DNA of 64,000 bases from Limosilactobacillus caccae (lineage in GTDB: Bacteria > Bacillota > Bacilli > Lactobacillales > Lactobacillaceae), in assembly GCF_900156885.1 (NCBI RefSeq), contig NZ_FTOY01000008.1, positions 1 to 64,000 on the forward strand, read 5' to 3'. A model generated the notes under the pieces. The model had not been told where the DNA came from. It saw only the letters and a program-made list of their open reading frames with translations, and ran no database searches. Positions 1-64,000 of this stretch are shown here, piece by piece (the stretch's first letter is position 1; the number at the start of each line of letters is the position of its first letter). A program made the translations under genes and the position numbers.

Positions 1-14
1 GAGAGGACAAGTAG

Positions 15-131
15 TGTGGTGATGATGGCTTGAAGGATACACCTGTTCCCATGCCGAACACAGAAGTTAAGCTTCAACACGCCGAAAGTAGTTGGGGGAT
101 CGCTCCCTGCGAGGATAGGACGTTGCCGCGC
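15..131 (+). rRNA. rrf: 5S ribosomal RNA
   Basis: The sequence has the conserved 5S core of Gram-positive bacteria, including the stretch around 'CCGAACACAGAAGTTAAGC' and the 'GGGGGATCGCTCCCTGCGAG' arm, and its ends pair. It is the last rRNA gene of an rRNA operon whose 16S and 23S genes lie before the window. Nine tRNA genes follow at once, so the whole block is probably one transcript. Confidence 0.97.
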
Positions 132-183
132 GAATAACAAGCTTTGGCACCTGGTTCATATTATGTGCCAGGGCTTGGATACT

Positions 184-275
184 GGAGAGTTGTCCGAGCT
201 GGCCGAAGGAGCATCATTGGAAATGATGTATACGGGTTAAAGCCTGTATCAAGGGTTCGAATCCCTTACTCTCCG
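184..275 (+). tRNA. tRNA-Ser (GGA)
   Basis: Cloverleaf with a 7-bp acceptor stem (GGAGAGT/ACTCTCC), the long variable arm typical of tRNA-Ser, and anticodon GGA at 219-221. The 3' CCA is not encoded. First of the tRNA cluster behind the 5S gene. Confidence 0.95.
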
Positions 276-282
276 CTTCTAT

Positions 283-354
283 GACCCGTTAGTCAAGTGG
301 TTAAGACACCAGCCTTTCACGCTGGTATCGTGGGTTCGAATCCCGCACGGGTCA
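283..354 (+). tRNA. tRNA-Glu (TTC)
   Basis: Acceptor GACCCGT pairs with ACGGGTC. The anticodon loop CTTTCAC gives TTC at 316-318. No encoded CCA. Lies 7 bp after tRNA-Ser. Confidence 0.95.
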
Positions 355-361
355 CTTTTTT

Positions 362-434
362 GGAGGATTAGCTCAGTTGGGAGAGCATCTGCCTTACAAG
401 CAGAGGGTCACAGGTTCGAGCCCTGTATCCTCCA
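362..434 (+). tRNA. tRNA-Val (TAC)
   Basis: Acceptor GGAGGAT pairs with ATCCTCC. The anticodon stem TCTGC/GCAGA encloses CTTACAA, anticodon TAC. Standard 73-nt class I tRNA without encoded CCA. Confidence 0.95.
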
Positions 435-489
435 TCGCAGCGCCATTATTGTTATGGTTGTTGCAATTTAATTACCCATGAAACACGAT

Positions 490-562
490 GGCTCGGTAGC
501 TCAGTTGGTAGAGCAACGGATTGAAGCTCCGTGTGTCGGCGGTTCGATTCCGTCCCGCGCCA
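490..562 (+). tRNA. tRNA-Phe (GAA)
   Basis: Anticodon loop TTGAAGC gives GAA, and the D and T arms are normal. The acceptor stem is GGCTCGG against CCGCGCC, which leaves an apparent T-C mismatch at position 4:69; GGCGCGG would pair perfectly. A longer spacer (435-489) precedes it, where other Firmicutes clusters have Met and Asp genes. Confidence 0.92.
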
Positions 563-567
563 TTTAT

Positions 568-650
568 GGGGGAGTAGCGAAGTCTGGCTAAACGCGACGG
601 TCTGTAAAACCGTTCCTTCGGGTTCGGTGGTTCGAATCCACTCTCCCCCA
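568..650 (+). tRNA. tRNA-Tyr (GTA)
   Basis: Acceptor GGGGGAG pairs with CTCCCCC. It has a long variable arm and anticodon loop CTGTAAA (GTA). At 83 nt it is a class II tRNA. No encoded CCA. Confidence 0.95.
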
Positions 651-656
651 CTTTAT

Positions 657-727
657 AGGGATATAGTTAAACGGTATAACTACGGTCTCCAAAACCGTCA
701 TTGTGGGTTCGATTCCTACTATCCCTG
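657..727 (+). tRNA. tRNA-Trp (CCA)
   Basis: Acceptor AGGGATA pairs with TATCCCT. The anticodon stem ACGGT/ACCGT encloses CTCCAAA, anticodon CCA. Length 71 nt, discriminator G. Confidence 0.95.
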
Positions 728-743
728 CTTAACTGAATATTTT

Positions 744-820
744 GGCGGTATTGGTGAAGTTTGGTTAACACACCGGTTTGTGGGTCCGGCACGCGTGGGT
801 TCAAATCCCACATACCGCCC
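744..820 (+). tRNA. tRNA-His (GTG)
   Basis: Acceptor GGCGGTA pairs with TACCGCC, discriminator C, anticodon GTG at 780-782. The extra 5' G (-1) of tRNA-His is not encoded: the base before the gene is T. Confidence 0.93.
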
Positions 821-855
821 TTTAATTAAGTTAATATACTTAATTGTAACTATTT

Positions 856-926
<71 letters not shown>

Positions 927-942
927 TTTAGTTAGCTGTTAT

Positions 943-1027
943 GCCTCTGTGGCGGAATTGGCAGACGCGCTGGACTCAAAATCCAGTTCCCGTTGAGGGA
1001 GTGTGGGTTCGACCCCCACCGGAGGCA
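943..1027 (+). tRNA. tRNA-Leu (CAA)
   Basis: Class II tRNA with a long variable arm. The anticodon stem CTGGA/TCCAG encloses CTCAAAA, anticodon CAA reading UUG. Last gene of the rRNA-tRNA transcript. Confidence 0.95.
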
Positions 1028-1055
1028 TATTACAAAATAGTCAGCTAAGCTAATG

Positions 1056-1103
1056 AACAAACTCTAATCCTTGCTATAACAGGGGTTGGAGTTTGTTTTT
1101 TTA
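1056..1103 (+). terminator. Rho-independent terminator of the rRNA-tRNA operon
   Basis: A long hairpin beginning AACAAACTC and closing GAGTTTGTT, followed by a T run, 29 bp after the last tRNA. Confidence 0.9.
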
Positions 1104-1311
1104 TTTTAAGTTTTCGGTTGATTTTAGTTTTTGTGCATCACTTTTTGAATGTAAGGTAAGCAGTCAATATCCATACGTGTTGAAAAATAAGGATCATGAG
1201 CACCGGTATTTTTGTACTTCATGATCATAAGCAGTCAATATCCATACGGCTAGTCTAGCTGGCAAAGATCACCTATACTGAGAGGATCAAATCAGTGAGG
1301 AGACTTTTCTT

Positions 1312-1425
1312 ATGGAAGAACAACGTGAAATTATTACTCCACTTTTCAAAAGCAAGTCAAGCAATTTAAAAAAGCATGCATTTGTGACCCGGCCAGCAGT
1401 TAAAGTCCAACTTAATATGATCTAA
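1312..1425 (+). CDS. Possible 37-aa peptide or gene remnant
   Basis: ATG-initiated frame preceded by a good ribosome binding site (GTGAGGAG). It encodes a short basic peptide beginning MEEQREIITPLFKSK and ending VKVQLNMI. I do not recognise it. It may be the start of a decayed gene, since the sequence after the stop codon has no continuing frame, or a genuine small peptide. The direct repeats just upstream suggest past rearrangement. Low confidence. Confidence 0.25.
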   Translation: MEEQREIITPLFKSKSSNLKKHAFVTRPAVKVQLNMI

Positions 1426-1536
1426 TTAACTAGCTTTAAGGTAGTCGACGAGAATAACGAAAAGGACAGGATCATTTATAAATTAGTACGCTAGCCACTC
1501 TGTATTAACTAAATATTATGCCATAAATCACCTTTG

Positions 1537-1582
1537 CCAATATAAAACCGGGTGATGAACCAGTTGCTAGTTCATCACCCGG
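1537..1582 (-). terminator. Terminator of the ald-permease operon
   Basis: Perfect 13-bp stem CCGGGTGATGAAC/GTTCATCACCCGG (1548-1560 and 1570-1582). Read on the minus strand it is followed by TTTTATATT. It lies 57 bp downstream of the permease stop. Confidence 0.85.
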
Positions 1583-1639
1583 CGACCTTATTTAACTCGA
1601 AGAGGTTGATTCATAGTTCTTTAGTAGGGCTAATCGTTA

Positions 1640-3007
1640 CTAAACAATGACGTGGTGCCGTGAGTAGACGACGTAGATCAAGCAACCAAAAATTAGCCAG
1701 GCAATATAGGAAAGCCATGCTTCTCTTGAGATGGTAATCAAGAGGACAACACAGATAACCATTGCAAGGATTGGAATTGTCTTTCCACCGGGGACAATAA
1801 ATGGTCGCGGTAGGTCTGGATATTGTTTTCTTAACAAGATTACCGTTACGGCAACCAGGAAGAAGACAAGAAGCGAACCAACATTTGCGATTAATGCCAG
1901 GTAGTGGAGGTCAAATTCACCAGCAAGAAAGGCTGCCAAGCAACCGTTCAATAACAGGGCACGGTTAGGACTACCACTTCGTTTGTTGATCTTTGACCAG
2001 GAAGATGGTAGGAAACCACCACGGCTCATCGCTTTCATAATGTTTGACCCTGCGTAAATAAAGGCATAAACAACAGCGATGATCCCTAAAATGGCACCTG
2101 CAGAGACAATTTGTGAAACCATCTTATGACCATGAACAATTAGGACATAGGACATAGCTTCCGATACATCAAGCTTTGGATACTTGACCGTGCCAGTCAT
2201 TAGCAAACCAACGATGATATACAAGCTGGTTGATAGGAGCAACGAATAGACAATTGCCCGTGGAATATTGTGCTGAACATTTTTAGCATCTTCTGCAGAA
2301 GTTGCTAAGGCGTCAAACCCAAGGAAGGAGAAGAAGACTGCTCCTGCTCCGGTTACAACGCCTTGGGCACCGTATGGGAAGAATGGGTGCCAGTTAGCAG
2401 GGTTAACGTCGCGGACACTGACAACGATGAAAAGGATAATTACTGCTAGCTTGACACAGACCAGACAGTCGTTAACAAACTTACTCTGGCCAGTCCCTTG
2501 CATTAACAGCAGGGTAATTAGTAACACCATAATCACTGCCGGTAAGTTAACAATCCCGCCTTTTCCTGCTGGAACTAAGAGGTTATTGGGGAGGTGGATA
2601 TTAAGTTCGTACAAAAATGATTTTACATATCCAGTCCACCCATTGGCAACAGTAGCAGTTGTGGCAACATATACTCCGAGGAGCGTCCAGCCAGTAAAGA
2701 AGGCTGGTAGCCGGCCGATTGAGACCCAGCTATAAATATAAGCACCCCCGGAGTTCGGAATACTCGTTGTCAATTCTGCGTAACATAAACCGATTAAGCA
2801 ACTTGCCGTCGCAGCAATTAAGAACGAGAGCGTAACTGCCGGCCCAGCATCCTGGGCAGCAACAATTCCAGTTAATACGAGAATCCCCGTCCCGATAATC
2901 GCCCCGACACCTAAAATCGTTAGATCAAACAGGCCGAGGGTTCGATCTTTTTCAGCCTTTTGTGCGTTTCGCAAGACCAGGCTAGGGTCTATTCGATTTT
3001 TACCCAA
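1640..3007 (-). CDS. APC-family amino acid permease
   Basis: A 455-residue integral membrane protein with about 12 hydrophobic segments and the APC N-terminal signature GVGAIIGTGIL in the first membrane helix, followed by PAVTLSFLIA and CYAELTTSIPNSGGAY. It resembles YfnA-type cationic or neutral amino acid permeases; the substrate cannot be read from sequence. The start is a TTG inside the end of the alanine dehydrogenase gene (8-bp overlap), so translation is probably coupled and the two are co-transcribed. The pairing suggests uptake of alanine or a related amino acid for deamination, which is an inference. Confidence 0.85.
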   Translation of the reverse strand: MGKNRIDPSLVLRNAQKAEKDRTLGLFDLTILGVGAIIGTGILVLTGIVAAQDAGPAVTLSFLIAATASCLIGLCYAELTTSIPNSGGAYIYSWVSIGRLPAFFTGWTLLGVYVATTATVANGWTGYVKSFLYELNIHLPNNLLVPAGKGGIVNLPAVIMVLLITLLLMQGTGQSKFVNDCLVCVKLAVIILFIVVSVRDVNPANWHPFFPYGAQGVVTGAGAVFFSFLGFDALATSAEDAKNVQHNIPRAIVYSLLLSTSLYIIVGLLMTGTVKYPKLDVSEAMSYVLIVHGHKMVSQIVSAGAILGIIAVVYAFIYAGSNIMKAMSRGGFLPSSWSKINKRSGSPNRALLLNGCLAAFLAGEFDLHYLALIANVGSLLVFFLVAVTVILLRKQYPDLPRPFIVPGGKTIPILAMVICVVLLITISREAWLSYIAWLIFGCLIYVVYSRHHVIV

Positions 3008-4112
3008 TTAACTCGTCCAAGGAAGTGTAATCTAACTTAAGGCTATCGGCCACCGCCTTGGAAGTCATTTTCCCGTTGTAAGTGTTAATTCCAGTTGCAA
3101 TTTCATTATCAGCCTTAGCAGCAGCATCGATTCCCATGTTGGCAATCTTCAATGCAGGGGCTGTAGTTGCGCTAGTCAATGCTTCAGTCGATGTCCGCGG
3201 TACCGCGCCAGGGATATTAGCAACGGTATAGTGGACAACGCCGTGCGATACATAGATTGGGTCATCGTGAGTTGTTGCGTGGGTGGTAGTTTCGAAAATC
3301 CCCCCTTGGTCGATTGGAACATCAACGACCACGGAGCCATCTTCCATACTGTCAATCATTTCAGTCGTAACAAGGGTAGGCGCCTTTGCACCAGGAATCA
3401 AAACGGCACCGATTACTAAGTCAGATTCCTTAACTGCTTGAGCAATGTTATGTGGTGTCGACATCAACGTTTGTACCTTGCCATCAAAGATGTTGTCGAT
3501 GTATTCAAGACGAGCGGCATTGATATCCAAGATCGTTACTTGGGCACCGAGGCCAACGGCAATCTTTGCGGCGTTGAACCCGACAGTACCACCACCGATT
3601 ACGGCAACCTTCCCGCGAGCAACGCCGGTAGTCCCGGAGAGCAGGAGGCCTTTTCCGCCGTGGGGTCCTTCAAGGAAATGGGTACCAACTTGAGCAGCCA
3701 TTCGGCCAGCAATTTCACTCATTGGGGCCAGTAATGGTAGGTCACCGTTACGGCCAACCATTGTTTCGTAGGCAACACCAATAACCTTCTTTTCGAGCAT
3801 TGCTGCCGTTAACTTCGGATCAGCAGCCAGGTGAAGGTAAGTGTAAATAATCATTCCTGGACGGAAGAAGTGGTATTCGGCTTCAAGTGGTTCTTTAACC
3901 TTGATTACCATTTCGGCTTGCCATGCTTCATCGACCGAACCGATCTTGGCACCGACCGCGGTATATTCGTCATCTGCAAAACCACTTCCGACACCGGCGT
4001 CATGTTCGACGATTACGTCATGACCACCAGAAATTAAACTAGCAACCATACTTGGAGTCGCACCGACACGCTCTTCTTGGTTCTTGATTTCCTTTGGAAT
4101 ACCGATTAACAT
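3000..4112 (-). CDS. ald: Alanine dehydrogenase
   Basis: NAD-dependent oxidative deamination of L-alanine to pyruvate and ammonia, reversible; cytosolic. The 370-residue protein starts MLIGIPKE and has the family length. Visible landmarks are Arg15 in EERVGATP, Lys73 in KVKEP, His94 in YLHLAAD, the dinucleotide loop GGGTVG near 173-178 and Asp268 in VPIDQGG. The start at 4112 has a strong ribosome binding site (AAAGGAG); the frame remains open upstream but without another good site. It is first in an operon with the permease. Several TTGTGAA/TTCACAA elements lie upstream (4172-4283). Confidence 0.95.
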
Positions 4113-4171
4113 AACTAAGATGCTCCTTTCGTTAGGCGTCTCCCTTTTGCCATCTTTAAGATAATATAACT

Positions 4172-4186
4172 TTGTGAATTTCACAA
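4172..4186. promoter_or_regulatory. Palindromic operator-like site upstream of ald
   Basis: TTGTGAATTTCACAA is a perfect 7-bp inverted repeat around one central base. A related palindrome GTGAATTCAC lies at 4274-4283, with a half site TTTCACAA just before it. The set could bind a regulator of alanine use; the arms resemble TGTGA-type Crp/Fnr sites but the regulator is unknown. Confidence 0.5.
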
Positions 4187-4284
4187 GCCCATTAATAGTA
4201 AGTGCTTCCATAATTGGCGTGTCTCTACCTATTTAAATTGCTCGGGAGTAATCATTTCACAAGCGAGGAGTTTGTGAATTCACC

Positions 4285-4425
4285 TTAGCGAAGGCGACCA
4301 TCTTTCTCGATTCGCCATTCCATCACGAACGAGTTATTTAAGTATTGATGTCTTGTCTTGCGACTATATCGACGAAGTGGTTCTTTAAATAGAAACTGAT
4401 TAACGAAGCCGCCTATTGACAATAA
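4285..4425 (-). pseudogene. Possible C-terminal remnant of a protein gene
   Basis: An open frame of about 46 codons without a start codon. It encodes a basic tail (RRYSRKTRHQYLNNSFVMEW) ending in a stop at 4285-4287. Its composition looks like the end of a DNA-binding or transposase protein, but I cannot assign a family. It sits in the 357-bp gap between ald and the MFS gene and abuts that gene's terminator. Confidence 0.2.
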
Positions 4426-4461
4426 AAAAGCCGTCACCCATTAAGGTAACGGCTTTTTTTT
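4423..4461 (-). terminator. Terminator after the MFS gene
   Basis: Stem AAAAAAGCCGTCACC / GGTAACGGCTTTTTT with a short loop. It has A and T runs on both sides, so it can act in both directions. It lies just downstream of the minus-strand MFS stop. Confidence 0.88.
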
Positions 4462-4469
4462 ATTAGTGA

Positions 4470-5879
4470 TTAATCAAGCTTTTCATTACGCTGATCTTGC
4501 ATTTTAAAGGTTAATAAGATTGCAATTACAATTAACACGATTGCAAAGTAAATTCCGTAATGGAAACCATTGGTAAAGCGAACGGCTGAAGAGCCAGTAG
4601 CAGCTTTACTACCTAAGGCCAAGCAGCTCGTAGCAAGGGCAGTTGATAGGGCACCGACTACTTGTTGCATGGTGTTCATGATGGTACTACCATCACCTGA
4701 CTCCATTCCTGACAAGGCATTTAGGGCACTTGTTTGTGAAGGGGACATTGCAAGAGGACAACCGATCATTAAAATGATGTGTGCAATTACAACGTAAACG
4801 ATTGAACTTTCCGCACTCGTGAAGGCTAACATTAAGCCACCGACTAGCGCGATGATAAAACCAAGCATCGCTGGTCGTTTTGCCCCGACACTATCGTATA
4901 GGCGGCCGGCAAAGGCAGAAGTGATTGCGTTAATCACCCCACCTGGCAACATTACCAACCCGGTTAAGGCAACAGGTAAGAGCAACCCATTTTGGTAGTA
5001 CATTGGTAATAGGTACATTGTGGAAAGGATGATCCCAAAATCAAGCATCACAAGTGAAGAGCCAACTGCAAATGCTGGAATCTTGAAGATTTTTAGGTTT
5101 AGAATTGGCGTTGCAATATTTAATTGCCGGTGAACGTACAGAATTAAGACTACAATCCCGATAATCAAGGCACCTAAAACTGGTACTGATAACCAGCCGT
5201 CACGGCTTGAAAGGGAAGCCCCGATAACAATTCCTGAACAACCAACGGCTGATTCAATGATCGAAAGAACATCGACGTGCGGCCGGGTAACGTCCCCCAC
5301 GTTCTCCAGTGATGTAATGGCGAAAATCAACGCGATGGCGAGGAAGGGAACAAATAACCAGAAGATCCACCGCCAAGAAAGCTTGGCCAGTACCAGCCCG
5401 GTTAGGGTAGGACCGATTGCGGGGGCAAACATAATGACGAGGGCACACATTCCCATTACCGCCCCGATTTTCTTTGGTGAGAAAATTTGCATAACGACCG
5501 CGAACATTAATGGAAGAATTAAGCCAGTACCAATCCCCTGGATCATCCGCCCAACCAAAAGAATTGCAAAGCTACCTGCCATTGCGGAGATACATGCACC
5601 AACAATGAAGTCGATTAGGGCAAAAATAATCACCTGGCGAGTAGTAAACCATTTAGTAATGATACTTGATAGCGGGAGAATAATCCCGATAATTAACATG
5701 TAACCAGTAACCAGCCATTGAACGGTTGCAGTATTAATTTGAAATGCGGCCATCAATTTTGGCAGGGCGATGTTTAGTGATGTTTCACTAAACATGCCGA
5801 CAAAGGCACCGAGTAACATGCTGACCATCGCTAGTTTTGGATGGGCAACATGCTTACGGGCCTGCATTTTATTATCCAT
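4470..5879 (-). CDS. MFS transporter, DHA2 (EmrB/QacA-type) drug exporter family
   Basis: A proton-coupled exporter of about 14 membrane segments and 469 residues. The N-terminal region has the 14-TM family pattern TVQWLVTGYMLIIGIILPLSS, then LLVGRMIQGIGTGLILPL (motif C-like region) and APAIGPTLTGLV. The start at 5879 follows AAGGAGTG; the open frame reaches 5909 but lacks a ribosome binding site there. It is transcribed alone, divergent from nrdD. A 15-bp palindrome (5982-5996) in the shared upstream region could be an operator. Substrate unknown; it may export drugs or a metabolite. Confidence 0.88.
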   Translation of the reverse strand: MDNKMQARKHVAHPKLAMVSMLLGAFVGMFSETSLNIALPKLMAAFQINTATVQWLVTGYMLIIGIILPLSSIITKWFTTRQVIIFALIDFIVGACISAMAGSFAILLVGRMIQGIGTGLILPLMFAVVMQIFSPKKIGAVMGMCALVIMFAPAIGPTLTGLVLAKLSWRWIFWLFVPFLAIALIFAITSLENVGDVTRPHVDVLSIIESAVGCSGIVIGASLSSRDGWLSVPVLGALIIGIVVLILYVHRQLNIATPILNLKIFKIPAFAVGSSLVMLDFGIILSTMYLLPMYYQNGLLLPVALTGLVMLPGGVINAITSAFAGRLYDSVGAKRPAMLGFIIALVGGLMLAFTSAESSIVYVVIAHIILMIGCPLAMSPSQTSALNALSGMESGDGSTIMNTMQQVVGALSTALATSCLALGSKAATGSSAVRFTNGFHYGIYFAIVLIVIAILLTFKMQDQRNEKLD

Positions 5880-6228
5880 ATATAAACACTCCTTCTTTCT
5901 TATACACAATTGCTTAGTTTAGCAAAATCGCGAGCCCTTCATAAGTTATTTTTTAAATAAATAATAATCTTAATTTAAACACTTAATAATATTAAGCAGG
6001 ACCGCAAAATCGGTGATTTGAGCTGGCATTAAAAGATTGCCAGTGGTCGATTCTTACATATAAAAGAATAAATTTTATAAAAGGAGATAATGCTGTAGAG
6101 GTCGATAGGGTAAAGATGGAACTGATTCCAACAAACCACAATATATAGTATTTTTAAAGTCAACCCTTTCTATAAGTTGTATTTTGAGCTATGATTAAAT
6201 ACGTTAAATTCGAGAGGGGAAATGAAAG
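5880..6228. promoter_or_regulatory. Divergent control region between the MFS gene and nrdD
   Basis: This 349-bp AT-rich stretch contains the palindrome CTTAATAATATTAAG at 5982-5996, a small hairpin CTGGCA/TTGCCAG near 6022-6043 and the NrdR box at 6136-6151. No gene is seen. Confidence 0.6.
6136..6151. promoter_or_regulatory. NrdR box upstream of nrdDG
   Basis: CCACAATATATAGTAT fits the NrdR consensus ACACWATATATWGTGT at most positions, including the whole central AATATATAG core. NrdR represses ribonucleotide reductase operons. It lies 78 bp before the nrdD start. Confidence 0.75.
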
Positions 6229-8463
6229 ATGAAAGTGCAACTAATCAACGAAAATGATCTTAACACCTTAGCTGACCTTCAGGTTATTAAGCGTGACGGG
6301 ACGGTTACGCCTTTTTACTCATATAAGATCAACCTAGTATTAAAATCATTGGGTGCTGATGATGCGACTAAGCGTGCGGTATACATGGCATTGCTGGACG
6401 GTTTAATAAAGCAGTCAGCAGTTGATACGACGATGATCGCGGATCTTTTTGCGGCGGGCTTAAAGCAGGCCGGTCATGAGGAACTTGCACAAATCTTTCG
6501 CGATTACCGGCGGCGGGATGAGGAATCATTTGCGGAAGCGACGAATCCCCAGCATAAGCTAGAGCAGCTATTTGACCGTAATTCGCGGGTGGTTCATGAG
6601 AATGCTAATAAGGATAGCCATGTTTTCAACACCCAGCGGGACTTAGAAGCCGGGGTAGTGAGTCGTGCCCTTGGTTTGCGGATGCTTCCTGGCATCGTTG
6701 CCAAAGCGCATTTGCGGGGAGACATTCACTGGCATGACCTTGATTATTCACCAGTTACGCCAGAGACCAATTGCTGCTTAATTGACTTTGACGAGATGCT
6801 CAAGCACGGCTTTAAGATTGGTAATGCCTGGGTGGCTTCACCGCGGTCTATCCAGACTGCCACTGCCCAGATGTCGCAAATCATTGCGAATGTTGCCTCT
6901 TTACAGTACGGTGGTTGTTCTGCTAACCGGGTGGACCAGTTACTTGAACCATACGCAAAGCTCAACTATGAAAAGCACCTGGAAGATGCTAAAAAGTGGA
7001 TTGCTCCTGATAAGCAAGACGAGTTTGCAAGGGAAAAGACCAAGAAGGATATCTATGATGCGATGCAGGCCTTAGAATATGAGATCAACACCTTGTACTC
7101 CAGCCAGGGACAGACCCCATTTACCACTGTGAACTTTGGCCTAGGAATCAGCTGGATCTCACGGGAAATTCAAAAGGCAATCTTGCAGATCCGGATTAAG
7201 GGATTAGGCAAGGAACACCGGACGGCAATTTTCCCTAAGTTGATCTTTACCGTTAAGCGGGGACTAAATTTAGCGCCAGAAGACCCTAATTACGATATCA
7301 AACAACTAGCACTTGAATGTTCTACTAAGCGGATGTACCCCGACTTATTGATGTACGATAAGATTAAGGAAATTACGGGGAGCTTTAAGACACCGATGGG
7401 CTGCCGGTCGTTCTTGCAGGGCTGGACGGACCCGGAGACCGGCAAAGAAGTTAATTCTGGCCGGATGAACCTGGGAGTAGTAACGGTCAACCTGCCACGG
7501 ATTGCCCTCGAAGCTAGTGGTAATAAGCAACTCTTCTGGGAAATTTTCCAGGAAAAGATGAATATTTGTAAGATTGCCTTAGACTACCGGATTAAGCGGA
7601 CAAAGGAAGCTAGGCCGGAAAACGCCCCATTGTTATACATGTATGGTGCGTTCGGTAAACGGTTAAAGAAGGACGATAGTGTTGATGAAGTCTTTAAGAA
7701 TAGCCGGGCAACCGTCTCCCTTGGTTACATTGGCTTGTATGAAGTTTGTTCCACATTTTATGGCCCTAACTGGGAACATAATAAGGAAGCCCATGACTTC
7801 GCCCTTTCAATTACCAAGGCAATGCACGACCTTTGTGCCAAGTGGGAAGACGAAGAAGGTTACCACTTTAGTCTATACTCAACGCCTGCGGAATCACTGA
7901 CTGATACATTCTGCCAGGACGATTTGAAGAAGTTTGGGCGGATCGAGGATGTTACTGATAAGGAATACTATACTAATAGCTTCCATTATGATGTTCGGAA
8001 GCACCCGACCCCATTTGAGAAGTTAACGTTTGAAGAGGACTTCCCACAGTATGCTGCCGGGGGCTTTATCCACTATTGTGAATACCCCAACCTGCGGCAG
8101 AACCCGAAGGCGCTTGAAGCAGTCTGGGATTGGGCTTATGACCATGTTGGCTATCTCGGCACAAACACTTCGATTGACCAATGCTTTAAGTGCGGATTCA
8201 AGGGCGAATTTGAAGCAACTGCCCAGGGCTTTAAGTGTCCACAGTGTGGCAACCATGATCCGGCAACCTGCGACGTGGTTAAGCGGACTTGTGGCTACCT
8301 TGGTAACCCCCAACAGCGGCCAATGGTTCATGGACGGCATGAGGAAATCATCCACCGGGCCAAGCACATGGATCCGGGGATGATTAGGAATGCCGCCGCC
8401 TTTGAACGAGACCGGCAGCTGGATGCGAAGGCGCACGCCAACATTACTGGCGACCAGATTTAG
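6229..8463 (+). CDS. nrdD: Anaerobic ribonucleoside-triphosphate reductase, large subunit
   Basis: Glycyl-radical enzyme that reduces ribonucleoside triphosphates to deoxynucleotides without oxygen. The 744-residue protein has an N-terminal ATP-cone (from IKRDGTVTPFYSYKI) for allosteric control and a catalytic barrel. A C-terminal zinc module contains two CxxC pairs (CFKCG and CPQCG), and the glycyl-radical motif RTCGYLG is at 686-692. The start at 6229 is set by GAGGGGA; an out-of-frame ATG 7 bp earlier is not used. The activase gene nrdG follows after 55 bp, and an NrdR box lies upstream. Confidence 0.97.
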   Translation: MKVQLINENDLNTLADLQVIKRDGTVTPFYSYKINLVLKSLGADDATKRAVYMALLDGLIKQSAVDTTMIADLFAAGLKQAGHEELAQIFRDYRRRDEESFAEATNPQHKLEQLFDRNSRVVHENANKDSHVFNTQRDLEAGVVSRALGLRMLPGIVAKAHLRGDIHWHDLDYSPVTPETNCCLIDFDEMLKHGFKIGNAWVASPRSIQTATAQMSQIIANVASLQYGGCSANRVDQLLEPYAKLNYEKHLEDAKKWIAPDKQDEFAREKTKKDIYDAMQALEYEINTLYSSQGQTPFTTVNFGLGISWISREIQKAILQIRIKGLGKEHRTAIFPKLIFTVKRGLNLAPEDPNYDIKQLALECSTKRMYPDLLMYDKIKEITGSFKTPMGCRSFLQGWTDPETGKEVNSGRMNLGVVTVNLPRIALEASGNKQLFWEIFQEKMNICKIALDYRIKRTKEARPENAPLLYMYGAFGKRLKKDDSVDEVFKNSRATVSLGYIGLYEVCSTFYGPNWEHNKEAHDFALSITKAMHDLCAKWEDEEGYHFSLYSTPAESLTDTFCQDDLKKFGRIEDVTDKEYYTNSFHYDVRKHPTPFEKLTFEEDFPQYAAGGFIHYCEYPNLRQNPKALEAVWDWAYDHVGYLGTNTSIDQCFKCGFKGEFEATAQGFKCPQCGNHDPATCDVVKRTCGYLGNPQQRPMVHGRHEEIIHRAKHMDPGMIRNAAAFERDRQLDAKAHANITGDQI

Positions 8464-8518
8464 TGAAGTTATTTAAGGAGATGACAATGAGCGTCCCCTT
8501 TTGTTATGGAGGGAAATC

Positions 8519-9097
8519 ATGCCAAAACAACGTTTACCAAAAAATCCCCAGCCAAAAGAGTGGTTGGCCAAGGATCATTCGTTACAATACATTGCGGACT
8601 ACAAGCCATTTAATTTTGTGGATGGTGAGGGGGTCCGGTGCAGTATTTATGTTAGTGGTTGTTTGTTTAACTGTCCGGGTTGTTACAACAAGGCGGCACA
8701 AAACTTCCACTATGGTCAGCCGTATACCCAGGAGTTAGAAGACCAAATAATTACTGATCTTTCGCAGTCCTATGTTCAGGGACTGACCCTTCTTGGTGGG
8801 GAGCCCTTCTTAAATACCCAGGTTTGTTTGAAGTTAGTGCGGCGTATCCGCCAAGAGTTTGGCGATGACAAAGACATTTGGTCGTGGACAGGTTACACTT
8901 GGGAAGAATTAATGAAGGAATCTGCGGATAAGAAGGAATTACTGCAAAATCTTGATATCCTGGTCGATGGTCGCTTCCTTCTTGCTAAAAAGGACCTGAC
9001 GTTGCAATTCCGCGGAAGTTCAAACCAACGGATCATCGATGTGCAAAAATCGCTAGCGGAGAATGATGTTGTAATCTGGGATAAGCTTGTCCACTAG
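8519..9097 (+). CDS. nrdG: Anaerobic ribonucleotide reductase activating protein
   Basis: Radical-SAM activase that generates the glycyl radical on NrdD. The 192-residue protein has the CX3CX2C iron-sulfur motif at Cys48, Cys52 and Cys55 (GCLFNCPGC), followed by the GGEPF motif. The start at 8519 (MPKQRL) follows GGAGGG with good spacing; a possible upstream ATG at 8501 lacks one. It ends with a strong terminator, so nrdDG is a two-gene operon. Confidence 0.95.
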   Translation: MPKQRLPKNPQPKEWLAKDHSLQYIADYKPFNFVDGEGVRCSIYVSGCLFNCPGCYNKAAQNFHYGQPYTQELEDQIITDLSQSYVQGLTLLGGEPFLNTQVCLKLVRRIRQEFGDDKDIWSWTGYTWEELMKESADKKELLQNLDILVDGRFLLAKKDLTLQFRGSSNQRIIDVQKSLAENDVVIWDKLVH

Positions 9098-9142
9098 CAG
9101 CTTTTCATTACAGAAAGGTTACAAAAAAGAAGCAGAATCATG

Positions 9143-9196
9143 AAAGAAGACCGTAAATTGGCCCACGCAGGGTTTAATTTACGGTCTTCTTTGTTC
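9143..9196 (+). terminator. Terminator of nrdDG
   Basis: A perfect 17-bp stem (9143-9159 with 9176-9192, arms beginning AAAGAAGACCG) ending in a T-rich stretch. Confidence 0.9.
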
Positions 9197-9474
9197 TTAT
9201 ATTACAAGTTTCGGTAATTGTGCGGGGAAAGTTCGTGGTCCCGAAATTGCCCTAAGGTCGGCAATGCAAACGGGTGTTTCTTAGTTAAGTTACTTTCTTT
9301 ATTACAATCTGTTACGTTTAAGGCGGGAAATGATATTTACGGGTAACCACCGTGTAATTTTCAAGGAGTATATTAATAACTGTTGATTGAGTTGATTAAT
9401 CAACGCCTTAACAAACAAGATAATAATTAATTAACTAAAATATGAATTTATAAAAAAGGATGGGACTTATCTCT
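9197..9474 (+). promoter_or_regulatory. Upstream region and long leader of the first Apf-like gene
   Basis: This gene-free stretch contains the perfect palindrome GTTGATTAATCAAC at 9391-9404, preceded by a further GTTGATT. The likely ribosome binding site AAAGGATGG lies about 14 bp before the ATG, an unusually long gap that the second Apf-like gene shares. No clear -35/-10 pair could be chosen. Confidence 0.45.
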
Positions 9475-10185
9475 ATGAAGTTATCGAAGAACATCGCTAA
9501 AGTTACCGCTGCAGTAGCAGGTGCCGTTGCAATGGGAACCATTGCTACTGCAACTACTGCTAACGCCGACACAATTTACACGGTGCAAAGCGGTGACACA
9601 TTATCAGGAATCTCATATAAGTTAGGCCATGATTTAACTTATGTTGATTCATTAGCTTCTAACAACCAAATTGCCAACAAGAACTTAATCTTCGTTGGTC
9701 AAAAGTTAGTGATTAAGGACGACGGTGAAGTTGCCCCAGCGACTGCCCAACAAGCAGCCACTCTACCAGCAACCAGTGCTGCCGGACAAGAATCAGCTGC
9801 TAGTCAAACAAGCCAGGCACCAGCAGTCAGCCAAGCACCACAATCATCAGCTAGCCAAACTGGTGCTAACCAGGCCCAAGCAGTAGCCCCAGCGGCTGCT
9901 AGCCAAGCCACGACACAAACGACAGCCCCAGCTACTTCTAACTACACTTCTGCAGTAAGCGGTGGTGAAGCAGCAGCGAAGGCATGGATCGCCGGTCGCG
10001 AATCTGGTGGCAACTATGGTGCCCGGAATGGCCAATACGTTGGTAAGTACCAGTTGTCAGCATCATACCTTAACGGTGACTACTCTGCTGCCAACCAGGA
10101 ACGGGTAGCGGACCAATACGTACAAAGTCGCTATGGTTCATGGAGTGCTGCCCAATCATTCTGGCAATCACATGGTTGGTACTAA
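9475..10185 (+). CDS. Apf-like secreted LysM protein (copy 1)
   Basis: A secreted cell-wall protein of 236 residues: signal peptide 1-32 ([10 protein letters not shown], ending TANA|D), LysM peptidoglycan-binding domain about 34-81 ([13 protein letters not shown]), a long Ala/Gln/Ser/Thr-rich linker, and a C-terminal lysozyme-like Apf domain of about 70 residues ([13 protein letters not shown] to FWQSHGWY). The Apf (aggregation-promoting factor) family of lactobacilli affects cell shape and surface properties. I start it at 9475 because the paralogue at 13006 aligns from MKLSK and its equivalent upstream ATG is closed by a stop codon. Repeat A1 follows. Confidence 0.9.
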
Positions 10186-10212
10186 AATTTAATGAAAAAT
10201 ACGAAGGGAGAA

Positions 10213-10413
10213 AAAAGTCCAAAATCTTGATTTTGGACTTTGTCTTTCGACGCGAAGCTAGCCTTTAGGGAACCCCCGCGAGGATGGCTAGGTGTTCTGG
10301 GCGTTGATTTATCAACGTTCAGACTAGCTTCGCGTCGCAGCCCGGCTACCGCGCTGTAACATTAATATTTTTTAAAATAGTAAAGAGGCTGAGTTTATTC
10401 CCAGCCTCTTTTT
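10213..10413. repeat. Dispersed repeat family A, copy 1
   Basis: An intergenic element between two convergent genes. It begins with hairpin AAAGTCCAAAATC/GATTTTGGACTTT, contains inverted arms CGACGCGAAGCTAG (10248-10261) and CTAGCTTCGCGTCG (10324-10337), an inner hairpin CGTTGAT/ATCAACG (10302-10317), and ends in an AAGAGGCTG/CAGCCTCTT hairpin with a T run. A near-identical copy lies in reverse orientation at 16881-17102. Both ends can act as terminators. Confidence 0.85.
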
Positions 10414-10463
10414 GCTTTAAACTAGCACTTGCTAGCAAAATCAGCAGCGGAGATTTTAAAATA

Positions 10464-10492
10464 GAAAAGGGGCCACATTAGCAGCCTCTTCA
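10464..10492 (-). terminator. Probable terminator of the PEPCK-like gene
   Basis: On the minus strand GGCTGC and GTGGCC pair (with two G-U pairs) around a short TAAT loop, followed by CCTTTTCTATTTT. It lies directly after the stop codon. Confidence 0.6.
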
Positions 10493-10495
10493 TAA

Positions 10496-12199
10496 TTATT
10501 TGTCATTCATTAACAAGTCAAGTAATTCAGTTGCGGATTCCTTCAAGGCATCCTTGGACTTGTCATTACCCAGGTGGGTATAAATTTCACCAACGTAAAC
10601 GCCCTTGTCGAATAGGTTAGTAAATACCTTATCAATAACGGGCTTCGTCTTTTCTGGTTCTTGAACAGGGCCAAATGGGTTGGCGAAGAAGGTGGTACTC
10701 ATACCTACTTCATCGGTTGTCCCGAGGGCCTTCCGCTTACCAGCAACAAAGACTTCTTCCGCTTCTTCCTTGGTGGCAAAGCGGTGGATCCCAACTTCAT
10801 CGCTGTAATTGTTAGCATACAGCCACATGTCAACTGGGTGGTGTTCAATAACCCGGTCGTAGGTGTCAGCGGGGATAATAACCCGGGCGTTCTTACGTTC
10901 AGGGTTCAGGTAAACACCCCGGTCCATGTTATTGAAGGCTACTGCACTAGAAAGGTCATCAAGACGGACAAATGCCCCGGTTTCTGTCCCTTGAGCATAT
11001 AGTTCACCGTTATCTGCAATCGTGAAGCTTCCCATATCGTCAAAGATCGTTTCCATTTCAACAATCTTATCATCGGCAAGTTCTTGCAGGGCTTCAATTG
11101 ATTCTGACTTTCCGGCACCGGAGTCACCGAAGAAGACAACGTTCTTTTCCGTCCCGTTAGTGAAACGGATCCGCAGCATGGAACCGTGGATTGGTAAGTG
11201 ACCGTTGTAAATTTGGTGAAGGTTGTGGACAGTTAAGCACATCTTCTTCATGTAGCCAAAGTAAGTGGTCTTGTCAGTGTATGGAACTTCCCCGATCCAG
11301 ATATCATTAGCTTCGTCGTGGTAGTAGTGAGAAACCATGCCTTCAGTCTTTTCCAGACCAAAGAAGATGATTAAGTCTGGCTTTTGGTCCTTGTAGTCTT
11401 CAGGGGATGCCAATTCAAACAGGTTGGAGAGGGCAATTCCGTTAACAAGGTAATCAACGTTAAAGTAGATAAAGGCTAAGCTTTCACCAATCCGGGCAGG
11501 GTAGCAGTACCACTGGCCCTTTTCACCGTGGAATCGCTTGACGGGGTTCTCATTAACTGCGGAGAAGACACCTTCCCGCTTGTTACTCTTGGTGTGCATC
11601 ATCATTGGTGGCCGTAACATCACGGTGTCAATAAATTGGATGTCTTTTAATTGTTCGTAGCCGGCAGGAATCTTCCAGTCTTCGTTTTGAACGAGCATTG
11701 AAGCATTAGTCGCAGCGTTAACTTGCCGGTATGTCCGGTTAGTAAAGCCCTGGAGCTTTTCTTCGATGATCCGGTAAGTCTTCCGCACTAATTCATTAAA
11801 GCTAGTATCGACGGTCTTGAATTCACTACCAACGATTTTGTTGTCATTATAATTGAGAACAGAGACCCGGAGAAGGGAACGGTAGAATGAGTAGAGGTCT
11901 TCGAAACTTGCGAGGATATCTTTTGGATCAAAGTCATCGTAAGCACTGGCATCGTTGACCAGAATCTTTTTAAGGGTTTCTACGTATTCTTCGGGGCTAG
12001 CATTGTCAAACGCATCTTCATCGGTATCATGGTTTAATGAGCCGAGGTACAGCTTGACAATACTTAACACTTCGTCACTGTTAATTAAAGAATAGATGTC
12101 TGTAAAGTAATCTTGACTCAGATTAAGGGTTGCAACTCCCCGGTCGAGGTTTACATATAGGGAGTCAGTTTTAATAATCTGACTGTCTTTGCTTGTCAT
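10496..12199 (-). CDS. PEPCK/HPr kinase-superfamily P-loop protein
   Basis: A 567-residue protein that databases usually call phosphoenolpyruvate carboxykinase. The visible P-loop is VVFFGDSGAGKSES (about 354-367), which matches the HPr kinase/phosphorylase form (GxxGxGKSE) more closely than the GxSGTGKTT form of ATP-dependent PEPCK. About 340 residues precede it, without a PEPCK N-terminal pattern that I recognise. It may therefore be a protein or small-molecule kinase rather than a gluconeogenic enzyme. The start at 12199 has AAAGGA upstream. It stands alone, between the two Apf-like genes, divergent from the thioesterase. Confidence 0.7.
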   Translation of the reverse strand: MTSKDSQIIKTDSLYVNLDRGVATLNLSQDYFTDIYSLINSDEVLSIVKLYLGSLNHDTDEDAFDNASPEEYVETLKKILVNDASAYDDFDPKDILASFEDLYSFYRSLLRVSVLNYNDNKIVGSEFKTVDTSFNELVRKTYRIIEEKLQGFTNRTYRQVNAATNASMLVQNEDWKIPAGYEQLKDIQFIDTVMLRPPMMMHTKSNKREGVFSAVNENPVKRFHGEKGQWYCYPARIGESLAFIYFNVDYLVNGIALSNLFELASPEDYKDQKPDLIIFFGLEKTEGMVSHYYHDEANDIWIGEVPYTDKTTYFGYMKKMCLTVHNLHQIYNGHLPIHGSMLRIRFTNGTEKNVVFFGDSGAGKSESIEALQELADDKIVEMETIFDDMGSFTIADNGELYAQGTETGAFVRLDDLSSAVAFNNMDRGVYLNPERKNARVIIPADTYDRVIEHHPVDMWLYANNYSDEVGIHRFATKEEAEEVFVAGKRKALGTTDEVGMSTTFFANPFGPVQEPEKTKPVIDKVFTNLFDKGVYVGEIYTHLGNDKSKDALKESATELLDLLMNDK

Positions 12200-12370
12200 A
12201 TAGTTCTCAATCCTTTCTTATATCCGTTGGCTTTTATTATAGTCTATTTTAAAAGAAAAATGAAAAGAAAATTAAAAAGATATTATATCCATTTCAAAGC
12301 ATATCTAAATGCGAATAAATCCTTATATGGTAAAATGCTATTAGATTAATAATGTAAGGGGTTTAATACT

Positions 12371-12874
12371 ATGGATATTAAATGTAATGATACGCTATCG
12401 GTATCAATGCACCGGGTGTTCAATGCGCATTTAAATGAGCATGGGACAGTCTTTGGTGGTGAGATTTTGAAAATCGTTGATGGGGAAGCGTCAGTAACTG
12501 CAATGCGGGTTGCCCGGACAACCGTTGTTACTGCGGCGATGGACCACGTGCAATTTTTACACCCCTTCAGACTACAAGATTCAATGTGCATGGAATCCTA
12601 TGTCACAGGGGTCGGGACCCGTTCGCTGGAGGTGTTTGTGAAGGTCATTGGCGAGCACCTGATGACTAATGAACGTTTTCTAGGCTTTACTTGCTTCTTA
12701 ACCTTTGTGATTGAAGACCCACAGAAAAAGCTCAAATATGACCGGGTGGTTCCACAAACGAAGGAGCAAGCGTCACTACTGGCAGGGTATGAGAAGCGCC
12801 GGCAACAACGGCGGCAAAACATTGCCCACCAACAGGAAATATTGGAATCAATCACCGTCGATAAGCCGTGGTAA
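12371..12874 (+). CDS. Acyl-CoA thioesterase, hotdog fold
   Basis: A 167-residue single hotdog-domain protein of the YciA/BACH type, which hydrolyses acyl-CoA to free acid and CoA in the cytosol. The characteristic stretch is HLNEHGTVFGGEILKIVDGEA, followed by MDHVQFLHPF and a basic C-terminal tail rich in Gln and Arg (KRRQQRRQN). The start at 12371 follows AAGGGG. The physiological acyl substrate is unknown; it stands alone between divergent and downstream neighbours. Confidence 0.85.
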   Translation: MDIKCNDTLSVSMHRVFNAHLNEHGTVFGGEILKIVDGEASVTAMRVARTTVVTAAMDHVQFLHPFRLQDSMCMESYVTGVGTRSLEVFVKVIGEHLMTNERFLGFTCFLTFVIEDPQKKLKYDRVVPQTKEQASLLAGYEKRRQQRRQNIAHQQEILESITVDKPW

Positions 12875-13005
12875 TTATTACAGTTTATTACAGACATGAC
12901 GAAAAATGATAAGTGCTGGTAACCCATCCGTAACGGTAATCTTGTATAGTATTAATCGTTGAAAGAGAAAAACGATTAATTAAGAAAAGGATGGATTAAT
13001 TTATA

Positions 13006-13671
13006 ATGAAGTTATCTAAGAAAGCAGCCAAGATTACAGCAGCGATTACCGGTGCAGTTGCACTGGGGACAGTTGCTACTGCAACCACTGCCAACGCCGA
13101 TACTGTCTATACGGTGCAAGCGGGCGACACCCTTTCTGGAATTTCTTACAAATTAGGTCATGACTTAAGCTTTGTGGATACCTTAGCAAACCACAACCAA
13201 ATTGCTGATAAAAACGTAATCTACGTTGGCCAGCAATTAGTAATTAAGGATGATGGTGAAGTCGCTCCGGCAACTGCCGAACAAGCAGCTACTTTACCAG
13301 CTGCCGTTACTAATGAGCAGCAAACAGCGCCAGCAGCTAGCCAGGCACCGGTTGCTAATGCCCAAAGCACTACCCAACAAGGCACTTACACTGCGCCAGC
13401 ACCGCAGCCACAACAAAGCACCCCAAGTTATTCTTCTGGTGTTGCTGGTAACGATGCTGCTGCTAAGGCATGGATTGCTGGCCGGGAATCCGGTGGTAAC
13501 TACGGTGCACGTAACGGCCAATACATTGGTAAGTACCAATTATCAGCATCATACTTAAATGGTGACTACTCTGCTGCCAACCAAGAACGGGTAGCAGACC
13601 AATATGTTGCTAACCGCTATGGTTCATGGAGTGCTGCCCAAGCATTCTGGCAATCACACGGTTGGTACTAA
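13006..13671 (+). CDS. Apf-like secreted LysM protein (copy 2)
   Basis: Paralogue of the protein at 9475. It has 221 residues with a signal peptide (1-32, ending TANA|D), LysM domain at about 34-81, a Pro/Gln/Ala-rich linker shorter and different from copy 1, and an almost identical Apf C-terminal domain ([13 protein letters not shown] to FWQSHGWY). The ends are conserved and the linker is not. The ribosome binding site AAAAGGATGG again sits about 14 bp before ATG; the ATG inside it reads only two codons to a stop. Tandem apf1/apf2 genes are known in L. gasseri; here they are separated by two unrelated genes. Confidence 0.9.
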   Translation: MKLSKKAAKITAAITGAVALGTVATATTANADTVYTVQAGDTLSGISYKLGHDLSFVDTLANHNQIADKNVIYVGQQLVIKDDGEVAPATAEQAATLPAAVTNEQQTAPAASQAPVANAQSTTQQGTYTAPAPQPQQSTPSYSSGVAGNDAAAKAWIAGRESGGNYGARNGQYIGKYQLSASYLNGDYSAANQERVADQYVANRYGSWSAAQAFWQSHGWY

Positions 13672-13707
13672 GAACTAGCAAAAGCTGAAGATAGATAATC
13701 AACCACT

Positions 13708-13741
13708 AACGGTCGGGAAAGATTCCCGGTCGTTTTTTATT
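13708..13741 (+). terminator. Terminator of the second Apf-like gene
   Basis: Stem CGGTCGGGAA/TTCCCGGTCG (two G-U pairs) with a short loop and a run of six T. Confidence 0.85.
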
Positions 13742-14086
13742 TGGCTGGAAAAGAGGGACAAGGATAGCAAAATTAAGTAAGAAAACTGTGAGAATTGCGG
13801 TGCCTAATGGCTTTTAACTTATTCTAGGTAAGCTGGATGGGCTGGGGATAATAATTTGTAAAAAAGGAATATTATTAATCAAAAATTATCTTAGCGCGAT
13901 GTTTACCCCGATAATCCACCAAAGTAGATCGGTTATCCGGTGACTAGCGGACTGGAGCGGTGAGAACCGTGTTGCTGGGGGCTTCTCGCTGAATCAAAGG
14001 AAAAACCGTTAGTGCGATGTGGAAATACAGGTTATCTGTTACGGCAAGTGATTAATATTCCTCTTAAGAATAATACTAATCGCTTA

Positions 14087-14100
14087 TGAAAACGCATTCA
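14087..14100. promoter_or_regulatory. cre-like site (CcpA) upstream of preTA
   Basis: TGAAAACGCATTCA fits the relaxed catabolite-response consensus WTGNAANCGNWNNCW. It is the centre of a larger imperfect inverted repeat (14078-14110). Confidence 0.5.
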
Positions 14101-14267
14101 TAAAGTGATTGTGAACGGAATAACAAAAACGGTGAAAGATAGATGGAATAGAACTATTCCAAAAGTATATAACCAGCTATTAATATTAATGATAAATGGT
14201 TGAGAATAGCTGAAATATTGCCACTTGTACTATAAAAATTTAAATTGTACTATTGGAGTGTAGAAAA

Positions 14268-14283
14268 AGTGATATTCATCACT
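14268..14283. promoter_or_regulatory. FNR/Flp-like palindrome upstream of preT
   Basis: AGTGATATTCATCACT has perfect 6-bp arms around a 4-bp centre, the shape of Crp/Fnr-family sites (TGATNNNNATCA). It lies 47 bp before the preT start codon. Confidence 0.5.
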
Positions 14284-14329
14284 AAGTTGTTAATTATGAA
14301 GTAAGCATAACTTAGAGGAGGTTACCTTG

Positions 14330-15571
14330 ATGACTTCAAAGTATGAAACAGAGCCAAAGGGCTACACAATGTCAACGGTAATGCAAGAAGCTGCACGTTG
14401 CCTTTTGTGTCATGACGCCCCATGCTCACAAGCATGTCCAGCCCACACTAACCCAGCAGAGTTTATCCGTAGTGTTCGTTTCCGTAACATTAAAGGTGCG
14501 GCGGAGACTATCCGGGAAAACAATGCGCTAGGCTCAATTTGTGCCCGTGTATGTCCTACCGAGCGGTACTGTGAATCAGCATGTACCCGGGCAAAGATTG
14601 ACGGGCCAATTGATATTGGTGGGATTCAGCGCTACGTTACCGATATGGAACGTAAGCTCAACATGAAGATTTTGAAGGCTGGCAAGCCAAACGGCATGAG
14701 CGTTGCAATTGTTGGTAGTGGTCCTTCTGCTTTACAAGCTGCGACGACCTTACTTGAAAAGGGTTATGCTGTTGATATTTACGAAAAGAATGCCAAGGCC
14801 GGTGGTTACCTAACTTATGGGATTCCAGAATATCGTTTGCCGCAAGAAATCGTGGATTATGAAGTACAACGGATTGTTGACCTTGGTGCCAAGATTACTT
14901 ACAACACCACTGTTGGTAAGGACATCACGATGGATGAATTAAAGGCAAACCACAATGCCGTGATTGTTGCCATTGGGACTAGTGATGCCAAGATGTTGCC
15001 AATGTTTGAACACAACATTTGCACTGAATCTGCTATCTCATTCCTCGCCCGTGCTAAGGAAGCGAAGGGCAAGCTTGATGACTTACCTGATAATGTTCTT
15101 GTTATTGGTGGTGGGGATGTTGCAATGGACGTTGTTACAACCCTCAAGAAACTTGATGTGCCTTACGTAACCGATGTTGTTTATGAACAATTTGCAGAAT
15201 TCAAGGCTTCCAAGAAGGAACTTGCAGGGGCACAAAAAGAAGGAGTTACCATCATCGATGGCTACGAACCGAAGGAAGTACACCAAAACCGGGCTACTTT
15301 CGCCCACCGGAAGATTGACAGTGAAATTACCATTACTGCCGATAAGATTATCCTCGCCGTTGGACAAAAAGCTGATGCGGAAGGCTTGGATATTGATATT
15401 CAGCACAATGAAATTCCATTCCGTGACGCTCGTTTCCACACTAAGGATCCAAAGGTATTTGCTACCGGTGATATCGTTGACGGTGACAAGACGGTTGTCG
15501 TTGCGGTTCAAAAAGGTAAGGAAGTTGCGGAAGAGATTGACCGGGTGTTAGGAGGACAAGATAATGATTAA
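14330..15571 (+). CDS. preT: NAD-dependent dihydropyrimidine dehydrogenase subunit PreT
   Basis: A 413-residue flavin and iron-sulfur subunit that passes electrons from NAD(P)H to PreA. The N-terminal part has two cysteine clusters (Cys24, 27, 32, 36 and Cys71, 75, 81, 85) like the glutamate synthase small subunit. An FAD motif ([13 protein letters not shown], about 124-136) and an NAD(P) motif ([10 protein letters not shown]) follow. The ATG at 14330 has GAGGAGG in front. The 3' end overlaps preA by 8 bp. PreTA reduces uracil and thymine to dihydropyrimidines in E. coli; no gene for the next catabolic steps is adjacent. Confidence 0.88.
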
Positions 15572-16862
15572 GAAAGACTTATCAGTAGACTTTTTAGGAG
15601 TTCATTTTGAAAACCCATTCTGCTTGTCATCTTCACCAGTTGGCAACTGTTATGAGATGTGTAAGAATGCGTACGACGCTGGGTGGGGTGGAATTGTTTA
15701 TAAGACTCTTTCACCAGAACACTTCAAGATTGATGAAGTTTCACCACGGTTTGATGAATTAACCAAGGAAGACACACCATTTGTCGCCTTCAAGAACATG
15801 GAGCAATTGTCTGAACACCCATTAGAACAAGACTTAGCTGACATGCGGCGCTTGAAGAAGGAATACCCTAACAAGGTTTTGATTGCTTCGATCATGGGGG
15901 AAACCTTTGATGATTGGACATATCTGGCTAAGCGGGTAACAGAAGCTGGCGCTGACATGATCGAATTAAACTTCTCATGTCCGCAAATGACTTCCCACAC
16001 GATGGGTTCAGATGTTGGGACCAACGCTGAATTATGTAAGAACAACTGTATCGCGGTTAAGAAGGGGACTGACTTACCAGTCCTTGCCAAGATGACCCCT
16101 AATATCACGACGATGGTGCCGGTTGTAAAGGCTTGTCTTGAAGGTGGCGCTGACGGTTTCTCCTCAATTAACACCGTGAAGTCTGTTACTGACGTGGACC
16201 TTGAAAAGAAGGTTGCTTTACCAAACATTGATGGTAAGTCATCCGTTTCTGGTTTATCAGGGAAGGCTGTTAAGCCAATTGCCTTGCGGTTCTTACAACA
16301 ATTACGGACTGCCTCAGGGCTTGAACAATTACCAATCTCAGGTATCGGTGGGATCGAAACCTGGGAAGATGCGGCTGAATTTATCTTGATGGGTGCTACA
16401 ACCCTCCAAGTTACGACCGCTATTATGCAGTATGGTTACCGGATCATTGATGACTTGACCAATGGGTTGATGCACTACATGGACGAACAAAATGTTGACC
16501 ACTTGCAAGACCTCGTTGGCCTCGCAAACAAGAACATTATCCCAACTAACGAATTAAACCGGAACTACAAGGTTTACCCGAAGATTGACTGGGATAAGTG
16601 TATCGGTTGTGGACGTTGTTTCGTATCATGTCAAGATGGTGCTCACCAAGCTTTAACGTGGGATGATGAAAAACGCCTGCCTGTCTTTAACAAGGACAAG
16701 TGTGTCGGCTGTCAGTTATGTGCCCTTGTTTGCCCAGTTGGCGCAATCAAGCTCGGGGTAGTTGAAATGAAGCCAGGCCGGGAAGGTGACCCAAGTAAGA
16801 TTGATGTTGCCTCACAACGGCTGCACACCTACCACCCCGAAGAAGCAAAAGCGGGAAATTAA
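15564..16862 (+). CDS. preA: NAD-dependent dihydropyrimidine dehydrogenase subunit PreA
   Basis: A 432-residue catalytic subunit. The N-terminal TIM barrel is of the dihydroorotate dehydrogenase type ([18 protein letters not shown]), with NFSCPQM carrying the probable catalytic cysteine. The C-terminal ferredoxin module holds two 4Fe-4S clusters ([11 protein letters not shown] and [11 protein letters not shown]). The ferredoxin tail separates it from the biosynthetic PyrD. It is translated from an ATG inside the end of preT. A functional PreTA pair would also reduce fluoropyrimidines, as shown for gut bacteria. Confidence 0.9.
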
Positions 16863-16880
16863 CAGGATAACAATCTAAAT

Positions 16881-17102
16881 AAAAAGAGGCTGGGAATTAA
16901 CTCAGCCTCTTCGCTATTTTAAAGATATTAATGTTACAGCGCGGTAGCTGGGCTGCGACGCGAAGCTAGTCTGAACGTTGATAAATCAACGCCCAGAACG
17001 CCTAGCCATCCTCCCAAATAGGCTAGCTTCGCGTCGGCGGGGGTTCCCTAAAGGCTAGCTTCGCGTCGAAAAACAAAGTTCAAAATCTTGATTTTGGACT
17101 TT
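16881..17102. repeat. Dispersed repeat family A, copy 2 (inverted)
   Basis: Reverse-complement copy of the element at 10213-10413, again between two convergent genes. It starts with the GAGGCTGGGA hairpin and ends with the CAAAATCTTGATTTTG hairpin. It differs mainly by a 23-bp insertion at 17014-17036 that contains GGCTAGCTTCGCGTCG, a word that also occurs natively at 17053-17068 and, inverted as CGACGCGAAGCTAG, at 16956-16969. Confidence 0.85.
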
Positions 17103-17121
17103 TGTCTCACGCTCTTTTTAT

Positions 17122-17970
17122 TTAAATCACTGCTAATGGTTCCTTTTTAGTTGGTGTTGGGAATTCCTTTTGCAATGCTAAAATTTCATCATCGCTTAGG
17201 TCAATTTCACCAGCGTTGAAATTAGCCATTGCGTGCTCTGGATTACCACTCTTTGGAATCGCTAGGACGTTCTCAATTCGCAGGACCCAGGCTAACATGA
17301 TCTGTTGGACACCTACTTGGTGATTTGCGGCGATTTCCTTGATGACCGGGTTGGTATAAAGGGTGCCAGAAAGAGTATCTGCTTCAGCCAGTGGTGAATA
17401 TGCAATCAGCGGTAGTTGGTGCTGTTTCATTAGTGGGAGCAGGTCATATTCAATTCCGCGGCGGTCAAGGTTGTAGAGATCTTCATTAGCAACACAGTTA
17501 GTACCATCTTGGAGCTTCCACAGTTCTTCCATATCAGCAACATCGAAGTTTGATACTCCCCAAGCCTTAATCTTGCCCGCCTTTTTAACCCGTTCAAGTT
17601 CATTAACGGTTTCTGCCAGCGGAATACTTCCCCGCCAGTGAAGCAGGTAAAGGTCAAAGTAATCAGTGCCTACAGCTTTAAGACTTTGATCGAGACTGTG
17701 TTCCAATTTAGCTTTTCCAGCATTAGAAGGAAGGACCTTATCAATCAGGAAAAGGTCATGCCGGTCAAACGGCTTGATTGCTTCGCCAACGAGCCGTTCT
17801 GACCGGCCGTTGCCATACATTTCAGCAGTGTCGATCGCCCGTGCACCAGCGTTGATTTCGTCTTGAATCGCTTTGATTTCTGCCGAACGCTTCACTGCGA
17901 CATCCCCCATGTTCCAGGTGCCGATCCCGATTGCTGGCATTGTAATGTTATTAATTGTTACTTTTTTCAT
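17122..17970 (-). CDS. Aldo/keto reductase
   Basis: A 282-residue NADPH-dependent oxidoreductase with a TIM-barrel fold. Landmarks are AIDTAEMYGNGRSE (catalytic Asp and Tyr), LIDKVLP (Lys), FDLYLLHWRG (His) and the cofactor region IPKSGNPEH. It is probably a carbonyl reductase of broad specificity; the substrate cannot be deduced. The start at 17970 is chosen because the AAAGGAG ribosome binding site lies within the first codons of the longer open frame. Transcribed alone on the minus strand. Confidence 0.9.
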   Translation of the reverse strand: MKKVTINNITMPAIGIGTWNMGDVAVKRSAEIKAIQDEINAGARAIDTAEMYGNGRSERLVGEAIKPFDRHDLFLIDKVLPSNAGKAKLEHSLDQSLKAVGTDYFDLYLLHWRGSIPLAETVNELERVKKAGKIKAWGVSNFDVADMEELWKLQDGTNCVANEDLYNLDRRGIEYDLLPLMKQHQLPLIAYSPLAEADTLSGTLYTNPVIKEIAANHQVGVQQIMLAWVLRIENVLAIPKSGNPEHAMANFNAGEIDLSDDEILALQKEFPTPTKKEPLAVI

Positions 17971-18045
17971 TCCGATGGCTCCTTTCAATGCGTCTGCGCT
18001 TCTCTTTTATTATATCGTTTTTAATGAAAATTTTTAGCAAAAAAA

Positions 18046-18072
18046 TTAGCACTCCCCTTGCACGAGTGCTAA
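18046..18072. promoter_or_regulatory. CIRCE element (HrcA operator)
   Basis: TTAGCACTC (18046-18054), nine bases, then GAGTGCTAA (18064-18072) is an exact match to CIRCE. A promoter TTGCAC (18058-18063), 16 bp, TACAAT (18080-18085) overlaps it, so HrcA binding would block transcription of hsp20. Confidence 0.95.
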
Positions 18073-18122
18073 AAATGATTACAATAGAAGGTGAATCAAG
18101 GAAATGAAAGGAAGCATTATTT

Positions 18123-18551
18123 ATGGCTAACGAATTACAAAACCGTAACTTATTTGATAATTTGATGAACATGCGTAATTGGATGAATGATGACTTCTTC
18201 TCTGATTTGACTCCAGCAGCCGACCACATGAAGACAGACGTTGCTGAAAATGATAAGAACTACAGCGTTAAGATTGACATGCCGGGCTTTGATAAGAAGG
18301 ATATTCATATTAGCTATGCCAATAATATCTTGACAGTTACCGGAAAGCGGGACACTGTTGATGACGAAGCTGATAGGGATGGCAATATTCTTCACAGCGA
18401 GCGGCGCTATGGTCAAATGAGCCGGCAATACCGCTTGCCTGATGTTGAGCGGAAGAACATTAAGGCCCACTATGATAACGGGGTCTTAGCAATTACGCTA
18501 CCAAAGCGGGTAGAGAGCGTTGAAGACGACGGTCATATTGAAATTGACTAA
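18123..18551 (+). CDS. Small heat shock protein Hsp20
   Basis: A 142-residue alpha-crystallin-type chaperone that holds unfolding proteins. The central domain runs from about 38 to 130 (KNYSVKIDMPGFDKKDI to NGVLAITLPKR). The short N-terminal arm has the Firmicutes start MANELQNRNLFDNLM. It has its own promoter overlapped by a perfect CIRCE element and ends in a terminator, so it is a single-gene HrcA regulon member. Ribosome binding site GAAAGGAAG. Confidence 0.95.
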   Translation: MANELQNRNLFDNLMNMRNWMNDDFFSDLTPAADHMKTDVAENDKNYSVKIDMPGFDKKDIHISYANNILTVTGKRDTVDDEADRDGNILHSERRYGQMSRQYRLPDVERKNIKAHYDNGVLAITLPKRVESVEDDGHIEID

Positions 18552-18569
18552 TTTAGCAGAAACAAGGAT

Positions 18570-18603
18570 TGAAGAGCCGTGAAAGTTCACGGTTCTTTTT
18601 TAT
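18570..18603 (+). terminator. Terminator of hsp20
   Basis: Hairpin GAAGAGCCGTGAA/TTCACGGTTCTTT with a T-rich tail. Confidence 0.85.
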
Positions 18604-18613
18604 CGTTTTCACA

Positions 18614-18625
18614 GAACAAACGTTT
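18614..18625. promoter_or_regulatory. LexA (DinR) box and promoter of umuC-yolD
   Basis: GAACAAACGTTT fits the Gram-positive LexA consensus GAACRNRYGTTY at every position. It overlaps the -35 (TTGATT, 18624-18629) of a promoter with -10 TATAAT at 18647-18652 (17-bp spacer). Confidence 0.85.
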
Positions 18626-18684
18626 GATTAACCTGTTAGATTAAAGTATAATGATGCTACTAATTAATCGGAAGGGGCGTCACC

Positions 18685-20199
18685 ATGTCAGCAGAAAAAA
18701 CTTATTTAGCGATTGATCTAAAGTCATTTTACGCTTCGGTTGAGTGCGCAGCACGAAATTTGGACCCGCTAAATGCTAACTTGGTAGTAGCAGACCAGAC
18801 GCGGACGAATAAGACAATTTGCCTGGCGGTTTCACCCGCGCTAAAGCAGTTTGGCGTTCCTGGGCGGCCACGGTTGTATGAAGTGGAGCAACGAGTGGCC
18901 CAACTTAACCGTGCACGAGCTAAAAAGGCATCCTACCACCACCTTGCTAAACATGGCTCAATTTTTCGTGGCAAATTGTTGAAATCGCCCAACCTGCCAA
19001 TTGAGTATCGGGTAGCCAAGCCACGGATGAATTTTTACCTACAAAAGAGCGCAGAGATATATGAGATCTACCTGCGTTACCTTCCGCCGTCGAAAATTCA
19101 CGTTTATTCAATTGACGAGGTAATGATGGATGTCACCGATTATTTACGTGAATACCAGGTGACAGCGCGGGCACTGGCAAAGGAGATAATTCAAACAATC
19201 AGTGCGGAGACACGGATCACTGCCACGGCGGGAATTGGGACGAACTTATACCTAGCCAAAGTTGCGATGGATATCGTGGCCAAGCGAATTCCGGGAGACG
19301 AGGATGGTGTCCGGATTGCAGCGATGGACGAAATGACCTACCGCAAGTATCTCTGGGCCCACCAACCATTAACAGATTTTTGGCGGGTCGGCCGGGGATA
19401 CGCAAAACGACTTGAAAAGTTAGGGTTGTCGACGATGGGCGACATTGCCCGTTGTTCGATGGGAACATTGTCTGACAAGCTGAATGAAGAAGTATTATAC
19501 CGCGAGTTTGGTAAAAATGCAGAGATCCTGATTGACCATGCCTGGGGGTACGAGTCAGCGACGATTGAAGATATTAAAAACTATCGCTCCGCGGAGCACG
19601 GAATTTATTCGGGCCAGGTGTTGATGAAGCCGTATACGTATTCTCAAGCACGGCTAGTTGTGAAAGAGATGGTCAACTCCTTGGCCTTGCAGTTAACTAA
19701 GCGGCAAGTGGTGACGGACCAAGTCGGGCTGACGATTGCTTATGATATTTCTAACGTCACGAAGGGGTATGGCGGCGCAACAACGACGGATTTTTATGGT
19801 CGCCGAGTGCCAAAGCCACTGCATAAAACGCTGCGCTTTGACCTCCCCACGGCTTCCTTTACAGAATTAAGTCACTACTTTCTACAGCTATATGATGGGC
19901 AAGTGAATCGTCGGTTGACTATCCGTAAGATTACGGTTATTGCTAACCACCTTGTTTCTGCTGAGGAGGCCCAGCAGGTTGCTCATAGTGAGCAGCTTGA
20001 CTTGTTTTCCGACCCAACGCGCCATGAGCGTCAGCTGTCAGTAAAGAAAGCGATCCAGGAAAAAGACCAACGAATTCAGCAGTTGATTCTCAATCTGCAA
20101 AAGAATTTTGGGAAGAACGTAATCATTCGCGCGGCTGATCTTAAGCAGGGGGCCACGTTAAAGGAACGGAACAACCAGATTGGGGGGCACCAGGCCTAA
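18685..20199 (+). CDS. umuC: Y-family DNA polymerase, UmuC-like
   Basis: Translesion DNA polymerase of 504 residues, UmuC-like (Gram-positive YqjW/UvrX type) rather than DinB. Catalytic acidic residues are Asp11 (LAIDLKSFYASVE) and Asp144/Glu145 (YSIDEVMMDV). A helix-hairpin-helix region follows (LGLSTMGDIA), and a beta-clamp-binding motif QLDLF sits at about 437-441. Start 18685 has GAAGGGG. It overlaps yolD by one base. The LexA box upstream places it in the SOS response. Confidence 0.92.
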   Translation: MSAEKTYLAIDLKSFYASVECAARNLDPLNANLVVADQTRTNKTICLAVSPALKQFGVPGRPRLYEVEQRVAQLNRARAKKASYHHLAKHGSIFRGKLLKSPNLPIEYRVAKPRMNFYLQKSAEIYEIYLRYLPPSKIHVYSIDEVMMDVTDYLREYQVTARALAKEIIQTISAETRITATAGIGTNLYLAKVAMDIVAKRIPGDEDGVRIAAMDEMTYRKYLWAHQPLTDFWRVGRGYAKRLEKLGLSTMGDIARCSMGTLSDKLNEEVLYREFGKNAEILIDHAWGYESATIEDIKNYRSAEHGIYSGQVLMKPYTYSQARLVVKEMVNSLALQLTKRQVVTDQVGLTIAYDISNVTKGYGGATTTDFYGRRVPKPLHKTLRFDLPTASFTELSHYFLQLYDGQVNRRLTIRKITVIANHLVSAEEAQQVAHSEQLDLFSDPTRHERQLSVKKAIQEKDQRIQQLILNLQKNFGKNVIIRAADLKQGATLKERNNQIGGHQA

Positions 20200-20630
20200 T
20201 GAAGGATAAGGAACGAATCGAACAGGCGTTATTTAGTGACACTTCGCGTTATGATGACATAATGGCTGCCCCACGGCATGTTTCGCGGGCGCACTTACCA
20301 ATGCCGCGGGAAGACCGGGCGGCCCAATTTGCCCCATTTGCAGCATTAACCGGTTATCATAAGCTACTGGCAGAAACAGCGAGCCGCTACCAACGGAAGC
20401 ATTATTTGAACCAGGCAGAGAAAAGGGTAATTGAAAAGCAGGTTGCTGAGATGCAAGACCACCTCCCACTTGAAGTTAAACTAGAGTATTTTGATGGGCA
20501 AAGTGGCTATTACCAGGAATATTCTGGTGAACTACGGCACGTTGACCGTGACCGCCATAAACTAGTCTTTACTGATGGGCTGGCAGTTGCGGTTGCTAAC
20601 CTAAGAAAAATAAGGGTTCAAGAATCGTAA
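20199..20630 (+). CDS. YolD-like protein
   Basis: A 143-residue protein of the YolD family, whose members are usually encoded beside UmuC-like polymerases in Firmicutes and are thought to be accessory factors, perhaps standing in for UmuD. Family features are REDRAAQFAPFAALTGYH near the N-terminus and a C-terminal beta-rich part (HKLVFTDGLAVAVANL). Its ATG shares a base with the umuC stop codon. No LexA-type autoprotease residues are visible. Confidence 0.85.
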   Translation: MKDKERIEQALFSDTSRYDDIMAAPRHVSRAHLPMPREDRAAQFAPFAALTGYHKLLAETASRYQRKHYLNQAEKRVIEKQVAEMQDHLPLEVKLEYFDGQSGYYQEYSGELRHVDRDRHKLVFTDGLAVAVANLRKIRVQES

Positions 20631-20653
20631 AAATTCTTGAACCCTTATTTTTT
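20606..20653. terminator. Bidirectional terminator between yolD and the HdeD-like gene
   Basis: A stem of about 20 bp (arms beginning AAAAATAAGGGTTCAAG) with a 6-base loop and A/T runs on both sides, placed between convergent genes. Confidence 0.92.
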
Positions 20654-21176
20654 AGAATGCTTGGATAACTTTCATTACCCCAAAGATAATTAAGAATGCT
20701 GAGATCAACCAAACAACAGTCATTGCTGAAAGCAGTGGACTGAAGAGAAGGACTACCCCCAGGATCAAACTGATGATTGATAAAATCAAGATGAACCAGT
20801 AGTAGCCACGGTGGAAGGCCTTGAAGAACTTAGCACTCATCAATTCAATGATTGAGTCAATGATGAACCAGATGGCGAATAGGATTGCGATAAAGATAAC
20901 GCCCAAGTCTGGTTGAAAAATGAAGATAACCCCAAGAATAATATCTAAAATTGCTGAAAAAATAAGCCAACCAGATTTTTCATTGAGCAGTTGGTTAATC
21001 CGTTGCCGGAACCATAACTCGTAAATCCCCCGAAAGATAAATGAAATCCCGGTGACAATTGCTAAGAAATGCAAGGTCTTGTCGGGATGCTTGATTGAAG
21101 CAAAGCCGGCAATCAAGAAAAGAAGGCCAACAATCAGACTAAACCAATCGAAACGCTTCTTTGTTCCTTCAAACAT
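20652..21176 (-). CDS. HdeD-like DUF308 membrane protein
   Basis: A 174-residue membrane protein with six hydrophobic segments in the repeated pattern of the HdeD/DUF308 family (LIVGLLFLIAGFASIKHP, LDIILGVIFIFQP, LILGVVLLFSPLLSA). In enterobacteria HdeD is linked to acid resistance; the role in lactobacilli is not established. Strong ribosome binding site AAGGAGG. Single gene. Confidence 0.85.
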   Translation of the reverse strand: MFEGTKKRFDWFSLIVGLLFLIAGFASIKHPDKTLHFLAIVTGISFIFRGIYELWFRQRINQLLNEKSGWLIFSAILDIILGVIFIFQPDLGVIFIAILFAIWFIIDSIIELMSAKFFKAFHRGYYWFILILSIISLILGVVLLFSPLLSAMTVVWLISAFLIIFGVMKVIQAF

Positions 21177-21321
21177 ATATAAATTCCTCCTTAATCAGTG
21201 CTCCTTATTTTAAAGGTACTAGCTAATAATAACACAATCAGCGCTAAAAAAAGCAAAGGTGGGGAAATAAGCTAATTGCTGAGCTTGATTCCTCACCCTT
21301 GCTAAATTATTACCCGGGAAA

Positions 21322-21489
21322 TTAAATGTGTTCTTTGATTCCGTTTGGAAAATCTTTGTCAATTTCCTTTAGAATCGGTAATAGTGAATTGACGTATTCG
21401 TGATAAGCGGCAATTGGTTTTAAATCCTTTGCCCGCGCCTGTAGTAATGTTAAGGCAATATCATGTGCCCGCTGTTCATTTGAAATCAT
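21322..21489 (-). CDS. Small protein of 55 residues, unknown
   Basis: An intact short frame starting MISNEQRAHDIALTLLQARA and ending FPNGIKEHI, with AGGTGG seven bases before the ATG. It begins 12 bp after the VanZ-like stop, so it is probably co-transcribed. It is predicted mostly helical, soluble and slightly acidic. I do not recognise it. Confidence 0.65.
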   Translation of the reverse strand: MISNEQRAHDIALTLLQARAKDLKPIAAYHEYVNSLLPILKEIDKDFPNGIKEHI

Positions 21490-21500
21490 CTTTTACCACC

Positions 21501-22067
21501 TCAATTACATAGTTTATCAGATTTCTCCTTTTTGAGCATGAATTGTTTAATCACCTGGTGGAGAATTGTCTGATCAAGGATAATCATCAAGGCAAAGCCA
21601 ATCATTGTTCCCAGCGTGTTGCTGATTAAATCATCGACATCTGCGACTCGGCCGATGTGGAAAATGATGTCGCAGACAAACTGGTTAACTTCGATAAATA
21701 GGCTGAAGCAAAAACCAATCAGGCTAGCTTTAGCAAATGAAATTTCGTGGTTTGCTAAGTATAGATAAATGCCAAGCGGGAAGGTCATGATGATATTGAG
21801 GAAGAATTCTTGGCTGAATCCCTGGAGGGGGATTAGGTTATAGGGGGCACCGTGAAAATAGAAAAGCAACTTATCCGCCGAGGAAAAGTTGAACATTGTT
21901 GGGGTTAAGCATAGCCAGTTGATGGCGATGATATAGCAAAAGAAGGTCGCAATGGTAACCCGTTGGGCCGGTGCAGAAAAGCGGGACCATAGGCGGTTGT
22001 GGGTGATGAGGAGGGTATTAGCAAAAAAATAGACAAAAAATGGTATCCAGTGAGTTAAAAGTCGCAA
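21501..22067 (-). CDS. VanZ-like family membrane protein
   Basis: A 188-residue protein with about five membrane helices and the VanZ-like core NLIPLQGFSQEFFLNIIMTFPLGIYL, followed by FIEVNQFVCDIIFHIGRVADVDDLISNTLG. VanZ of enterococci gives low-level teicoplanin resistance; the function of chromosomal relatives is unknown. The start is a TTG at 22067 preceded by AAGGAG. It leads a two-gene unit with the 55-residue protein. Confidence 0.85.
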   Translation of the reverse strand: MRLLTHWIPFFVYFFANTLLITHNRLWSRFSAPAQRVTIATFFCYIIAINWLCLTPTMFNFSSADKLLFYFHGAPYNLIPLQGFSQEFFLNIIMTFPLGIYLYLANHEISFAKASLIGFCFSLFIEVNQFVCDIIFHIGRVADVDDLISNTLGTMIGFALMIILDQTILHQVIKQFMLKKEKSDKLCN

Positions 22068-22127
22068 AAGTTAGCACTCCTTATTTGCAAAAAGGTATAC
22101 AATATAATTTCGATGCAATTATATATC

Positions 22128-22189
22128 ATAGTTGAATTATTAATTAATGACTAGGGCTAATCTCCGACATTAAGAAAATGTTCAACTAT
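22128..22189 (+). promoter_or_regulatory. Leader hairpin of the amino acid permease
   Basis: Arms ATAGTTGAA (22128-22136) and TTCAACTAT (22181-22189) bracket 44 bases just before the ribosome binding site. A TATAAT-like -10 lies near 22102. It could be an operator or a translational control hairpin. Confidence 0.35.
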
Positions 22190-22209
22190 TTTAACAGGAG
22201 AAAGAGATT

Positions 22210-23544
22210 ATGGCAGAAAAACAAAGAAGACTGAAGAGTCGTCACATTCAGTTGTTAGCACTTGGTGGAACGATTGGGACCGGTCTATTCTTGGGGGCAG
22301 GGAAAGCAATCCACGTAGCTGGCCCGGCCATTTTGTTTGCGTATCTGATTACCGGAATTGTTTGCTTTGGGATCATGCGAGCGTTAGGCGAACTGCTACT
22401 GTCGGACTTGCATTACCAGTCGTTTATGGACGCAATTCAAGACTACCTCGGCAAGCGGGTTAGCTTCGTGGTAGGCTGGGCTTATTGGGCCTGCTGGTTA
22501 GCATTAGCGATGGCTGAAGTTACCGCGATCGGTCTTTATTTTCAGCTATGGCTACCACACGTTCCGCAGTGGGTGCCAGGTTTATTAACCCTGGTGGTAT
22601 TACTATGTTTAAATTTGATGACTGTTAGTACTTTTGGTGAGCTGGAATTTTGGTTTGCGTTAATTAAGGTATTAGCAATAATCATTTTAATCGCTGTTGG
22701 GATTATCATGGTGGTTGTTCGCTTCCATTCAGCTAGCGGTTACCTAGCGACGCCAACGAACCTAGTAAGATACGGTGGCTTTTTTGCTACGGGCGTTAAA
22801 GGGTTTATGCTATCGTTTCAGATGGTGGTCTTTGCCTTTGTCGGGATTGAAATGGTCGGCGTCACAGCAGCAGAAGCGGAAAAGCCGAAGCTAGTTATCC
22901 CCAAAGCAATTAACGGCATTCCCTTACTGATAATGCTTTTTTACCTAGGGGCATTGGCGGTAATCATGTGCATTTACCCCTGGACGAAGTTATCGCCGAA
23001 CAACAGTCCATTTGTCCTTGTCTTTCGGGATATCGGTTTACCAGGAGCGGCTAGTATTGTAAACTTTATCGTGATTACAGCTGCGGCTTCAGCTTGCAAT
23101 AGCTCTCTCTATACGACCGGGCGGATGTTGGCAGAATTAACAGCCAATGCCCACCGGCCGGCAATCCGGCAAATCAGTAAGCTATCAAAACACGCCGTAC
23201 CAGCAACGGCAGTTATCATTTCCGCCTTAATTATTGGGATTGCAGCAGTCTTAAACTTAGTAATGCCAGCGGGGGTGTTCACCTTTGTTTCAAGCATTGC
23301 GACGACGAGCTTCTTATTTATCTGGGCGGCAATTATCTTTGCTCACTTGCGTTATCTTAAGGGGCGGCCAGGTGAGCGACCATTTAAAATGCCAGGAGCG
23401 CCAGTTAGCGATTACCTGATTTTGTTATTCTTGGCAGTTATCTTTGGTGTCCTCTGTATGGAAACCCAAACCTTGACCGCGCTACTGCTGACCCTATGCT
23501 GGTTCGCGGTTCTTGCCATTGTATCCATAACCCAGCGTAGCTAA
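22210..23544 (+). CDS. AAT-type amino acid permease
   Basis: A 444-residue transporter of the APC superfamily with about 12 membrane helices. The N-terminus has the AAT signature KSRHIQLLALGGTIGTGLF, followed by a conserved block near VVFAFVGIEMVGVTAAEAEKP. Such permeases take up proline, aromatic amino acids, lysine or D-Ser/D-Ala/Gly with protons; the substrate is not decidable here. Ribosome binding site CAGGAGA. Single gene between its own leader and a strong terminator. Confidence 0.88.
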   Translation: MAEKQRRLKSRHIQLLALGGTIGTGLFLGAGKAIHVAGPAILFAYLITGIVCFGIMRALGELLLSDLHYQSFMDAIQDYLGKRVSFVVGWAYWACWLALAMAEVTAIGLYFQLWLPHVPQWVPGLLTLVVLLCLNLMTVSTFGELEFWFALIKVLAIIILIAVGIIMVVVRFHSASGYLATPTNLVRYGGFFATGVKGFMLSFQMVVFAFVGIEMVGVTAAEAEKPKLVIPKAINGIPLLIMLFYLGALAVIMCIYPWTKLSPNNSPFVLVFRDIGLPGAASIVNFIVITAAASACNSSLYTTGRMLAELTANAHRPAIRQISKLSKHAVPATAVIISALIIGIAAVLNLVMPAGVFTFVSSIATTSFLFIWAAIIFAHLRYLKGRPGERPFKMPGAPVSDYLILLFLAVIFGVLCMETQTLTALLLTLCWFAVLAIVSITQRS

Positions 23545-23562
23545 AAACTGCTAATTTAGATC

Positions 23563-23604
23563 AAAGAAGCGACCATGGAGAAATTTCCACGGCCGCTTCT
23601 TTAT
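23563..23604. terminator. Terminator between permease and perR
   Basis: Hairpin AAAGAAGCG...CGCTTCTTT with a near-perfect stem, between convergent genes. Confidence 0.85.
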
Positions 23605-23607
23605 TGG

Positions 23608-24063
23608 TTAACGATTTAAATGTAATTTGCGCTGACAATCCGGACAGAGCCCATGGACTTCGATGTTGTTACCAGTCACGAGGTAGCCTGTCTTTTCACG
23701 GGTCATGACTTCCATCTCTTTGGTGATTTCAGTGAAATGGTCATCAAAGACATCGGAAATCTTGCCGCAGTTGTCGCAGACGACATGGTAATGAGGGTGG
23801 CCAAAGTAGTCAAAGTGGGTACTCCCGTCACCATTCTTAAGTTCAATTACCAGGTTGTAATCGACTAAGAGCTTTAGGGTATTGTAAACAGTTGCCATAC
23901 TGATATTATCAACGCTGTCTTTTAAATCTTCATAAATCATTTCGACACTAGGGTGCGTGTGGTGGTTGATCAGGTAGTTAAGGATGACCTTCCGCTGGGG
24001 AGTTAGCCGGACCTTGTTCTTCCGTAGCTGTTCAAGCGCACGATCAAATTCTGCCTCTGCCAT
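23608..24063 (-). CDS. perR: Peroxide-responsive repressor PerR
   Basis: A 151-residue Fur-family regulator. The winged helix covers about 15-80 (RLTPQRKVILNYL, MATVYNTLKLL). The zinc site is Cys96/Cys99 and Cys140/Cys143. The regulatory metal ligands fall exactly at the B. subtilis PerR positions: His37, Asp85, His91, His93 and Asp104. Asp104 is the residue that separates peroxide-sensing PerR from Fur, which has Glu. It probably represses oxidative stress genes. A half-site-like TTATAAT at 24091 may mediate autoregulation. Divergent from an MFS exporter. Confidence 0.92.
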   Translation of the reverse strand: MAEAEFDRALEQLRKNKVRLTPQRKVILNYLINHHTHPSVEMIYEDLKDSVDNISMATVYNTLKLLVDYNLVIELKNGDGSTHFDYFGHPHYHVVCDNCGKISDVFDDHFTEITKEMEVMTREKTGYLVTGNNIEVHGLCPDCQRKLHLNR

Positions 24064-24090
24064 AAGCCGTCTCCTTCCTTTTTAAAATTG

Positions 24091-24111
24091 TTATAATCTA
24101 ATAGTATTATA
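24091..24111. promoter_or_regulatory. Possible PerR site between perR and the MFS gene
   Basis: TTATAAT at 24091 and ATTATAT close by resemble halves of the Per box TTATAATNATTATAA, but the spacing is wrong. Weak candidate, which might also simply be a -10 element. Confidence 0.25.
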
Positions 24112-24188
24112 TCATTTACAACCGTGATTTCAAAACCTATAATGAGTAACGCATAGATAATAACAGTTCTAAAGAGGGAGAGACGAAT

Positions 24189-25628
24189 ATGGAACAAAAT
24201 ATTGACCAACACGGTAAAACTTATAGCCGTTTTTGGTTTATCTTCACGTTACTTGTGGGGACGTTTACGATGTCAATTAGTCAGTCGTCGCTGTCAACGG
24301 CGTACCCAACATTAATGAACGCGTTTGGCATTTCAGCATCAACTGTTCAGTGGTTAACGACTGGTTTTATGCTGGTGATGTGCGTCAGTATGCCGATTAG
24401 CCCGTGGATGCTAAACAATTTGAGCTTTAAGACGATGTTTGTCGGTGCGTTAGCACTTTTTGATATTGGGTCGTTAATGATAATTTTGACCCCGTCGTCA
24501 TGGGGGACGAGTGGCTTCTGGTTTATGATGATCGGTCGAGCAATGGAAGCATTTGCTGTGGGGGTTTTATTCCCGTCCTACCAGACCGTCTTGCTAGAGA
24601 TCACCCCTAAGTCCAACCGGGGGACGACGATGGGTATCGCCGGGCTGGTAATGGGCTCGGCGCTTGCTTGTGGGCCAATCGTTTCTGGAATTGTCCTTAA
24701 GTTCTTCGACTGGAAGAGCTTGTTTATCCTATTTATGATTATCATCACCCTGATAATTGTAATGGCTGCTAGTGGCTTAATTCGGGACGTTATGCAGCGC
24801 CATGAAAATAATCTGGACTGGCTTTCCGTTATCTTATTAGTGGGCTTGATCGGGATTATGTATGTCGTTGACCAGACGGGGAAAAAGAATCCCGACTGGT
24901 TGACCAATGGGGTTATCCTATTGGTTAGCGTCATCGCAGTTATTTGGTTCTGTGTCCGCCAGCTTCACCTAAAGCAGCCCCTGTTGGAATTGCGGGTAAT
25001 GAAGACCTTTAACTACGATTTAGCAATCCTTCTTACCTCAATTTCATACATTGCCTTGATTGTTACCACGATCATTTTCCCACTGTACTATCAGGGGGTC
25101 TTGAAGGTAAGCCCGTTTGTGTCGGGGATGTCACTAGTTCCCGGAGCCGTATTTTTAAGTATTTTAAACCCACTGTCAGGAAAATTAGCTGATAAAATCG
25201 GCTTTAAGCCAACGATGCTTGTTGGGATGGTAATGATTATTGTCGGCTGGACTGCTGGTACGTTAATGCTTAGTCACCTGAGCTTAGTAGCGATGATCCT
25301 ATGTGCAATGGTCATCGAAGGGGGGAATGCCTTCGTAATGATGCCGGCCGTTACCCTTGGTGCGAATGCATTGCCGGACGAATTGGTTCCACACGGGACG
25401 GCCGTTATTACGACTGTTCGGCAGGTCCTCGGCTCGGCGGGGGTAACAATCTCCACATTGATTTTGACGGTTGCCACAGCTAACGCTATCGCCGGTGGGG
25501 CAAGTCAACAGGCTGCTTCACTGCACGGCTACCAACTGGTGTTTGGCGGAATGATTATCGTTGAAATTATTGGCTTAATCTTAGCCCTAATGCTAAAAAA
25601 TACGAAAAAAGAAAGTGCAAAAGCATAA
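24189..25628 (+). CDS. MFS transporter, DHA2 drug exporter family
   Basis: A 479-residue protein with about 14 membrane segments, of the same family as the protein at 4470 but clearly different in sequence. Landmarks are STVQWLTTGFMLVMCVSMPIS, MIGRAMEAFAVGVLFPSY and the motif-C-like ALACGPIVSGIV. It is a proton-driven exporter of drugs or related compounds; the substrate is unknown. Ribosome binding site AGGGAGAG. It shares a short divergent promoter region with perR, which hints at but does not prove redox control. Confidence 0.88.
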   Translation: MEQNIDQHGKTYSRFWFIFTLLVGTFTMSISQSSLSTAYPTLMNAFGISASTVQWLTTGFMLVMCVSMPISPWMLNNLSFKTMFVGALALFDIGSLMIILTPSSWGTSGFWFMMIGRAMEAFAVGVLFPSYQTVLLEITPKSNRGTTMGIAGLVMGSALACGPIVSGIVLKFFDWKSLFILFMIIITLIIVMAASGLIRDVMQRHENNLDWLSVILLVGLIGIMYVVDQTGKKNPDWLTNGVILLVSVIAVIWFCVRQLHLKQPLLELRVMKTFNYDLAILLTSISYIALIVTTIIFPLYYQGVLKVSPFVSGMSLVPGAVFLSILNPLSGKLADKIGFKPTMLVGMVMIIVGWTAGTLMLSHLSLVAMILCAMVIEGGNAFVMMPAVTLGANALPDELVPHGTAVITTVRQVLGSAGVTISTLILTVATANAIAGGASQQAASLHGYQLVFGGMIIVEIIGLILALMLKNTKKESAKA

Positions 25629-25696
25629 AAAATACGTATATATTAAATAGGGGCCTGGTGGCAATCTAAAAGATATGTACGAATTGGCCCGGCGGT

Positions 25697-25724
25697 AGAT
25701 AGTTTGTTTACTGCCGGGCTTTTA
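25697..25724 (+). terminator. Terminator between the MFS gene and tag
   Basis: An 11-bp stem GCCCGGCGGTA/TACTGCCGGGC (one G-U pair) followed by TTTTATT. The tag ribosome binding site follows at once, so it may instead be an attenuator for tag. Confidence 0.8.
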
Positions 25725-25740
25725 TTAAGGAGTGAAGCTA

Positions 25741-26274
25741 ATGATGAAAAGACCAGCGTGGGCAGAAAAGACGCCGTTAATGCAAGACTATTACGACCAC
25801 TACTGGGGGATTCCGGTTCATGATGACCGCCAGCTATTTGAGATGTTATCGCTCGAGTTGTTCCAGGCGGGGTTAACCTGGCAAACGATCTGGCAGCGCC
25901 GGGCGGCCTTTCTCACCGCTTTTGCTAATTTTGATATCGGAACGGTCGCTGCTTTTGGGGCCGCAGATATTGAGCGCTTATGTGAGAACAAGGAGATCAT
26001 TCGCAATCGCCAAAAGATCAACGCAGTGGTTAATAACGCCCAGGTAATCATCCGGATTAGGGAAAATAAAATGTCGTTTGATGAGTACATTTGGCAATTT
26101 GTTGATTACACCCCCCAACGCCTGATTTTAAAAGCTGGTGAGAAGTTACCGGCGCAGACGACAGCGTCACAGGCGATGGCCAAGCAATTGAAAAAAGATG
26201 GCTTTAAATTTATGGGGCCGACGATTGCCTACTCTTTTATGACGGCCGTTGGCTTAGTTAACGCGCGTCTTTAA
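25741..26274 (+). CDS. tag: DNA-3-methyladenine glycosylase I
   Basis: Base-excision repair enzyme that removes 3-methyladenine; 177 residues. The fold is conserved: WGIPVHDDRQLFEMLSLE holds the catalytic-region Glu, QAGLTWQTIW the aromatic base-binding residues, and GFKFMGPTIAYSFMTAVGLVN the C-terminal part. It lacks the zinc-snap ligands of E. coli Tag: Cys4 is Pro (KRPAW), His17 is Tyr, and the protein stops at VNARL before the usual His...Cys tail. Start 25741 follows AAGGAG; 25744 is also possible. Confidence 0.9.
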   Translation: MMKRPAWAEKTPLMQDYYDHYWGIPVHDDRQLFEMLSLELFQAGLTWQTIWQRRAAFLTAFANFDIGTVAAFGAADIERLCENKEIIRNRQKINAVVNNAQVIIRIRENKMSFDEYIWQFVDYTPQRLILKAGEKLPAQTTASQAMAKQLKKDGFKFMGPTIAYSFMTAVGLVNARL

Positions 26275-26344
26275 GGGAAAGTTTAGTTAGTGAAGTGGTT
26301 GGTCATTGATTGTTAGGCGAAAATTATGCTATGATGGTTCTCGT

Positions 26345-26440
26345 TATGAAGCAAATTCCCGATAGGATTCACGTCTAAACGTGAAGATGCCTTGTAACCG
26401 CAACTACGAACTCAAAAAGTTTCAATAGAATATGGGGGAA
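26345..26440 (+). promoter_or_regulatory. SAM-III (SMK box) riboswitch of metK
   Basis: The conserved SMK parts are present: ATTCCCGATAGGAT (26355-26368), a hairpin CACG/CGTG, and GAAGATGCCTTGTAACCG (26383-26400). The Shine-Dalgarno GGGGGAA (26434-26440) can pair with TTCCC (26356-26360). SAM binding sequesters the ribosome binding site, so translation of SAM synthetase falls when SAM is abundant. A linker of about 33 nt separates the core from the Shine-Dalgarno. A promoter TTGATT (26306) to TATGAT (26330) fits upstream. Confidence 0.92.
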
Positions 26441-26447
26441 TTAGAAA

Positions 26448-27635
26448 ATGGCAGAACGACATTTATTTACATCCGAATCAGTTTCAGAAGGGCACCCAGA
26501 TAAGATCGCGGACCAAATTAGTGATGCAATCTTAGATGCCCTTTTAGAAAAAGATCCAGACTCACGGGTTGCTGTAGAAACATCGGTAACGACCGGCTTG
26601 GTATTAGTCTTTGGTGAAGTTTCCACGAAGGCTTACGTAAACATCCAACAAATCGTGCGTGACACGATTCGCCAAATTGGTTACACCGATGGTAAGTATG
26701 GCTTTGACGCTGACAATTGCGCTGTGATTACCGCCATTGATGAACAATCAGCTGATATTGCACAAGGGGTTGATGACTCCTTAGAGACCCGTGAAGGGGA
26801 CGCAGATCCGCTTGACCAGATTGGCGCAGGTGACCAAGGACTGATGTTTGGTTATGCAACTGATGAGACACCAGAATACATGCCACTTACACTGGTATTG
26901 AGTCACAAGTTGATGCGGAAAATCGCCCAATTGCGAAAGGATGGGACGATTTCATACCTGCGTCCTGACGCTAAGGCAGAAGTTACCGTGGAATATGACG
27001 AAAATGATAAGCCATTGCGCGTTGATACAGTTGTATTGAGTACCCAACATGATCCGGAAGTATCATTAGACCAGATCAAAAAGGACGTGATGGAGCAAGT
27101 TATCAAGGCGGTTATCCCAGCCGAATACCTTGATGACAAGACCAAGTACTTTATTAACCCCACGGGTCGTTTTGTAATCGGTGGACCACAAGGGGATGCT
27201 GGTTTGACCGGTCGGAAGATCATCGTTGACACTTACGGTGGTGCTGCTCACCACGGTGGTGGGGCCTTCTCTGGTAAGGACGCGACAAAGGTTGACCGTT
27301 CAGCCTCATACGCTGCCCGTTACATTGCCAAGAACTTGGTTGCTGCTGGCTACGCGAAGAAGGCAGAAATCCAAGTTGCTTATGCGATTGGGGTTGCTGA
27401 GCCGGTATCAATCATGGTCAACACCTTTGGCACCGGTACTAAGAGTGAAGAAGAGTTAATTGCTGCCGTTCGCCAGGTATTTGATTTGCGGCCAGCAGGA
27501 ATTATTAAGATGCTTGATTTAAAGCGGCCAATTTATAAGCAGACGGCTGCATATGGTCACTTTGGCCGCACAGACATCGACCTTCCGTGGGAACATCTTG
27601 ATAAGGTCGATGAATTAAAGAAAATCTTAGGTTAA
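26448..27635 (+). CDS. metK: S-adenosylmethionine synthetase
   Basis: Makes S-adenosylmethionine from ATP and methionine; cytosolic tetramer. The 395-residue protein has the family motifs [14 protein letters not shown] (near the N-terminus), [12 protein letters not shown] (about 125) and GGGAFSGKD (about 270). The start at 26448 follows GGGGGAA, which is part of the SMK box riboswitch, so translation is controlled by its own product. Single gene before the leuS leader. Confidence 0.98.
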
Positions 27636-27647
27636 TTTAATTAACGC

Positions 27648-27676
27648 TTGCAATCTAGAATTGAGGTTGCTAGAAT
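27648..27676 (+). promoter_or_regulatory. Promoter of the leuS T-box leader
   Basis: TTGCAA (27648-27653), 17 bp, TAGAAT (27671-27676). It places the start of the T-box RNA near 27683. Confidence 0.7.
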
Positions 27677-27682
27677 AGGCGT

Positions 27683-27920
27683 TAAATATTTGATCGTAAT
27701 AGAAATAGTAGCTGTTAACCCAGTGTGCAGAGATCTTGTGGCGGTGCAAACAAGAGACTGGTTAGTAGTGAACTCATCTAGGATGATTGCCATTGAATTG
27801 AGTAGGTGGTGACGTCTTACCGCGTTAAGGTATCAAGTGCCATGATATCTCATGGAACACGGGTGGTACCGCGGATTAGATTTCGTCTCGTAGAATTATT
27901 TCTACGGGACTTTTTTATTA
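27683..27920 (+). promoter_or_regulatory. T-box leader (leucine) of leuS
   Basis: The T-box core GGGTGGTACCGCGG lies at 27861-27874. A terminator stem GTCTCGTAGA (27885-27894) with TCTACGGGAC (27901-27910) and a T run follows. The candidate specifier codon is CTC (Leu) at 27773-27775 in AGTGAACTCATC. Uncharged tRNA-Leu stabilises the antiterminator and permits leuS transcription. Confidence 0.93.
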
Positions 27921-27959
27921 CGATTTATGCAAGTGATTTAAGGATAAGGAGCGAAAATA

Positions 27960-30380
27960 ATGGCTTACGATCATACGACGATTGAAAATAGATGGCAAAA
28001 ATTCTGGAAAAAGAATAAGACTTTTAAGGCCGACCTTAACAAGGACCAAAAGAAGTACTATGCCTTAGACATGTTCCCATACCCTTCTGGACAAGGCCTT
28101 CACGTCGGTCACCCGGAAGGTTATACCGCCACCGATGTAATGTCACGGATGAAGCGGATGCAAGGTTACAATGTTTTACACCCGATGGGTTGGGATGCCT
28201 TCGGTTTACCTGCAGAACAATATGCTTTGAAGACGGGAAACAACCCCAAGAGTTTTACTAACAAGAATATTGACCACTTCCGCAAGCAAATCCAGTCATT
28301 AGGCTTCTCCTATGATTGGGACCGCGAAGTTAACACGACAGACCCTGAGTACTACAAGTGGACGCAGTGGATCTTTGAACAACTCTATAAAAAGGGATTA
28401 GCCTACGAAAGTGAAATTATGGTTAACTGGGCACCTGACTTTATGGGCGGGACAGTTGTTGCCAACGAAGAAGTTGAAGACGGGAAGACTAAACGGGGCG
28501 GTTACCCGGTTTATCGTAAGCCAATGAAGCAATGGGTCTTAAAGATCACTGCTTACGCTGACCGCTTGATTGATGACCTTGACCTGGTTGATTGGCCAGA
28601 AAGCGTTAAGGAAATGCAACGTAACTGGATTGGTCGTTCTGAAGGGGCCGCTGTCTTCTTCCCAGTTGCTGGTGATGAAGATACGAAGATTGAAGTCTTC
28701 ACGACCCGTGCTGATACCTTGTTTGGGGCTTCATACGTTGTCTTAGCCCCTGAACAAGACCTAGTTGACCAATTGACGACCCCTGAACATCAAGAAGAAG
28801 TGGCTAAGTACAAGGAAGAAGCTTCCCGGCGTTCAGACCTGGAACGGACCGACCTCAATAAGGATAAGACTGGTGTCTTCACTGGTTCTTACGTGATTAA
28901 CCCAGTTAATGGTGAGAAGCTCCCAATCTGGATTAGTGACTACGTGCTTGCTTCATACGGGACTGGTGCCGTGATGGCCGTTCCATCAGGTGACCAACGG
29001 GACTATGACTTTGCCAAGAAGTTTGACTTGCCAATTAAGCCCGTGATTGAAGGGACTGACCTTGACAAGGGTGCCTTTGATGGTGACGGAAAGCACATCA
29101 ATTCTGGTTTCCTTGATGGCTTAAACAATGCTGATGCGAAGAAGAAAATGATCGACTGGCTTGATGAACACAATGCTGGTCACAAGAAGGTTAACTACCG
29201 CTTGCGGGACTGGATCTTCAGCCGGCAACGTTACTGGGGTGAACCAATTCCAGTTATTCACTGGGATGATGGGACGACTTCATTAGTTCCGGAAGACGAA
29301 TTACCATTGCAACTACCAGACACTGATAACATTGAACCATCAGGGACTGGTGAAAGCCCACTTGCAAATGTTGAAGACTGGGTAAATGTTTACGACGAAA
29401 ACGGCCGTCACGGTCTGCGGGAAACCAACACGATGCCACAATGGGCCGGCTCATCATGGTACTGGTTGCGTTACACTGATCCGCACAATGATAAGGCCTT
29501 TGCTTCTAAGGAAGCCTTAGACTACTGGTCACCAGTTGACCTTTATGTTGGGGGCGCAGAACACGCGGTCTTACACTTGCTGTACGCTCGTTTCTGGCAT
29601 AAGGTCCTCTACGACCTGGGCCTTGTTCCGACAAAGGAACCATTCATGAAACTAGTTAACCAGGGGATGATCCTCGGGGCAAACCATGAAAAGATGTCGA
29701 AGTCAAAGGGGAACGTTGTTAACCCTGATGAAATCGTCGATAAGTATGGTGCTGATACTCTGCGGCTCTATGAAATGTTCATGGGTCCACTGACCGAATC
29801 AGTTCCGTGGGATGAAAAGGGCCTTCATGGTTCATACAAGTGGATCCAACGGGTATGGCGGTTGTTAATGGATGATAACAACCACCTTCGTGACCGGATT
29901 TCAAACTATAACGATGGTAAGCTGACAAAGGTTTACAATGAAACAGTAAAGAAGGTTACCGAAGACTTTGAACGGATGCACTTTAACACGGCCATTTCCC
30001 AATTGATGGTCTTTGTCAACGAAGCATATAAGGTTGATGACCTGCCCGTTGAATACATGGAAGGCTTCGTAAAGATGATTTCACCAATCATGCCCCACAT
30101 GGCAGAAGAATTGTGGAGCCAATTTGGCATTAGTGACACAATCGCTTACCAACCATGGCCAGAGTATGATCCACAGGCACTGGTTGAAAGCAACGTTGAA
30201 ATGATCGTTCAGGTTAACGGCAAAGTGCGGGCAAAGGTTAAGATGGCTAAGGATACTGACCGTGAAGAAGCACAAAAGATTGCCTTGGCAAACGAGCATG
30301 TGCAAAAGTTCACCGAAGGAAAAGACATCAAGAAGGTCATCGTTGTTCCAAATAAGATTGTTAACATTGTTGCTAAGTAA
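27960..30380 (+). CDS. leuS: Leucyl-tRNA synthetase
   Basis: Class I aminoacyl-tRNA synthetase, 806 residues, charging tRNA-Leu. Visible features are the HIGH-type motif [12 protein letters not shown] near residue 45, the CP1 editing domain in the middle ([18 protein letters not shown] and [19 protein letters not shown]), the [10 protein letters not shown] loop near 580 and the C-terminal anticodon-binding and tRNA-contact region. The start at 27960 follows AAGGAG. Expression is controlled by the T-box leader. Confidence 0.98.
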
Positions 30381-30418
30381 GCAGTAAAAATTGATTGCTG
30401 AATTAAGGGTTAAATAAT

Positions 30419-30589
30419 AGTGAGGCTGGGAAGAAACTTTGGTTCTCCTCAGCCTCTAGTTTTATCTCCGAATATTACACAGTAATCGCTGGAAAATGCG
30501 CGCCCTCAAAGGTAACTATGGACAAATGTCGTCCGATACCGTGCCACGTCCGTCCTCGATTACCCACCGGGGCGCCGAAAAACTTTTTT
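30419..30589. repeat. Dispersed repeat family B, copy 1
   Basis: An intergenic element that begins with a degenerate GAGGCTGGGAAGAAAC hairpin and ends in CACCGGGGCGCCGAAAAAC. It shares a 27-bp identical core starting TTTATCTCCGAATATTAC (30461-30487) and most of the rest with copy 2 at 56398-56599. Here it lies between leuS and the HicB-like gene, whose ribosome binding site starts right at its end. Confidence 0.85.
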
Positions 30590-30601
30590 GGAGGTAGTTA
30601 A

Positions 30602-30865
30602 ATGGAAATCGTAAAGTACCCCGCCTTTTTTACCCCAACCGCAAGTGAAATCCAAGTTGACTTTCCTGACTTGCCGGAAGCGTTCACCCAGGGGAAAACG
30701 ATGGAAGAGGCGTTAGATTTTGCTAAGCTGGGCCTAGCAATTACTATCAATGATAAGCTTGGTCACTTTGAACCAGCCCCCGTCGCTAGTGATCTTAAAA
30801 AGCTTAGAGAAGAAAATCCAACTAAAATTATTAAGATGGTAACGGTTGACCTCGACCAATACTAA
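30602..30865 (+). CDS. HicB-like domain protein (orphan)
   Basis: An 87-residue protein with the HicB fold: KYPAFFTPTASEIQVDFPDLPEAFTQGKTMEEALDFAKLGLAI. HicB proteins usually act as antitoxins for the HicA mRNA-cleaving toxin and carry a DNA-binding tail. This one is short, lacks an obvious DNA-binding domain and has no hicA on either side. It may have another regulatory role or be a relic. Ribosome binding site TGGAGG directly after repeat B1, so its promoter may lie inside the repeat. Confidence 0.8.
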   Translation: MEIVKYPAFFTPTASEIQVDFPDLPEAFTQGKTMEEALDFAKLGLAITINDKLGHFEPAPVASDLKKLREENPTKIIKMVTVDLDQY

Positions 30866-30975
30866 GTTAAGGAAAACTTAAAAAGTTTAAATCAAATTGC
30901 ACGGGCGCTTTATTCACGATAAAATGATTAGGATTGTTTATACGAATAAGAAAAAAGGTAGGGTTATCACAAATC

Positions 30976-32625
30976 ATGGATGAAAACAAGACAAGTGATT
31001 TGAATAGTACCGTTACCAATAAGGATTCAAAATCAAAAATGATTACCGGGTCCGCTTGGATGACCGCTGGTAGTATCACTTCACGAATCTTAGGCGCTAT
31101 TTATATCATTCCCTGGGTTACCTGGCTGGGAGCTTACAGTAATGAAGCCAATGCCTTGTATGCTCAAGGGTACAATATCTATAACCTGTTTTTGGTGATT
31201 GCAACGGCGGGAATACCATCGGCAATCTCTAAACTGGTGGCCCACTATAATGGGATCAACCAGTATGGTGTTAGTCGCCGGCTATACCATTCGGGGATGT
31301 ACGTGGCGATGGCGATGGGGATTATCTGTACCACGGTGATGATGTTTGGGGCTCGGCTGATGGATAACGGGGACCCCAACATGATCCCGGTCATTCGCTC
31401 ACTGGCCTGGGCAATCCTAATTATTCCGGGAATGTCGATTACCCGCGGCTTTTTACAGGGATATAACTGGATGGCCCCCTCGGCAATCTCCCAGTTCATC
31501 GAACAACTTTTCCGGGTGATTTACATGTTAGCGGCGACTTATTTTGTCATGAAGATTCAAAAGGGGAGCTGGGTAACCGCTGTTTCGCAGTCAACCTTTG
31601 CTGCCTTTATCGGGGCGATTGGTGCCGTCCTTGTCCTGGGGATTGCCTGGATGCGGCACCAGCGGGAGATGAATATGCTGGTCGCCCAGGGAGAGGTTAA
31701 TGAGGAGGTTTCGACGCGGTCATTAATTTTTAAGATTATTTACCAATCGATTCCGTTCATCATTATTGAATCAGGGGTCACAATCTTCCAATTGATTGAC
31801 CAGTATACTTTTAAGCGGATGATGCCACTTGTCGGTCACTTTACTAAGTACCAGATGGACGTCACCTACGCTCTGTTTGCGTTTAACGCTAATAAGCTCT
31901 ACATGATCGTTATTTCGCTAGCGTCGGCATTAGCTGCAACGGTTATTCCATTGCTGGCAACCGCACGGGCGCAAAATGACCAGGAGGATATGCGGAAACA
32001 AATCCAAAACGTTCTTTTACTGTTTTACTTTGTGATGATTCCGGCAGCCCTTGGCTTATCAGCCGTTGCCCAGCAAATTTACACGGTCTTTTACCGTTAT
32101 GATGCGGCGGGAGTCGTTGTCTTACAGTTTGCGGCCTTTATTTCAATTCCCCTGGGCCTTTACACTGTCGCTGCGGCGATGATGCAGGGGATCTCAGAAA
32201 ATAAGCGAATGATGAAGTTTTTGGGGATTGGGCTGCTTGTCAAGCTAATTATTCAGTTCCCATGTATTTGGGCCTTCCAGGGGTTGGGTCCCCTGATTGC
32301 GACGGGGATTGCAATGTTTGTAATTAATTACTTGATTTTGCACTCCTTTAACATGGAATTTACCCTGCGCTTTGATAAGATGGCAGTTCCGACTAACCAG
32401 ATCCTGGCATATTCACTGGTCATGTTTGTCGGGACAAAGCTAGTGATGCTGCTAATTGGCCACTTTGTGAGTCCGTATGGCCGTTATACTGCTTTCTTTT
32501 CATTGATTCCTGGCGTGATTGTTGGGGTGGTAATTTACCTCTACCTAATTCTTAAATCCCGCTTGGCGGACCGCTTGCTCGGCCCCCGGGTGGAGCGCTT
32601 GCGGACAATAATGCATATTAAGTAA
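30976..32625 (+). CDS. MurJ/SpoVB-like polysaccharide flippase, MOP superfamily
   Basis: A 549-residue membrane protein with about 14 helices, related to SpoVB/YtgP lipid II flippases (MITGSAWMTAGSITSRILGAIYIIPW at the N-terminus; QYTFKRMMPLVG in the middle). It likely moves lipid-linked cell-wall precursors across the membrane. I start it at the ATG 30976 (MDENKTSDLN); the frame stays open upstream to a TTG at 30934 with no better site. It ends in a terminator shared with nnrD. Confidence 0.88.
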   Translation: MDENKTSDLNSTVTNKDSKSKMITGSAWMTAGSITSRILGAIYIIPWVTWLGAYSNEANALYAQGYNIYNLFLVIATAGIPSAISKLVAHYNGINQYGVSRRLYHSGMYVAMAMGIICTTVMMFGARLMDNGDPNMIPVIRSLAWAILIIPGMSITRGFLQGYNWMAPSAISQFIEQLFRVIYMLAATYFVMKIQKGSWVTAVSQSTFAAFIGAIGAVLVLGIAWMRHQREMNMLVAQGEVNEEVSTRSLIFKIIYQSIPFIIIESGVTIFQLIDQYTFKRMMPLVGHFTKYQMDVTYALFAFNANKLYMIVISLASALAATVIPLLATARAQNDQEDMRKQIQNVLLLFYFVMIPAALGLSAVAQQIYTVFYRYDAAGVVVLQFAAFISIPLGLYTVAAAMMQGISENKRMMKFLGIGLLVKLIIQFPCIWAFQGLGPLIATGIAMFVINYLILHSFNMEFTLRFDKMAVPTNQILAYSLVMFVGTKLVMLLIGHFVSPYGRYTAFFSLIPGVIVGVVIYLYLILKSRLADRLLGPRVERLRTIMHIK

Positions 32626-32666
32626 AAAAACAAGGTCGAGAAAATTTTCTCTGACCTTGTTTTTTA
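32625..32666. terminator. Bidirectional terminator between flippase and nnrD
   Basis: Stem AAAAAACAAGGTC...GACCTTGTTTTTT with AGAAAATTTTCT in the middle, between convergent genes. Confidence 0.92.
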
Positions 32667-33524
32667 ATTTAAGAAGCCAATTTGGTGTTCGACGTCTGCC
32701 TTTTCCATCTTCTTCATGAAAGCCGGGAGGGCACGACTGATCTGGTGTGGTAAGACGATGTACTGGGTTTCAGCAATCTTTTCGGCAATTGCACTGTGCG
32801 CGTAGACTGCTGCTAACACTGCCTTTTCTGGGATCTTGCTAAATTCGGCAGTAAAGCCACCGACCATCCCAGCAAGGGTGTCACCCATGCCACCAACTGC
32901 TTGAGCGGGGGTCCCAATCGGTAGCTGGTAGACCTGGTCGTTGGTATAAATTTCGGTGTGGTGCTTCTTTAAGACAACCGTTGCCCCGAGCTCTTTTTGC
33001 ACCGTAATATTATTTTCGACGGTTTGTTCACCCATCTTAATGCCTGATAGCCGTTGCCATTCCATCTCGTGGGGGGTATAGATGATGTTCCCGGCAGGTT
33101 GCTTGAGTCCTTCCCTTGCCATCAAAGTGATTGCAGAACCATCAATGATGACATTTTGCTGTTCGTTAGTGTTTGCAAAAACGTTTTCGAGAATTTGCAG
33201 GCTAATCCCGTCATCGCCGAGGCCAGGGCCAACGACAACACTTGTCGCTGCACTGACTAATGGTGCTACTTGTTGTTCAGCGGTGAAGTCAGCAAACATT
33301 GCTTCTGGTAGTTGTGAATGTAAAGCGCTAGCGTTGCTTTTATCTGTTGCCGTGGTGACGAGGCCGGCGCCGGCGCATACCGCGGCCGTCGAGGCCATGA
33401 TGATGGCTCCACCAAAATTCCGGTTACCGCCAACTAATGTTACTTTTCCATAAGTTCCCTTGAAACTGTTGTCCGGCCGGGGAGTAATGACTTCTTTTAA
33501 GATTTTATCTGTGAGCTTTTCCAC
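32664..33524 (-). CDS. nnrD: ADP-dependent NAD(P)H-hydrate dehydratase
   Basis: Repairs hydrated NADH and NADPH using ADP. The 286-residue ribokinase-like protein shows GKVTLVGGNRNFGGA near the N-terminus, VVVGPGLGDD, YTPHEMEW and the catalytic GGMGDTLAGMVGG. There is no NnrE epimerase domain, so it is the single-domain form. The start is GTG at 33524 preceded by AAGGAG. It shares a divergent region with pepV. Confidence 0.93.
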   Translation of the reverse strand: MEKLTDKILKEVITPRPDNSFKGTYGKVTLVGGNRNFGGAIIMASTAAVCAGAGLVTTATDKSNASALHSQLPEAMFADFTAEQQVAPLVSAATSVVVGPGLGDDGISLQILENVFANTNEQQNVIIDGSAITLMAREGLKQPAGNIIYTPHEMEWQRLSGIKMGEQTVENNITVQKELGATVVLKKHHTEIYTNDQVYQLPIGTPAQAVGGMGDTLAGMVGGFTAEFSKIPEKAVLAAVYAHSAIAEKIAETQYIVLPHQISRALPAFMKKMEKADVEHQIGFLN

Positions 33525-33611
33525 GTTAAAGACTCCTTATTATTTTATTTAATGGTCACTTTAATGGTATCATTAATTCTAAGTGAAGTAGAAACAAATG
33601 GAGGGATAAAC

Positions 33612-35015
33612 TTGACTGATTGGTTAAAGGCTGCAGAAGCCCAAAAAGAAAATTATTTAAACGACTTAATTGCACTGATGAAGATTCCGAGTGTTCGTGA
33701 TGACTCAGCAGCTAGTGATGAATACCCCCTTGGCCCTCGTCCCGCTCAAGCATTAAAGGCATTTTTAGAAATGGCGGAACAAGACGGGTTTAAGACAAAA
33801 AACATTGATAACCTCGTTGGTTATGCTGAATGGGGCGAAGGGGATGAGACCCTCGCAATTCTTGCCCACTTGGATGTGATGCCAGCAGGAAAGGGCTGGG
33901 ATACTGACCCGTTTGACCCGGTAATTAAGGACGGTAACTTGTATGGTCGGGGTGCTTCTGATGATAAGGGCCCAGGAATGGCGGCCTACTACGCTTTGAA
34001 GTACTTGAAGGACCAGGGCGTTAAGTTTAATAAGAAGGTTCGCTTTATCGTCGGAACTGATGAGGAAAGCGATTGGACGGGGATGCACCGTTACTTTGAA
34101 GTTGAACCGGCACCGACTTTTGGTTTCTCACCGGATGCGGAGTTCCCGGTAATCAATGGTGAAAAGGGACAGGTTTCCTTACTACTCGATGTGCCAGCAG
34201 GCAACGGCGATGCTGCCTTGCAGTTGCTAAGCTTTAAGTCGGGATTACGGTTTAACATGGTTCCGCGCGAAGCTGAAGCCGTAGTTAAGACAGATGATGC
34301 TGACCAATTAGCCGCGGATTTTGCGAAGTATATTGAAGCTAACCCGGTTACGGGGACGGCAGAAGAAACTGCTCAGGGCTTGCAACTCACGGTGATCGGT
34401 AAGGCGGCGCACGGAATGGAACCAGAACAAGGAATTAATGCTGGTACTTATCTAGCAAAGTTCCTTAACCAGTATTCGTTTGCTGGTGGTGCAAAGAGCT
34501 TTATTAAGTTCTTAGCAGAATACCTTCACCTCGACACTCGGATGCAAGGCTTTGACAGTGCATACACTGATTCAGTGATGGGTGAATTGACGATGAACTG
34601 CGGGATCTTAAACTTTGATGCAGAAGCCGGCGGCAACATTGATATGAATTTCCGTTTTCCAAAGGGAATCACCCCGGATGAACTAGAAGCAAATGTTAAG
34701 CAGGTCGCGGAAAAGTTGAATATCAACGTTAAACAAGGTTCTTCGCAAGCGCCACACTATGTTGACCCTGAGGACCCAATCGTTAAAACACTGATGAATG
34801 CTTATATTGACCAAACTGGCGATCAAAATGCTAAGCCAGAAGTAGTCGGTGGTGGTACTTATGGCCGCCTGATGAAGCGGGGCGTTGCCTTTGGGGCGTT
34901 GATGCCGGCAACACCAAATACAATGCACCAGGCCAACGAATTCCAGCCAGTTGATGACTTAATCAAGTCGATGGCAATTTACATGGAAGCAATTAATGGG
35001 CTGGTAACGGACTAA
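33612..35015 (+). CDS. pepV: Dipeptidase PepV
   Basis: Zinc dipeptidase of the M20 family that cleaves dipeptides taken up from peptides; cytosolic. At 467 residues it has the family length. Metal and catalytic motifs are LAHLDVMPAGKGWDTDPF, GRGASDDKGP, TDEESDWTGM (catalytic Glu) and the C-terminal GGGTYGRLM region. The start is TTG at 33612, six bases after GGAGGG; an upstream ATG would add 20 residues not expected in the family and overlaps the promoter region. Confidence 0.93.
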   Translation: MTDWLKAAEAQKENYLNDLIALMKIPSVRDDSAASDEYPLGPRPAQALKAFLEMAEQDGFKTKNIDNLVGYAEWGEGDETLAILAHLDVMPAGKGWDTDPFDPVIKDGNLYGRGASDDKGPGMAAYYALKYLKDQGVKFNKKVRFIVGTDEESDWTGMHRYFEVEPAPTFGFSPDAEFPVINGEKGQVSLLLDVPAGNGDAALQLLSFKSGLRFNMVPREAEAVVKTDDADQLAADFAKYIEANPVTGTAEETAQGLQLTVIGKAAHGMEPEQGINAGTYLAKFLNQYSFAGGAKSFIKFLAEYLHLDTRMQGFDSAYTDSVMGELTMNCGILNFDAEAGGNIDMNFRFPKGITPDELEANVKQVAEKLNINVKQGSSQAPHYVDPEDPIVKTLMNAYIDQTGDQNAKPEVVGGGTYGRLMKRGVAFGALMPATPNTMHQANEFQPVDDLIKSMAIYMEAINGLVTD

Positions 35016-35073
35016 TAAGCGGTTGCATGTCTATTTTATGGTAAAATAAAGGTAGGATATGGAGGTGTTAAGG

Positions 35074-35571
35074 ATGAGTTATCAAAAGATCTTAGTTGGT
35101 ATTGATGGTTCTAAGCAGTCAGCAATGGCCTTTGAAAAGGCGGTTGAGGTTGCAAAGCAAAATAAGGCGAAGCTATATCTCCTTAGTGTAATTAACGGTG
35201 AACGTTATCCAACGACTAGCCCTGGTGGCTATGGCTTTGTCAGTCACAGTGTTTATGATTCGGCAGTTGAGACGATGAATGCTAAGTTAACGGACTACAA
35301 AAAGAAGGCGATTGCCGCGGGAGTTAGTGATGTTGAGACGACCGTTGAGATTGGTAATGCGAAGGTTGAATTAGCTGAACGATTCCCGAAAGAAAATAAC
35401 ATTGATCTGATTGTTATGGGGGCCACGGGATTAAACGTTGTTGGCCGGTTGATTGTTGGTTCAACGGCGGCATACACCATCCGGGAGGCACCTTGTGATG
35501 TAACCGTAGTCAAGACGGATCAAGATAATAAGAAGCTTGAGATTAAAGAATCTAGTTATCCGGAAATCTAG
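35074..35571 (+). CDS. Universal stress protein UspA family
   Basis: A 165-residue single Usp domain: MSYQKILVGIDGSKQSAMAF at the start and the ATP-binding pattern GATGLNVVGRLIVGSTAAYTI near 115-135. Such proteins bind ATP and help cells survive stress or starvation. Ribosome binding site GGAGGTG. Follows pepV by 58 bp and may be co-transcribed, but a terminator ends the unit after it. Confidence 0.92.
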   Translation: MSYQKILVGIDGSKQSAMAFEKAVEVAKQNKAKLYLLSVINGERYPTTSPGGYGFVSHSVYDSAVETMNAKLTDYKKKAIAAGVSDVETTVEIGNAKVELAERFPKENNIDLIVMGATGLNVVGRLIVGSTAAYTIREAPCDVTVVKTDQDNKKLEIKESSYPEI

Positions 35572-35578
35572 TTTTAAA

Positions 35579-35612
35579 GGACTGGGGAAGTTTTTCTCCA
35601 GTTTTTTTATTT
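35579..35612 (+). terminator. Terminator of usp
   Basis: ACTGGGGA/TCTCCAGT stem followed by a run of T. Confidence 0.85.
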
Positions 35613-35677
35613 TTAAAAGTGCAATTTCGCAAATTTTACGTATATAAATAATAGGGAGTTTGCGAAGGAGCGAAAAA

Positions 35678-36805
35678 ATGATAAAGAAAAAAGTAATTGT
35701 CGGAACAATCATTATGCTGGCCTCAACTAGTAATAGTATTACAGCGATGGCTGATAATACGGTTCAAGAGCAGGCACGCGAGGATGCAAAAGCATTAGTA
35801 CTAGGTCAGCAGCAAATTGACGAGGAGCAGTTGCACCGTAGAAGTCCAGACTATGTTAATGCCTTTCTCGCTGCATTTGAAGAAGAGGCGCAGTGCTTTG
35901 CGGCTGCTTTTCAACAAGGGCTAGCAGATGCAAAGCAACGACAGGTTCATAAGTATTCGAGCGCAATTGCTTGTGCAGGTTATCAACGGGGCTATGACCA
36001 GGGACAACGGTTAATGGCTGCACTGGCGCCAGATAAAGGGGCCGTACAAGCGCCAAGCAACATTTTACCAGTGGCCCCTCCTGATCCTACTGGTCAGCCA
36101 CCGCTGTTAGATGATCAACAGACTTATCCAGTCCAGACCCCGACAGGTCGCCAGGCAGCATTTATTAACCGCCTAGCAGGGGCAGCACAACAGATTGGTA
36201 AAGAGTACGATCTATTCCCGTCAATTATTATTGCGCAAGCCGCTCTTGAAAGTGACTGGGGGACCAGCACATTAGGCCGAGCACCATACTTTAATATTTT
36301 TGGGGTTAAGGGTTACTTTGCTGGGCGGACGGTCAACCAGCCAACGAGCGAGTATGATGCAACTGGTAAAAAGTATCAGATAAGCAGTAATTTCCGCCGC
36401 TATTCGAGCGATTACGAGGCACTGAAAGACTATGCAGAAACATTACAAGCTCCCTTATATAATGGTGTCCACCGACGAATGGCAAAGGACTACCGGGCCG
36501 CTACCCGGGCATTGGTGGGGAAGTATGCGACTGATCCGCACTATAACCAAAAGCTTAACCAGCTAATTGATAGTTATCAGTTAACAAAGTATGACCATCC
36601 AGACCAGCCGGGAACAAAAAAGGCACAATGGGCAGAGAAAACGGTCCAGCCGCCGTTATCGACAGAAGATGACATTGTTAATCATTCAGAAAAAGTTGTC
36701 AAGGAAAAGCACGGAACGAGTCCGTGGATTAAGTGTTTACCGGTTGTCGGTGGGGTGGGTTCGGTTGGGATTATTGAAGTGATTAAGCGGTTATTGTTAA
36801 GATGA
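35678..36805 (+). CDS. Secreted N-acetylglucosaminidase (GH73) with C-terminal membrane segment
   Basis: A 375-residue peptidoglycan hydrolase. It has a signal peptide (MIKKKVIVGTIIMLASTSNS, ending near AMA|D) and an N-terminal helical region rich in Gln and Ala (about 30-115). A Pro-rich linker and a GH73 glucosaminidase domain (about 155-305) follow; the domain has QAALESDWGTS bearing the catalytic Glu, then FNIFGVKGYF. Unusually, the end is hydrophobic (WIKCLPVVGGVGSVGIIEVI) and then basic, which looks like a membrane anchor rather than LysM or SH3 wall-binding repeats. Ribosome binding site GAAGGAG. Confidence 0.88.
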   Translation: MIKKKVIVGTIIMLASTSNSITAMADNTVQEQAREDAKALVLGQQQIDEEQLHRRSPDYVNAFLAAFEEEAQCFAAAFQQGLADAKQRQVHKYSSAIACAGYQRGYDQGQRLMAALAPDKGAVQAPSNILPVAPPDPTGQPPLLDDQQTYPVQTPTGRQAAFINRLAGAAQQIGKEYDLFPSIIIAQAALESDWGTSTLGRAPYFNIFGVKGYFAGRTVNQPTSEYDATGKKYQISSNFRRYSSDYEALKDYAETLQAPLYNGVHRRMAKDYRAATRALVGKYATDPHYNQKLNQLIDSYQLTKYDHPDQPGTKKAQWAEKTVQPPLSTEDDIVNHSEKVVKEKHGTSPWIKCLPVVGGVGSVGIIEVIKRLLLR

Positions 36806-36821
36806 TTAATATTTAAAATAT

Positions 36822-36851
36822 AAAAACGACCAGGAAAATCCCAGTCGTTTG
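36822..36851. terminator. Terminator between the GH73 gene and the kinase gene
   Basis: Hairpin AAAACGAC...GTCGTTT with two internal mismatches, between convergent genes. Confidence 0.75.
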
Positions 36852-36855
36852 TCGA

Positions 36856-37488
36856 TTAGCGTAAGGTCTTTAATCGTTCGTCGATCATTGCTAAAACAGT
36901 GTCGACATTTTGGGGGTTCTCAAGGTCGTAAGTCTCAAGATCAATCTTCATCTTTGGACTTGCATCGTAGTCCTTGTACCATTGCTTGTAGGCACTCCAC
37001 ATCTTGTAGTAGTAATCCTTAAGCTCAGGATTTGTGTCGATTTGTTCGTAATCCCGTCCCCGTTTTTTGATCCGGTAAAGGATTGTTTCGAAGTCGGTCT
37101 CAGAATAAACCATTAAGTCCGGTGCCCGCTTCGGCAGTTGCTGGAGATCGTTCATCATGTTGTCCAGTAACTTGAGGTAGACTTCAAGTTCGGTATCACT
37201 AATGTTCCCTTCAGCGTTGTTTTCCCGAGTAAATAATGCATCCTCATAGATCGAGCGGTCGAGCACATTATTATCATCAGTTAGTGCCTGCTTGATCATT
37301 GAGAAACGCTTATTTAGAAAGTAGATTTGAAGTAAGAACCCGTATTGCTTCGGATTCTTATAGTAGAGCGGTAAAACTGGATTTTCACCGACTGGTTCAA
37401 AAAATGCTTTTGTATGTAAGTGTTCAGCAATTTTTCCGGTTAGGGTAGTCTTGCCGACACCGATCATCCCTGCTGTAATAATCACCAT
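36856..37488 (-). CDS. Deoxynucleoside kinase (deoxyadenosine/deoxyguanosine kinase family)
   Basis: Salvage enzyme that phosphorylates deoxynucleosides with ATP; 210 residues. The P-loop is GMIGVGKTT (7-15), the substrate site includes FFEPVGENP and DRSIYEDALF, and the lid has RIKKRGRDYEQ. Lactobacilli are known for heterodimeric dAK/dGK and dAK/dCK kinases encoded in tandem; only one gene is present here, so its partner, if any, lies elsewhere. Ribosome binding site AGGGGCC. Confidence 0.9.
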   Translation of the reverse strand: MVIITAGMIGVGKTTLTGKIAEHLHTKAFFEPVGENPVLPLYYKNPKQYGFLLQIYFLNKRFSMIKQALTDDNNVLDRSIYEDALFTRENNAEGNISDTELEVYLKLLDNMMNDLQQLPKRAPDLMVYSETDFETILYRIKKRGRDYEQIDTNPELKDYYYKMWSAYKQWYKDYDASPKMKIDLETYDLENPQNVDTVLAMIDERLKTLR

Positions 37489-37671
37489 AATGGCCCCTCT
37501 TTACTTTTTTGTCACAGAGACCATCTTACTACAAAATATTGGGGAATAACATACCTATTTTCCCAGATTTGGTGGTTGCTACTTTTATTTCGGAAGTAAA
37601 ATGGTATCATTTTGCGGATCAGAACGATTATAATAAATAAAAAGATAATTTTAAAATTTAAGGATAGTAGC

Positions 37672-38280
37672 ATGAAAAAAGAACAAGAAAAAGACATTCG
37701 CGTCCAGTTGACGATTGCTAAGCAGCAGGGAACGTTGATTGAGGTTCATAACTTGCCAGATGACGAGTACTTTAACGTTGGCTTTGTCGTTGCCCTTGAC
37801 CCCGTTTTTTGTTTAATGATCAGCATTGATTGGGATGGTAAAATCAATGGTTTAATCGCTATTCGGATTAGCAGTATTTACGATACGCAACGACGGAGCG
37901 ATTATTTGACGACGATTTCGGAAAAGACAAAGGTCGCTCATGATTATCATTACTTTGACATTTGGCAGGTTCAGCAATTTTTAGATGACCACCCCCAATT
38001 GATGGTGGGTGATCTCCTGGACAACGTCTTGCAAGATTCGTTTACCAACCAACTGCCGGTGGTCATTGGAACGCAGAAATACAAGGGGAAGGATGATTTT
38101 GAAGGGTTGCTTACCCGGCTAGATAAGATTCAGCTAACCCTGCATTACTTTAACGATCATGACCTGTCTTCACTATGGGAGTACCGAGTTTTACGGGCAC
38201 AAATTGACTATGTCCGGGTAAGGGGGACCCAGATGGCGACGAGTAAACAAATCCTTCAAGATATTTTTAATGAAATGTGA
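37672..38280 (+). CDS. Hypothetical protein, 202 residues
   Basis: A soluble, acidic protein that I do not recognise. It begins MKKEQEKDIRVQLTIAKQQG; a beta-rich part (FNVGFVVALDPVFCLMISIDWDGKINGLIAIRISSIYDTQ) resembles an Sm/LSM- or Tudor-like barrel in pattern only, and a helical part follows. Start 37672 has TAAGGAT; a longer frame begins at 37612 without a ribosome binding site. It is upstream of rbsR with an 81-bp gap and its own context gives no functional hint. Confidence 0.7.
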   Translation: MKKEQEKDIRVQLTIAKQQGTLIEVHNLPDDEYFNVGFVVALDPVFCLMISIDWDGKINGLIAIRISSIYDTQRRSDYLTTISEKTKVAHDYHYFDIWQVQQFLDDHPQLMVGDLLDNVLQDSFTNQLPVVIGTQKYKGKDDFEGLLTRLDKIQLTLHYFNDHDLSSLWEYRVLRAQIDYVRVRGTQMATSKQILQDIFNEM

Positions 38281-38328
38281 TTGCAAAGAGGGACGTTTTA
38301 GTTTATGGTATGTAAAAGGAAAAGTTCA

Positions 38329-38344
38329 AGTAAAACTGTTTACT
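38329..38344. promoter_or_regulatory. LacI-type operator before rbsR
   Basis: AGTAAAACTGTTTACT has perfect 6-bp arms (AGTAAA/TTTACT) around four bases. It lies immediately before the rbsR ribosome binding site, so repressor bound there would block elongation or promoter clearance. Confidence 0.6.
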
Positions 38345-38361
38345 AAAGGGGCCTGGTCAAG

Positions 38362-39378
38362 ATGAAAAAGAAATTTACGATTCGTGATTTAGCAAAAGAG
38401 GCAGGGGTTTCCGTAACGACTGTTTCCCAGATTCTTAATAATAAGGGTGACCGTTTTAGCAAGGCGACCCAGGAAAAGGTGCTGGCTTTACGGGATAAGT
38501 ACAAGTACGTTCCTGACTTCAATGCCCGTAACTTAATCTTGCGAAGTGCTAAGACGATCGGCGTATTGGTACCCAACATTGCTAATCCGTTCTTTGGTAC
38601 CTTTATCGAAGGGGTGCAAAGTGTCGCCAGAAAGGAAAAATTTATCCCCCTTGTCTTTAGTGCAAACCGTGATCCTAATTTGGAGAAGTACTACCTTTCG
38701 CAGATGATTGAGCGGTCAATCAGTGGCTTGGTAATTGCGAGTGCGACGATGACGACGGATACGATTAATGAGGTAATTTCTTTTAATGACATTCCATATA
38801 TCCTTTTTGATCAAAACCATACTCAACAGGGGGATCGTGTGCAAACCAGCGACTTTTTAGGTGGTCAACTAGCGGCTAACCACTTGTTAGATTTAGGCCA
38901 CCGTCATATTGCTATTTTGACATCAGATAACCCCTCAGAAAATTTGAATCACCGGATGAATGGGTTTAAAAAAGCAATTGCGGACCACCAATTAAACTTT
39001 GATGAAGTTAGGGATGTTATCCAAGCCCCATTAACAACAACTGGTGGCTACCAGGCAACTGACCAAGTGTTAAAGACCGGTGCCTCGGCGGTTTTTGCGG
39101 CTAATGATGAGATGGCGATTGGTCTGTTGCGGGGATTGCATGAGCGCGGCGTGAAAGTTCCTGCAGAGATTTCCGTAATGGGTTACGATAACATTTACCT
39201 TGATGACTATGTATATCCCCGGTTGACGACAGTTCAACAACCAATCTTTGACTTGGGGGTTGGGGCAACCGAGATGTTGATTGAATTGATCAATAGTGAT
39301 AATAACGAAGACCATGTCCAAAGTTTCCCAGTAAAATTAATTAAACGAGACAGTACAGCTCCCTATAAGGGGAACTAA
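38362..39378 (+). CDS. rbsR: LacI-family transcriptional regulator, probable ribose repressor
   Basis: A 338-residue regulator. The N-terminal helix-turn-helix and hinge cover about 1-60 (FTIRDLAKEAGVSVTTVSQIL). The rest is a periplasmic-binding-protein-like sensor domain (GVLVPNIANPFFGTFIEG, AVFAANDEMAIGLL, DNIYLDDYVYPRLTTV). The assignment to ribose rests on the ribokinase gene 55 bp downstream. A 16-bp palindrome at 38329 suggests autoregulation. Confidence 0.88.
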   Translation: MKKKFTIRDLAKEAGVSVTTVSQILNNKGDRFSKATQEKVLALRDKYKYVPDFNARNLILRSAKTIGVLVPNIANPFFGTFIEGVQSVARKEKFIPLVFSANRDPNLEKYYLSQMIERSISGLVIASATMTTDTINEVISFNDIPYILFDQNHTQQGDRVQTSDFLGGQLAANHLLDLGHRHIAILTSDNPSENLNHRMNGFKKAIADHQLNFDEVRDVIQAPLTTTGGYQATDQVLKTGASAVFAANDEMAIGLLRGLHERGVKVPAEISVMGYDNIYLDDYVYPRLTTVQQPIFDLGVGATEMLIELINSDNNEDHVQSFPVKLIKRDSTAPYKGN

Positions 39379-39433
39379 TATGGTATTATATTATTATCAA
39401 ATAACGACGATCATTTAAGGAGGAATCGGATAG

Positions 39434-40354
39434 ATGACAAATCGTGTAACAATCGTTGGGAGTTTAAATGTTGATACTACAATGCGGATTAAGCGGATGC
39501 CATTGCCCGGAGAAACAATTTCTGCTTTAGATAAGACCAATGCTGCGGGTGGTAAAGGTGCCAACCAAGCAGTTGCGGCCGCTCGGTCTGGTGCTGCGAC
39601 AGCGTTTGTCGGCCAAGTTGGTGATGATGCCAATGGTAAGATGATGATTAAGTCATTAAATGAAGACAAGGTTGACACGACAGGGATTAACGTTGACGGT
39701 AAGGCAGGGACTGGTTCAGCAGCTATCTTGCTTGACGATGATGGTCAAAACAGTATCTTAGTATACGGTGGTGCTAATCAAGAATTAAGTGTTAAAGAAG
39801 TCGAAGCTGCCAAGGAACAAATTGCTAATGCCGACTTCGTAATTGCCCAGTTTGAGACCCCGCAAGATGCCACCTTACGGGCTTTCCAAATTGCGAAGGA
39901 AAACGGTGTAAAGACAATCTTAAATCCAGCACCAGCTCACGAAATTAACCCTGAGTTATTAAAGTTGACTGACTTGATTATTCCTAATGAAACGGAAAGT
40001 GCATCATTAACCGGGATCATCATTACCGATGAGACTTCAATGTTAATGTCCGCTGCGAAATTTGCCCAGATGGGTGTTCGCAACTTAATCATCACGGTTG
40101 GTGCTAAGGGAGCCTTCTACTGCACTCAAGATGGTTACAACTTTGTTCCAGCATTTAAGGTTAAAGCAGTTGATACTACCGCTGCCGGTGATACTTTTAT
40201 CGGTGCTTTATCTTCTCAATTAAAGCCGGACATGAGCAACATTGAAAAGGCCTTATCTTACGCCCAGCGGGCCAGTTCATTAGCTGTTCAAAAGCTTGGG
40301 GCAATGCCATCAATTCCAACTCATGATGAAGTAATTGCTGCTTCCAAAAACTAA
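39434..40354 (+). CDS. rbsK: Ribokinase
   Basis: Phosphorylates D-ribose to ribose 5-phosphate, feeding the phosphoketolase pathway. The 306-residue PfkB-family protein has GGKGANQAVAAARSG (PfkB signature 1, about 39-53) and the catalytic DTTAAGDTFIGAL (near 250). Strong ribosome binding site AAGGAGG. It follows rbsR in the same unit. No ribose transporter gene is adjacent, so ribose must enter by a system encoded elsewhere. Confidence 0.95.
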   Translation: MTNRVTIVGSLNVDTTMRIKRMPLPGETISALDKTNAAGGKGANQAVAAARSGAATAFVGQVGDDANGKMMIKSLNEDKVDTTGINVDGKAGTGSAAILLDDDGQNSILVYGGANQELSVKEVEAAKEQIANADFVIAQFETPQDATLRAFQIAKENGVKTILNPAPAHEINPELLKLTDLIIPNETESASLTGIIITDETSMLMSAAKFAQMGVRNLIITVGAKGAFYCTQDGYNFVPAFKVKAVDTTAAGDTFIGALSSQLKPDMSNIEKALSYAQRASSLAVQKLGAMPSIPTHDEVIAASKN

Positions 40355-40369
40355 TTAACTAACTTCAAA

Positions 40370-40426
40370 ATCGCAATGAGCTAGGAGACCGGTCGACGGT
40401 TATCAGCTTTCATTGCGGTTTTTGCG
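40370..40426 (+). terminator. Terminator of rbsRK
   Basis: A long imperfect hairpin starting CGCAATGA (40372-40379), with inner ACCG/CGGT, closing TCATTGCG (40410-40417), then GTTTTTG. Confidence 0.75.
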
Positions 40427-40469
40427 TTTATTTAGTAAACTATGAAAAAAACAGTGGAGGTTTTGGTAC

Positions 40470-40703
40470 GTGAAAGCAGAATTTATTCTAAAAGTAACTA
40501 TTCCACCGCTTATCATCTTTGCGGTTCTCGTCTGGCTGACGATTGCAAATTATATCTCTGGCTGGACAATGTACGTCTTATGGATCATTGGTTTTATCGT
40601 CGCCAACGTTATTGTGACAAAGGTGTCAACCAAGTGGAGTATCCAACGAGTACGCGAAAAAAGGGCAAAAGAGGAACAGCAGAAGAATGAAAATAATCAA
40701 TAA
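40470..40703 (+). CDS. Small membrane protein, 77 residues
   Basis: Two hydrophobic segments (VTIPPLIIFAVLVWLTIA and MYVLWIIGFIVANVIV) followed by a charged tail (REKRAKEEQQKNENNQ). The start is GTG at 40470, preceded by GTGGAGG nine bases upstream. Its end overlaps the CPBP protease gene by 17 bp, so the two are translated from one message. Function unknown. Confidence 0.75.
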   Translation: MKAEFILKVTIPPLIIFAVLVWLTIANYISGWTMYVLWIIGFIVANVIVTKVSTKWSIQRVREKRAKEEQQKNENNQ

Positions 40704-41364
40704 AAGTTCTTGGCTGTACCGGGTGCTAGTAATCGCCTTATTTTTTATCGCAATTCAAGTTCCGCCGGTTGCCGTCCAGTTGGCGAACCACTATTCTGCC
40801 AACGAGGTAATTGTAGCTGCGTTTGTCGCGTTGTTCTTAGGATTAATGTTAGCGATTATTTGGTTAGCTAGCCATACCTACCAGGAGTACAACCAACTAG
40901 GGAAACCAGCAGGGATTAAACTACGGTGGATTATCGGGGGCTTTTTAGTAATTATCCTCGGTACTGATATATTAAGTGTTCTTAATAAGGTGATTTATCA
41001 CCAGACAGAGACGGCTAATAATGCGGCACTCGGCAATCTGCTGGGGCATAACCAGCTTGTAACAATCGCCTTTATGTTTTCCGCAATTGTCCTCAGTCCC
41101 ATCGCGGAAGAGTTCATCTTTCGCGGTAGCCTTACCAATATGTTCTTCAAAGTGACGAATATTTGGCCAAAAGTGTTCCTATCAGGGCTGGTCTTTTCGG
41201 CGGGGCACATGAGTACAAACCCCGTTAGTTTCCTGATCTATGCATTCATGGGGATGACATTGGCCTACGTCTATTTGCAAACACGTGATATTCGCAATTC
41301 AATGGCGATCCATATGCTGAATAACTTGATAGCGATGTTTGTATTATTTACACAAATAAGTTAG
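40687..41364 (+). CDS. CPBP-family intramembrane metalloprotease
   Basis: A 225-residue membrane protein of the CPBP (Rce1/Abi) family. The conserved residues are Glu141-Glu142 with Arg146 (EEFIFRG), His174 (SAGH) and His209 (IHMLNN). In lactobacilli relatives are linked to bacteriocin self-immunity or prenyl-protein processing; no bacteriocin gene is nearby, so the role is open. It overlaps the preceding 77-residue protein gene. Confidence 0.88.
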   Translation: MKIINKSSWLYRVLVIALFFIAIQVPPVAVQLANHYSANEVIVAAFVALFLGLMLAIIWLASHTYQEYNQLGKPAGIKLRWIIGGFLVIILGTDILSVLNKVIYHQTETANNAALGNLLGHNQLVTIAFMFSAIVLSPIAEEFIFRGSLTNMFFKVTNIWPKVFLSGLVFSAGHMSTNPVSFLIYAFMGMTLAYVYLQTRDIRNSMAIHMLNNLIAMFVLFTQIS

Positions 41365-41374
41365 AAAAGGTTCT

Positions 41375-41388
41375 TGTAATCGCTTTCA
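41375..41388. promoter_or_regulatory. cre site (CcpA) overlapping the ncRNA promoter
   Basis: TGTAATCGCTTTCA matches the catabolite-response consensus TGWNANCGNTNWCA at every position. It overlaps the -35 TTGTAA (41374-41379); the -10 is TATATT (41397-41402) with a 17-bp spacer. CcpA should repress this promoter on preferred sugars. Confidence 0.8.
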
Positions 41389-41407
41389 AAAAATGGTATA
41401 TTATTAG

Positions 41408-41712
41408 TGAGGAAGGATAGCGAATGAGGACATGATGAGTCATGAGGATCCTCCTACTAGGTTAAGCGCCGAAGAGAGTTATAGAGTAGGCTAGAAGCAA
41501 CATAAGAGTGACTAGAAACCTCGAGTTAAGTAATCTTTGTAATATCAAGCATGGAGTCACCAGGGTGCACTTAACCAGTAGTTTAATATAAATGCGACTT
41601 TGCGGAAGTTTAGAATCAAAAGTAGTTAATCATAATTAGTTCCAGAGCAAAGTGGCAAGATTCCTTCCGTAAGAAAAGAGACTGGAAATCCACCAGTCTC
41701 TTTGTTATTTTA
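41408..41712 (+). ncRNA. Unassigned structured RNA of about 300 nt
   Basis: It has its own sigma-A promoter just upstream, no credible open frame, and a terminator hairpin AGAGACTGG/CCAGTCTCT (41677-41701) followed by TTTGTTATTTT. Complementary segments: GGAAGGA (41411) with TCCTTCC (41662) closing the whole; GAGGA/TCCTC (41426, 41449) with inner CATGA/TCATG; CCTACT/AGTAGG (41453, 41485); GGTTAAG/CTTAACC (41460, 41570); GTGACT/AGTCAC (41508, 41555); CTTTGC/GCAAAG (41598, 41647). The crossing pairs suggest a pseudoknot. I could not match it to tmRNA, RNase P, SRP, 6S or a known riboswitch. Confidence 0.65.
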
Positions 41713-41736
41713 AAGTGAAGAGGGGAGGAGGAAAAG

Positions 41737-42015
41737 ATGTTTTTATCAACCGAAGGATTTCCGCAAGCACACCAAATTTTAGGGATTGTAAATGCGACGA
41801 GTCATTTAGCGATGCCGAGTGAAGCAATTGATTCATTTGAATCGATGGATCAGTTGTTTAGTGACGTGCAAGAAAAGATGAAATTAAGGGCAAGTGAAAA
41901 GGGCGCTGACGGAATTGTTGAAGTCCGTTTTACTACTGATGTCGCTAATATGCAGGTTGCACCAAAATTCTTAGTTTTAACGGGATACGGTACAATGATT
42001 AAGTTTATCAAATAA
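41737..42015 (+). CDS. YbjQ-like (UPF0145) heavy-metal-binding domain protein
   Basis: A 92-residue protein with the YbjQ/UPF0145 pattern: GIVNATSHLAMP near residue 17, then KGADGIVEVRFTTDV and LTGYGTMIKF at the end. The fold forms pentamers; biological function is unknown. Start 41737 has GAGGGGAGGAGG in front. It lies 25 bp after the terminator of the structured RNA, so read-through of that terminator could supply its mRNA. Confidence 0.75.
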   Translation: MFLSTEGFPQAHQILGIVNATSHLAMPSEAIDSFESMDQLFSDVQEKMKLRASEKGADGIVEVRFTTDVANMQVAPKFLVLTGYGTMIKFIK

Positions 42016-42053
42016 AAAGATTGGAGCCCGTGAAAAGCTTCAATCTTTTTTTG
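42015..42053. terminator. Terminator between the YbjQ-like gene and the channel gene
   Basis: Stem AAAAAGATTGGAGC/GCTTCAATCTTTTT with a short loop, between convergent genes. Confidence 0.85.
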
Positions 42054-42756
42054 CGGTTTGTTCTGCTGTTAATTTCTTTATTTCTTCTTTTAATTCTGCA
42101 TTTGATTCTTCAAGCTTGGTCAATTTATCAAGAACCTCTTGCATCCGGTCGCTTGTATGGTCCTGGATAAAGAAGTTTGTAATCGAGCTGGTCAAGACCC
42201 CAACAAAGCCAATCCCGATGAACATTAACAGGATGGCGGCGAGTTTACCAATGAAGGTGTGGGGGGAGATGTCACCGTAGCCGATTGTCGTGGCGGTTGC
42301 GATTGCCCACCATAAGGAATGACCAAAGGTAGCGTGTTCACTGATTGAATACATCGATGCTGAGACGACAAGGATGCAGAGGCTGGTGTACATCACGTAG
42401 ATAAGCCCACTTGTCTGTAAGAGGCGGTTTAATTTACCGGTAAGCCCAATCAGGCGCACAATCCGGAGAACACTGACAAATCGTGCAATCCGGGCCATCC
42501 GGAAGATTCCCAAAGTGGTGCTGACCGGAATAATAGAAATCAAATCAAAAATATTATTCTTAAAAAAAGTTTTTTTATCCTTAGCAAGGTAAAAGCGAAC
42601 AAAGTAATCGATTGTAAAGACGATTAGGATCGCATTATTCAGTAGTTCTGGATATCCCTTGTTGAGGTTGATTATGGACCCGTAGTCAAGGATAATCAAC
42701 AGGATTGAAATGATCGCCAAGATGACCATACATGCTTCGTAGATTTTCTTTTTCAT
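42040..42756 (-). CDS. Voltage-gated-type potassium channel
   Basis: A 238-residue six-helix channel subunit. The S4-like helix carries regularly spaced arginines (FRMARIARFVSVLRIVRLIG, about 85-104). The pore has the potassium filter TIGYGD (157-162). A C-terminal coiled coil (about 205-235, EEIKKLTAEQ) may set the tetramer. It resembles Kv/KvAP-type channels. The ATG at 42756 is preferred; a TTG nine bases earlier is possible. Single gene. Confidence 0.9.
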   Translation of the reverse strand: MKKKIYEACMVILAIISILLIILDYGSIINLNKGYPELLNNAILIVFTIDYFVRFYLAKDKKTFFKNNIFDLISIIPVSTTLGIFRMARIARFVSVLRIVRLIGLTGKLNRLLQTSGLIYVMYTSLCILVVSASMYSISEHATFGHSLWWAIATATTIGYGDISPHTFIGKLAAILLMFIGIGFVGVLTSSITNFFIQDHTSDRMQEVLDKLTKLEESNAELKEEIKKLTAEQTAKKD

Positions 42757-42891
42757 TTGTATCAATGTCCCCGATTTTTGTTAATCTTAATTAAAGTATA
42801 ATAAGGATTTAAATTGATCGCAATTAGTGGGTGAAAAATACTTGTAATTTTGTCAACTTTCGGTATACTTAATAGTGTTGTAAATATCTAT

Positions 42892-42976
42892 GCCCAAGTG
42901 GCGGAATTGGCAGACGCGCAACGTTCAGGTCGTTGTATGGGTTTCCATGTACAGGTTCGAATCCTGCCTTGGGCAT
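42892..42976 (+). tRNA. tRNA-Leu (CAG)
   Basis: Acceptor GCCCAAG pairs with CTTGGGC. The anticodon loop TTCAGGT gives CAG reading CUG, and there is a long variable arm. No CCA encoded. Isolated gene with its own promoter (CGGTATACTTAAT region just upstream) and terminator. Confidence 0.95.
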
Positions 42977-42981
42977 TTTGA

Positions 42982-43016
42982 AAGCTCGGTAATCGTTGAT
43001 TTACCGGGCTTTTTGC
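42982..43016 (+). terminator. Terminator of tRNA-Leu
   Basis: Hairpin AAAGCTCGGTAA/TTACCGGGCTTT with a T run. Confidence 0.85.
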
Positions 43017-43067
43017 TTATTCTATACATCAAATTGACCACCAATAATCAAGAAATGGAGGGATATG

Positions 43068-43466
43068 ATGCGAGCCCTATCGATTCATCCGGAATATGCG
43101 ATGGCAATTTTAACCGGAACAAAGACAGAGGAATATCGTACATGGACGACGAAACACCGTGGCGACTTATTGATCTGTAACTCAGCAAAGAAGACACATG
43201 GTGCAGTGGCAGGATATGCCTTATGTGTCGCCAAAATTACGGGGATCCGAGAAATTAATGATGCTGGTGGCGACTACTATGGCTGGCAAATTGCCCCTTT
43301 TGGTCCGCATGGTTCTTATTGGATTGAACCACTGGCGGTAAAGGGTCAATTACGGCTCTTTAACGTTGATGACGATTTGATCCATCCCGCACCATTTACG
43401 GATATCCAATCGCCCGCTGCCAAAAAGTGGTATCAAGAAAAAATTAGCCCTTTAATTTATCCATAG
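43068..43466 (+). CDS. ASCH-domain protein
   Basis: A 132-residue protein with the PUA-like ASCH fold: RALSIHPEYAMAILTGTKTEEYRTW at the start (the conserved G-x-K-x-x-E motif) and KHRGDLLICNSAK. ASCH proteins bind RNA or act as small nucleases or amidohydrolases; the exact activity is unknown. Start at 43068 rather than 43065 because GGAGGG would be too close to the earlier ATG. Followed within 20 bp by the RdgB-like gene. Confidence 0.8.
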   Translation: MRALSIHPEYAMAILTGTKTEEYRTWTTKHRGDLLICNSAKKTHGAVAGYALCVAKITGIREINDAGGDYYGWQIAPFGPHGSYWIEPLAVKGQLRLFNVDDDLIHPAPFTDIQSPAAKKWYQEKISPLIYP

Positions 43467-43485
43467 GGAGAGAAGGCAGACATTG

Positions 43486-44070
43486 ATGGAGAAACAGTTT
43501 ATCATTGCGACCCATAACCAGAAAAAGGGGCAAGAAATTATTGATATTCTTAATTATTACGGACAAGCAGGGGTCCTTTACACTGACAAGATTGCCCAGG
43601 TAAATTTTCCAGTAGAGACAACGACCAGTTACTTAACCAATGCCACGGTTAAGGCAGAATTTATTAGCCAACGCCTGCCCAGTTTACCAGTCATTGCTGA
43701 TGATTCGGGCCTTGAACTAGCCGCTTACCCCCACCATTATGGCGTACAGACTGCCCGGGAGTTAAGAGCAGAGTTGCCGACGGGGAACTTAAACACGTAC
43801 TTGATTGACCTGGTCCGGGACAAAGACCGCCAGTTCACGATGAAGACCACCGTTGTTTTGGCCCGTGGTGGTCAACTAGTTAACGTTGGTCATGGTCAAT
43901 TAGAAGGAGAAATTGCCATGAGTGAGCGGGGCAATAATTCAACGGGCTTTGATCGGATTTTTATTCCCACTGGTCAAGAAAAGACCCTGGCAGAAATGGA
44001 CCGGGCAGGACGATTTTCTTACCTTCATCGCGCGCGGGCAGTTAAAGATCTCCTGACTAAGCTCAACTAA
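43486..44070 (+). CDS. RdgB/HAM1-family nucleotide pyrophosphatase (divergent)
   Basis: A 194-residue protein with the family pattern: IATHNQKKGQEI (substrate and metal region at the N-terminus), PVIADDSGLELAAYP (catalytic Asp) and NSTGFDRIFIPTGQEKTLAEM. RdgB hydrolyses XTP, dITP and ITP to keep non-canonical purines out of nucleic acids. The middle part diverges from typical members, so specificity may differ. Co-directional with the ASCH gene 19 bp upstream. Confidence 0.8.
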   Translation: MEKQFIIATHNQKKGQEIIDILNYYGQAGVLYTDKIAQVNFPVETTTSYLTNATVKAEFISQRLPSLPVIADDSGLELAAYPHHYGVQTARELRAELPTGNLNTYLIDLVRDKDRQFTMKTTVVLARGGQLVNVGHGQLEGEIAMSERGNNSTGFDRIFIPTGQEKTLAEMDRAGRFSYLHRARAVKDLLTKLN

Positions 44071-44075
44071 AAAGA

Positions 44076-44102
44076 CCTCACAAGCAGTAAAACTTGTGAG
44101 GC
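44076..44102. terminator. Hairpin between convergent genes
   Basis: CCTCACAAG/CTTGTGAGG, 9-bp perfect stem with a short loop. It lacks a long T run; probable weak bidirectional terminator. Confidence 0.6.
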
Positions 44103-44110
44103 ATAATTAT

Positions 44111-44446
44111 TTATAACCAACAATAGCCGATGACCAGGATAATGACCAAGCAGGCAAATAGTAAATGGGTTAGGTGGGGGTTACCAAAAGTCTCTCTCTT
44201 CAACCGGAAGGCCGTCTCTAACAAGATGTAGACAATTATTAGCAATAAAATCCAGAGAAGGTCACCTAATCCGTGAAGTGAAAATCGTAATATTAAGTGA
44301 ATAACTGAAGCCGTTAACAGGATAAAATAAAGAATCCGGCTGATTACGAGCCAATCAGTTACCTTTTTCTCAATTTTAGCATGGAGGCCAGCGGTAGTAG
44401 TGACCAGCAATAAAAGAATTATGGCGGTCACTGTTATTTTTATCAT
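44111..44446 (-). CDS. DUF1516 (YisL-like) membrane protein
   Basis: A 111-residue protein with four membrane helices and few charged residues between them, matching DUF1516 in length and pattern (VTDWLVISRILYFILL, LHGLGDLLWILLLIIVYILLE). Function unknown. Ribosome binding site AAAGGAG. Single gene. Confidence 0.75.
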   Translation of the reverse strand: MIKITVTAIILLLLVTTTAGLHAKIEKKVTDWLVISRILYFILLTASVIHLILRFSLHGLGDLLWILLLIIVYILLETAFRLKRETFGNPHLTHLLFACLVIILVIGYCWL

Positions 44447-44588
44447 GCGGATAAACTCCTTTCGGCTTTGATTTTAGCATGCTTAGGGCCAACTGACCAT
44501 ATTCTTTTGGGTTGAAATAACGGGAAAAAAAGTGTAAAGTACGTATATTGCTTGCAAAGTTAACAGAAATTAAAAGAGGTGAAATTTA

Positions 44589-44891
44589 GTGGCAGATTTT
44601 GAAATTGGGGATGTCGTTGAAGGAAAGAAGTTTGGACCATTAGAACACGACTTTTCCGGTGTTGTCGAAAAAGTCTACACAAATTCCATTATGGTTTCAA
44701 TTCAAGACTTTGATCCCGCAGATAAGAGTGGCGTCAATGAATTAAATGGCCGGGCAGTTATCCGTCAAAAAGAAGCAAAGATGATTAAGGCGGTTCCTCG
44801 TGAGGAAAAGGCTGATGAGGACGATGATAGCCAGGACGAAAAAAAGGCAAAAAAATCAAAAAATCAGCAAAAAAAGATGACAAATAGTTAA
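44589..44891 (+). CDS. DUF2187-like protein with charged tail
   Basis: A 100-residue protein. The N-terminal 65 residues form a KOW/SH3-like part (IGDVVEGKKFGPLEHDFSGVVEKVYTNSIMVSI), as in B. subtilis YkvS. The C-terminal 35 residues are low complexity, first acidic (EEKADEDDDSQDEKK) and then basic (KKAKKSKNQQKK). GTG start at 44589 with AGAGGTG. A promoter TTGAAA (44512) to TAAAGT (44535) with 17-bp spacing fits. Function unknown. Confidence 0.75.
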   Translation: MADFEIGDVVEGKKFGPLEHDFSGVVEKVYTNSIMVSIQDFDPADKSGVNELNGRAVIRQKEAKMIKAVPREEKADEDDDSQDEKKAKKSKNQQKKMTNS

Positions 44892-44934
44892 AAAGGGTAT
44901 ATACTAACTAAGTGTTATGACTTAGCTAGTTAAT

Positions 44935-45005
44935 GCGGGTATAGTTTAGTGGTAAAACTTAACCTTCCCAAGGTTGCGTCGCGAGTTCGATTCTCGTTAC
45001 CCGCT
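44935..45005 (+). tRNA. tRNA-Gly (CCC)
   Basis: Acceptor GCGGGTA pairs with TACCCGC. The anticodon loop TTCCCAA gives CCC reading GGG. Length 71 nt, discriminator T, no encoded CCA. Confidence 0.95.
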
Positions 45006-45008
45006 TAT

Positions 45009-45043
45009 AAAAAAGACTACGGAATTTCCGTAGTCTTTTTTTA
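45009..45043. terminator. Terminator of tRNA-Gly and of the LDH-like gene
   Basis: Perfect hairpin AAAGACTACGGA/TCCGTAGTCTTT with A/T runs on both sides. Confidence 0.92.
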
Positions 45044-45048
45044 TATCT

Positions 45049-45987
45049 TTAATAGTTAATATTAGCAAGGACTTCCTGCATGGCCGTGGCTGATTGCTGC
45101 ATCTTTGCACGTTCGCTTGCGGAGAGTGGGTATTCAATTACCTGGCCGATTCCCTGGCTGTTGATGACCGCCGGTGAACCGAGGTAGAGGTTGTCAATCC
45201 CATACTCCCCGTCAAGTGGTGCGGAGACGGGCAACACGACATTGCGGTTTTCAATGATCGCGCTAGTAATGTACGCAAGACACTTGCCAATTCCATAGAA
45301 GGTAGCGCCTTTGTTAGCGATGATCTTGCCACCAGCTTGGTGAACGGCTTCCTCAATTCTCGTCTTATCCTCGCTTGAAAGGGTGGTCCGGGCAGTCAAT
45401 GGCTTGCCGTTAATGGTAATTTCATCAAAGGCCGCAAATGAAGTATCCCCGTGTTCACCCAGAATCTGAGCGTCGATTGCGTTGACGGATAGGTGGAGCT
45501 TCTTGCTCAAGAGGACGCGGAGACGCATCGAATCAAGGGATGTCCCGGTACCAATGACTCGTTCTCGCGGAAAATTACTGATCCGCTGGACAAGGGTTGT
45601 CAAGATGTCCACCGGGTTGCTTGAGATAACGAAGACCCCGCTAAAGCCACTGGCAGTAACTTGACTGACGATATCATGCATAATTGCGGCATTCTTATTA
45701 ACAAGGTCAAGACGGGATTCACCGGGCTTACGGGGCACTCCAGCGGTGATTACCGCGACATCTGCATCCGCTGTATCATCATAAGTCCCTGCATAGATTT
45801 TAACGGGACTAGTCAACGGGGTGATGTCAGCTAAATCATCCGCATCCCCAGTGGCCTTTGTCGCATGGCGATCAATAATTACGAGTTCGTCAATTTCATG
45901 GGTTGATTGCAAAAGGGAGAAGGCAAAGGCTGAGCCCACTGCCCCATCCCCGATTAGAGCAACTTTATGCCGATACGTATCGAGCAT
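45049..45987 (-). CDS. ldh: L-lactate/malate dehydrogenase family protein
   Basis: A 312-residue NAD-dependent 2-hydroxyacid dehydrogenase of the LDH fold. The dinucleotide loop is ALIGDGAVGSA (10-20), the catalytic His lies in GEHGDTSF, and the substrate-binding Arg92 follows in PGESRLDL. The specificity position, Gln102 in lactate dehydrogenases, is Arg86 here (AGVPRKPGESR). Arg at this place is the malate dehydrogenase residue, and the Gln-to-Arg change is known to convert LDH to malate specificity. Start 45987 (MLDTYRHK) follows AAGGAG. It lies downstream of a PdxK/ThiD-type kinase gene with a 2-bp gap. Confidence 0.85.
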   Translation of the reverse strand: MLDTYRHKVALIGDGAVGSAFAFSLLQSTHEIDELVIIDRHATKATGDADDLADITPLTSPVKIYAGTYDDTADADVAVITAGVPRKPGESRLDLVNKNAAIMHDIVSQVTASGFSGVFVISSNPVDILTTLVQRISNFPRERVIGTGTSLDSMRLRVLLSKKLHLSVNAIDAQILGEHGDTSFAAFDEITINGKPLTARTTLSSEDKTRIEEAVHQAGGKIIANKGATFYGIGKCLAYITSAIIENRNVVLPVSAPLDGEYGIDNLYLGSPAVINSQGIGQVIEYPLSASERAKMQQSATAMQEVLANINY

Positions 45988-45989
45988 TG

Positions 45990-46817
45990 TTAAAGATCTC
46001 CTTCGGTTAATTCTTTTTGTGCTTCCCAATGATTAATCGGACCAAACTTATGACCAACGGTTAACGGGCTAGCAATCGCTGCATAGACCGCATTCTTAGC
46101 CTTGGTAACTGCTGTTTTAACATCATTGCCCTTCGCCAGTTCGGCAGCAATAATTGCCGAGAAACTATCGCCCGTTCCGTTGAGACGGTTGGTCTTAACG
46201 TACGGTTTTGAGAGCCAGAAACTATTGCCGTCTTCTAGCAGGACAAAGTCGTCCACACTCGCTTGGTCGTCACTATTATGGGCACCCTTAATAATAACAT
46301 TTTTTGCCCCCATTTTTTGTAATTTATGGGCAGCGGCAACCCGTTCTTCCCTATTATCCATCGTGAAACCCGTTAGCTTTTGCGCCTCGTAAAAATTAGG
46401 GGTAATCACCTTGGCGAGGGGGATAATTCGTTTCCGGAAAAGTTCATAGGCGGATTGTTCGAGCAGCATTGCTCCGTGCTTGGTGATAATGACGGGGTCG
46501 ACTACGAGGGGACCGAAGTCTGCTGATGAGTAATTATCAGCAACAGCATTGATCACGTCATCGTTTGCCAGCATGCCCGTTTTGGCAGCCTTGATATTAA
46601 AATCTTCCCGCAAGACCCTGAATTGTTCCGCAATAAATTCCTTGGGCATGACTTGTGATGCGGTAATTCCATATGAATTTCCCGAAACAGCAGCGGTAAG
46701 AATGCCGTGACCGTATACCCCGTCAGCAAAGAAAGCGTGGAGGTCAGCCGGCATCCCGGCACTACCATCTGAATCGTGACCGGCAATCGTTACGGCTTGA
46801 ATTGTTGATTTTTTCAT
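45990..46817 (-). CDS. Pyridoxine/hydroxymethylpyrimidine kinase (PdxK/ThiD family)
   Basis: A 275-residue ribokinase-like vitamin kinase. Features: VTIAGHDSDGSAGMPADLHAFFADG at the N-terminus (ThiD/PdxK signature), KTGMLAND, TPNFYEAQKLTG and the catalytic LNGTGDSFSA. The family phosphorylates hydroxymethylpyrimidine or pyridoxine/pyridoxal, and these cannot be separated here. No thiamin synthesis gene is adjacent, which slightly favours B6 salvage. First gene of a unit with the LDH-like gene. Confidence 0.85.
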   Translation of the reverse strand: MKKSTIQAVTIAGHDSDGSAGMPADLHAFFADGVYGHGILTAAVSGNSYGITASQVMPKEFIAEQFRVLREDFNIKAAKTGMLANDDVINAVADNYSSADFGPLVVDPVIITKHGAMLLEQSAYELFRKRIIPLAKVITPNFYEAQKLTGFTMDNREERVAAAHKLQKMGAKNVIIKGAHNSDDQASVDDFVLLEDGNSFWLSKPYVKTNRLNGTGDSFSAIIAAELAKGNDVKTAVTKAKNAVYAAIASPLTVGHKFGPINHWEAQKELTEGDL

Positions 46818-46896
46818 AATTAACTCATCAACCTTTCATTATTATTTAATGGTTAACATTGTAACATATTCTTAAGGGGCGGGAAGGCGATAAGGC

Positions 46897-46924
46897 TTGT
46901 AATTGGGTGATTTTTTGTTATAAT
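46897..46924 (+). promoter_or_regulatory. Promoter of the argS T-box leader
   Basis: TTGTAA (46897-46902), 16 bp, TATAAT (46919-46924). Confidence 0.75.
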
Positions 46925-46930
46925 GATTGA

Positions 46931-47131
46931 GTGAATTTGTACCTGGGTAGTAGTAGCTAGGCGACCTCATAAGCGACCCTATGGTGGTGAGAGTTAGGGG
47001 CTGGTGGCCTAGTGAAGGCGTGACTTGGGTTATCAGTATAGATAGTAAATAAGTGGAATTCTAATTCAATTAGAGTGGTACCGCGGGAACTCTCGTCTCT
47101 AGTAAGTATTATGCTTATTAGGGCTTTTTTT
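46931..47131 (+). promoter_or_regulatory. T-box leader (arginine) of argS
   Basis: T-box core GAGTGGTACCGCGG at 47073-47086. Terminator stem CTCTAGTAAG (47097-47106) with CTTATTAGGG (47114-47123) and a T run. The candidate specifier is CGT (Arg) at 47019-47021. It is induced by uncharged tRNA-Arg. Confidence 0.9.
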
Positions 47132-47150
47132 ATACGTAAGGAGGATATAC

Positions 47151-48839
47151 ATGAGTGACAAGCAACAAGTAGTCGCAGCCTTAGCGAAGGCGTTGCCGGA
47201 GATGGCTGCTAAGGACATCGCCGATAAGATTGAACGGCCAAAGGATGGGAATAATGGTGATTTTGCATTCCCAACTTTCTTCTTAGCAAAGACTTTCCAC
47301 AAGGCCCCCCAGCTGATTGCCAGTGAATTGGTTGAACAAGTTGACCAGACTGGCTTTGAAAAGGTGGTTGTGGCAGGACCATACATTAACTTTTTCCTTG
47401 ATAAGGCCCAGGTCGGCGCAAACATCTTAAAGGCGATCTTAAACGACCCAGAACACTATGGTGAATTAGATATGGGGCACCAGGCCAACGTTACGATTGA
47501 CTACTCATCACCAAACATCGCTAAGCCAATGGGGATGGGTCACCTGCGTTCAACGATGATTGGGGAAGCAGTTGCCCGGATTTTAGAGAAGGTAAACTAC
47601 AACCTAATCCGGATTGACTATCTTGGTGACTGGGGAACCCAGTTTGGTAAGCTGATGGCGGCCTATAAAATGTGGGGAAGCGAAGAAGAAGTTAAAAAAG
47701 ACCCAATCAATACCCTTCTCAAGTATTACGTCCGGATCAATACTGAAGCGGATGAACACCCAGAATATACTGAAGAGGGGCGGGCGTGGTTTGCCAAGCT
47801 CGAACATGGTGACAAGGAAGCATGGCGTTTATGGCACTGGTTCCGGTCAGTTTCCCTCGAACGGTTCCAACGGGTTTACAAGATGCTTGATGTTAACTTT
47901 GACTCGTTTAATGGGGAAGCCTTCAGTGCCCAGAAGATGGAAGAGCCAATCCAGTTGCTGAGGGATAAGCACCTGTTGAAGTCAAGCCGGGGAGCCCAGA
48001 TTGTTGACCTCGATGCTTATCAGCTGACGCCACCACTGATTATTAAGAGTAACGGGACAACAACTTACATCACCCGTGACTTGGCAACCGCCCTTTACCG
48101 AAAGCGGATGTACGGCCATGCTAAGTCATTATATGTTGTTGGTGCTGAACAAGAAAATTACTACAAGCAGTTACGGGCCGTCCTTAAGGAAATGGGCTTC
48201 AACTGGTGGGATCAGCTTGAGCATATTTCCTTCGGGTTAATGAACTTGAATGGGCAAAAGATGTCAACCCGGAAAGGGAACGTTGTTTCACTTGAAGACG
48301 TGCTAAACGATTCCATCAAGTTGGCCCGGCAACAAATTGCAGAAAAGAACCCGGACCTTGAAAATGCCGATGAAGTTGCTAAGCAAGTTGGTGTCGGTGC
48401 GGTTATCTTCCATGACTTGAAGAATTACCGGCGGAACGCGGTTAACTTCAAGCTTGAAGATGTTGTTAAGTTTGAAGGGGAGACCGGTCCGTATGTTCAA
48501 TACGCACGGGCTCGTGCTGAGAGTATTTTGCGCAAGGGTGGCATCCGGGACTTTAGCGATGTTGATCTTTCGCTTGTTAGTGGTGAAGCCTGGGAATTAA
48601 TTAGCTTCTTAGGCCAATACAGCGAAGCAATTAAGCGGGCAGCATTAAATTATGACCCGTCAGTGGTTGCAAAGTATGCCCTTGAACTTGCCAAGAAGTT
48701 TAACCAATACTACGCCCACACCCGGATCCTCGAAGAAAATGAAGCACAACCTGCCCGCTTAGCGCTTACGCAGGCGGTGAGTGATGTCCTTAAGTCTGCA
48801 TTAGCCTTGCTTGATATTAAGGCACCAGATGAGATGTAG
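47151..48839 (+). CDS. argS: Arginyl-tRNA synthetase
   Basis: Class I synthetase of 562 residues charging tRNA-Arg. It has the N-terminal Add1 domain, then the catalytic core with [17 protein letters not shown], where the HIGH motif reads GMGH (the first His is not kept), the [15 protein letters not shown] loop near 380, and the C-terminal helical anticodon-binding domain ([23 protein letters not shown]). Ribosome binding site AAGGAGG. T-box controlled. Confidence 0.97.
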
Positions 48840-48854
48840 TAGGCAATTAATTCA

Positions 48855-48893
48855 AGAAGTTGGGAAAACTTTCTTTTCCAGCTTCTTTTTTAA
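48855..48893 (+). terminator. Terminator of argS
   Basis: Hairpin AGAAGTTGGGAAA/TTTCCAGCTTCT (G-U pairs included) with a T run. Confidence 0.88.
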
Positions 48894-48986
48894 TTTATCG
48901 TAAAACTCCTTGCGGTTTAGGCTTGAGACGGGCCGAATGTGATAAAATAATTGTCAGCTTTTTGAATTGAAAATGGAGACTTATGA

Positions 48987-51152
48987 ATGAAGCATGAACC
49001 ACAACCTAATTCTGATTTAAAAGAGCGACTAGTAAAGTGGCTAAAAGAGTCATGGCAAAAAATAAAGGTGTTCGTGAAGCATTACTGGGCACTGTTCGTT
49101 GCTGCGTTGAAGAAGTTTTGGCATCGTTACCAGCTGACTCGCTGGATAATTGTAATTTTGCTGGGGGTGTTTTTAATCACCAGTATTCACCTAACAATCG
49201 TGGCTAAAACGGCAGATGTGAAGAATCTCAAAAACCGTCTGCAGCGCTCAACGATGATTTATGACCGGAACAACCAAGAAGCCGGCAGCCTGTATGCACA
49301 AAAGGGAACCTATGTTGACCTTGATAATATTTCGTCCAATGTCCCCGCCGCGGTCCTTTCGACGGAAGACCGGAACTTTTACCGGGAACACGGCTTTTCT
49401 GTTAAGGGGCTTGGCCGGGCTGGCTTTTTACTAGTTCGTAATAAGCTCTTGCACCGTAACTATATCTCTGGTGGGGGAAGTACGTTGACGCAGCAATTGG
49501 TCAAAAACGCCTTCTTAACGCAACAGCAGACCTTTACCCGTAAAGCGCGTGAAATTTTTATTGCGATTGAGGTTGAAAACCAGTATAGCAAGAATGAAAT
49601 TTTGACGATGTACCTCAATAACGCGTACTTTGGGCATGGTGTCTGGGGTGTTCAGGACGCGGCCAAACGCTACTTTAGTAGGAATGCCAGTGAATTGACG
49701 GTCCCGCAGGCGGCAACACTAGCGGGGATGCTGACTTCACCGGGAATTTATGACCCGATTGACCACCCAACGGCAACTAAGCAGCGCCGTAATACGGTTT
49801 TACAGTTGATGGTTGAGAATAAGAAATTGACCCAGGCGGCGGCAGACCGTTATAAGCAAACCCCGTTAAATATTACTAACGGCTATGTTCCTAACGACAG
49901 CTATAAGTATCCGTACTTCTTTGATGCGGTAATTGCCGAGGCAGAGAGTCGCTACCATCTTTCAGAAAAAGATATTATGAATAATGGTTATAAGATTTAC
50001 ACGACCCTTGACCAGAACCAGCAGCGGTCGATGCAGCAAACTTATGACGACGATGATAACTTCCCTCGCAATTCGGCTGATGGGACAATCGTCCAGTCTG
50101 CCTCGGTTGCGATGAACCCGAAAAATGGGGGAATCACTGCCGTTGTTGGTGGCCGGGGGAAGCACGTCTTCCGCGGCTTTAACCGGTCAACGCAGATGCG
50201 GCGGCAGCCGGGATCAACGATTAAGCCAATCGTGGTCTACACCCCAGCCCTAGAGCATGGCTACTTCTATGACTCAACCCTCCAGGACAAGAAACAGTCT
50301 TACGGGACAAATAACTACTCGCCAAAAAACTATGATGACACTTATAGTGGTAGTGTTCCAATGTATAAGGCCCTCTATGAAAGCCTGAATGCCCCCGCTG
50401 TTTGGCTGCTAAACAAGATTGGGGTCAATCGTGGTTATGAGATGGCAGAAAAGTTTGGTCTACCAGTCGAGAAGGGCGATAAGAACTTGGCACTTGCACT
50501 TGGTGGGATGACCAAGGGGGTATCGCCACAACAAATGGCGCGGGCATATGCGGTCTTTGCTAACGATGGGTTAATGCCGTCACCACATTACATCACCAAG
50601 ATTGAGGATGCTTCAGGAAAAGTAATCGCCAAAAACGACGGTAACCGCAATAAGCGGGTCATCTCTAGCAAAACCGCGAAGGAGATGACTAGTATGCTAA
50701 TTGGGGTCTTTGACCACGGGACCGGTGAGACTGCCAAGCCGAGCGGCTATACCCTGGCCGGGAAGACGGGGACGACTAATTCGGCGGTAAAGGGTGACAC
50801 TTCTAATGACCGTGATAAGTGGATTGTCGGCTACACCCCAGATATCGTGGTCGCTACTTGGGAGGGCTATGACGATACGAACCAGAGTCATACCCTTAAT
50901 GATATTTCCGAGCGGAGCATCAACTACCTGTATAAGAATGAAATGTCAGCAATCTTGCCAAATACAGCCGGCACGAAGTTTACGGTTCAAGATGCTCAGA
51001 CCCGTGCCGAGAGCAAAGTGAAGAATAACGACAAGGGCTGGGGTTCGCTGCTAAAAGATGGTGGGAACCTAGTTGATAACTTTAACCAGTCGATCGACAA
51101 TTTTGGTAACAAGGCAAGTCAGTGGTGGAACAATGTTCGCTCATTTTTCTAG
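48987..51152 (+). CDS. Penicillin-binding protein 1A family (bifunctional)
   Basis: Class A penicillin-binding protein, 721 residues, that polymerises and cross-links peptidoglycan at the outer membrane face. It has a basic cytoplasmic N-terminus, a membrane helix at about 53-72, a GT51 glycosyltransferase with Glu127-Asp128 (STEDRNFYREHG) and GGGSTLTQQLVKN. The transpeptidase has the active serine in S410-TIK and KTGT at 593. The C-terminal tail is Asn/Lys rich without repeats. PBP1A versus PBP2A naming cannot be settled from sequence alone. Confidence 0.93.
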   Translation: MKHEPQPNSDLKERLVKWLKESWQKIKVFVKHYWALFVAALKKFWHRYQLTRWIIVILLGVFLITSIHLTIVAKTADVKNLKNRLQRSTMIYDRNNQEAGSLYAQKGTYVDLDNISSNVPAAVLSTEDRNFYREHGFSVKGLGRAGFLLVRNKLLHRNYISGGGSTLTQQLVKNAFLTQQQTFTRKAREIFIAIEVENQYSKNEILTMYLNNAYFGHGVWGVQDAAKRYFSRNASELTVPQAATLAGMLTSPGIYDPIDHPTATKQRRNTVLQLMVENKKLTQAAADRYKQTPLNITNGYVPNDSYKYPYFFDAVIAEAESRYHLSEKDIMNNGYKIYTTLDQNQQRSMQQTYDDDDNFPRNSADGTIVQSASVAMNPKNGGITAVVGGRGKHVFRGFNRSTQMRRQPGSTIKPIVVYTPALEHGYFYDSTLQDKKQSYGTNNYSPKNYDDTYSGSVPMYKALYESLNAPAVWLLNKIGVNRGYEMAEKFGLPVEKGDKNLALALGGMTKGVSPQQMARAYAVFANDGLMPSPHYITKIEDASGKVIAKNDGNRNKRVISSKTAKEMTSMLIGVFDHGTGETAKPSGYTLAGKTGTTNSAVKGDTSNDRDKWIVGYTPDIVVATWEGYDDTNQSHTLNDISERSINYLYKNEMSAILPNTAGTKFTVQDAQTRAESKVKNNDKGWGSLLKDGGNLVDNFNQSIDNFGNKASQWWNNVRSFF

Positions 51153-51200
51153 GAAAGATATGATACAATAGGATAAGAATGAAAAAAAGGAGCAATTTCA

Positions 51201-51572
51201 ATGGTTGTAAATATTTACGATACTGCAAATGAACTTAGTCGCCAATTACAAGAAACACAAGAATACCAAGGCTTAAAGACGGCTTTTGAAGCGTTAAAGG
51301 CTGATGGTGAGACATTCACCACCTTTAAGAAGTTCCAACAAGCCCAAGCAGATGCGCAACACAAGCAGATGCAAGGCCAACAACCAAGCGATGATGAGAT
51401 TAAAAACATCCAAGAACTTGCCAAGCAAGTAAGTGGTAAGAAGGTTGTGCAAGACTTAATGAACCAAGAACGCCAAGTTGACAGTATGTTGCAACAACTC
51501 AACAAGACAATTACGAGTCCAATCCAAGACCTTTACAGCGAAGTAATGCCAAAGATGCCTGGACAAGAATAA
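51201..51572 (+). CDS. YlbF/YmcA-family protein (YheA-like)
   Basis: A 123-residue helical protein of the YlbF family, MVVNIYDTANELSRQLQETQEYQGLKTAFEAL, with many Gln residues and amphipathic helices. In B. subtilis YlbF and YmcA form a complex with YaaT that modulates RNase Y; the YheA branch is less well known. Ribosome binding site AAAGGAG. It precedes the YhaO/YhaN pair, as relatives do in other lactobacilli, but a terminator lies between. Confidence 0.85.
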   Translation: MVVNIYDTANELSRQLQETQEYQGLKTAFEALKADGETFTTFKKFQQAQADAQHKQMQGQQPSDDEIKNIQELAKQVSGKKVVQDLMNQERQVDSMLQQLNKTITSPIQDLYSEVMPKMPGQE

Positions 51573-51594
51573 TTGTCACTAAGCACTGCTTATA

Positions 51595-51645
51595 AATAAG
51601 TGGCTGGATTTCCCTTAAAAGGAGTTCAGCCACTTATTGTTTATT
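51595..51645 (+). terminator. Terminator after the YlbF-like gene
   Basis: 12-bp stem AATAAGTGGCTG/CAGCCACTTATT and a T-rich tail. Confidence 0.88.
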
Positions 51646-51665
51646 TAAGAAAAGGAAGAATGTAA

Positions 51666-52868
51666 ATGAAGTTCATTCATACCGGTGACCTTCACCTCGA
51701 TAGTCCCTTTCGTGGACTATTGACAATGCCCCCGGCTTTGTGGAAGAAAATCCATGCCGCAACTTTTGCTGCCTTCAAGAAGATCGTGGATGATGCGATC
51801 ACCGAGCAAGTTGATTTTGTGCTGATTGTTGGGGATGTGTACGACCGGGAACGGCAAAGCATCGCCGCTAAGGAGTTCTTTACCACCCAGTGCCAGCGAC
51901 TAGCCGCAAACCAGATTCCGGTTTACCTCCTCTATGGTAACCATGACTACCAGTTGGTCAGTGCAGGAGAAGACTTGCCAACAAACGTCCATGTCTTGGG
52001 AAACCAGGTTAGTACGTTAAGATTAGAACTAGCTAATCACGAACGCGTTGCTATTTCTGGCTTTAGTTATGACCAACGCTGGATTGAAGAAGACGTAGTG
52101 GCCCGCTATCCCCAACGGCAGGACGATGCTAACTGGCATATTGGGATGCTCCATGGGGCGGTAAAAGAGCAGCGGGAGAACCACTACGCGCCCTTTACTA
52201 CTGCTGAACTAGTGGCAAAAAAGTATGATTACTGGGCGCTCGGCCATATTCACAAACACCAGCTGTTAAATGAAAAGCCCCCAATTGTTTACTGCGGTGA
52301 TCCGCAGGGGCGGCATCAAAATGAGGATGGCCAACATGGCTATTATCTAGTTGAGAGCCAGCAGGGGAAACTCGTCCCGACTTTTAAACCCGCAGGACAG
52401 GTCTTGTGGCAAAAGCTCACCATTACTGCGCCCAAAGTTGTGAAACTGAATGAGCTAGAGGAAGCGATTGTTGCAGCAGTGGCGAAGCAGGTATCGCCGG
52501 GAGACTTCGCCCTCGTTGCACTAACAATCAATGGAGTTGACCACTTGCCAGCCCGCTTACGGCACTTATTGGCAAACGGCGATGTCCTTGCTCATTTACA
52601 AAAGCGGCTGCTAATTAATGATGGTTGGTGGATTTTCCAAATCATTAATAAGACGATGCCGAATATGCCGACGATGACCGACCTTGACCAGCGATATTGG
52701 CAAGAAGCAGCGGCGAACGTCTTCACAACTAATGAGCTGCTGGGCTTGTCGTCTTCATTGACCGGGGAAAATTTTCTTGCGACTTATCTAGCAAGCCTAG
52801 ACCCGGCGGATATGAAACGACAGGTTCTCCAGTTACTAGAACAAGGAGAGGTGCCAGATGATTATTAA
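51666..52868 (+). CDS. YhaO-like SbcD-type metallophosphoesterase
   Basis: A 400-residue calcineurin-like phosphoesterase, the nuclease partner of a YhaN/SbcC-like ATPase. Metal motifs in order: GDLHLD (7-12), GDVYDRE (about 57), YGNHDYQ (about 92), MLHGAVKEQ (about 163) and LGHIHKHQ (about 198). Its end overlaps the ATPase gene by 11 bp, so the two subunits are made together. Likely a DNA repair exonuclease acting on ends or hairpins. Confidence 0.9.
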   Translation: MKFIHTGDLHLDSPFRGLLTMPPALWKKIHAATFAAFKKIVDDAITEQVDFVLIVGDVYDRERQSIAAKEFFTTQCQRLAANQIPVYLLYGNHDYQLVSAGEDLPTNVHVLGNQVSTLRLELANHERVAISGFSYDQRWIEEDVVARYPQRQDDANWHIGMLHGAVKEQRENHYAPFTTAELVAKKYDYWALGHIHKHQLLNEKPPIVYCGDPQGRHQNEDGQHGYYLVESQQGKLVPTFKPAGQVLWQKLTITAPKVVKLNELEEAIVAAVAKQVSPGDFALVALTINGVDHLPARLRHLLANGDVLAHLQKRLLINDGWWIFQIINKTMPNMPTMTDLDQRYWQEAAANVFTTNELLGLSSSLTGENFLATYLASLDPADMKRQVLQLLEQGEVPDDY

Positions 52869-55323
52869 AAAGGCCCATATTGACGGCTTTGGCAAATGGC
52901 GTGATCGTGACTTTATTTTTGCTCCTGGCCTGCAATTAATTTATGGACCAAATGAGGCGGGAAAGACAACTTTGATGAAGTTCTTAATCAGTATCTTGTT
53001 TGGCTTTGCCGATGGCCGGGGAAAAAATCGTTTTGAACAATATATTCCAAAAGACACCAGTAGCTATGGTGGAAGTATTTGGATAGAAGATGGCGGAAGT
53101 GTCCTGCGCATTGAGCGACACCGGGGAAAGAATGGTGGCCGGGTAACGGTGACTGATGACCTTGGCCATCGCGGTGGTGAAGAACGGCTCCAACAAATTT
53201 TACAAACGATGGACCGCCCGCTTTACCAGGCGCTTTTTAGCTTTGGGCAACGTGATTTAGCGGCAGTTGATGAACTTGACCGTGACCAGTGGCAACAGCA
53301 ACTCCAACAGATCGGGGCGGTAGGGAGTAAGCGCTGGTCCCAGTTAGCAGACCAGTTGGCTGAGCAAGCGGAGCACCTATACAAGCCTCGTGGTCGCAAG
53401 TGGCCGCTAAATCAAGACCTTCGTCGCTACCAGCAGCTCACAATTAAAATCAACCAGGCACGCGGGAAATATGATGACTACCTTGCCCTTCGGCAGCAGC
53501 TGGCCCAGGCACGAGAGGATGAGCAAGTAGCGACCAGTCGTTTAACAGCAACCAAGCCCGCCCTGGCAAAGTTAGAACGCCTGCAACAACTTTGGCCGGT
53601 TTACCAGCAATGGCAAGCAAAGAAAACTCCCCGCAAACCGCTCCTTGCCCTGAGCGACCAGCAGGTAGTCAAAGCGCAGGAACTACAGGTGCGAATTCGG
53701 GAAGTCCACCAACAGCGTCTAGCAGCCCAGCAGCGCTTAGCTGTCCTGGATAATGGGAGTGGTCACTTGATTAACCTTAGTCAAGGCCGCCTATCAGCAG
53801 AATTAGCATTAAAAAAGCAGTTAATTCAACTCCAGGCCCAAAGCACCTTTCACCAGCAGCAAGTTGTGCGCGCCCAGAAATGGCGGGCAGAACAAGCGGC
53901 GTTGCGGGAGCAATATCAGGGGAAACTTCCCGCACCATTATCCCGGCACGCCCGGGGGCAGCTGGAAGAACTCATTGCTGAGAAGAGGGAGGGGAAGACG
54001 GGACCATCGCGCTACCACCTGTGGGGGATTTGCGGGGGCTTTTTGCTCTTTATCCTTGGCTTGCTGGTTAGCCGCACATTTTTGACGGTCGTTGGGGCAA
54101 TTACCGTTTTCACAATTATGATGGCTAGCTACTACCAGTGGAACAGTGCGTCCTCCGCGGCAAAAAGCAGTGACCGGCTTGCCGCATTCGGGCAGGCACA
54201 TGGTTTGCAAGGATTCCCACCATCCCAGTGGTTACCAATGCAAGCGGACTTACAGCGCAATGCGGAGCTAACGGACCAGCTTGACCAGGTACAACGGGCT
54301 GGTGATGAAATAACATCCCAGCTAGTTGCCATTAAACGACAGCTGCCACCAACGATCAATGGTGACGGGATTGGAGAACTAAACGCTCAGCTAGACCAAC
54401 TAATTCAAACTCACCAACAACAGCTCCTAGAAAAAGAAACCGTGGCGCGCGAGGGAAGCAGTGTTAAGGACAACCTCAGTCGGCTGATTGATGAAGAGAA
54501 TAAGTTGCAGCAAGAGAAAATGGCGCTTTTTGCGCAAGCCGGTGTTCATGATGATCATGAGTTTGCAAAGTACCTTGAAAAGCGGACCAGTCAGGCAACG
54601 CAAGCGGCGACGACGGCCGCTTATGGGCGACAACTTAGTGCCGCTGATCGTGCGGCCCTTGCTGAATTCACCAGTCAAGACCAGCTGACTAAACAGGTGG
54701 AACACTTGCAAAAGACGATTAAGCAGTTAAGCTTGCAGCAGGACACAGCCCGGGCGACGGTGCAGAAGTGTAAATTGAAGATTGCTAGCCTTGTTGAGGA
54801 CGGGAGCTTGAGCCAGCTGGAGCAGGAGCGGGCAAACCTGGAAACGCAGATTGAAAACCAGGTGAAAAAGTGGCTCACTTACCAACTAGCAATAAAGTGG
54901 ATAAACCAGGCGCTATCGCTAGCATCTTCTAACCGCTACCCGGCGATCATTAAGCAGGCAACTGATTATTTCAAAATTCTTACCGGTCAACACTACCAAC
55001 GGATTAATTTGACCACCGCGGGAATCACTGTGTTGACTGCTGACCAGCAAGTCTTTGCTGTCGAAGAATTATCACAAGGAACAGCAGAGCAGCTCTACGT
55101 GGCTTTGCGGCTTGGCTTTGTCAGCGTGATGGGTGACCAGGTTAATTTCCCGGTGATTATTGATGATGGCTTTGTTAACTTTGATAATGTCCGTCGTCAG
55201 CGGATGATGGAGCTACTGGCGACAATTGCGAAGACAAACCAGGTGTTATACTTTACCGCTGATGATCGGATCAGTAAGCTGTCACCGACAGTCCTTAACT
55301 TAGCCAATGAAAATAATGAATAA
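52858..55323 (+). CDS. YhaN-like SbcC/Rad50-type ATPase
   Basis: An 821-residue SMC-like ATPase. The Walker A region is YGPNEAGKTTLM (29-40). Long coiled-coil arms rich in Gln flank a central hydrophobic hairpin (about 385-425, WGICGGFLLFILGLLV and FLTVVGAITVFTIMMASYY) that probably anchors it in the membrane, as in YhaN relatives. The C-terminal signature and Walker B are VEELSQGTAEQLYVALRLG and FPVIIDDGF. Start at 52858 lies inside the YhaO-like gene. Confidence 0.9.
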   Translation: MIIKKAHIDGFGKWRDRDFIFAPGLQLIYGPNEAGKTTLMKFLISILFGFADGRGKNRFEQYIPKDTSSYGGSIWIEDGGSVLRIERHRGKNGGRVTVTDDLGHRGGEERLQQILQTMDRPLYQALFSFGQRDLAAVDELDRDQWQQQLQQIGAVGSKRWSQLADQLAEQAEHLYKPRGRKWPLNQDLRRYQQLTIKINQARGKYDDYLALRQQLAQAREDEQVATSRLTATKPALAKLERLQQLWPVYQQWQAKKTPRKPLLALSDQQVVKAQELQVRIREVHQQRLAAQQRLAVLDNGSGHLINLSQGRLSAELALKKQLIQLQAQSTFHQQQVVRAQKWRAEQAALREQYQGKLPAPLSRHARGQLEELIAEKREGKTGPSRYHLWGICGGFLLFILGLLVSRTFLTVVGAITVFTIMMASYYQWNSASSAAKSSDRLAAFGQAHGLQGFPPSQWLPMQADLQRNAELTDQLDQVQRAGDEITSQLVAIKRQLPPTINGDGIGELNAQLDQLIQTHQQQLLEKETVAREGSSVKDNLSRLIDEENKLQQEKMALFAQAGVHDDHEFAKYLEKRTSQATQAATTAAYGRQLSAADRAALAEFTSQDQLTKQVEHLQKTIKQLSLQQDTARATVQKCKLKIASLVEDGSLSQLEQERANLETQIENQVKKWLTYQLAIKWINQALSLASSNRYPAIIKQATDYFKILTGQHYQRINLTTAGITVLTADQQVFAVEELSQGTAEQLYVALRLGFVSVMGDQVNFPVIIDDGFVNFDNVRRQRMMELLATIAKTNQVLYFTADDRISKLSPTVLNLANENNE

Positions 55324-55434
55324 TTTATGAAGATGCGCTAAACATTTGGTGGGGACACTGGAATGAGAAAATAAGTGTGGTATATTGGATGAGTGAAGTT
55401 TTTCGAAAAATATAATAAGGGATGTGTAACATAC

Positions 55435-56373
55435 ATGAAGTCCAAAAAATTAATTGCAATTATTGCAACGGCAGCATTAATGTTGCCATTAGCTGCTTGT
55501 GGAAATAAGGCAGTTGCCACTACTAGTGGTGGTAAGATCACCGAAAGTGAATACTACAGCAGTATGAAGCAGACTAACCAGGGGAAGCAAGTCTTGCAAC
55601 AAATGATCCTTGATAAGGTTCTGGAAAAGGAATACGGCAAGCAGGTTAGTGACAAGCAGGTCAACGCTCAATTTAACACTTACAAGAGTGAATACGGCTC
55701 ACAATTTAATGCAATGCTGCAGAGCCAGGGGATGACGACCAAGTCATTGAAGGAACAGATCCGGTCTAATTTGTTGCTGACGGCGGCTGCTCGTGATTAC
55801 TCCCACATTACAAGTAAGCAGATTAACAAGCAATGGACGAAGTATGAGCCAAAAGTGCAAACAGCAACAATTTTAGTTGGTAGTAAAGCTGATGCGGAAG
55901 ACATCATTAGCCAATTGAATGATTCAAGCAACAAGTACAAGACATTTAAGAAGCTTGCTAAGTCCAAGTCAACTGATAGTCAGACGAAGAATAATGGTGG
56001 TAAGTTGCCAGCGTTTGACAATACCGATAACCAACTAGACTCATCCTTTAAGAAGGCCGCCTTCAAGCTTAAGACAGGTGAGTACACAACAACGCCTGTT
56101 AAGACGGATGACGGTTACCAAGTTATCTACATGATTGAACACCCAGCAAAGGGGAAGAAGAGTCAACACATCAATGACCTTAAGAACCAAATCGTCCAAG
56201 AAAACATGAACAACCAAAACTTCATGCACAAGGTTGTTTCAAATGTATTGAAGAAGGGGAATGTCTCAATTAAGGATAACGACCAAAAGAACATCCTTGA
56301 TGAATACCTCAACTCCAACAGCACGACAAACGGCTCCCTTGGGCAAACCAGCTCAAGCAGCAGCGCTAAGTAA
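55435..56373 (+). CDS. prsA: Foldase lipoprotein PrsA
   Basis: Lipid-anchored peptidyl-prolyl isomerase that folds exported proteins. The 312-residue precursor has a lipoprotein signal ([16 protein letters not shown], lipobox LAAC with Cys22), an N-terminal SurA-like helical part and a parvulin-type domain at about 135-245 ([39 protein letters not shown]). The C-terminal tail is rich in Ser and Asn. The start at 55435 is chosen because the signal peptide begins there; the open frame extends upstream. It ends in repeat B2, whose first hairpin is its terminator. Confidence 0.93.
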
Positions 56374-56397
56374 GCGCGGATAGCACGATAAAGTAAC

Positions 56398-56599
56398 AAG
56401 AGGCTGGGAAGAAACATTGTTTCTTCCCAGCCTCTTGTTGTTGCTTTATCTCCGAATATTACACAGTAATCACGGGAACCAATAGGCTAGCTCCGCGTCG
56501 ACAGCGAGCCCCTCAAGGGTAACTACGGGCAAACGTCGGCCCGTGCCGTGCTAACGTCCGTCCTAGGTTACCCCACCGGGGCTCCGAGAAGCTTTTTTC
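56398..56599. repeat. Dispersed repeat family B, copy 2
   Basis: It begins with a perfect 16-bp hairpin (GAGGCTGGGAAGAAAC with its complement, 56400-56434) followed by a T-rich tail, so it acts as the prsA terminator. It shares with copy 1 the core TTTATCTCCGAATATTAC (from 56445) and the end CACCGGGGC. It carries an extra module at 56479-56500 containing GGCTAGCTCCGCGTCG, absent from copy 1 and nearly identical to the insertion in repeat A2. Confidence 0.85.
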
Positions 56600-56616
56600 C
56601 AGCTTGCTTTTAATAA

Positions 56617-56844
56617 TTACTTATTTTCCTTAGCATCAATCTTTAATACGTCAAGAATAATTTGAATACGGTTTAACCGCGGTGTCGTCTTAAACTGCCA
56701 TTTTTTAATGTCGCGTTGGACACCGTCGCTGAACTGTTGAACACCCGTGAGTGCTTTTGTGAGCTTGGCCGTGTTATTTTTTAGACCGGTAATGGCGGTG
56801 CTAAGATTTTGCAACTCGGCTTTCATTTCAGTAAATGCTTGCAT
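56617..56844 (-). CDS. Hypothetical protein, 75 residues, downstream of hit
   Basis: A helical protein, FTEMKAELQNLSTAITGLKNN..., with heptad-like spacing suggesting a short coiled coil, and a basic middle (RDIKKWQFKTTPRLNR). Its ATG lies one base after the hit stop codon, with AAGGAAGAG inside the end of hit, so it is translated from the same message. It occupies the place of YhaH in the Bacillus order, but similarity is not evident. Function unknown. Confidence 0.75.
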   Translation of the reverse strand: MQAFTEMKAELQNLSTAITGLKNNTAKLTKALTGVQQFSDGVQRDIKKWQFKTTPRLNRIQIILDVLKIDAKENK

Positions 56845-56845
56845 G

Positions 56846-57277
56846 TTACTCTTCCTTTAACTGGGCAATGATTGCCTCTTGGATTTGCTTGTACTTTGCT
56901 TCGTCATAATTGCCGGAGTTATCCTTAAAGATCATCTTGAAGTCATCATGGTCTGTGTACCGGGGGATTAGGTGGAAGTGGGAGTGGAAGACTGACTGGT
57001 AGGCCACTTCACCGTTATTGTTGACGACATTCATCCCCTTAATCGCAGGGTTAGATGCCTTCACTGCCCGGGCAATCTTGGGAATCCGAGAAAAGACTTC
57101 GGCAGCGAGGTCGGCATCGTAGGCAAATAGGTCTGGCACGTGTTTCTTAGGAATTACCAGGGTATGACCAGGAGTGCCCTGGGAAATATCAAGGAAAGCT
57201 TTGACGACGTCATCTTCGTACACCGTGTAACTAGGGATTTCACCCTTAATGATCTTGCAGAAAATACAATTATCCAT
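56846..57277 (-). CDS. hit: HIT-family protein
   Basis: A 143-residue nucleotide hydrolase or transferase of the histidine-triad superfamily. CIFCKIIKGEIPSY at the start, and the triad HSHFHLIPR near 100. The in vivo substrate is unknown; relatives cleave adenosine phosphoramidates. Start: ATG at 57277 has eight bases to AAGGAGTG; the ATG at 57280 and a GTG at 57286 are alternatives. Next to ecsAB, as in Bacillus. Confidence 0.92.
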   Translation of the reverse strand: MDNCIFCKIIKGEIPSYTVYEDDVVKAFLDISQGTPGHTLVIPKKHVPDLFAYDADLAAEVFSRIPKIARAVKASNPAIKGMNVVNNNGEVAYQSVFHSHFHLIPRYTDHDDFKMIFKDNSGNYDEAKYKQIQEAIIAQLKEE

Positions 57278-57420
57278 CATTCTCACTCCTTAGTGGTACT
57301 AAACTAGTTCTAGTATACCGAAAAAATTAGCAACGTGCATGATTTAGCTTCAGAAAAGACCTATGATATAATCATATGATATGGTTAAATAAATTCACGG
57401 AACACTAAGAAGGAATGACA

Positions 57421-58158
57421 ATGGCTTTAGAGATAAAAAACTTGGTCGGGGGATATTCGCAGCTCCCGGTCCTAAAAGATGTTAGCCTCGCTGTCCAACC
57501 AGGCGAGTTGGTCGGCTTAATTGGGCTTAATGGTGCAGGAAAATCGACCACGTTAAACCACATCATCGGCTTATTACGGCCGTTTTCTGGGTCGATTACC
57601 CTCAACGGATTAACGTTACAAAAAAATCCGGAAGAATATAAAAAGCAAATTGCATATGTACCGGAGACGCCAATCCTTTATGATGAGTTGACCCTTCGTG
57701 AGCACCTCGAATTAACGATGATGGCTTACCAGTTAAATCCAGATGAGACCTGGCCGCGGGCAAAAAAACTATTAAAGCTCTTTCGGCTAGATAACAAGCT
57801 TGACTGGTTTCCCGCTAACTTCTCTAAGGGGATGAAGCAAAAGGTAATGATCTGCTGCGCATTTATGACGAATGCCAAATTACTGATTGTCGATGAACCG
57901 TTCTACGGCCTTGATCCACTAGCAGTTCACGACCTGTTAAACTTGATTGCGGAAAAAAAGAAGGCCGGCGTCGGCGTGCTGATGTCAACGCACGTCTTGG
58001 ATACGGCGCAACGCTACTGTGATCGCTTTGTCCTTTTAGCTAACGGGAAAGTTCAAGCCCACGGGACGCTTGATGAACTGCGGGCAGCTGGTGATTATGA
58101 TGGTGAATCACTCGATGAGATTTATCTCCAATTAGCAAAGGGTGATCACCATGAATAA
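57421..58158 (+). CDS. ecsA: ABC transporter ATP-binding protein EcsA
   Basis: A 245-residue ATPase. Walker A GLNGAGKST (about 37-45), signature NFSKGMKQKV, Walker B LLIVDEPFYGLDP and the switch His in MSTHVLD. In Bacillus EcsAB affects secretion, sporulation and membrane-protease activity. The substrate is uncertain. I start it at 57421 because AAGGA is too close to the ATG at 57415. Overlaps ecsB by 8 bp. Confidence 0.92.
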   Translation: MALEIKNLVGGYSQLPVLKDVSLAVQPGELVGLIGLNGAGKSTTLNHIIGLLRPFSGSITLNGLTLQKNPEEYKKQIAYVPETPILYDELTLREHLELTMMAYQLNPDETWPRAKKLLKLFRLDNKLDWFPANFSKGMKQKVMICCAFMTNAKLLIVDEPFYGLDPLAVHDLLNLIAEKKKAGVGVLMSTHVLDTAQRYCDRFVLLANGKVQAHGTLDELRAAGDYDGESLDEIYLQLAKGDHHE

Positions 58159-59353
58159 GCTGTTTAATAAGCGCCGCAGCCAACACTTCTTGCTTCTCTT
58201 GCGCTACTGGCGACTCGTGTTTAATGATCACTTTGTCATCGCCTTATTCTTCTTGTTTGGTGCATTGGCATACGGTTATTCACAATTGCTACCGCAGTTG
58301 AGCCCTAATCAGTGGCGGACACGGTGGGTACTCGTCATTTGGTTTACCCTTATTCCCCAGCTAGGCCGGCTAGCAACCCTGATCAAGCGGCCAGACCCAG
58401 TATTCTTACTCCCCCAGGTTAGCGCAATCCGTCATTACCTAAGTAGTGCTAAACTATACAGCCTAATCCTGGGTGAGATCATTACCGTTGTCGGAACCTT
58501 TATCGCCTTGCCGTTTGCCCTTACGACAGAAAAACTTGGGACTGGGGCAATTGTTGCGATCTTTTTAACGGCGGTAGTTACGAAGGCGGATTGGCTTCAC
58601 CTGACACATAAGGCGATTACTCAACGCTGGGGCCACCAGCACCGCCGGACAGTCCTTGAGTACTGGGCAAACCCATTGCTAGCAGCATTAGCAACGTGGC
58701 TAATTAACCCGTTTGTCGGGTTAGGAGTGGCCGTGCTTTTGTACATTGCTGTTTGTTGCTATTACCGTGACCTCGACCTTGACTGGCGGTTGGCGGTCCA
58801 GAGCGAACAGGACCGGATGTACAGTGTCTACCGGTTCTTTAACCTCTTCACGGATGTTCCCAGTGTTCAAGGAAAGACAAGGCGCCGCCACTGGGCAGAT
58901 GGGGTAGTCAACTGGTTGAGCATCCCTAACCACCCGTGGTCGTACTTGTATGCCCGGGCATTTGTGCGCAGTACCGAGGTTAGTGGAATCATTGGCCGCC
59001 TGACCGTCCTCGGGATGGTAATTGTCTTTTTACTGCCTGCTGGATGGTTAAATACGGTGATGGTTGCCTTATTTATTTACCTGATTGCTACCCAGTTGAT
59101 GCCCCTTTATGACCAGTACCAGGCAAATGTCTTTACCCACATTTATCCGGTTGCTAGTGGCCAACAGCAAGAAGACTTCAAACAATTACTTGCGAAGGTG
59201 ACAGCGGTTGAAGCCTTCCTGGTCGCCTTAGCGAGTGTTGGCTGGCAGCTTAATTGGTCACAACTACTACTTAACCTGGTAATTGCGATCATTGAAGTTG
59301 CAATCTTAACCCGGTTCTACTTTAGTGTTCGTGTAAAGAAATTAGTAAAGTGA
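58151..59353 (+). CDS. ecsB: ABC transporter permease EcsB
   Basis: A 400-residue membrane subunit with about eight hydrophobic segments and the EcsB pattern of paired helices ([26 protein letters not shown] near the N-terminus). It pairs with EcsA. The ATG at 58151 overlaps the end of ecsA. No EcsC gene follows; trmB begins 13 bp later and may be in the same transcript. Confidence 0.9.
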
Positions 59354-59366
59354 GGATTTATTGATT

Positions 59367-60005
59367 ATGCGTGTAAAACATAAAAAATGGGCAGACCCAC
59401 TAATTGCTGCTCACCCAGAGATGATGATTGAGAATGCCCCGCAGTATAAGGGAAAGTGGCAGACACGGTTTGCTAAAGAACAGCCCCTCCACTTAGAAGT
59501 CGGCATGGGGAAGGGACAATTTATCATCGGCATGGCGATGGCCCACCCAGAGATTAATTTTATTGGCCTAGAGATCCAACGGACAGTGGCCGCCATTGCC
59601 TTGAAAAAGGCCCTTGAAAAAGAGCTCCCTAACCTGCAGTTAATCTGTGGGGATGGTGGTGACCTTGCTGAATACTTTGCGCCGGGAGAAGTCAGCAAGA
59701 TGTACCTAAATTTCTCTGACCCATGGCCAAAAAAGCGGCATGCCAAGCGGCGGCTAACTTATAAGACCTTCTTAGCAAGTTACCGCAATATTCTTCAAGA
59801 ACATGGTGCCGTCGAACTAAAGACTGATAACATGGGACTCTTTGAGTTTTCACTAGCCAGCATGAATAATTTTGGAATGCATTTTGATGGTGTCTGGCTT
59901 GACTTGCATAATAGTCCAGAAAATGAACATAATGTCGAGACTGAATATGAGCAAAAGTTCGCAGCCAAGGGGCAACCGATCTATAAATTAACAGCTAATT
60001 TTTAA
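59367..60005 (+). CDS. trmB: tRNA (guanine-N7-)-methyltransferase
   Basis: Methylates G46 of tRNA at N7. The 212-residue SAM-dependent enzyme shows [11 protein letters not shown] (SAM motif, about 42-52), FIGLEIQ, and the family motif [14 protein letters not shown] (about 117-130). A TTG two codons upstream is possible, but the ATG at 59367 is preferred. Confidence 0.96.
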
Positions 60006-60010
60006 ATAAC

Positions 60011-60047
60011 AAAAACCTGCTACAGTTCAAGGTAGCAGGTTTTTGTT
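60011..60047. terminator. Bidirectional terminator after trmB
   Basis: Perfect 13-bp stem AAAAACCTGCTAC/GTAGCAGGTTTTT between convergent genes. Confidence 0.93.
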
Positions 60048-60379
60048 TACTCCACACGTTTTAATTCTAATAAACTACCGGTGTAAGCATCGGCCACAAA
60101 AGTATAATCAACTTTTTGGTTATCTTCTAAGCGGGTGATTCCTCCTTGGTAGGCCGCTGTCTTTACCGCGAAGCGCTGAAATGGGACAACTTCATCACTA
60201 ATCCAGCTACCACAAACGTCACCTTCGCTTGCAAAGTCGTCCTTGACTAGCTTAAGGATCCGGTCGGCTGAGATTTGCCGGTTGCCAAATAATTTGCCAG
60301 CGATAAAGCCGGCGATTCCTGACGCACCAAGGGTGACAGGGATCAACCAGGGATTAAGGGAGTTATTACTTGCGTTCAT
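60047..60379 (-). CDS. Membrane-anchored small protein with PepSY-like tail
   Basis: 110 residues: one N-terminal membrane helix (WLIPVTLGASGIAGFIAGKLFG), then a soluble part ending VDYTFVADAYTGSLLELKRVE, which resembles the last strand of PepSY domains. Function unknown; PepSY domains often inhibit proteases. Ribosome binding site AAAGGAAG. It lies between trmB and ytpP on the opposite strand. Confidence 0.7.
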   Translation of the reverse strand: MNASNNSLNPWLIPVTLGASGIAGFIAGKLFGNRQISADRILKLVKDDFASEGDVCGSWISDEVVPFQRFAVKTAAYQGGITRLEDNQKVDYTFVADAYTGSLLELKRVE

Positions 60380-60539
60380 TTAATTGCTTCCTTTATATCT
60401 AAAGTTTCTTCCGTTCAAACATTAGGTCTATTCTATCATCTTAGGCCCTAAAATCCAAACATCATGCCACAGGCAAAATCCTTATAATAGATAAGTTCCA
60501 TGGTATACTATCTTTAAGAAGTAATGGGAGGTTATTCCA

Positions 60540-60860
60540 ATGGAAAGATTACCACAAATTAAAGAAGACCAGCTTTTAGCAAAAATTGGTCAGGGCAAGG
60601 TTGTCCTTTTCTTCACCGCTGATTGGTGCCCGGATTGTCAATTCATCAAGCCCGCAATGCCAGAAATCGAACAAGACTTCAGCGATTACCAATTCTACTT
60701 GGTCGACCGTGATGAAAACATTGATTTAGCCGCCGAATTAAATATTTTTGGGATTCCTAGTTTCGTTGTTTATAACAAGGGGCAAGAAATTGGCCGCTTA
60801 GTAAATAAGGACCGGAAAACTAAGGAACAGGTAGAAGACTTTTTAACTGGCTTGAAGTAA
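60540..60860 (+). CDS. ytpP: Thioredoxin-like protein YtpP
   Basis: A 106-residue thioredoxin fold with the active site WCPDC (Cys30 and Cys33, FFTADWCPDCQF) and cis-Pro in FGIPSF. CPDC differs from the CGPC of thioredoxin 1, so it is a special-purpose thiol oxidoreductase. Position before ytpR and murC matches the Bacillus order. Ribosome binding site GGGAGG. Confidence 0.9.
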   Translation: MERLPQIKEDQLLAKIGQGKVVLFFTADWCPDCQFIKPAMPEIEQDFSDYQFYLVDRDENIDLAAELNIFGIPSFVVYNKGQEIGRLVNKDRKTKEQVEDFLTGLK

Positions 60861-60961
60861 AATGAAGGGGCGATGCTTTCGCAAATGAAGAAATGCGATG
60901 GCCTCTTTTTTTATTTTGTGCCATAATGAAAAAGATAAAAGTTATAGGAGAGGAATATTTG

Positions 60962-61606
60962 ATGTTAATTTCAAGTTACAATCCCAGTGAAATTGGTGAT
61001 ATTTTGGTTGTAATTACCGGTCAAGATACTGCTGAGCAAGATACCAAGGTTGCTGATGACGTTGCCCAAATCACTTCTGACAAGGGTGACTTGCTTGGTT
61101 ACAACTTTATGAACGCTAGCAAGATTTTACCCGAATTGGTCGACCACAACGGGCAAGTTTTCTTGACTGATGAGCAGGTTGCAAAGTTAAATGACAAGCT
61201 GACCGCAGCGGGCTTTGATAAAATGCTTACTGCCGACCATGAGCCAAAGTTTGTGGTGGGTTATGTTGAAAAGATCAGTGACCACCCTAAGTCAGACCAC
61301 TTAAAGATTACCCAGACCAAGATTAATGCTGACCAGACGGTCCAAATTGTTTGTGGATCGCCGAATGTTGCGGAAGGTGAGAAGGTCGTCGTTGCCCGTC
61401 CTGGAGCAATGATGCCTGATGGGAAGATTATTTGGCCTGGTCAACTGATGGGGGTCGACAGTGCGGGGATGCTTTGTGGTTTCCGTGAATTGCGGATCAA
61501 GAACGCCCCTGATGAAAAGGGCCTATTCATCATTCCAGATGACTGGCAAGAAGTCGGCGAAGCAGTTGACTTTGCCAAAGCGGATACCTACTACCCGGCA
61601 AAGTAA
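60962..61606 (+). CDS. ytpR: tRNA-binding domain protein YtpR
   Basis: A 214-residue protein. The C-terminal half is an EMAP/Trbp111-like tRNA-binding OB fold (VVGYVEKISDHPKSDHLKITQTKI, VCGSPNVAEGEKVVVA, SAGMLCG), as found at the start of PheT. The N-terminal 100 residues are specific to YtpR. Its role is not established. Start 60962 follows TAGGAGAGG; a longer frame upstream lacks a site. Confidence 0.92.
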   Translation: MLISSYNPSEIGDILVVITGQDTAEQDTKVADDVAQITSDKGDLLGYNFMNASKILPELVDHNGQVFLTDEQVAKLNDKLTAAGFDKMLTADHEPKFVVGYVEKISDHPKSDHLKITQTKINADQTVQIVCGSPNVAEGEKVVVARPGAMMPDGKIIWPGQLMGVDSAGMLCGFRELRIKNAPDEKGLFIIPDDWQEVGEAVDFAKADTYYPAK

Positions 61607-61741
61607 AATTTAGCAAATACTATTGCCAAAATTTTAGAATGCTTTATCATTTAGTGGGGGAAAACTAGTCGTGAGATTGCGCGCGGTGGACCCTCACCTT
61701 TATTTTTAAATTAATTGCATTGTTGAAAGGAAATTGGATTA

Positions 61742-63049
61742 ATGGAACAAAAGACATATTATTTTGTTGGAATTAAGGGGACTGGGATGGCTGCCTTAGC
61801 ACGAGTCCTCCATGACCAGGGCAACGCCGTCCTTGGCTCAGACATTGAAAAGGAAACATTTACACAGGCGCCACTATTAAAGGCGGGAATAAAGATATTG
61901 CCATTTGATCCAGCCAATTTGAAGCCGGGAATGGTTGTTGTCCAGGGGAATGCTTTTGATGATAATCACCCTGAAATTAAACGGGCGCATGAACTCGGCT
62001 TGACGGTTTTAAGCTATCCAGAAGCCGTTGAAAATGAAGTTACTAACCATACCAGCATCGGGATTGCCGGCGCGCATGGGAAGACCAGTACGACAGCCTT
62101 GCTTTCCCATGTTTTAGCAGCGGTTGAACCGACCAGTTTCTTGATTGGTGACGGGGTTGGTAAGGGTAATGATAATGATCGCTTCTTCGTCTTTGAAGCC
62201 GATGAATACCGCGACCACTTCCTCGCCTACCATCCTGACTATGCGATTATGACTAATATTGACTTTGACCACCCGGACTACTTTAATGACATTGATGATG
62301 TTCGTGACTCGTTTGCGACTTACGGTAAACAGGTTAAGCGGGCAATCTTTGCCTGGGGGGATGACCCTAACTTGCGGCAGTTAAACGTTGATGTTCCGGT
62401 TTACTATTACGGGACAAACCCGACTGACGATTTCCGGGCAGAAAACATCCAGCGGACACCGGCAGGGTCGACTTATGATGCCTACTTCCGTGATGAAAAG
62501 CTAGGGACCTTCACCATCCACTTGTATGGTGAACACAGCGTCTTAAATAGCTTGGCAGTCTTAGCAGTTGCCTACATGGAACACATTGACATGGCTGAAA
62601 TTAAGAAGGAATTAGCTAATTTTACTGGTGTAAAACGCCGCTTTAGCGAGACGGATGTGGCGGATGCGACGATTATTGACGACTATGCCCACCACCCACA
62701 AGAAATTAAGGCAACAATTGATGCCGCCCGGCAAAAATACCCTGACCGGCAAATCATTACGGTCTTCCAGCCCCATACTTATTCTCGGTTGGCGGCCTAC
62801 CTTGAGGGCTTTGCTAAGTCTTTGAGTCGTGCGGATAAGACCTTTGTTACGCCGATCTTTGGCTCAATCCGGGAAAATGCGGGAAATGTTTCTAGTGCCG
62901 ACCTTGAACAACGGATTCCCGGTAGTGAAGGAATTGATATGGATTCAATGGATAAATTGTTGCAATTCCACAATGCCGTCGTTGTCTTCATGGGTGCTGG
63001 CGACATTGAGAAGTATGAAGATAAGTACAAAGAATTATTAAATAATTAG
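61742..63049 (+). CDS. murC: UDP-N-acetylmuramate-L-alanine ligase
   Basis: Adds L-alanine to UDP-N-acetylmuramate in peptidoglycan precursor synthesis, using ATP. The 435-residue enzyme has an N-terminal Rossmann part ([17 protein letters not shown]), an ATP loop GAHGKTSTT (about 110-118), HPDYF in the centre and [10 protein letters not shown] (about 316-325). In Bacillus and many lactobacilli a DNA translocase gene (sftA) separates ytpR from murC; here the gap is only 135 bp. Confidence 0.97.
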
Positions 63050-63137
63050 CTTAATACTTGAACGAGATGGTGGCCTTTGCTACCATTTTGATAATTAGTC
63101 AAATAAAGTCAAATTGAAATAGAAAGAAGGAGCTTTG

Positions 63138-63851
63138 ATGAATAACTTCTCACAAGAACCTGGTCGCCGGGTTGTTACCGATGCGACTGGTTTGAATAGC
63201 TTTTTGACCCGAATGTATGGAAATATGACCCTCGCGGTGCTAGTTTCCGCATTCAGTGCCTACCTGACAATGGGGGTCTTTCGTAACGCCGTTTTCGGCT
63301 TTTTCGGTGCCCATCCGGCAATGGTGTGGATAATCCTCTTGTTGCCAATCGCCTTGTCAATGGGTGTTAGCTTTAGTGCTACCCGTAACCCGGTCGGCAG
63401 TTTTATCATGTTGATGCTGGTGGCGATTATCTACGGGGTTGAATTTGCAATCATCGCCGGAGTATACTCTGGCGCAAGCATTGCGTCGGCCTTCGTTTCA
63501 TCTGCGGCTGTTTTTGTAACGATGGCGCTGTACGGGACCTTTACTAAGCGTGACTTGAGTACTTTTGGTTCGCACGCCACTGCGGCATTAATTGCCTTGA
63601 TGATCGCTTACTTCATCAACATGTTCTTAAAGAGCCCCGCAATTGCTTACATCTTCTCATTCATCGCCGTTATTATCTTTACTGTTTTGACGGCATGGGA
63701 TGCCCAAAAGATGAAGCAGATTTACCTAAATTATGGGGACCAGGTTTCCGTTACCGGGTTAGCAGTGTTAGGGGCATTGCAACTGTACTTAGACTTTGTA
63801 AACCTCTTTATCTCACTTCTCCAGATATTTGGAATGAGTGAACGCAACTAA
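63138..63851 (+). CDS. Bax inhibitor-1 (BI-1)/YccA-family membrane protein
   Basis: A 237-residue protein with seven membrane helices, TGLNSFLTRMYGNMTLAVLVSAFSAYLTM first and the family's TAWDAQKMKQIYLNYGD between the last helices. B. subtilis YetJ of this family is a pH-sensitive calcium leak channel; the role in lactobacilli is unknown. ATG 63138 after AAGGAG. Confidence 0.9.
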   Translation: MNNFSQEPGRRVVTDATGLNSFLTRMYGNMTLAVLVSAFSAYLTMGVFRNAVFGFFGAHPAMVWIILLLPIALSMGVSFSATRNPVGSFIMLMLVAIIYGVEFAIIAGVYSGASIASAFVSSAAVFVTMALYGTFTKRDLSTFGSHATAALIALMIAYFINMFLKSPAIAYIFSFIAVIIFTVLTAWDAQKMKQIYLNYGDQVSVTGLAVLGALQLYLDFVNLFISLLQIFGMSERN

Positions 63852-63860
63852 TTAAGATAA

Positions 63861-63899
63861 AGTTCAGTGTGAACGCAACTCACGCTGAACTTTTTTATT
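63861..63899 (+). terminator. Terminator of the BI-1 family gene
   Basis: Hairpin AGTTCAGTGTGA/TCACGCTGAACT with a run of T. The remaining 100 bp to the window end hold no recognisable gene. Confidence 0.88.
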
Positions 63900-64000
63900 A
63901 CCTCCAAAAGGATCCTTATTCGACAATTATCGCTTAATTCTTTAGTCAAGAAGCTAAACCATCATTGGATTCTTTGGTACAATTACTATTAGCGATAGAA

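Follow-up and report, generated by a model that had tools for sequence, protein, structure and literature searches.

The window, that is, the whole 64-kb stretch of DNA analysed, carries at 41374-41712 on the forward strand what is, as read from its sequence, a complete free-standing small transcription unit, consisting of a promoter, an RNA of ~265 nt and an intrinsic terminator. The unit and its two neighbouring genes comprise the following features.

40687..41364, + strand: CAAX (CPBP) protease gene, neighbour (PF02517)
41374..41379, + strand: -35 box TTGTAA (promoter scan)
41374..41389, + strand: cre-like palindrome TTGTAATCGCTTTCAA, a putative CcpA operator that contains the -35 box (pattern match, homologous promoters)
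41397..41402, + strand: -10 box TATATT, with TG before it and a 17-bp spacer (scan; conserved in the alignment)
41407..41673, + strand: structured RNA, span of the covariance models R1 and R2
41675..41712, + strand: intrinsic terminator, with a stem at 41675-41703 and a T-rich tail (terminator scan)
41737..42015, + strand: YbjQ-like gene, a neighbour that is not consistently linked (Pfam YbjQ matches below the curated cut-offs)

Transcription of the RNA would start near 41408-41410. The initial annotation of this DNA had proposed a sigma-A promoter with 17-bp spacing, a factor-independent terminator and no protein frame, and all of these elements were recovered. The promoter, TTGTAA-17-TATATT at 41374-41402, is conserved across the homologues, no ORF of at least 50 aa overlaps 41365-41736, and a terminator-like hairpin stands shortly 3′ of the RNA at 43 of the 44 homologous loci in a loose scan run without shuffled control, which gave none for L028 and placed several matches 49-59 nt downstream. 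The number of such elements was close to that expected from shuffled sequences: in 1.2 kb, 4 promoter matches of that class were observed against 2.6 expected, a count that by itself is not rare, and 1 terminator match against 0.7. It is by its conservation and covariation that the RNA gene exceeds chance. The terminator at 41675-41712 also resembles other sites in several relatives and one in genome G000 (C4:460144-460181, 87%), as a repeated terminator element would, and some of the extra blastn matches in carrier genomes consisted of the terminator only.

When the 4227 families of Rfam 15 were searched at the gathering score, no match was obtained at the RNA locus, in agreement with its earlier description as unassigned, and 14 matches were obtained elsewhere in the window (5S, tRNAs, T-box, SAM-III). 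With E values up to 10, the best match scored 20.7 bits, the cut-off being 79 (E 0.44), and covered the terminator on the opposite strand. Of the 8 weak matches in this range, 7 were on that strand and one, ncr1015 (19.8 bits against a cut-off of 60), on the strand of the RNA; they were taken as chance. An exact 20-base pattern gave no match in the IMG/VR viral contigs. The RNA family is unmatched in Rfam, and no earlier report of it was found in the open-licence PMC papers searched; the main texts of a 50-genome paper (PMC11109978) and a microbiome paper (PMC8040213) contain no word beginning with Lactobac, and the RNA may be among their unnamed supplementary motifs.

The RNA was located by blastn in 35 of 95 genomes, its own included, all of the same genus. 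Searching with R1, a covariance model built from 28 homologues, detected it in 40 of 50 Limosilactobacillus genomes, the species covered being reuteri, oris, pontis, frumenti, vaginalis, panis and others, and it was present in all 7 genomes of a second genus, g3, which is probably Paucilactobacillus. Over 301 genomes of the family, R1 gave 20 matches in 2 of 40 genera and none in the 38 other genera sampled. The wider model R2, used under stricter filters, matched 26 of the 396 genomes searched in the family and 3 of the 295 searched in the order, in the same two genera only. There was one match per genome wherever E was <= 0.001, and in the 10 genus genomes without the RNA no R2 match was better than E 0.33. 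Because these 10 of the 50 genomes do without it, the RNA is dispensable. Full-length identity to six relatives was 73-81% for the RNA, 61-69% for the CAAX gene and 70-81% for the YbjQ gene; the RNA is therefore kept better than the former and about as well as the latter without having a reading frame, which argues for selection. A lack of conservation in close relatives, which the annotation had named as an argument against function, was accordingly not what the searches found.

The + strand folded better than 100 of 100 shuffled sequences (z -3.22), and comparison of the homologues gave the following consensus elements, in which A3 denotes an alignment of 32 sequences from both genera.

41411..41417 with 41662..41668, + strand: P1, closing helix of 7 bp (99.1% of cells paired; two-sided changes at 2 of 7 pairs)
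41460..41466 with 41570..41576, + strand: P2, GGTTAAG with CTTAACC (covariation, permutation)
41468..41491, + strand: P3, hairpin GCC-GAA...AGUA-GGC with a loop-E-like internal motif (two-sided changes GTC/GAC and ACC/GGT)
41497..41499 with 41566-41568, + strand: P4a, GCA with UGC (invariant in A3)
41508..41512 with 41556-41560, + strand: P4, GUGAC with GUCAC (98.8% paired; two-sided changes at 3 of 5 pairs)
41594..41656, + strand: the whole P6/P7 hairpin (covariation in A3)
41594-41603 with 41647-41656, + strand: P6 (95.3% paired; two-sided changes at 4 of 9 pairs)
41604-41607 with 41640-41643, + strand: P7 (90.0% paired; no two-sided changes)
41615-41617 with 41659-41661, + strand: possible short pseudoknot, weak (72.6% of cells paired)

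For the structure derived with RNAalifold, 97.4% of the cells were paired over 38 sequences and 14 of 37 pairs showed two-sided changes, versus 7.1 in shuffled alignments, a count made on an alignment that had been fitted to the structure. In A3, 92.0% of the cells were paired and 19 of 39 pairs showed two-sided changes versus 9.6 after shuffling, with 71 cells carrying such changes versus 22.9, the structure here being hand-made from the same sequences that were counted and the counts partly reflecting shared descent. When the structure was slid along A3 as a control, 32-48% of the cells were paired, and two-sided changes were seen at 3-12 pairs and in 3-32 cells. RNAalifold on the 32 sequences found P1, P3, P4a, P4 and P6 unaided, and did not find P2 and P7. 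P4a does not vary in A3, and P7 and the pseudoknot are weak across the genera.

Because P2 is misaligned in A3 for several g3 rows (73.8% paired), its strands were tested separately by permutation. Strands from the same genome paired over a mean of 6.7 bp versus 3.7 bp between genomes, the permuted mean was 3.8, and none of 2000 permutations reached the observed value; in this test the anchor was misplaced for L046-L048, and bulges were disallowed. Several relatives have a P2 of 9-12 bp, and no other helix of the family covaries as well. The initial annotation had noticed this pair of segments and taken it to cross other helices: the pairing stands, and the crossing has to be dropped, P2 being nested around P3 and P4. 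Its picture of a heavily structured RNA with a 7-bp helix joining the two ends agrees with the shuffling result and with the covarying P1, and the covarying pairs that it suggested looking for in homologous regions were present as counted above.

In P3, GAA lies opposite AGUA, which we take to be the signature of a loop-E / sarcin-ricin motif. The first pair of the hairpin is broken (A-C) in five reuteri-group rows, where ACC faces GGC or GGA, and rows L011, L027, L048 and L083 were read by eye. An alternative given by alifold, in which GCC 41468-41470 binds the 3′ strand, was replaced by P3, which shows two-sided changes and was predicted on the wider alignment. The segments AGUAGGC, AGAAGCA and UAAG form a near-invariant core kept across the two genera, and the outer parts vary. 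Judged by this comparison, the locus is a real, evolutionarily conserved gene for a folded RNA of Limosilactobacillus and one neighbouring genus.

A feature absent from the earlier annotation is the putative operator in the RNA promoter, TTGTAATCGCTTTCAA, which matches the consensus of CcpA operators. The strict palindrome TGNAANCGNTTNCA was found in 37 of the 44 homologous promoters (those without it are L016, L022, L024, L026, L027, L028 and L045) and nowhere else in 144,502 bases, a constancy that partly reflects shared descent. A looser cre pattern, chosen with the sequences already in view (whereas the strict pattern had been used before for a count in G000), was found in 43 of the 44 and at one other place; the promoter that lacks it, L045 of g3, differs by one base in the central CG. 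In the 64-kb window by itself there were 3 cre matches, one palindrome being counted twice, against 1.53 expected, which is not significant. Since this frequency is near chance, the case for the cre rests on its place and its constancy. The genome G000 has 11 copies of the strict palindrome, compared with 5 of a reversed control pattern. When one adjoining gene was tested at each of the other 10 sites, 7 were carbohydrate genes or LacI-type regulators (an alpha-amylase-type enzyme, GH31, GH32, a PfkB-type kinase, an aldose epimerase, a sugar transporter and a LacI-type regulator), the remaining 3 being MFS_1, cNMP-binding and amidase genes. Both a cre in the core promoter and a ccpA gene in the genome, the two features looked for in a CcpA-repressed small RNA, were found, ccpA scoring above its curated cut-off in all 7 genomes tested. 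The RNA promoter thus likely carries a CcpA switch, and the operator match, its position and the presence of ccpA point to repression, presumably by a site lying over the -35 box. Another palindrome, AGTAAAACTGTTTACT at 38329-38344, stands before the LacI-type gene at 38362; it is unlike the cre of the RNA and is perhaps that gene's own operator.

The best explanation of these observations, and probably the correct one, is that the locus is a CcpA-repressed gene for a trans-acting structured RNA of a family unmatched in Rfam. In the presence of preferred sugars, CcpA and its co-repressor would bind the cre covering the -35 box and block transcription; once these sugars are exhausted, the RNA would be made, its transcript would end at its own terminator, and it would act in trans. 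The mode of action is the least certain part of this proposal. Base-pairing with mRNAs or other small RNAs, the mode of RsaI and RosA, appears somewhat likelier than binding of a protein or ligand through the core, and a core so strongly conserved suggests that there is more to the RNA than a short antisense seed.

The proposed function resembles that of two known RNAs, and no match supports membership of their families. RsaI (RsaOG) of Staphylococcus aureus is, according to PMC9266662 and PMC8216469, under CcpA repression that is relieved on glucose starvation, and the latter paper gives it G-rich and C-rich pairing segments. The RNA described here is likewise free-standing and, as proposed from its cre, under CcpA control; unlike RsaI, it has by eye no G-rich or C-rich segment kept in all homologues, and it has no Rfam match. 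RosA (S345) of Bacillus subtilis, according to PMC8216469, is free-standing as well, has a CcpA site in the promoter region and acts as a CcpA-repressed sponge for RoxS and FsrA. Here too a free-standing RNA has a cre at its promoter; the cre of RosA, however, lies at -1 to +12, whereas the one described here covers the -35 box. The RoxS and FsrA families have no Rfam match within the window. A further group for comparison is that of the large folded RNAs of bacteria, such as ROOL, GOLLD, OLE and HOLDH, which share with this RNA a folded structure, a conserved core and a function known in part at best. The window RNA is shorter than the members of that group, and it differs from them in having neither an Rfam match nor, by the exact 20-base pattern, a match in IMG/VR. 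HOLDH, considered as a candidate, was set aside, as the passages of PMC8191799 consulted offer no ground for a link.

Several other readings of the locus were weighed against a trans-acting RNA under CcpA. That the region encodes a small protein, or is no more than the 3′ part of the CAAX gene, is very improbable: the RNA does as a rule come just after the CAAX gene in Limosilactobacillus, but its own promoter is conserved, other genes lie between the two in two g3 loci, the longest frame of each of the 44 RNAs measures between 8 and 58 codons, and frames of at least 20 codons, compared for 6 of the 44 RNAs, have no common sequence. Another reading is a cis-acting leader or attenuator of the YbjQ-like gene, which would sense a signal and decide on read-through past 41703. 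The annotation had offered this alongside a trans-acting RNA, pointing to the YbjQ-like gene 25 bp past the terminator, and the gene does start 25 nt after it. YbjQ starts within 160 nt of the RNA at 22 of the 42 loci with enough downstream sequence (two of the 44 end too early for evaluation), but at none of 6 in g3, so that a leader is unlikely. At 19 of the 42 it was not found within 1.3-2.0 kb downstream, and at L018 (G042) it lies 1,150 nt (~1.1 kb) from the RNA, as if something had been inserted, so constant linkage was not observed. The consensus helices and the terminator, moreover, do not overlap. In G018 (L120, ~2166-2173), the stop codon of the CAAX gene is followed at once by the YbjQ start codon ATG; both genes are kept, and the promoter, the RNA, the terminator and the YbjQ ribosome-binding region are absent, so that YbjQ occurs there without the RNA. 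A decayed copy in G027 (L030, 1369-1580) has a broken cre and lacks the 3′ strand of P4, with P6 and P1 remaining. The surroundings also change in g3, for which ORFs were listed at three of six loci: at two of these three, acetolactate decarboxylase precedes the RNA and the CAAX gene lies further up, and over the 9 kb of the third (L085) neither of these genes was listed. Because the RNA keeps its own promoter and cre, changes its neighbours and is lost as a unit, we regard it as a free-standing gene. Of the two functions first offered, the trans-acting RNA is hence the one favoured, and we consider the YbjQ leader quite improbable.

A diverged member of a housekeeping family (6S, RNase P, tmRNA or SRP) would be roughly similar in length, with closed ends. 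The 6S RNA was tested as a candidate because in lactic acid bacteria it often has a cre; PMC8414754 places this cre near the promoter, reports it in over a third of the 6S genes, and describes rarA and uspA as the usual flanking genes. Our RNA is also structured, noncoding and provided with a cre, but it is a separate gene with the CAAX protease gene and often YbjQ beside it, and its fold is a different one. The long hairpin with a central bulge is the site of 6S that serves RNA polymerase as a template. This feature was not found in our consensus, which is branched and consists of P1 around a junction of P2, P3 and P4 plus the separate hairpin P6. Both 6S (RF00013, C4:278038-278225) and class B RNase P RNA (RF00011, C4:545347-545717, 307.8 bits) are encoded at other places in G000, neither model matching the RNA locus, which refutes the reading for these two and agrees with their exclusion by eye in the annotation. 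The 6S model also detected its gene in both g3 genomes tested, and did not do so in the other 3 of the 6 genomes tested. With the lack of any Rfam match and the absence of the RNA from 10 of 50 genus genomes, we give a housekeeping identity hardly any weight.

Rather more can be said for an operator read by another LacI-family repressor such as RbsR, in which case the RNA would answer to a specific sugar and, of the preferred explanation, the identity of the regulator alone would change. Operators of this family look alike; genes of LacI type and for a PfkB-type kinase (by context rbsR and rbsK) lie upstream in the window, the former ~2 kb away; the 14-mer TGTAATCGCTTTCA is also found before another PfkB-type kinase gene, at C4:193669; and among the three g3 loci read, L085 carries, 2 kb upstream of the RNA, a LacI-type gene that is RbsR-like below the cut-off. 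The site is kept, however, in the two other g3 loci, where the neighbours are alsD, CAAX, MarR-like or other genes, and the LacI-type gene of the window is itself preceded by a different palindrome, so we consider this reading unlikely. A free-standing RNA might instead serve as a scaffold that binds a protein or ligand (an RNP, titration of a regulator, or a trans-acting aptamer) without base-pairing, which is compatible with CcpA repression and action in trans and which we retain as a tentative possibility. Loop E motifs often bind proteins, and here the loop-E-like motif and the near-invariant core are kept across two genera; against this, no single gene stays adjacent across the loci examined. 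It is somewhat more doubtful that the large folded RNAs described here form a class of their own in heterofermentative lactobacilli, expressed upon relief from CcpA, whose branched core with its loop-E-like motif binds a protein or metabolite as a small regulatory RNP or trans-acting aptamer, in contrast to an ordinary antisense RNA.

If the preferred reading, a trans-acting RNA repressed by CcpA, is true, a conserved RNA tied to carbon catabolite control would add a post-transcriptional layer to the sugar response of these lactobacilli, among which L. reuteri and related species serve as probiotics and starter cultures. The natural deletion in G018 and the decayed copy in G027 provide ready comparisons. 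Elsewhere in the window, a SAM-III riboswitch (26344-26450) and a T-box leader (27686-27893) lie close together, and a 96-codon frame at 42890-43180 is probably spurious, since it overlaps the tRNA at 42892-42975.
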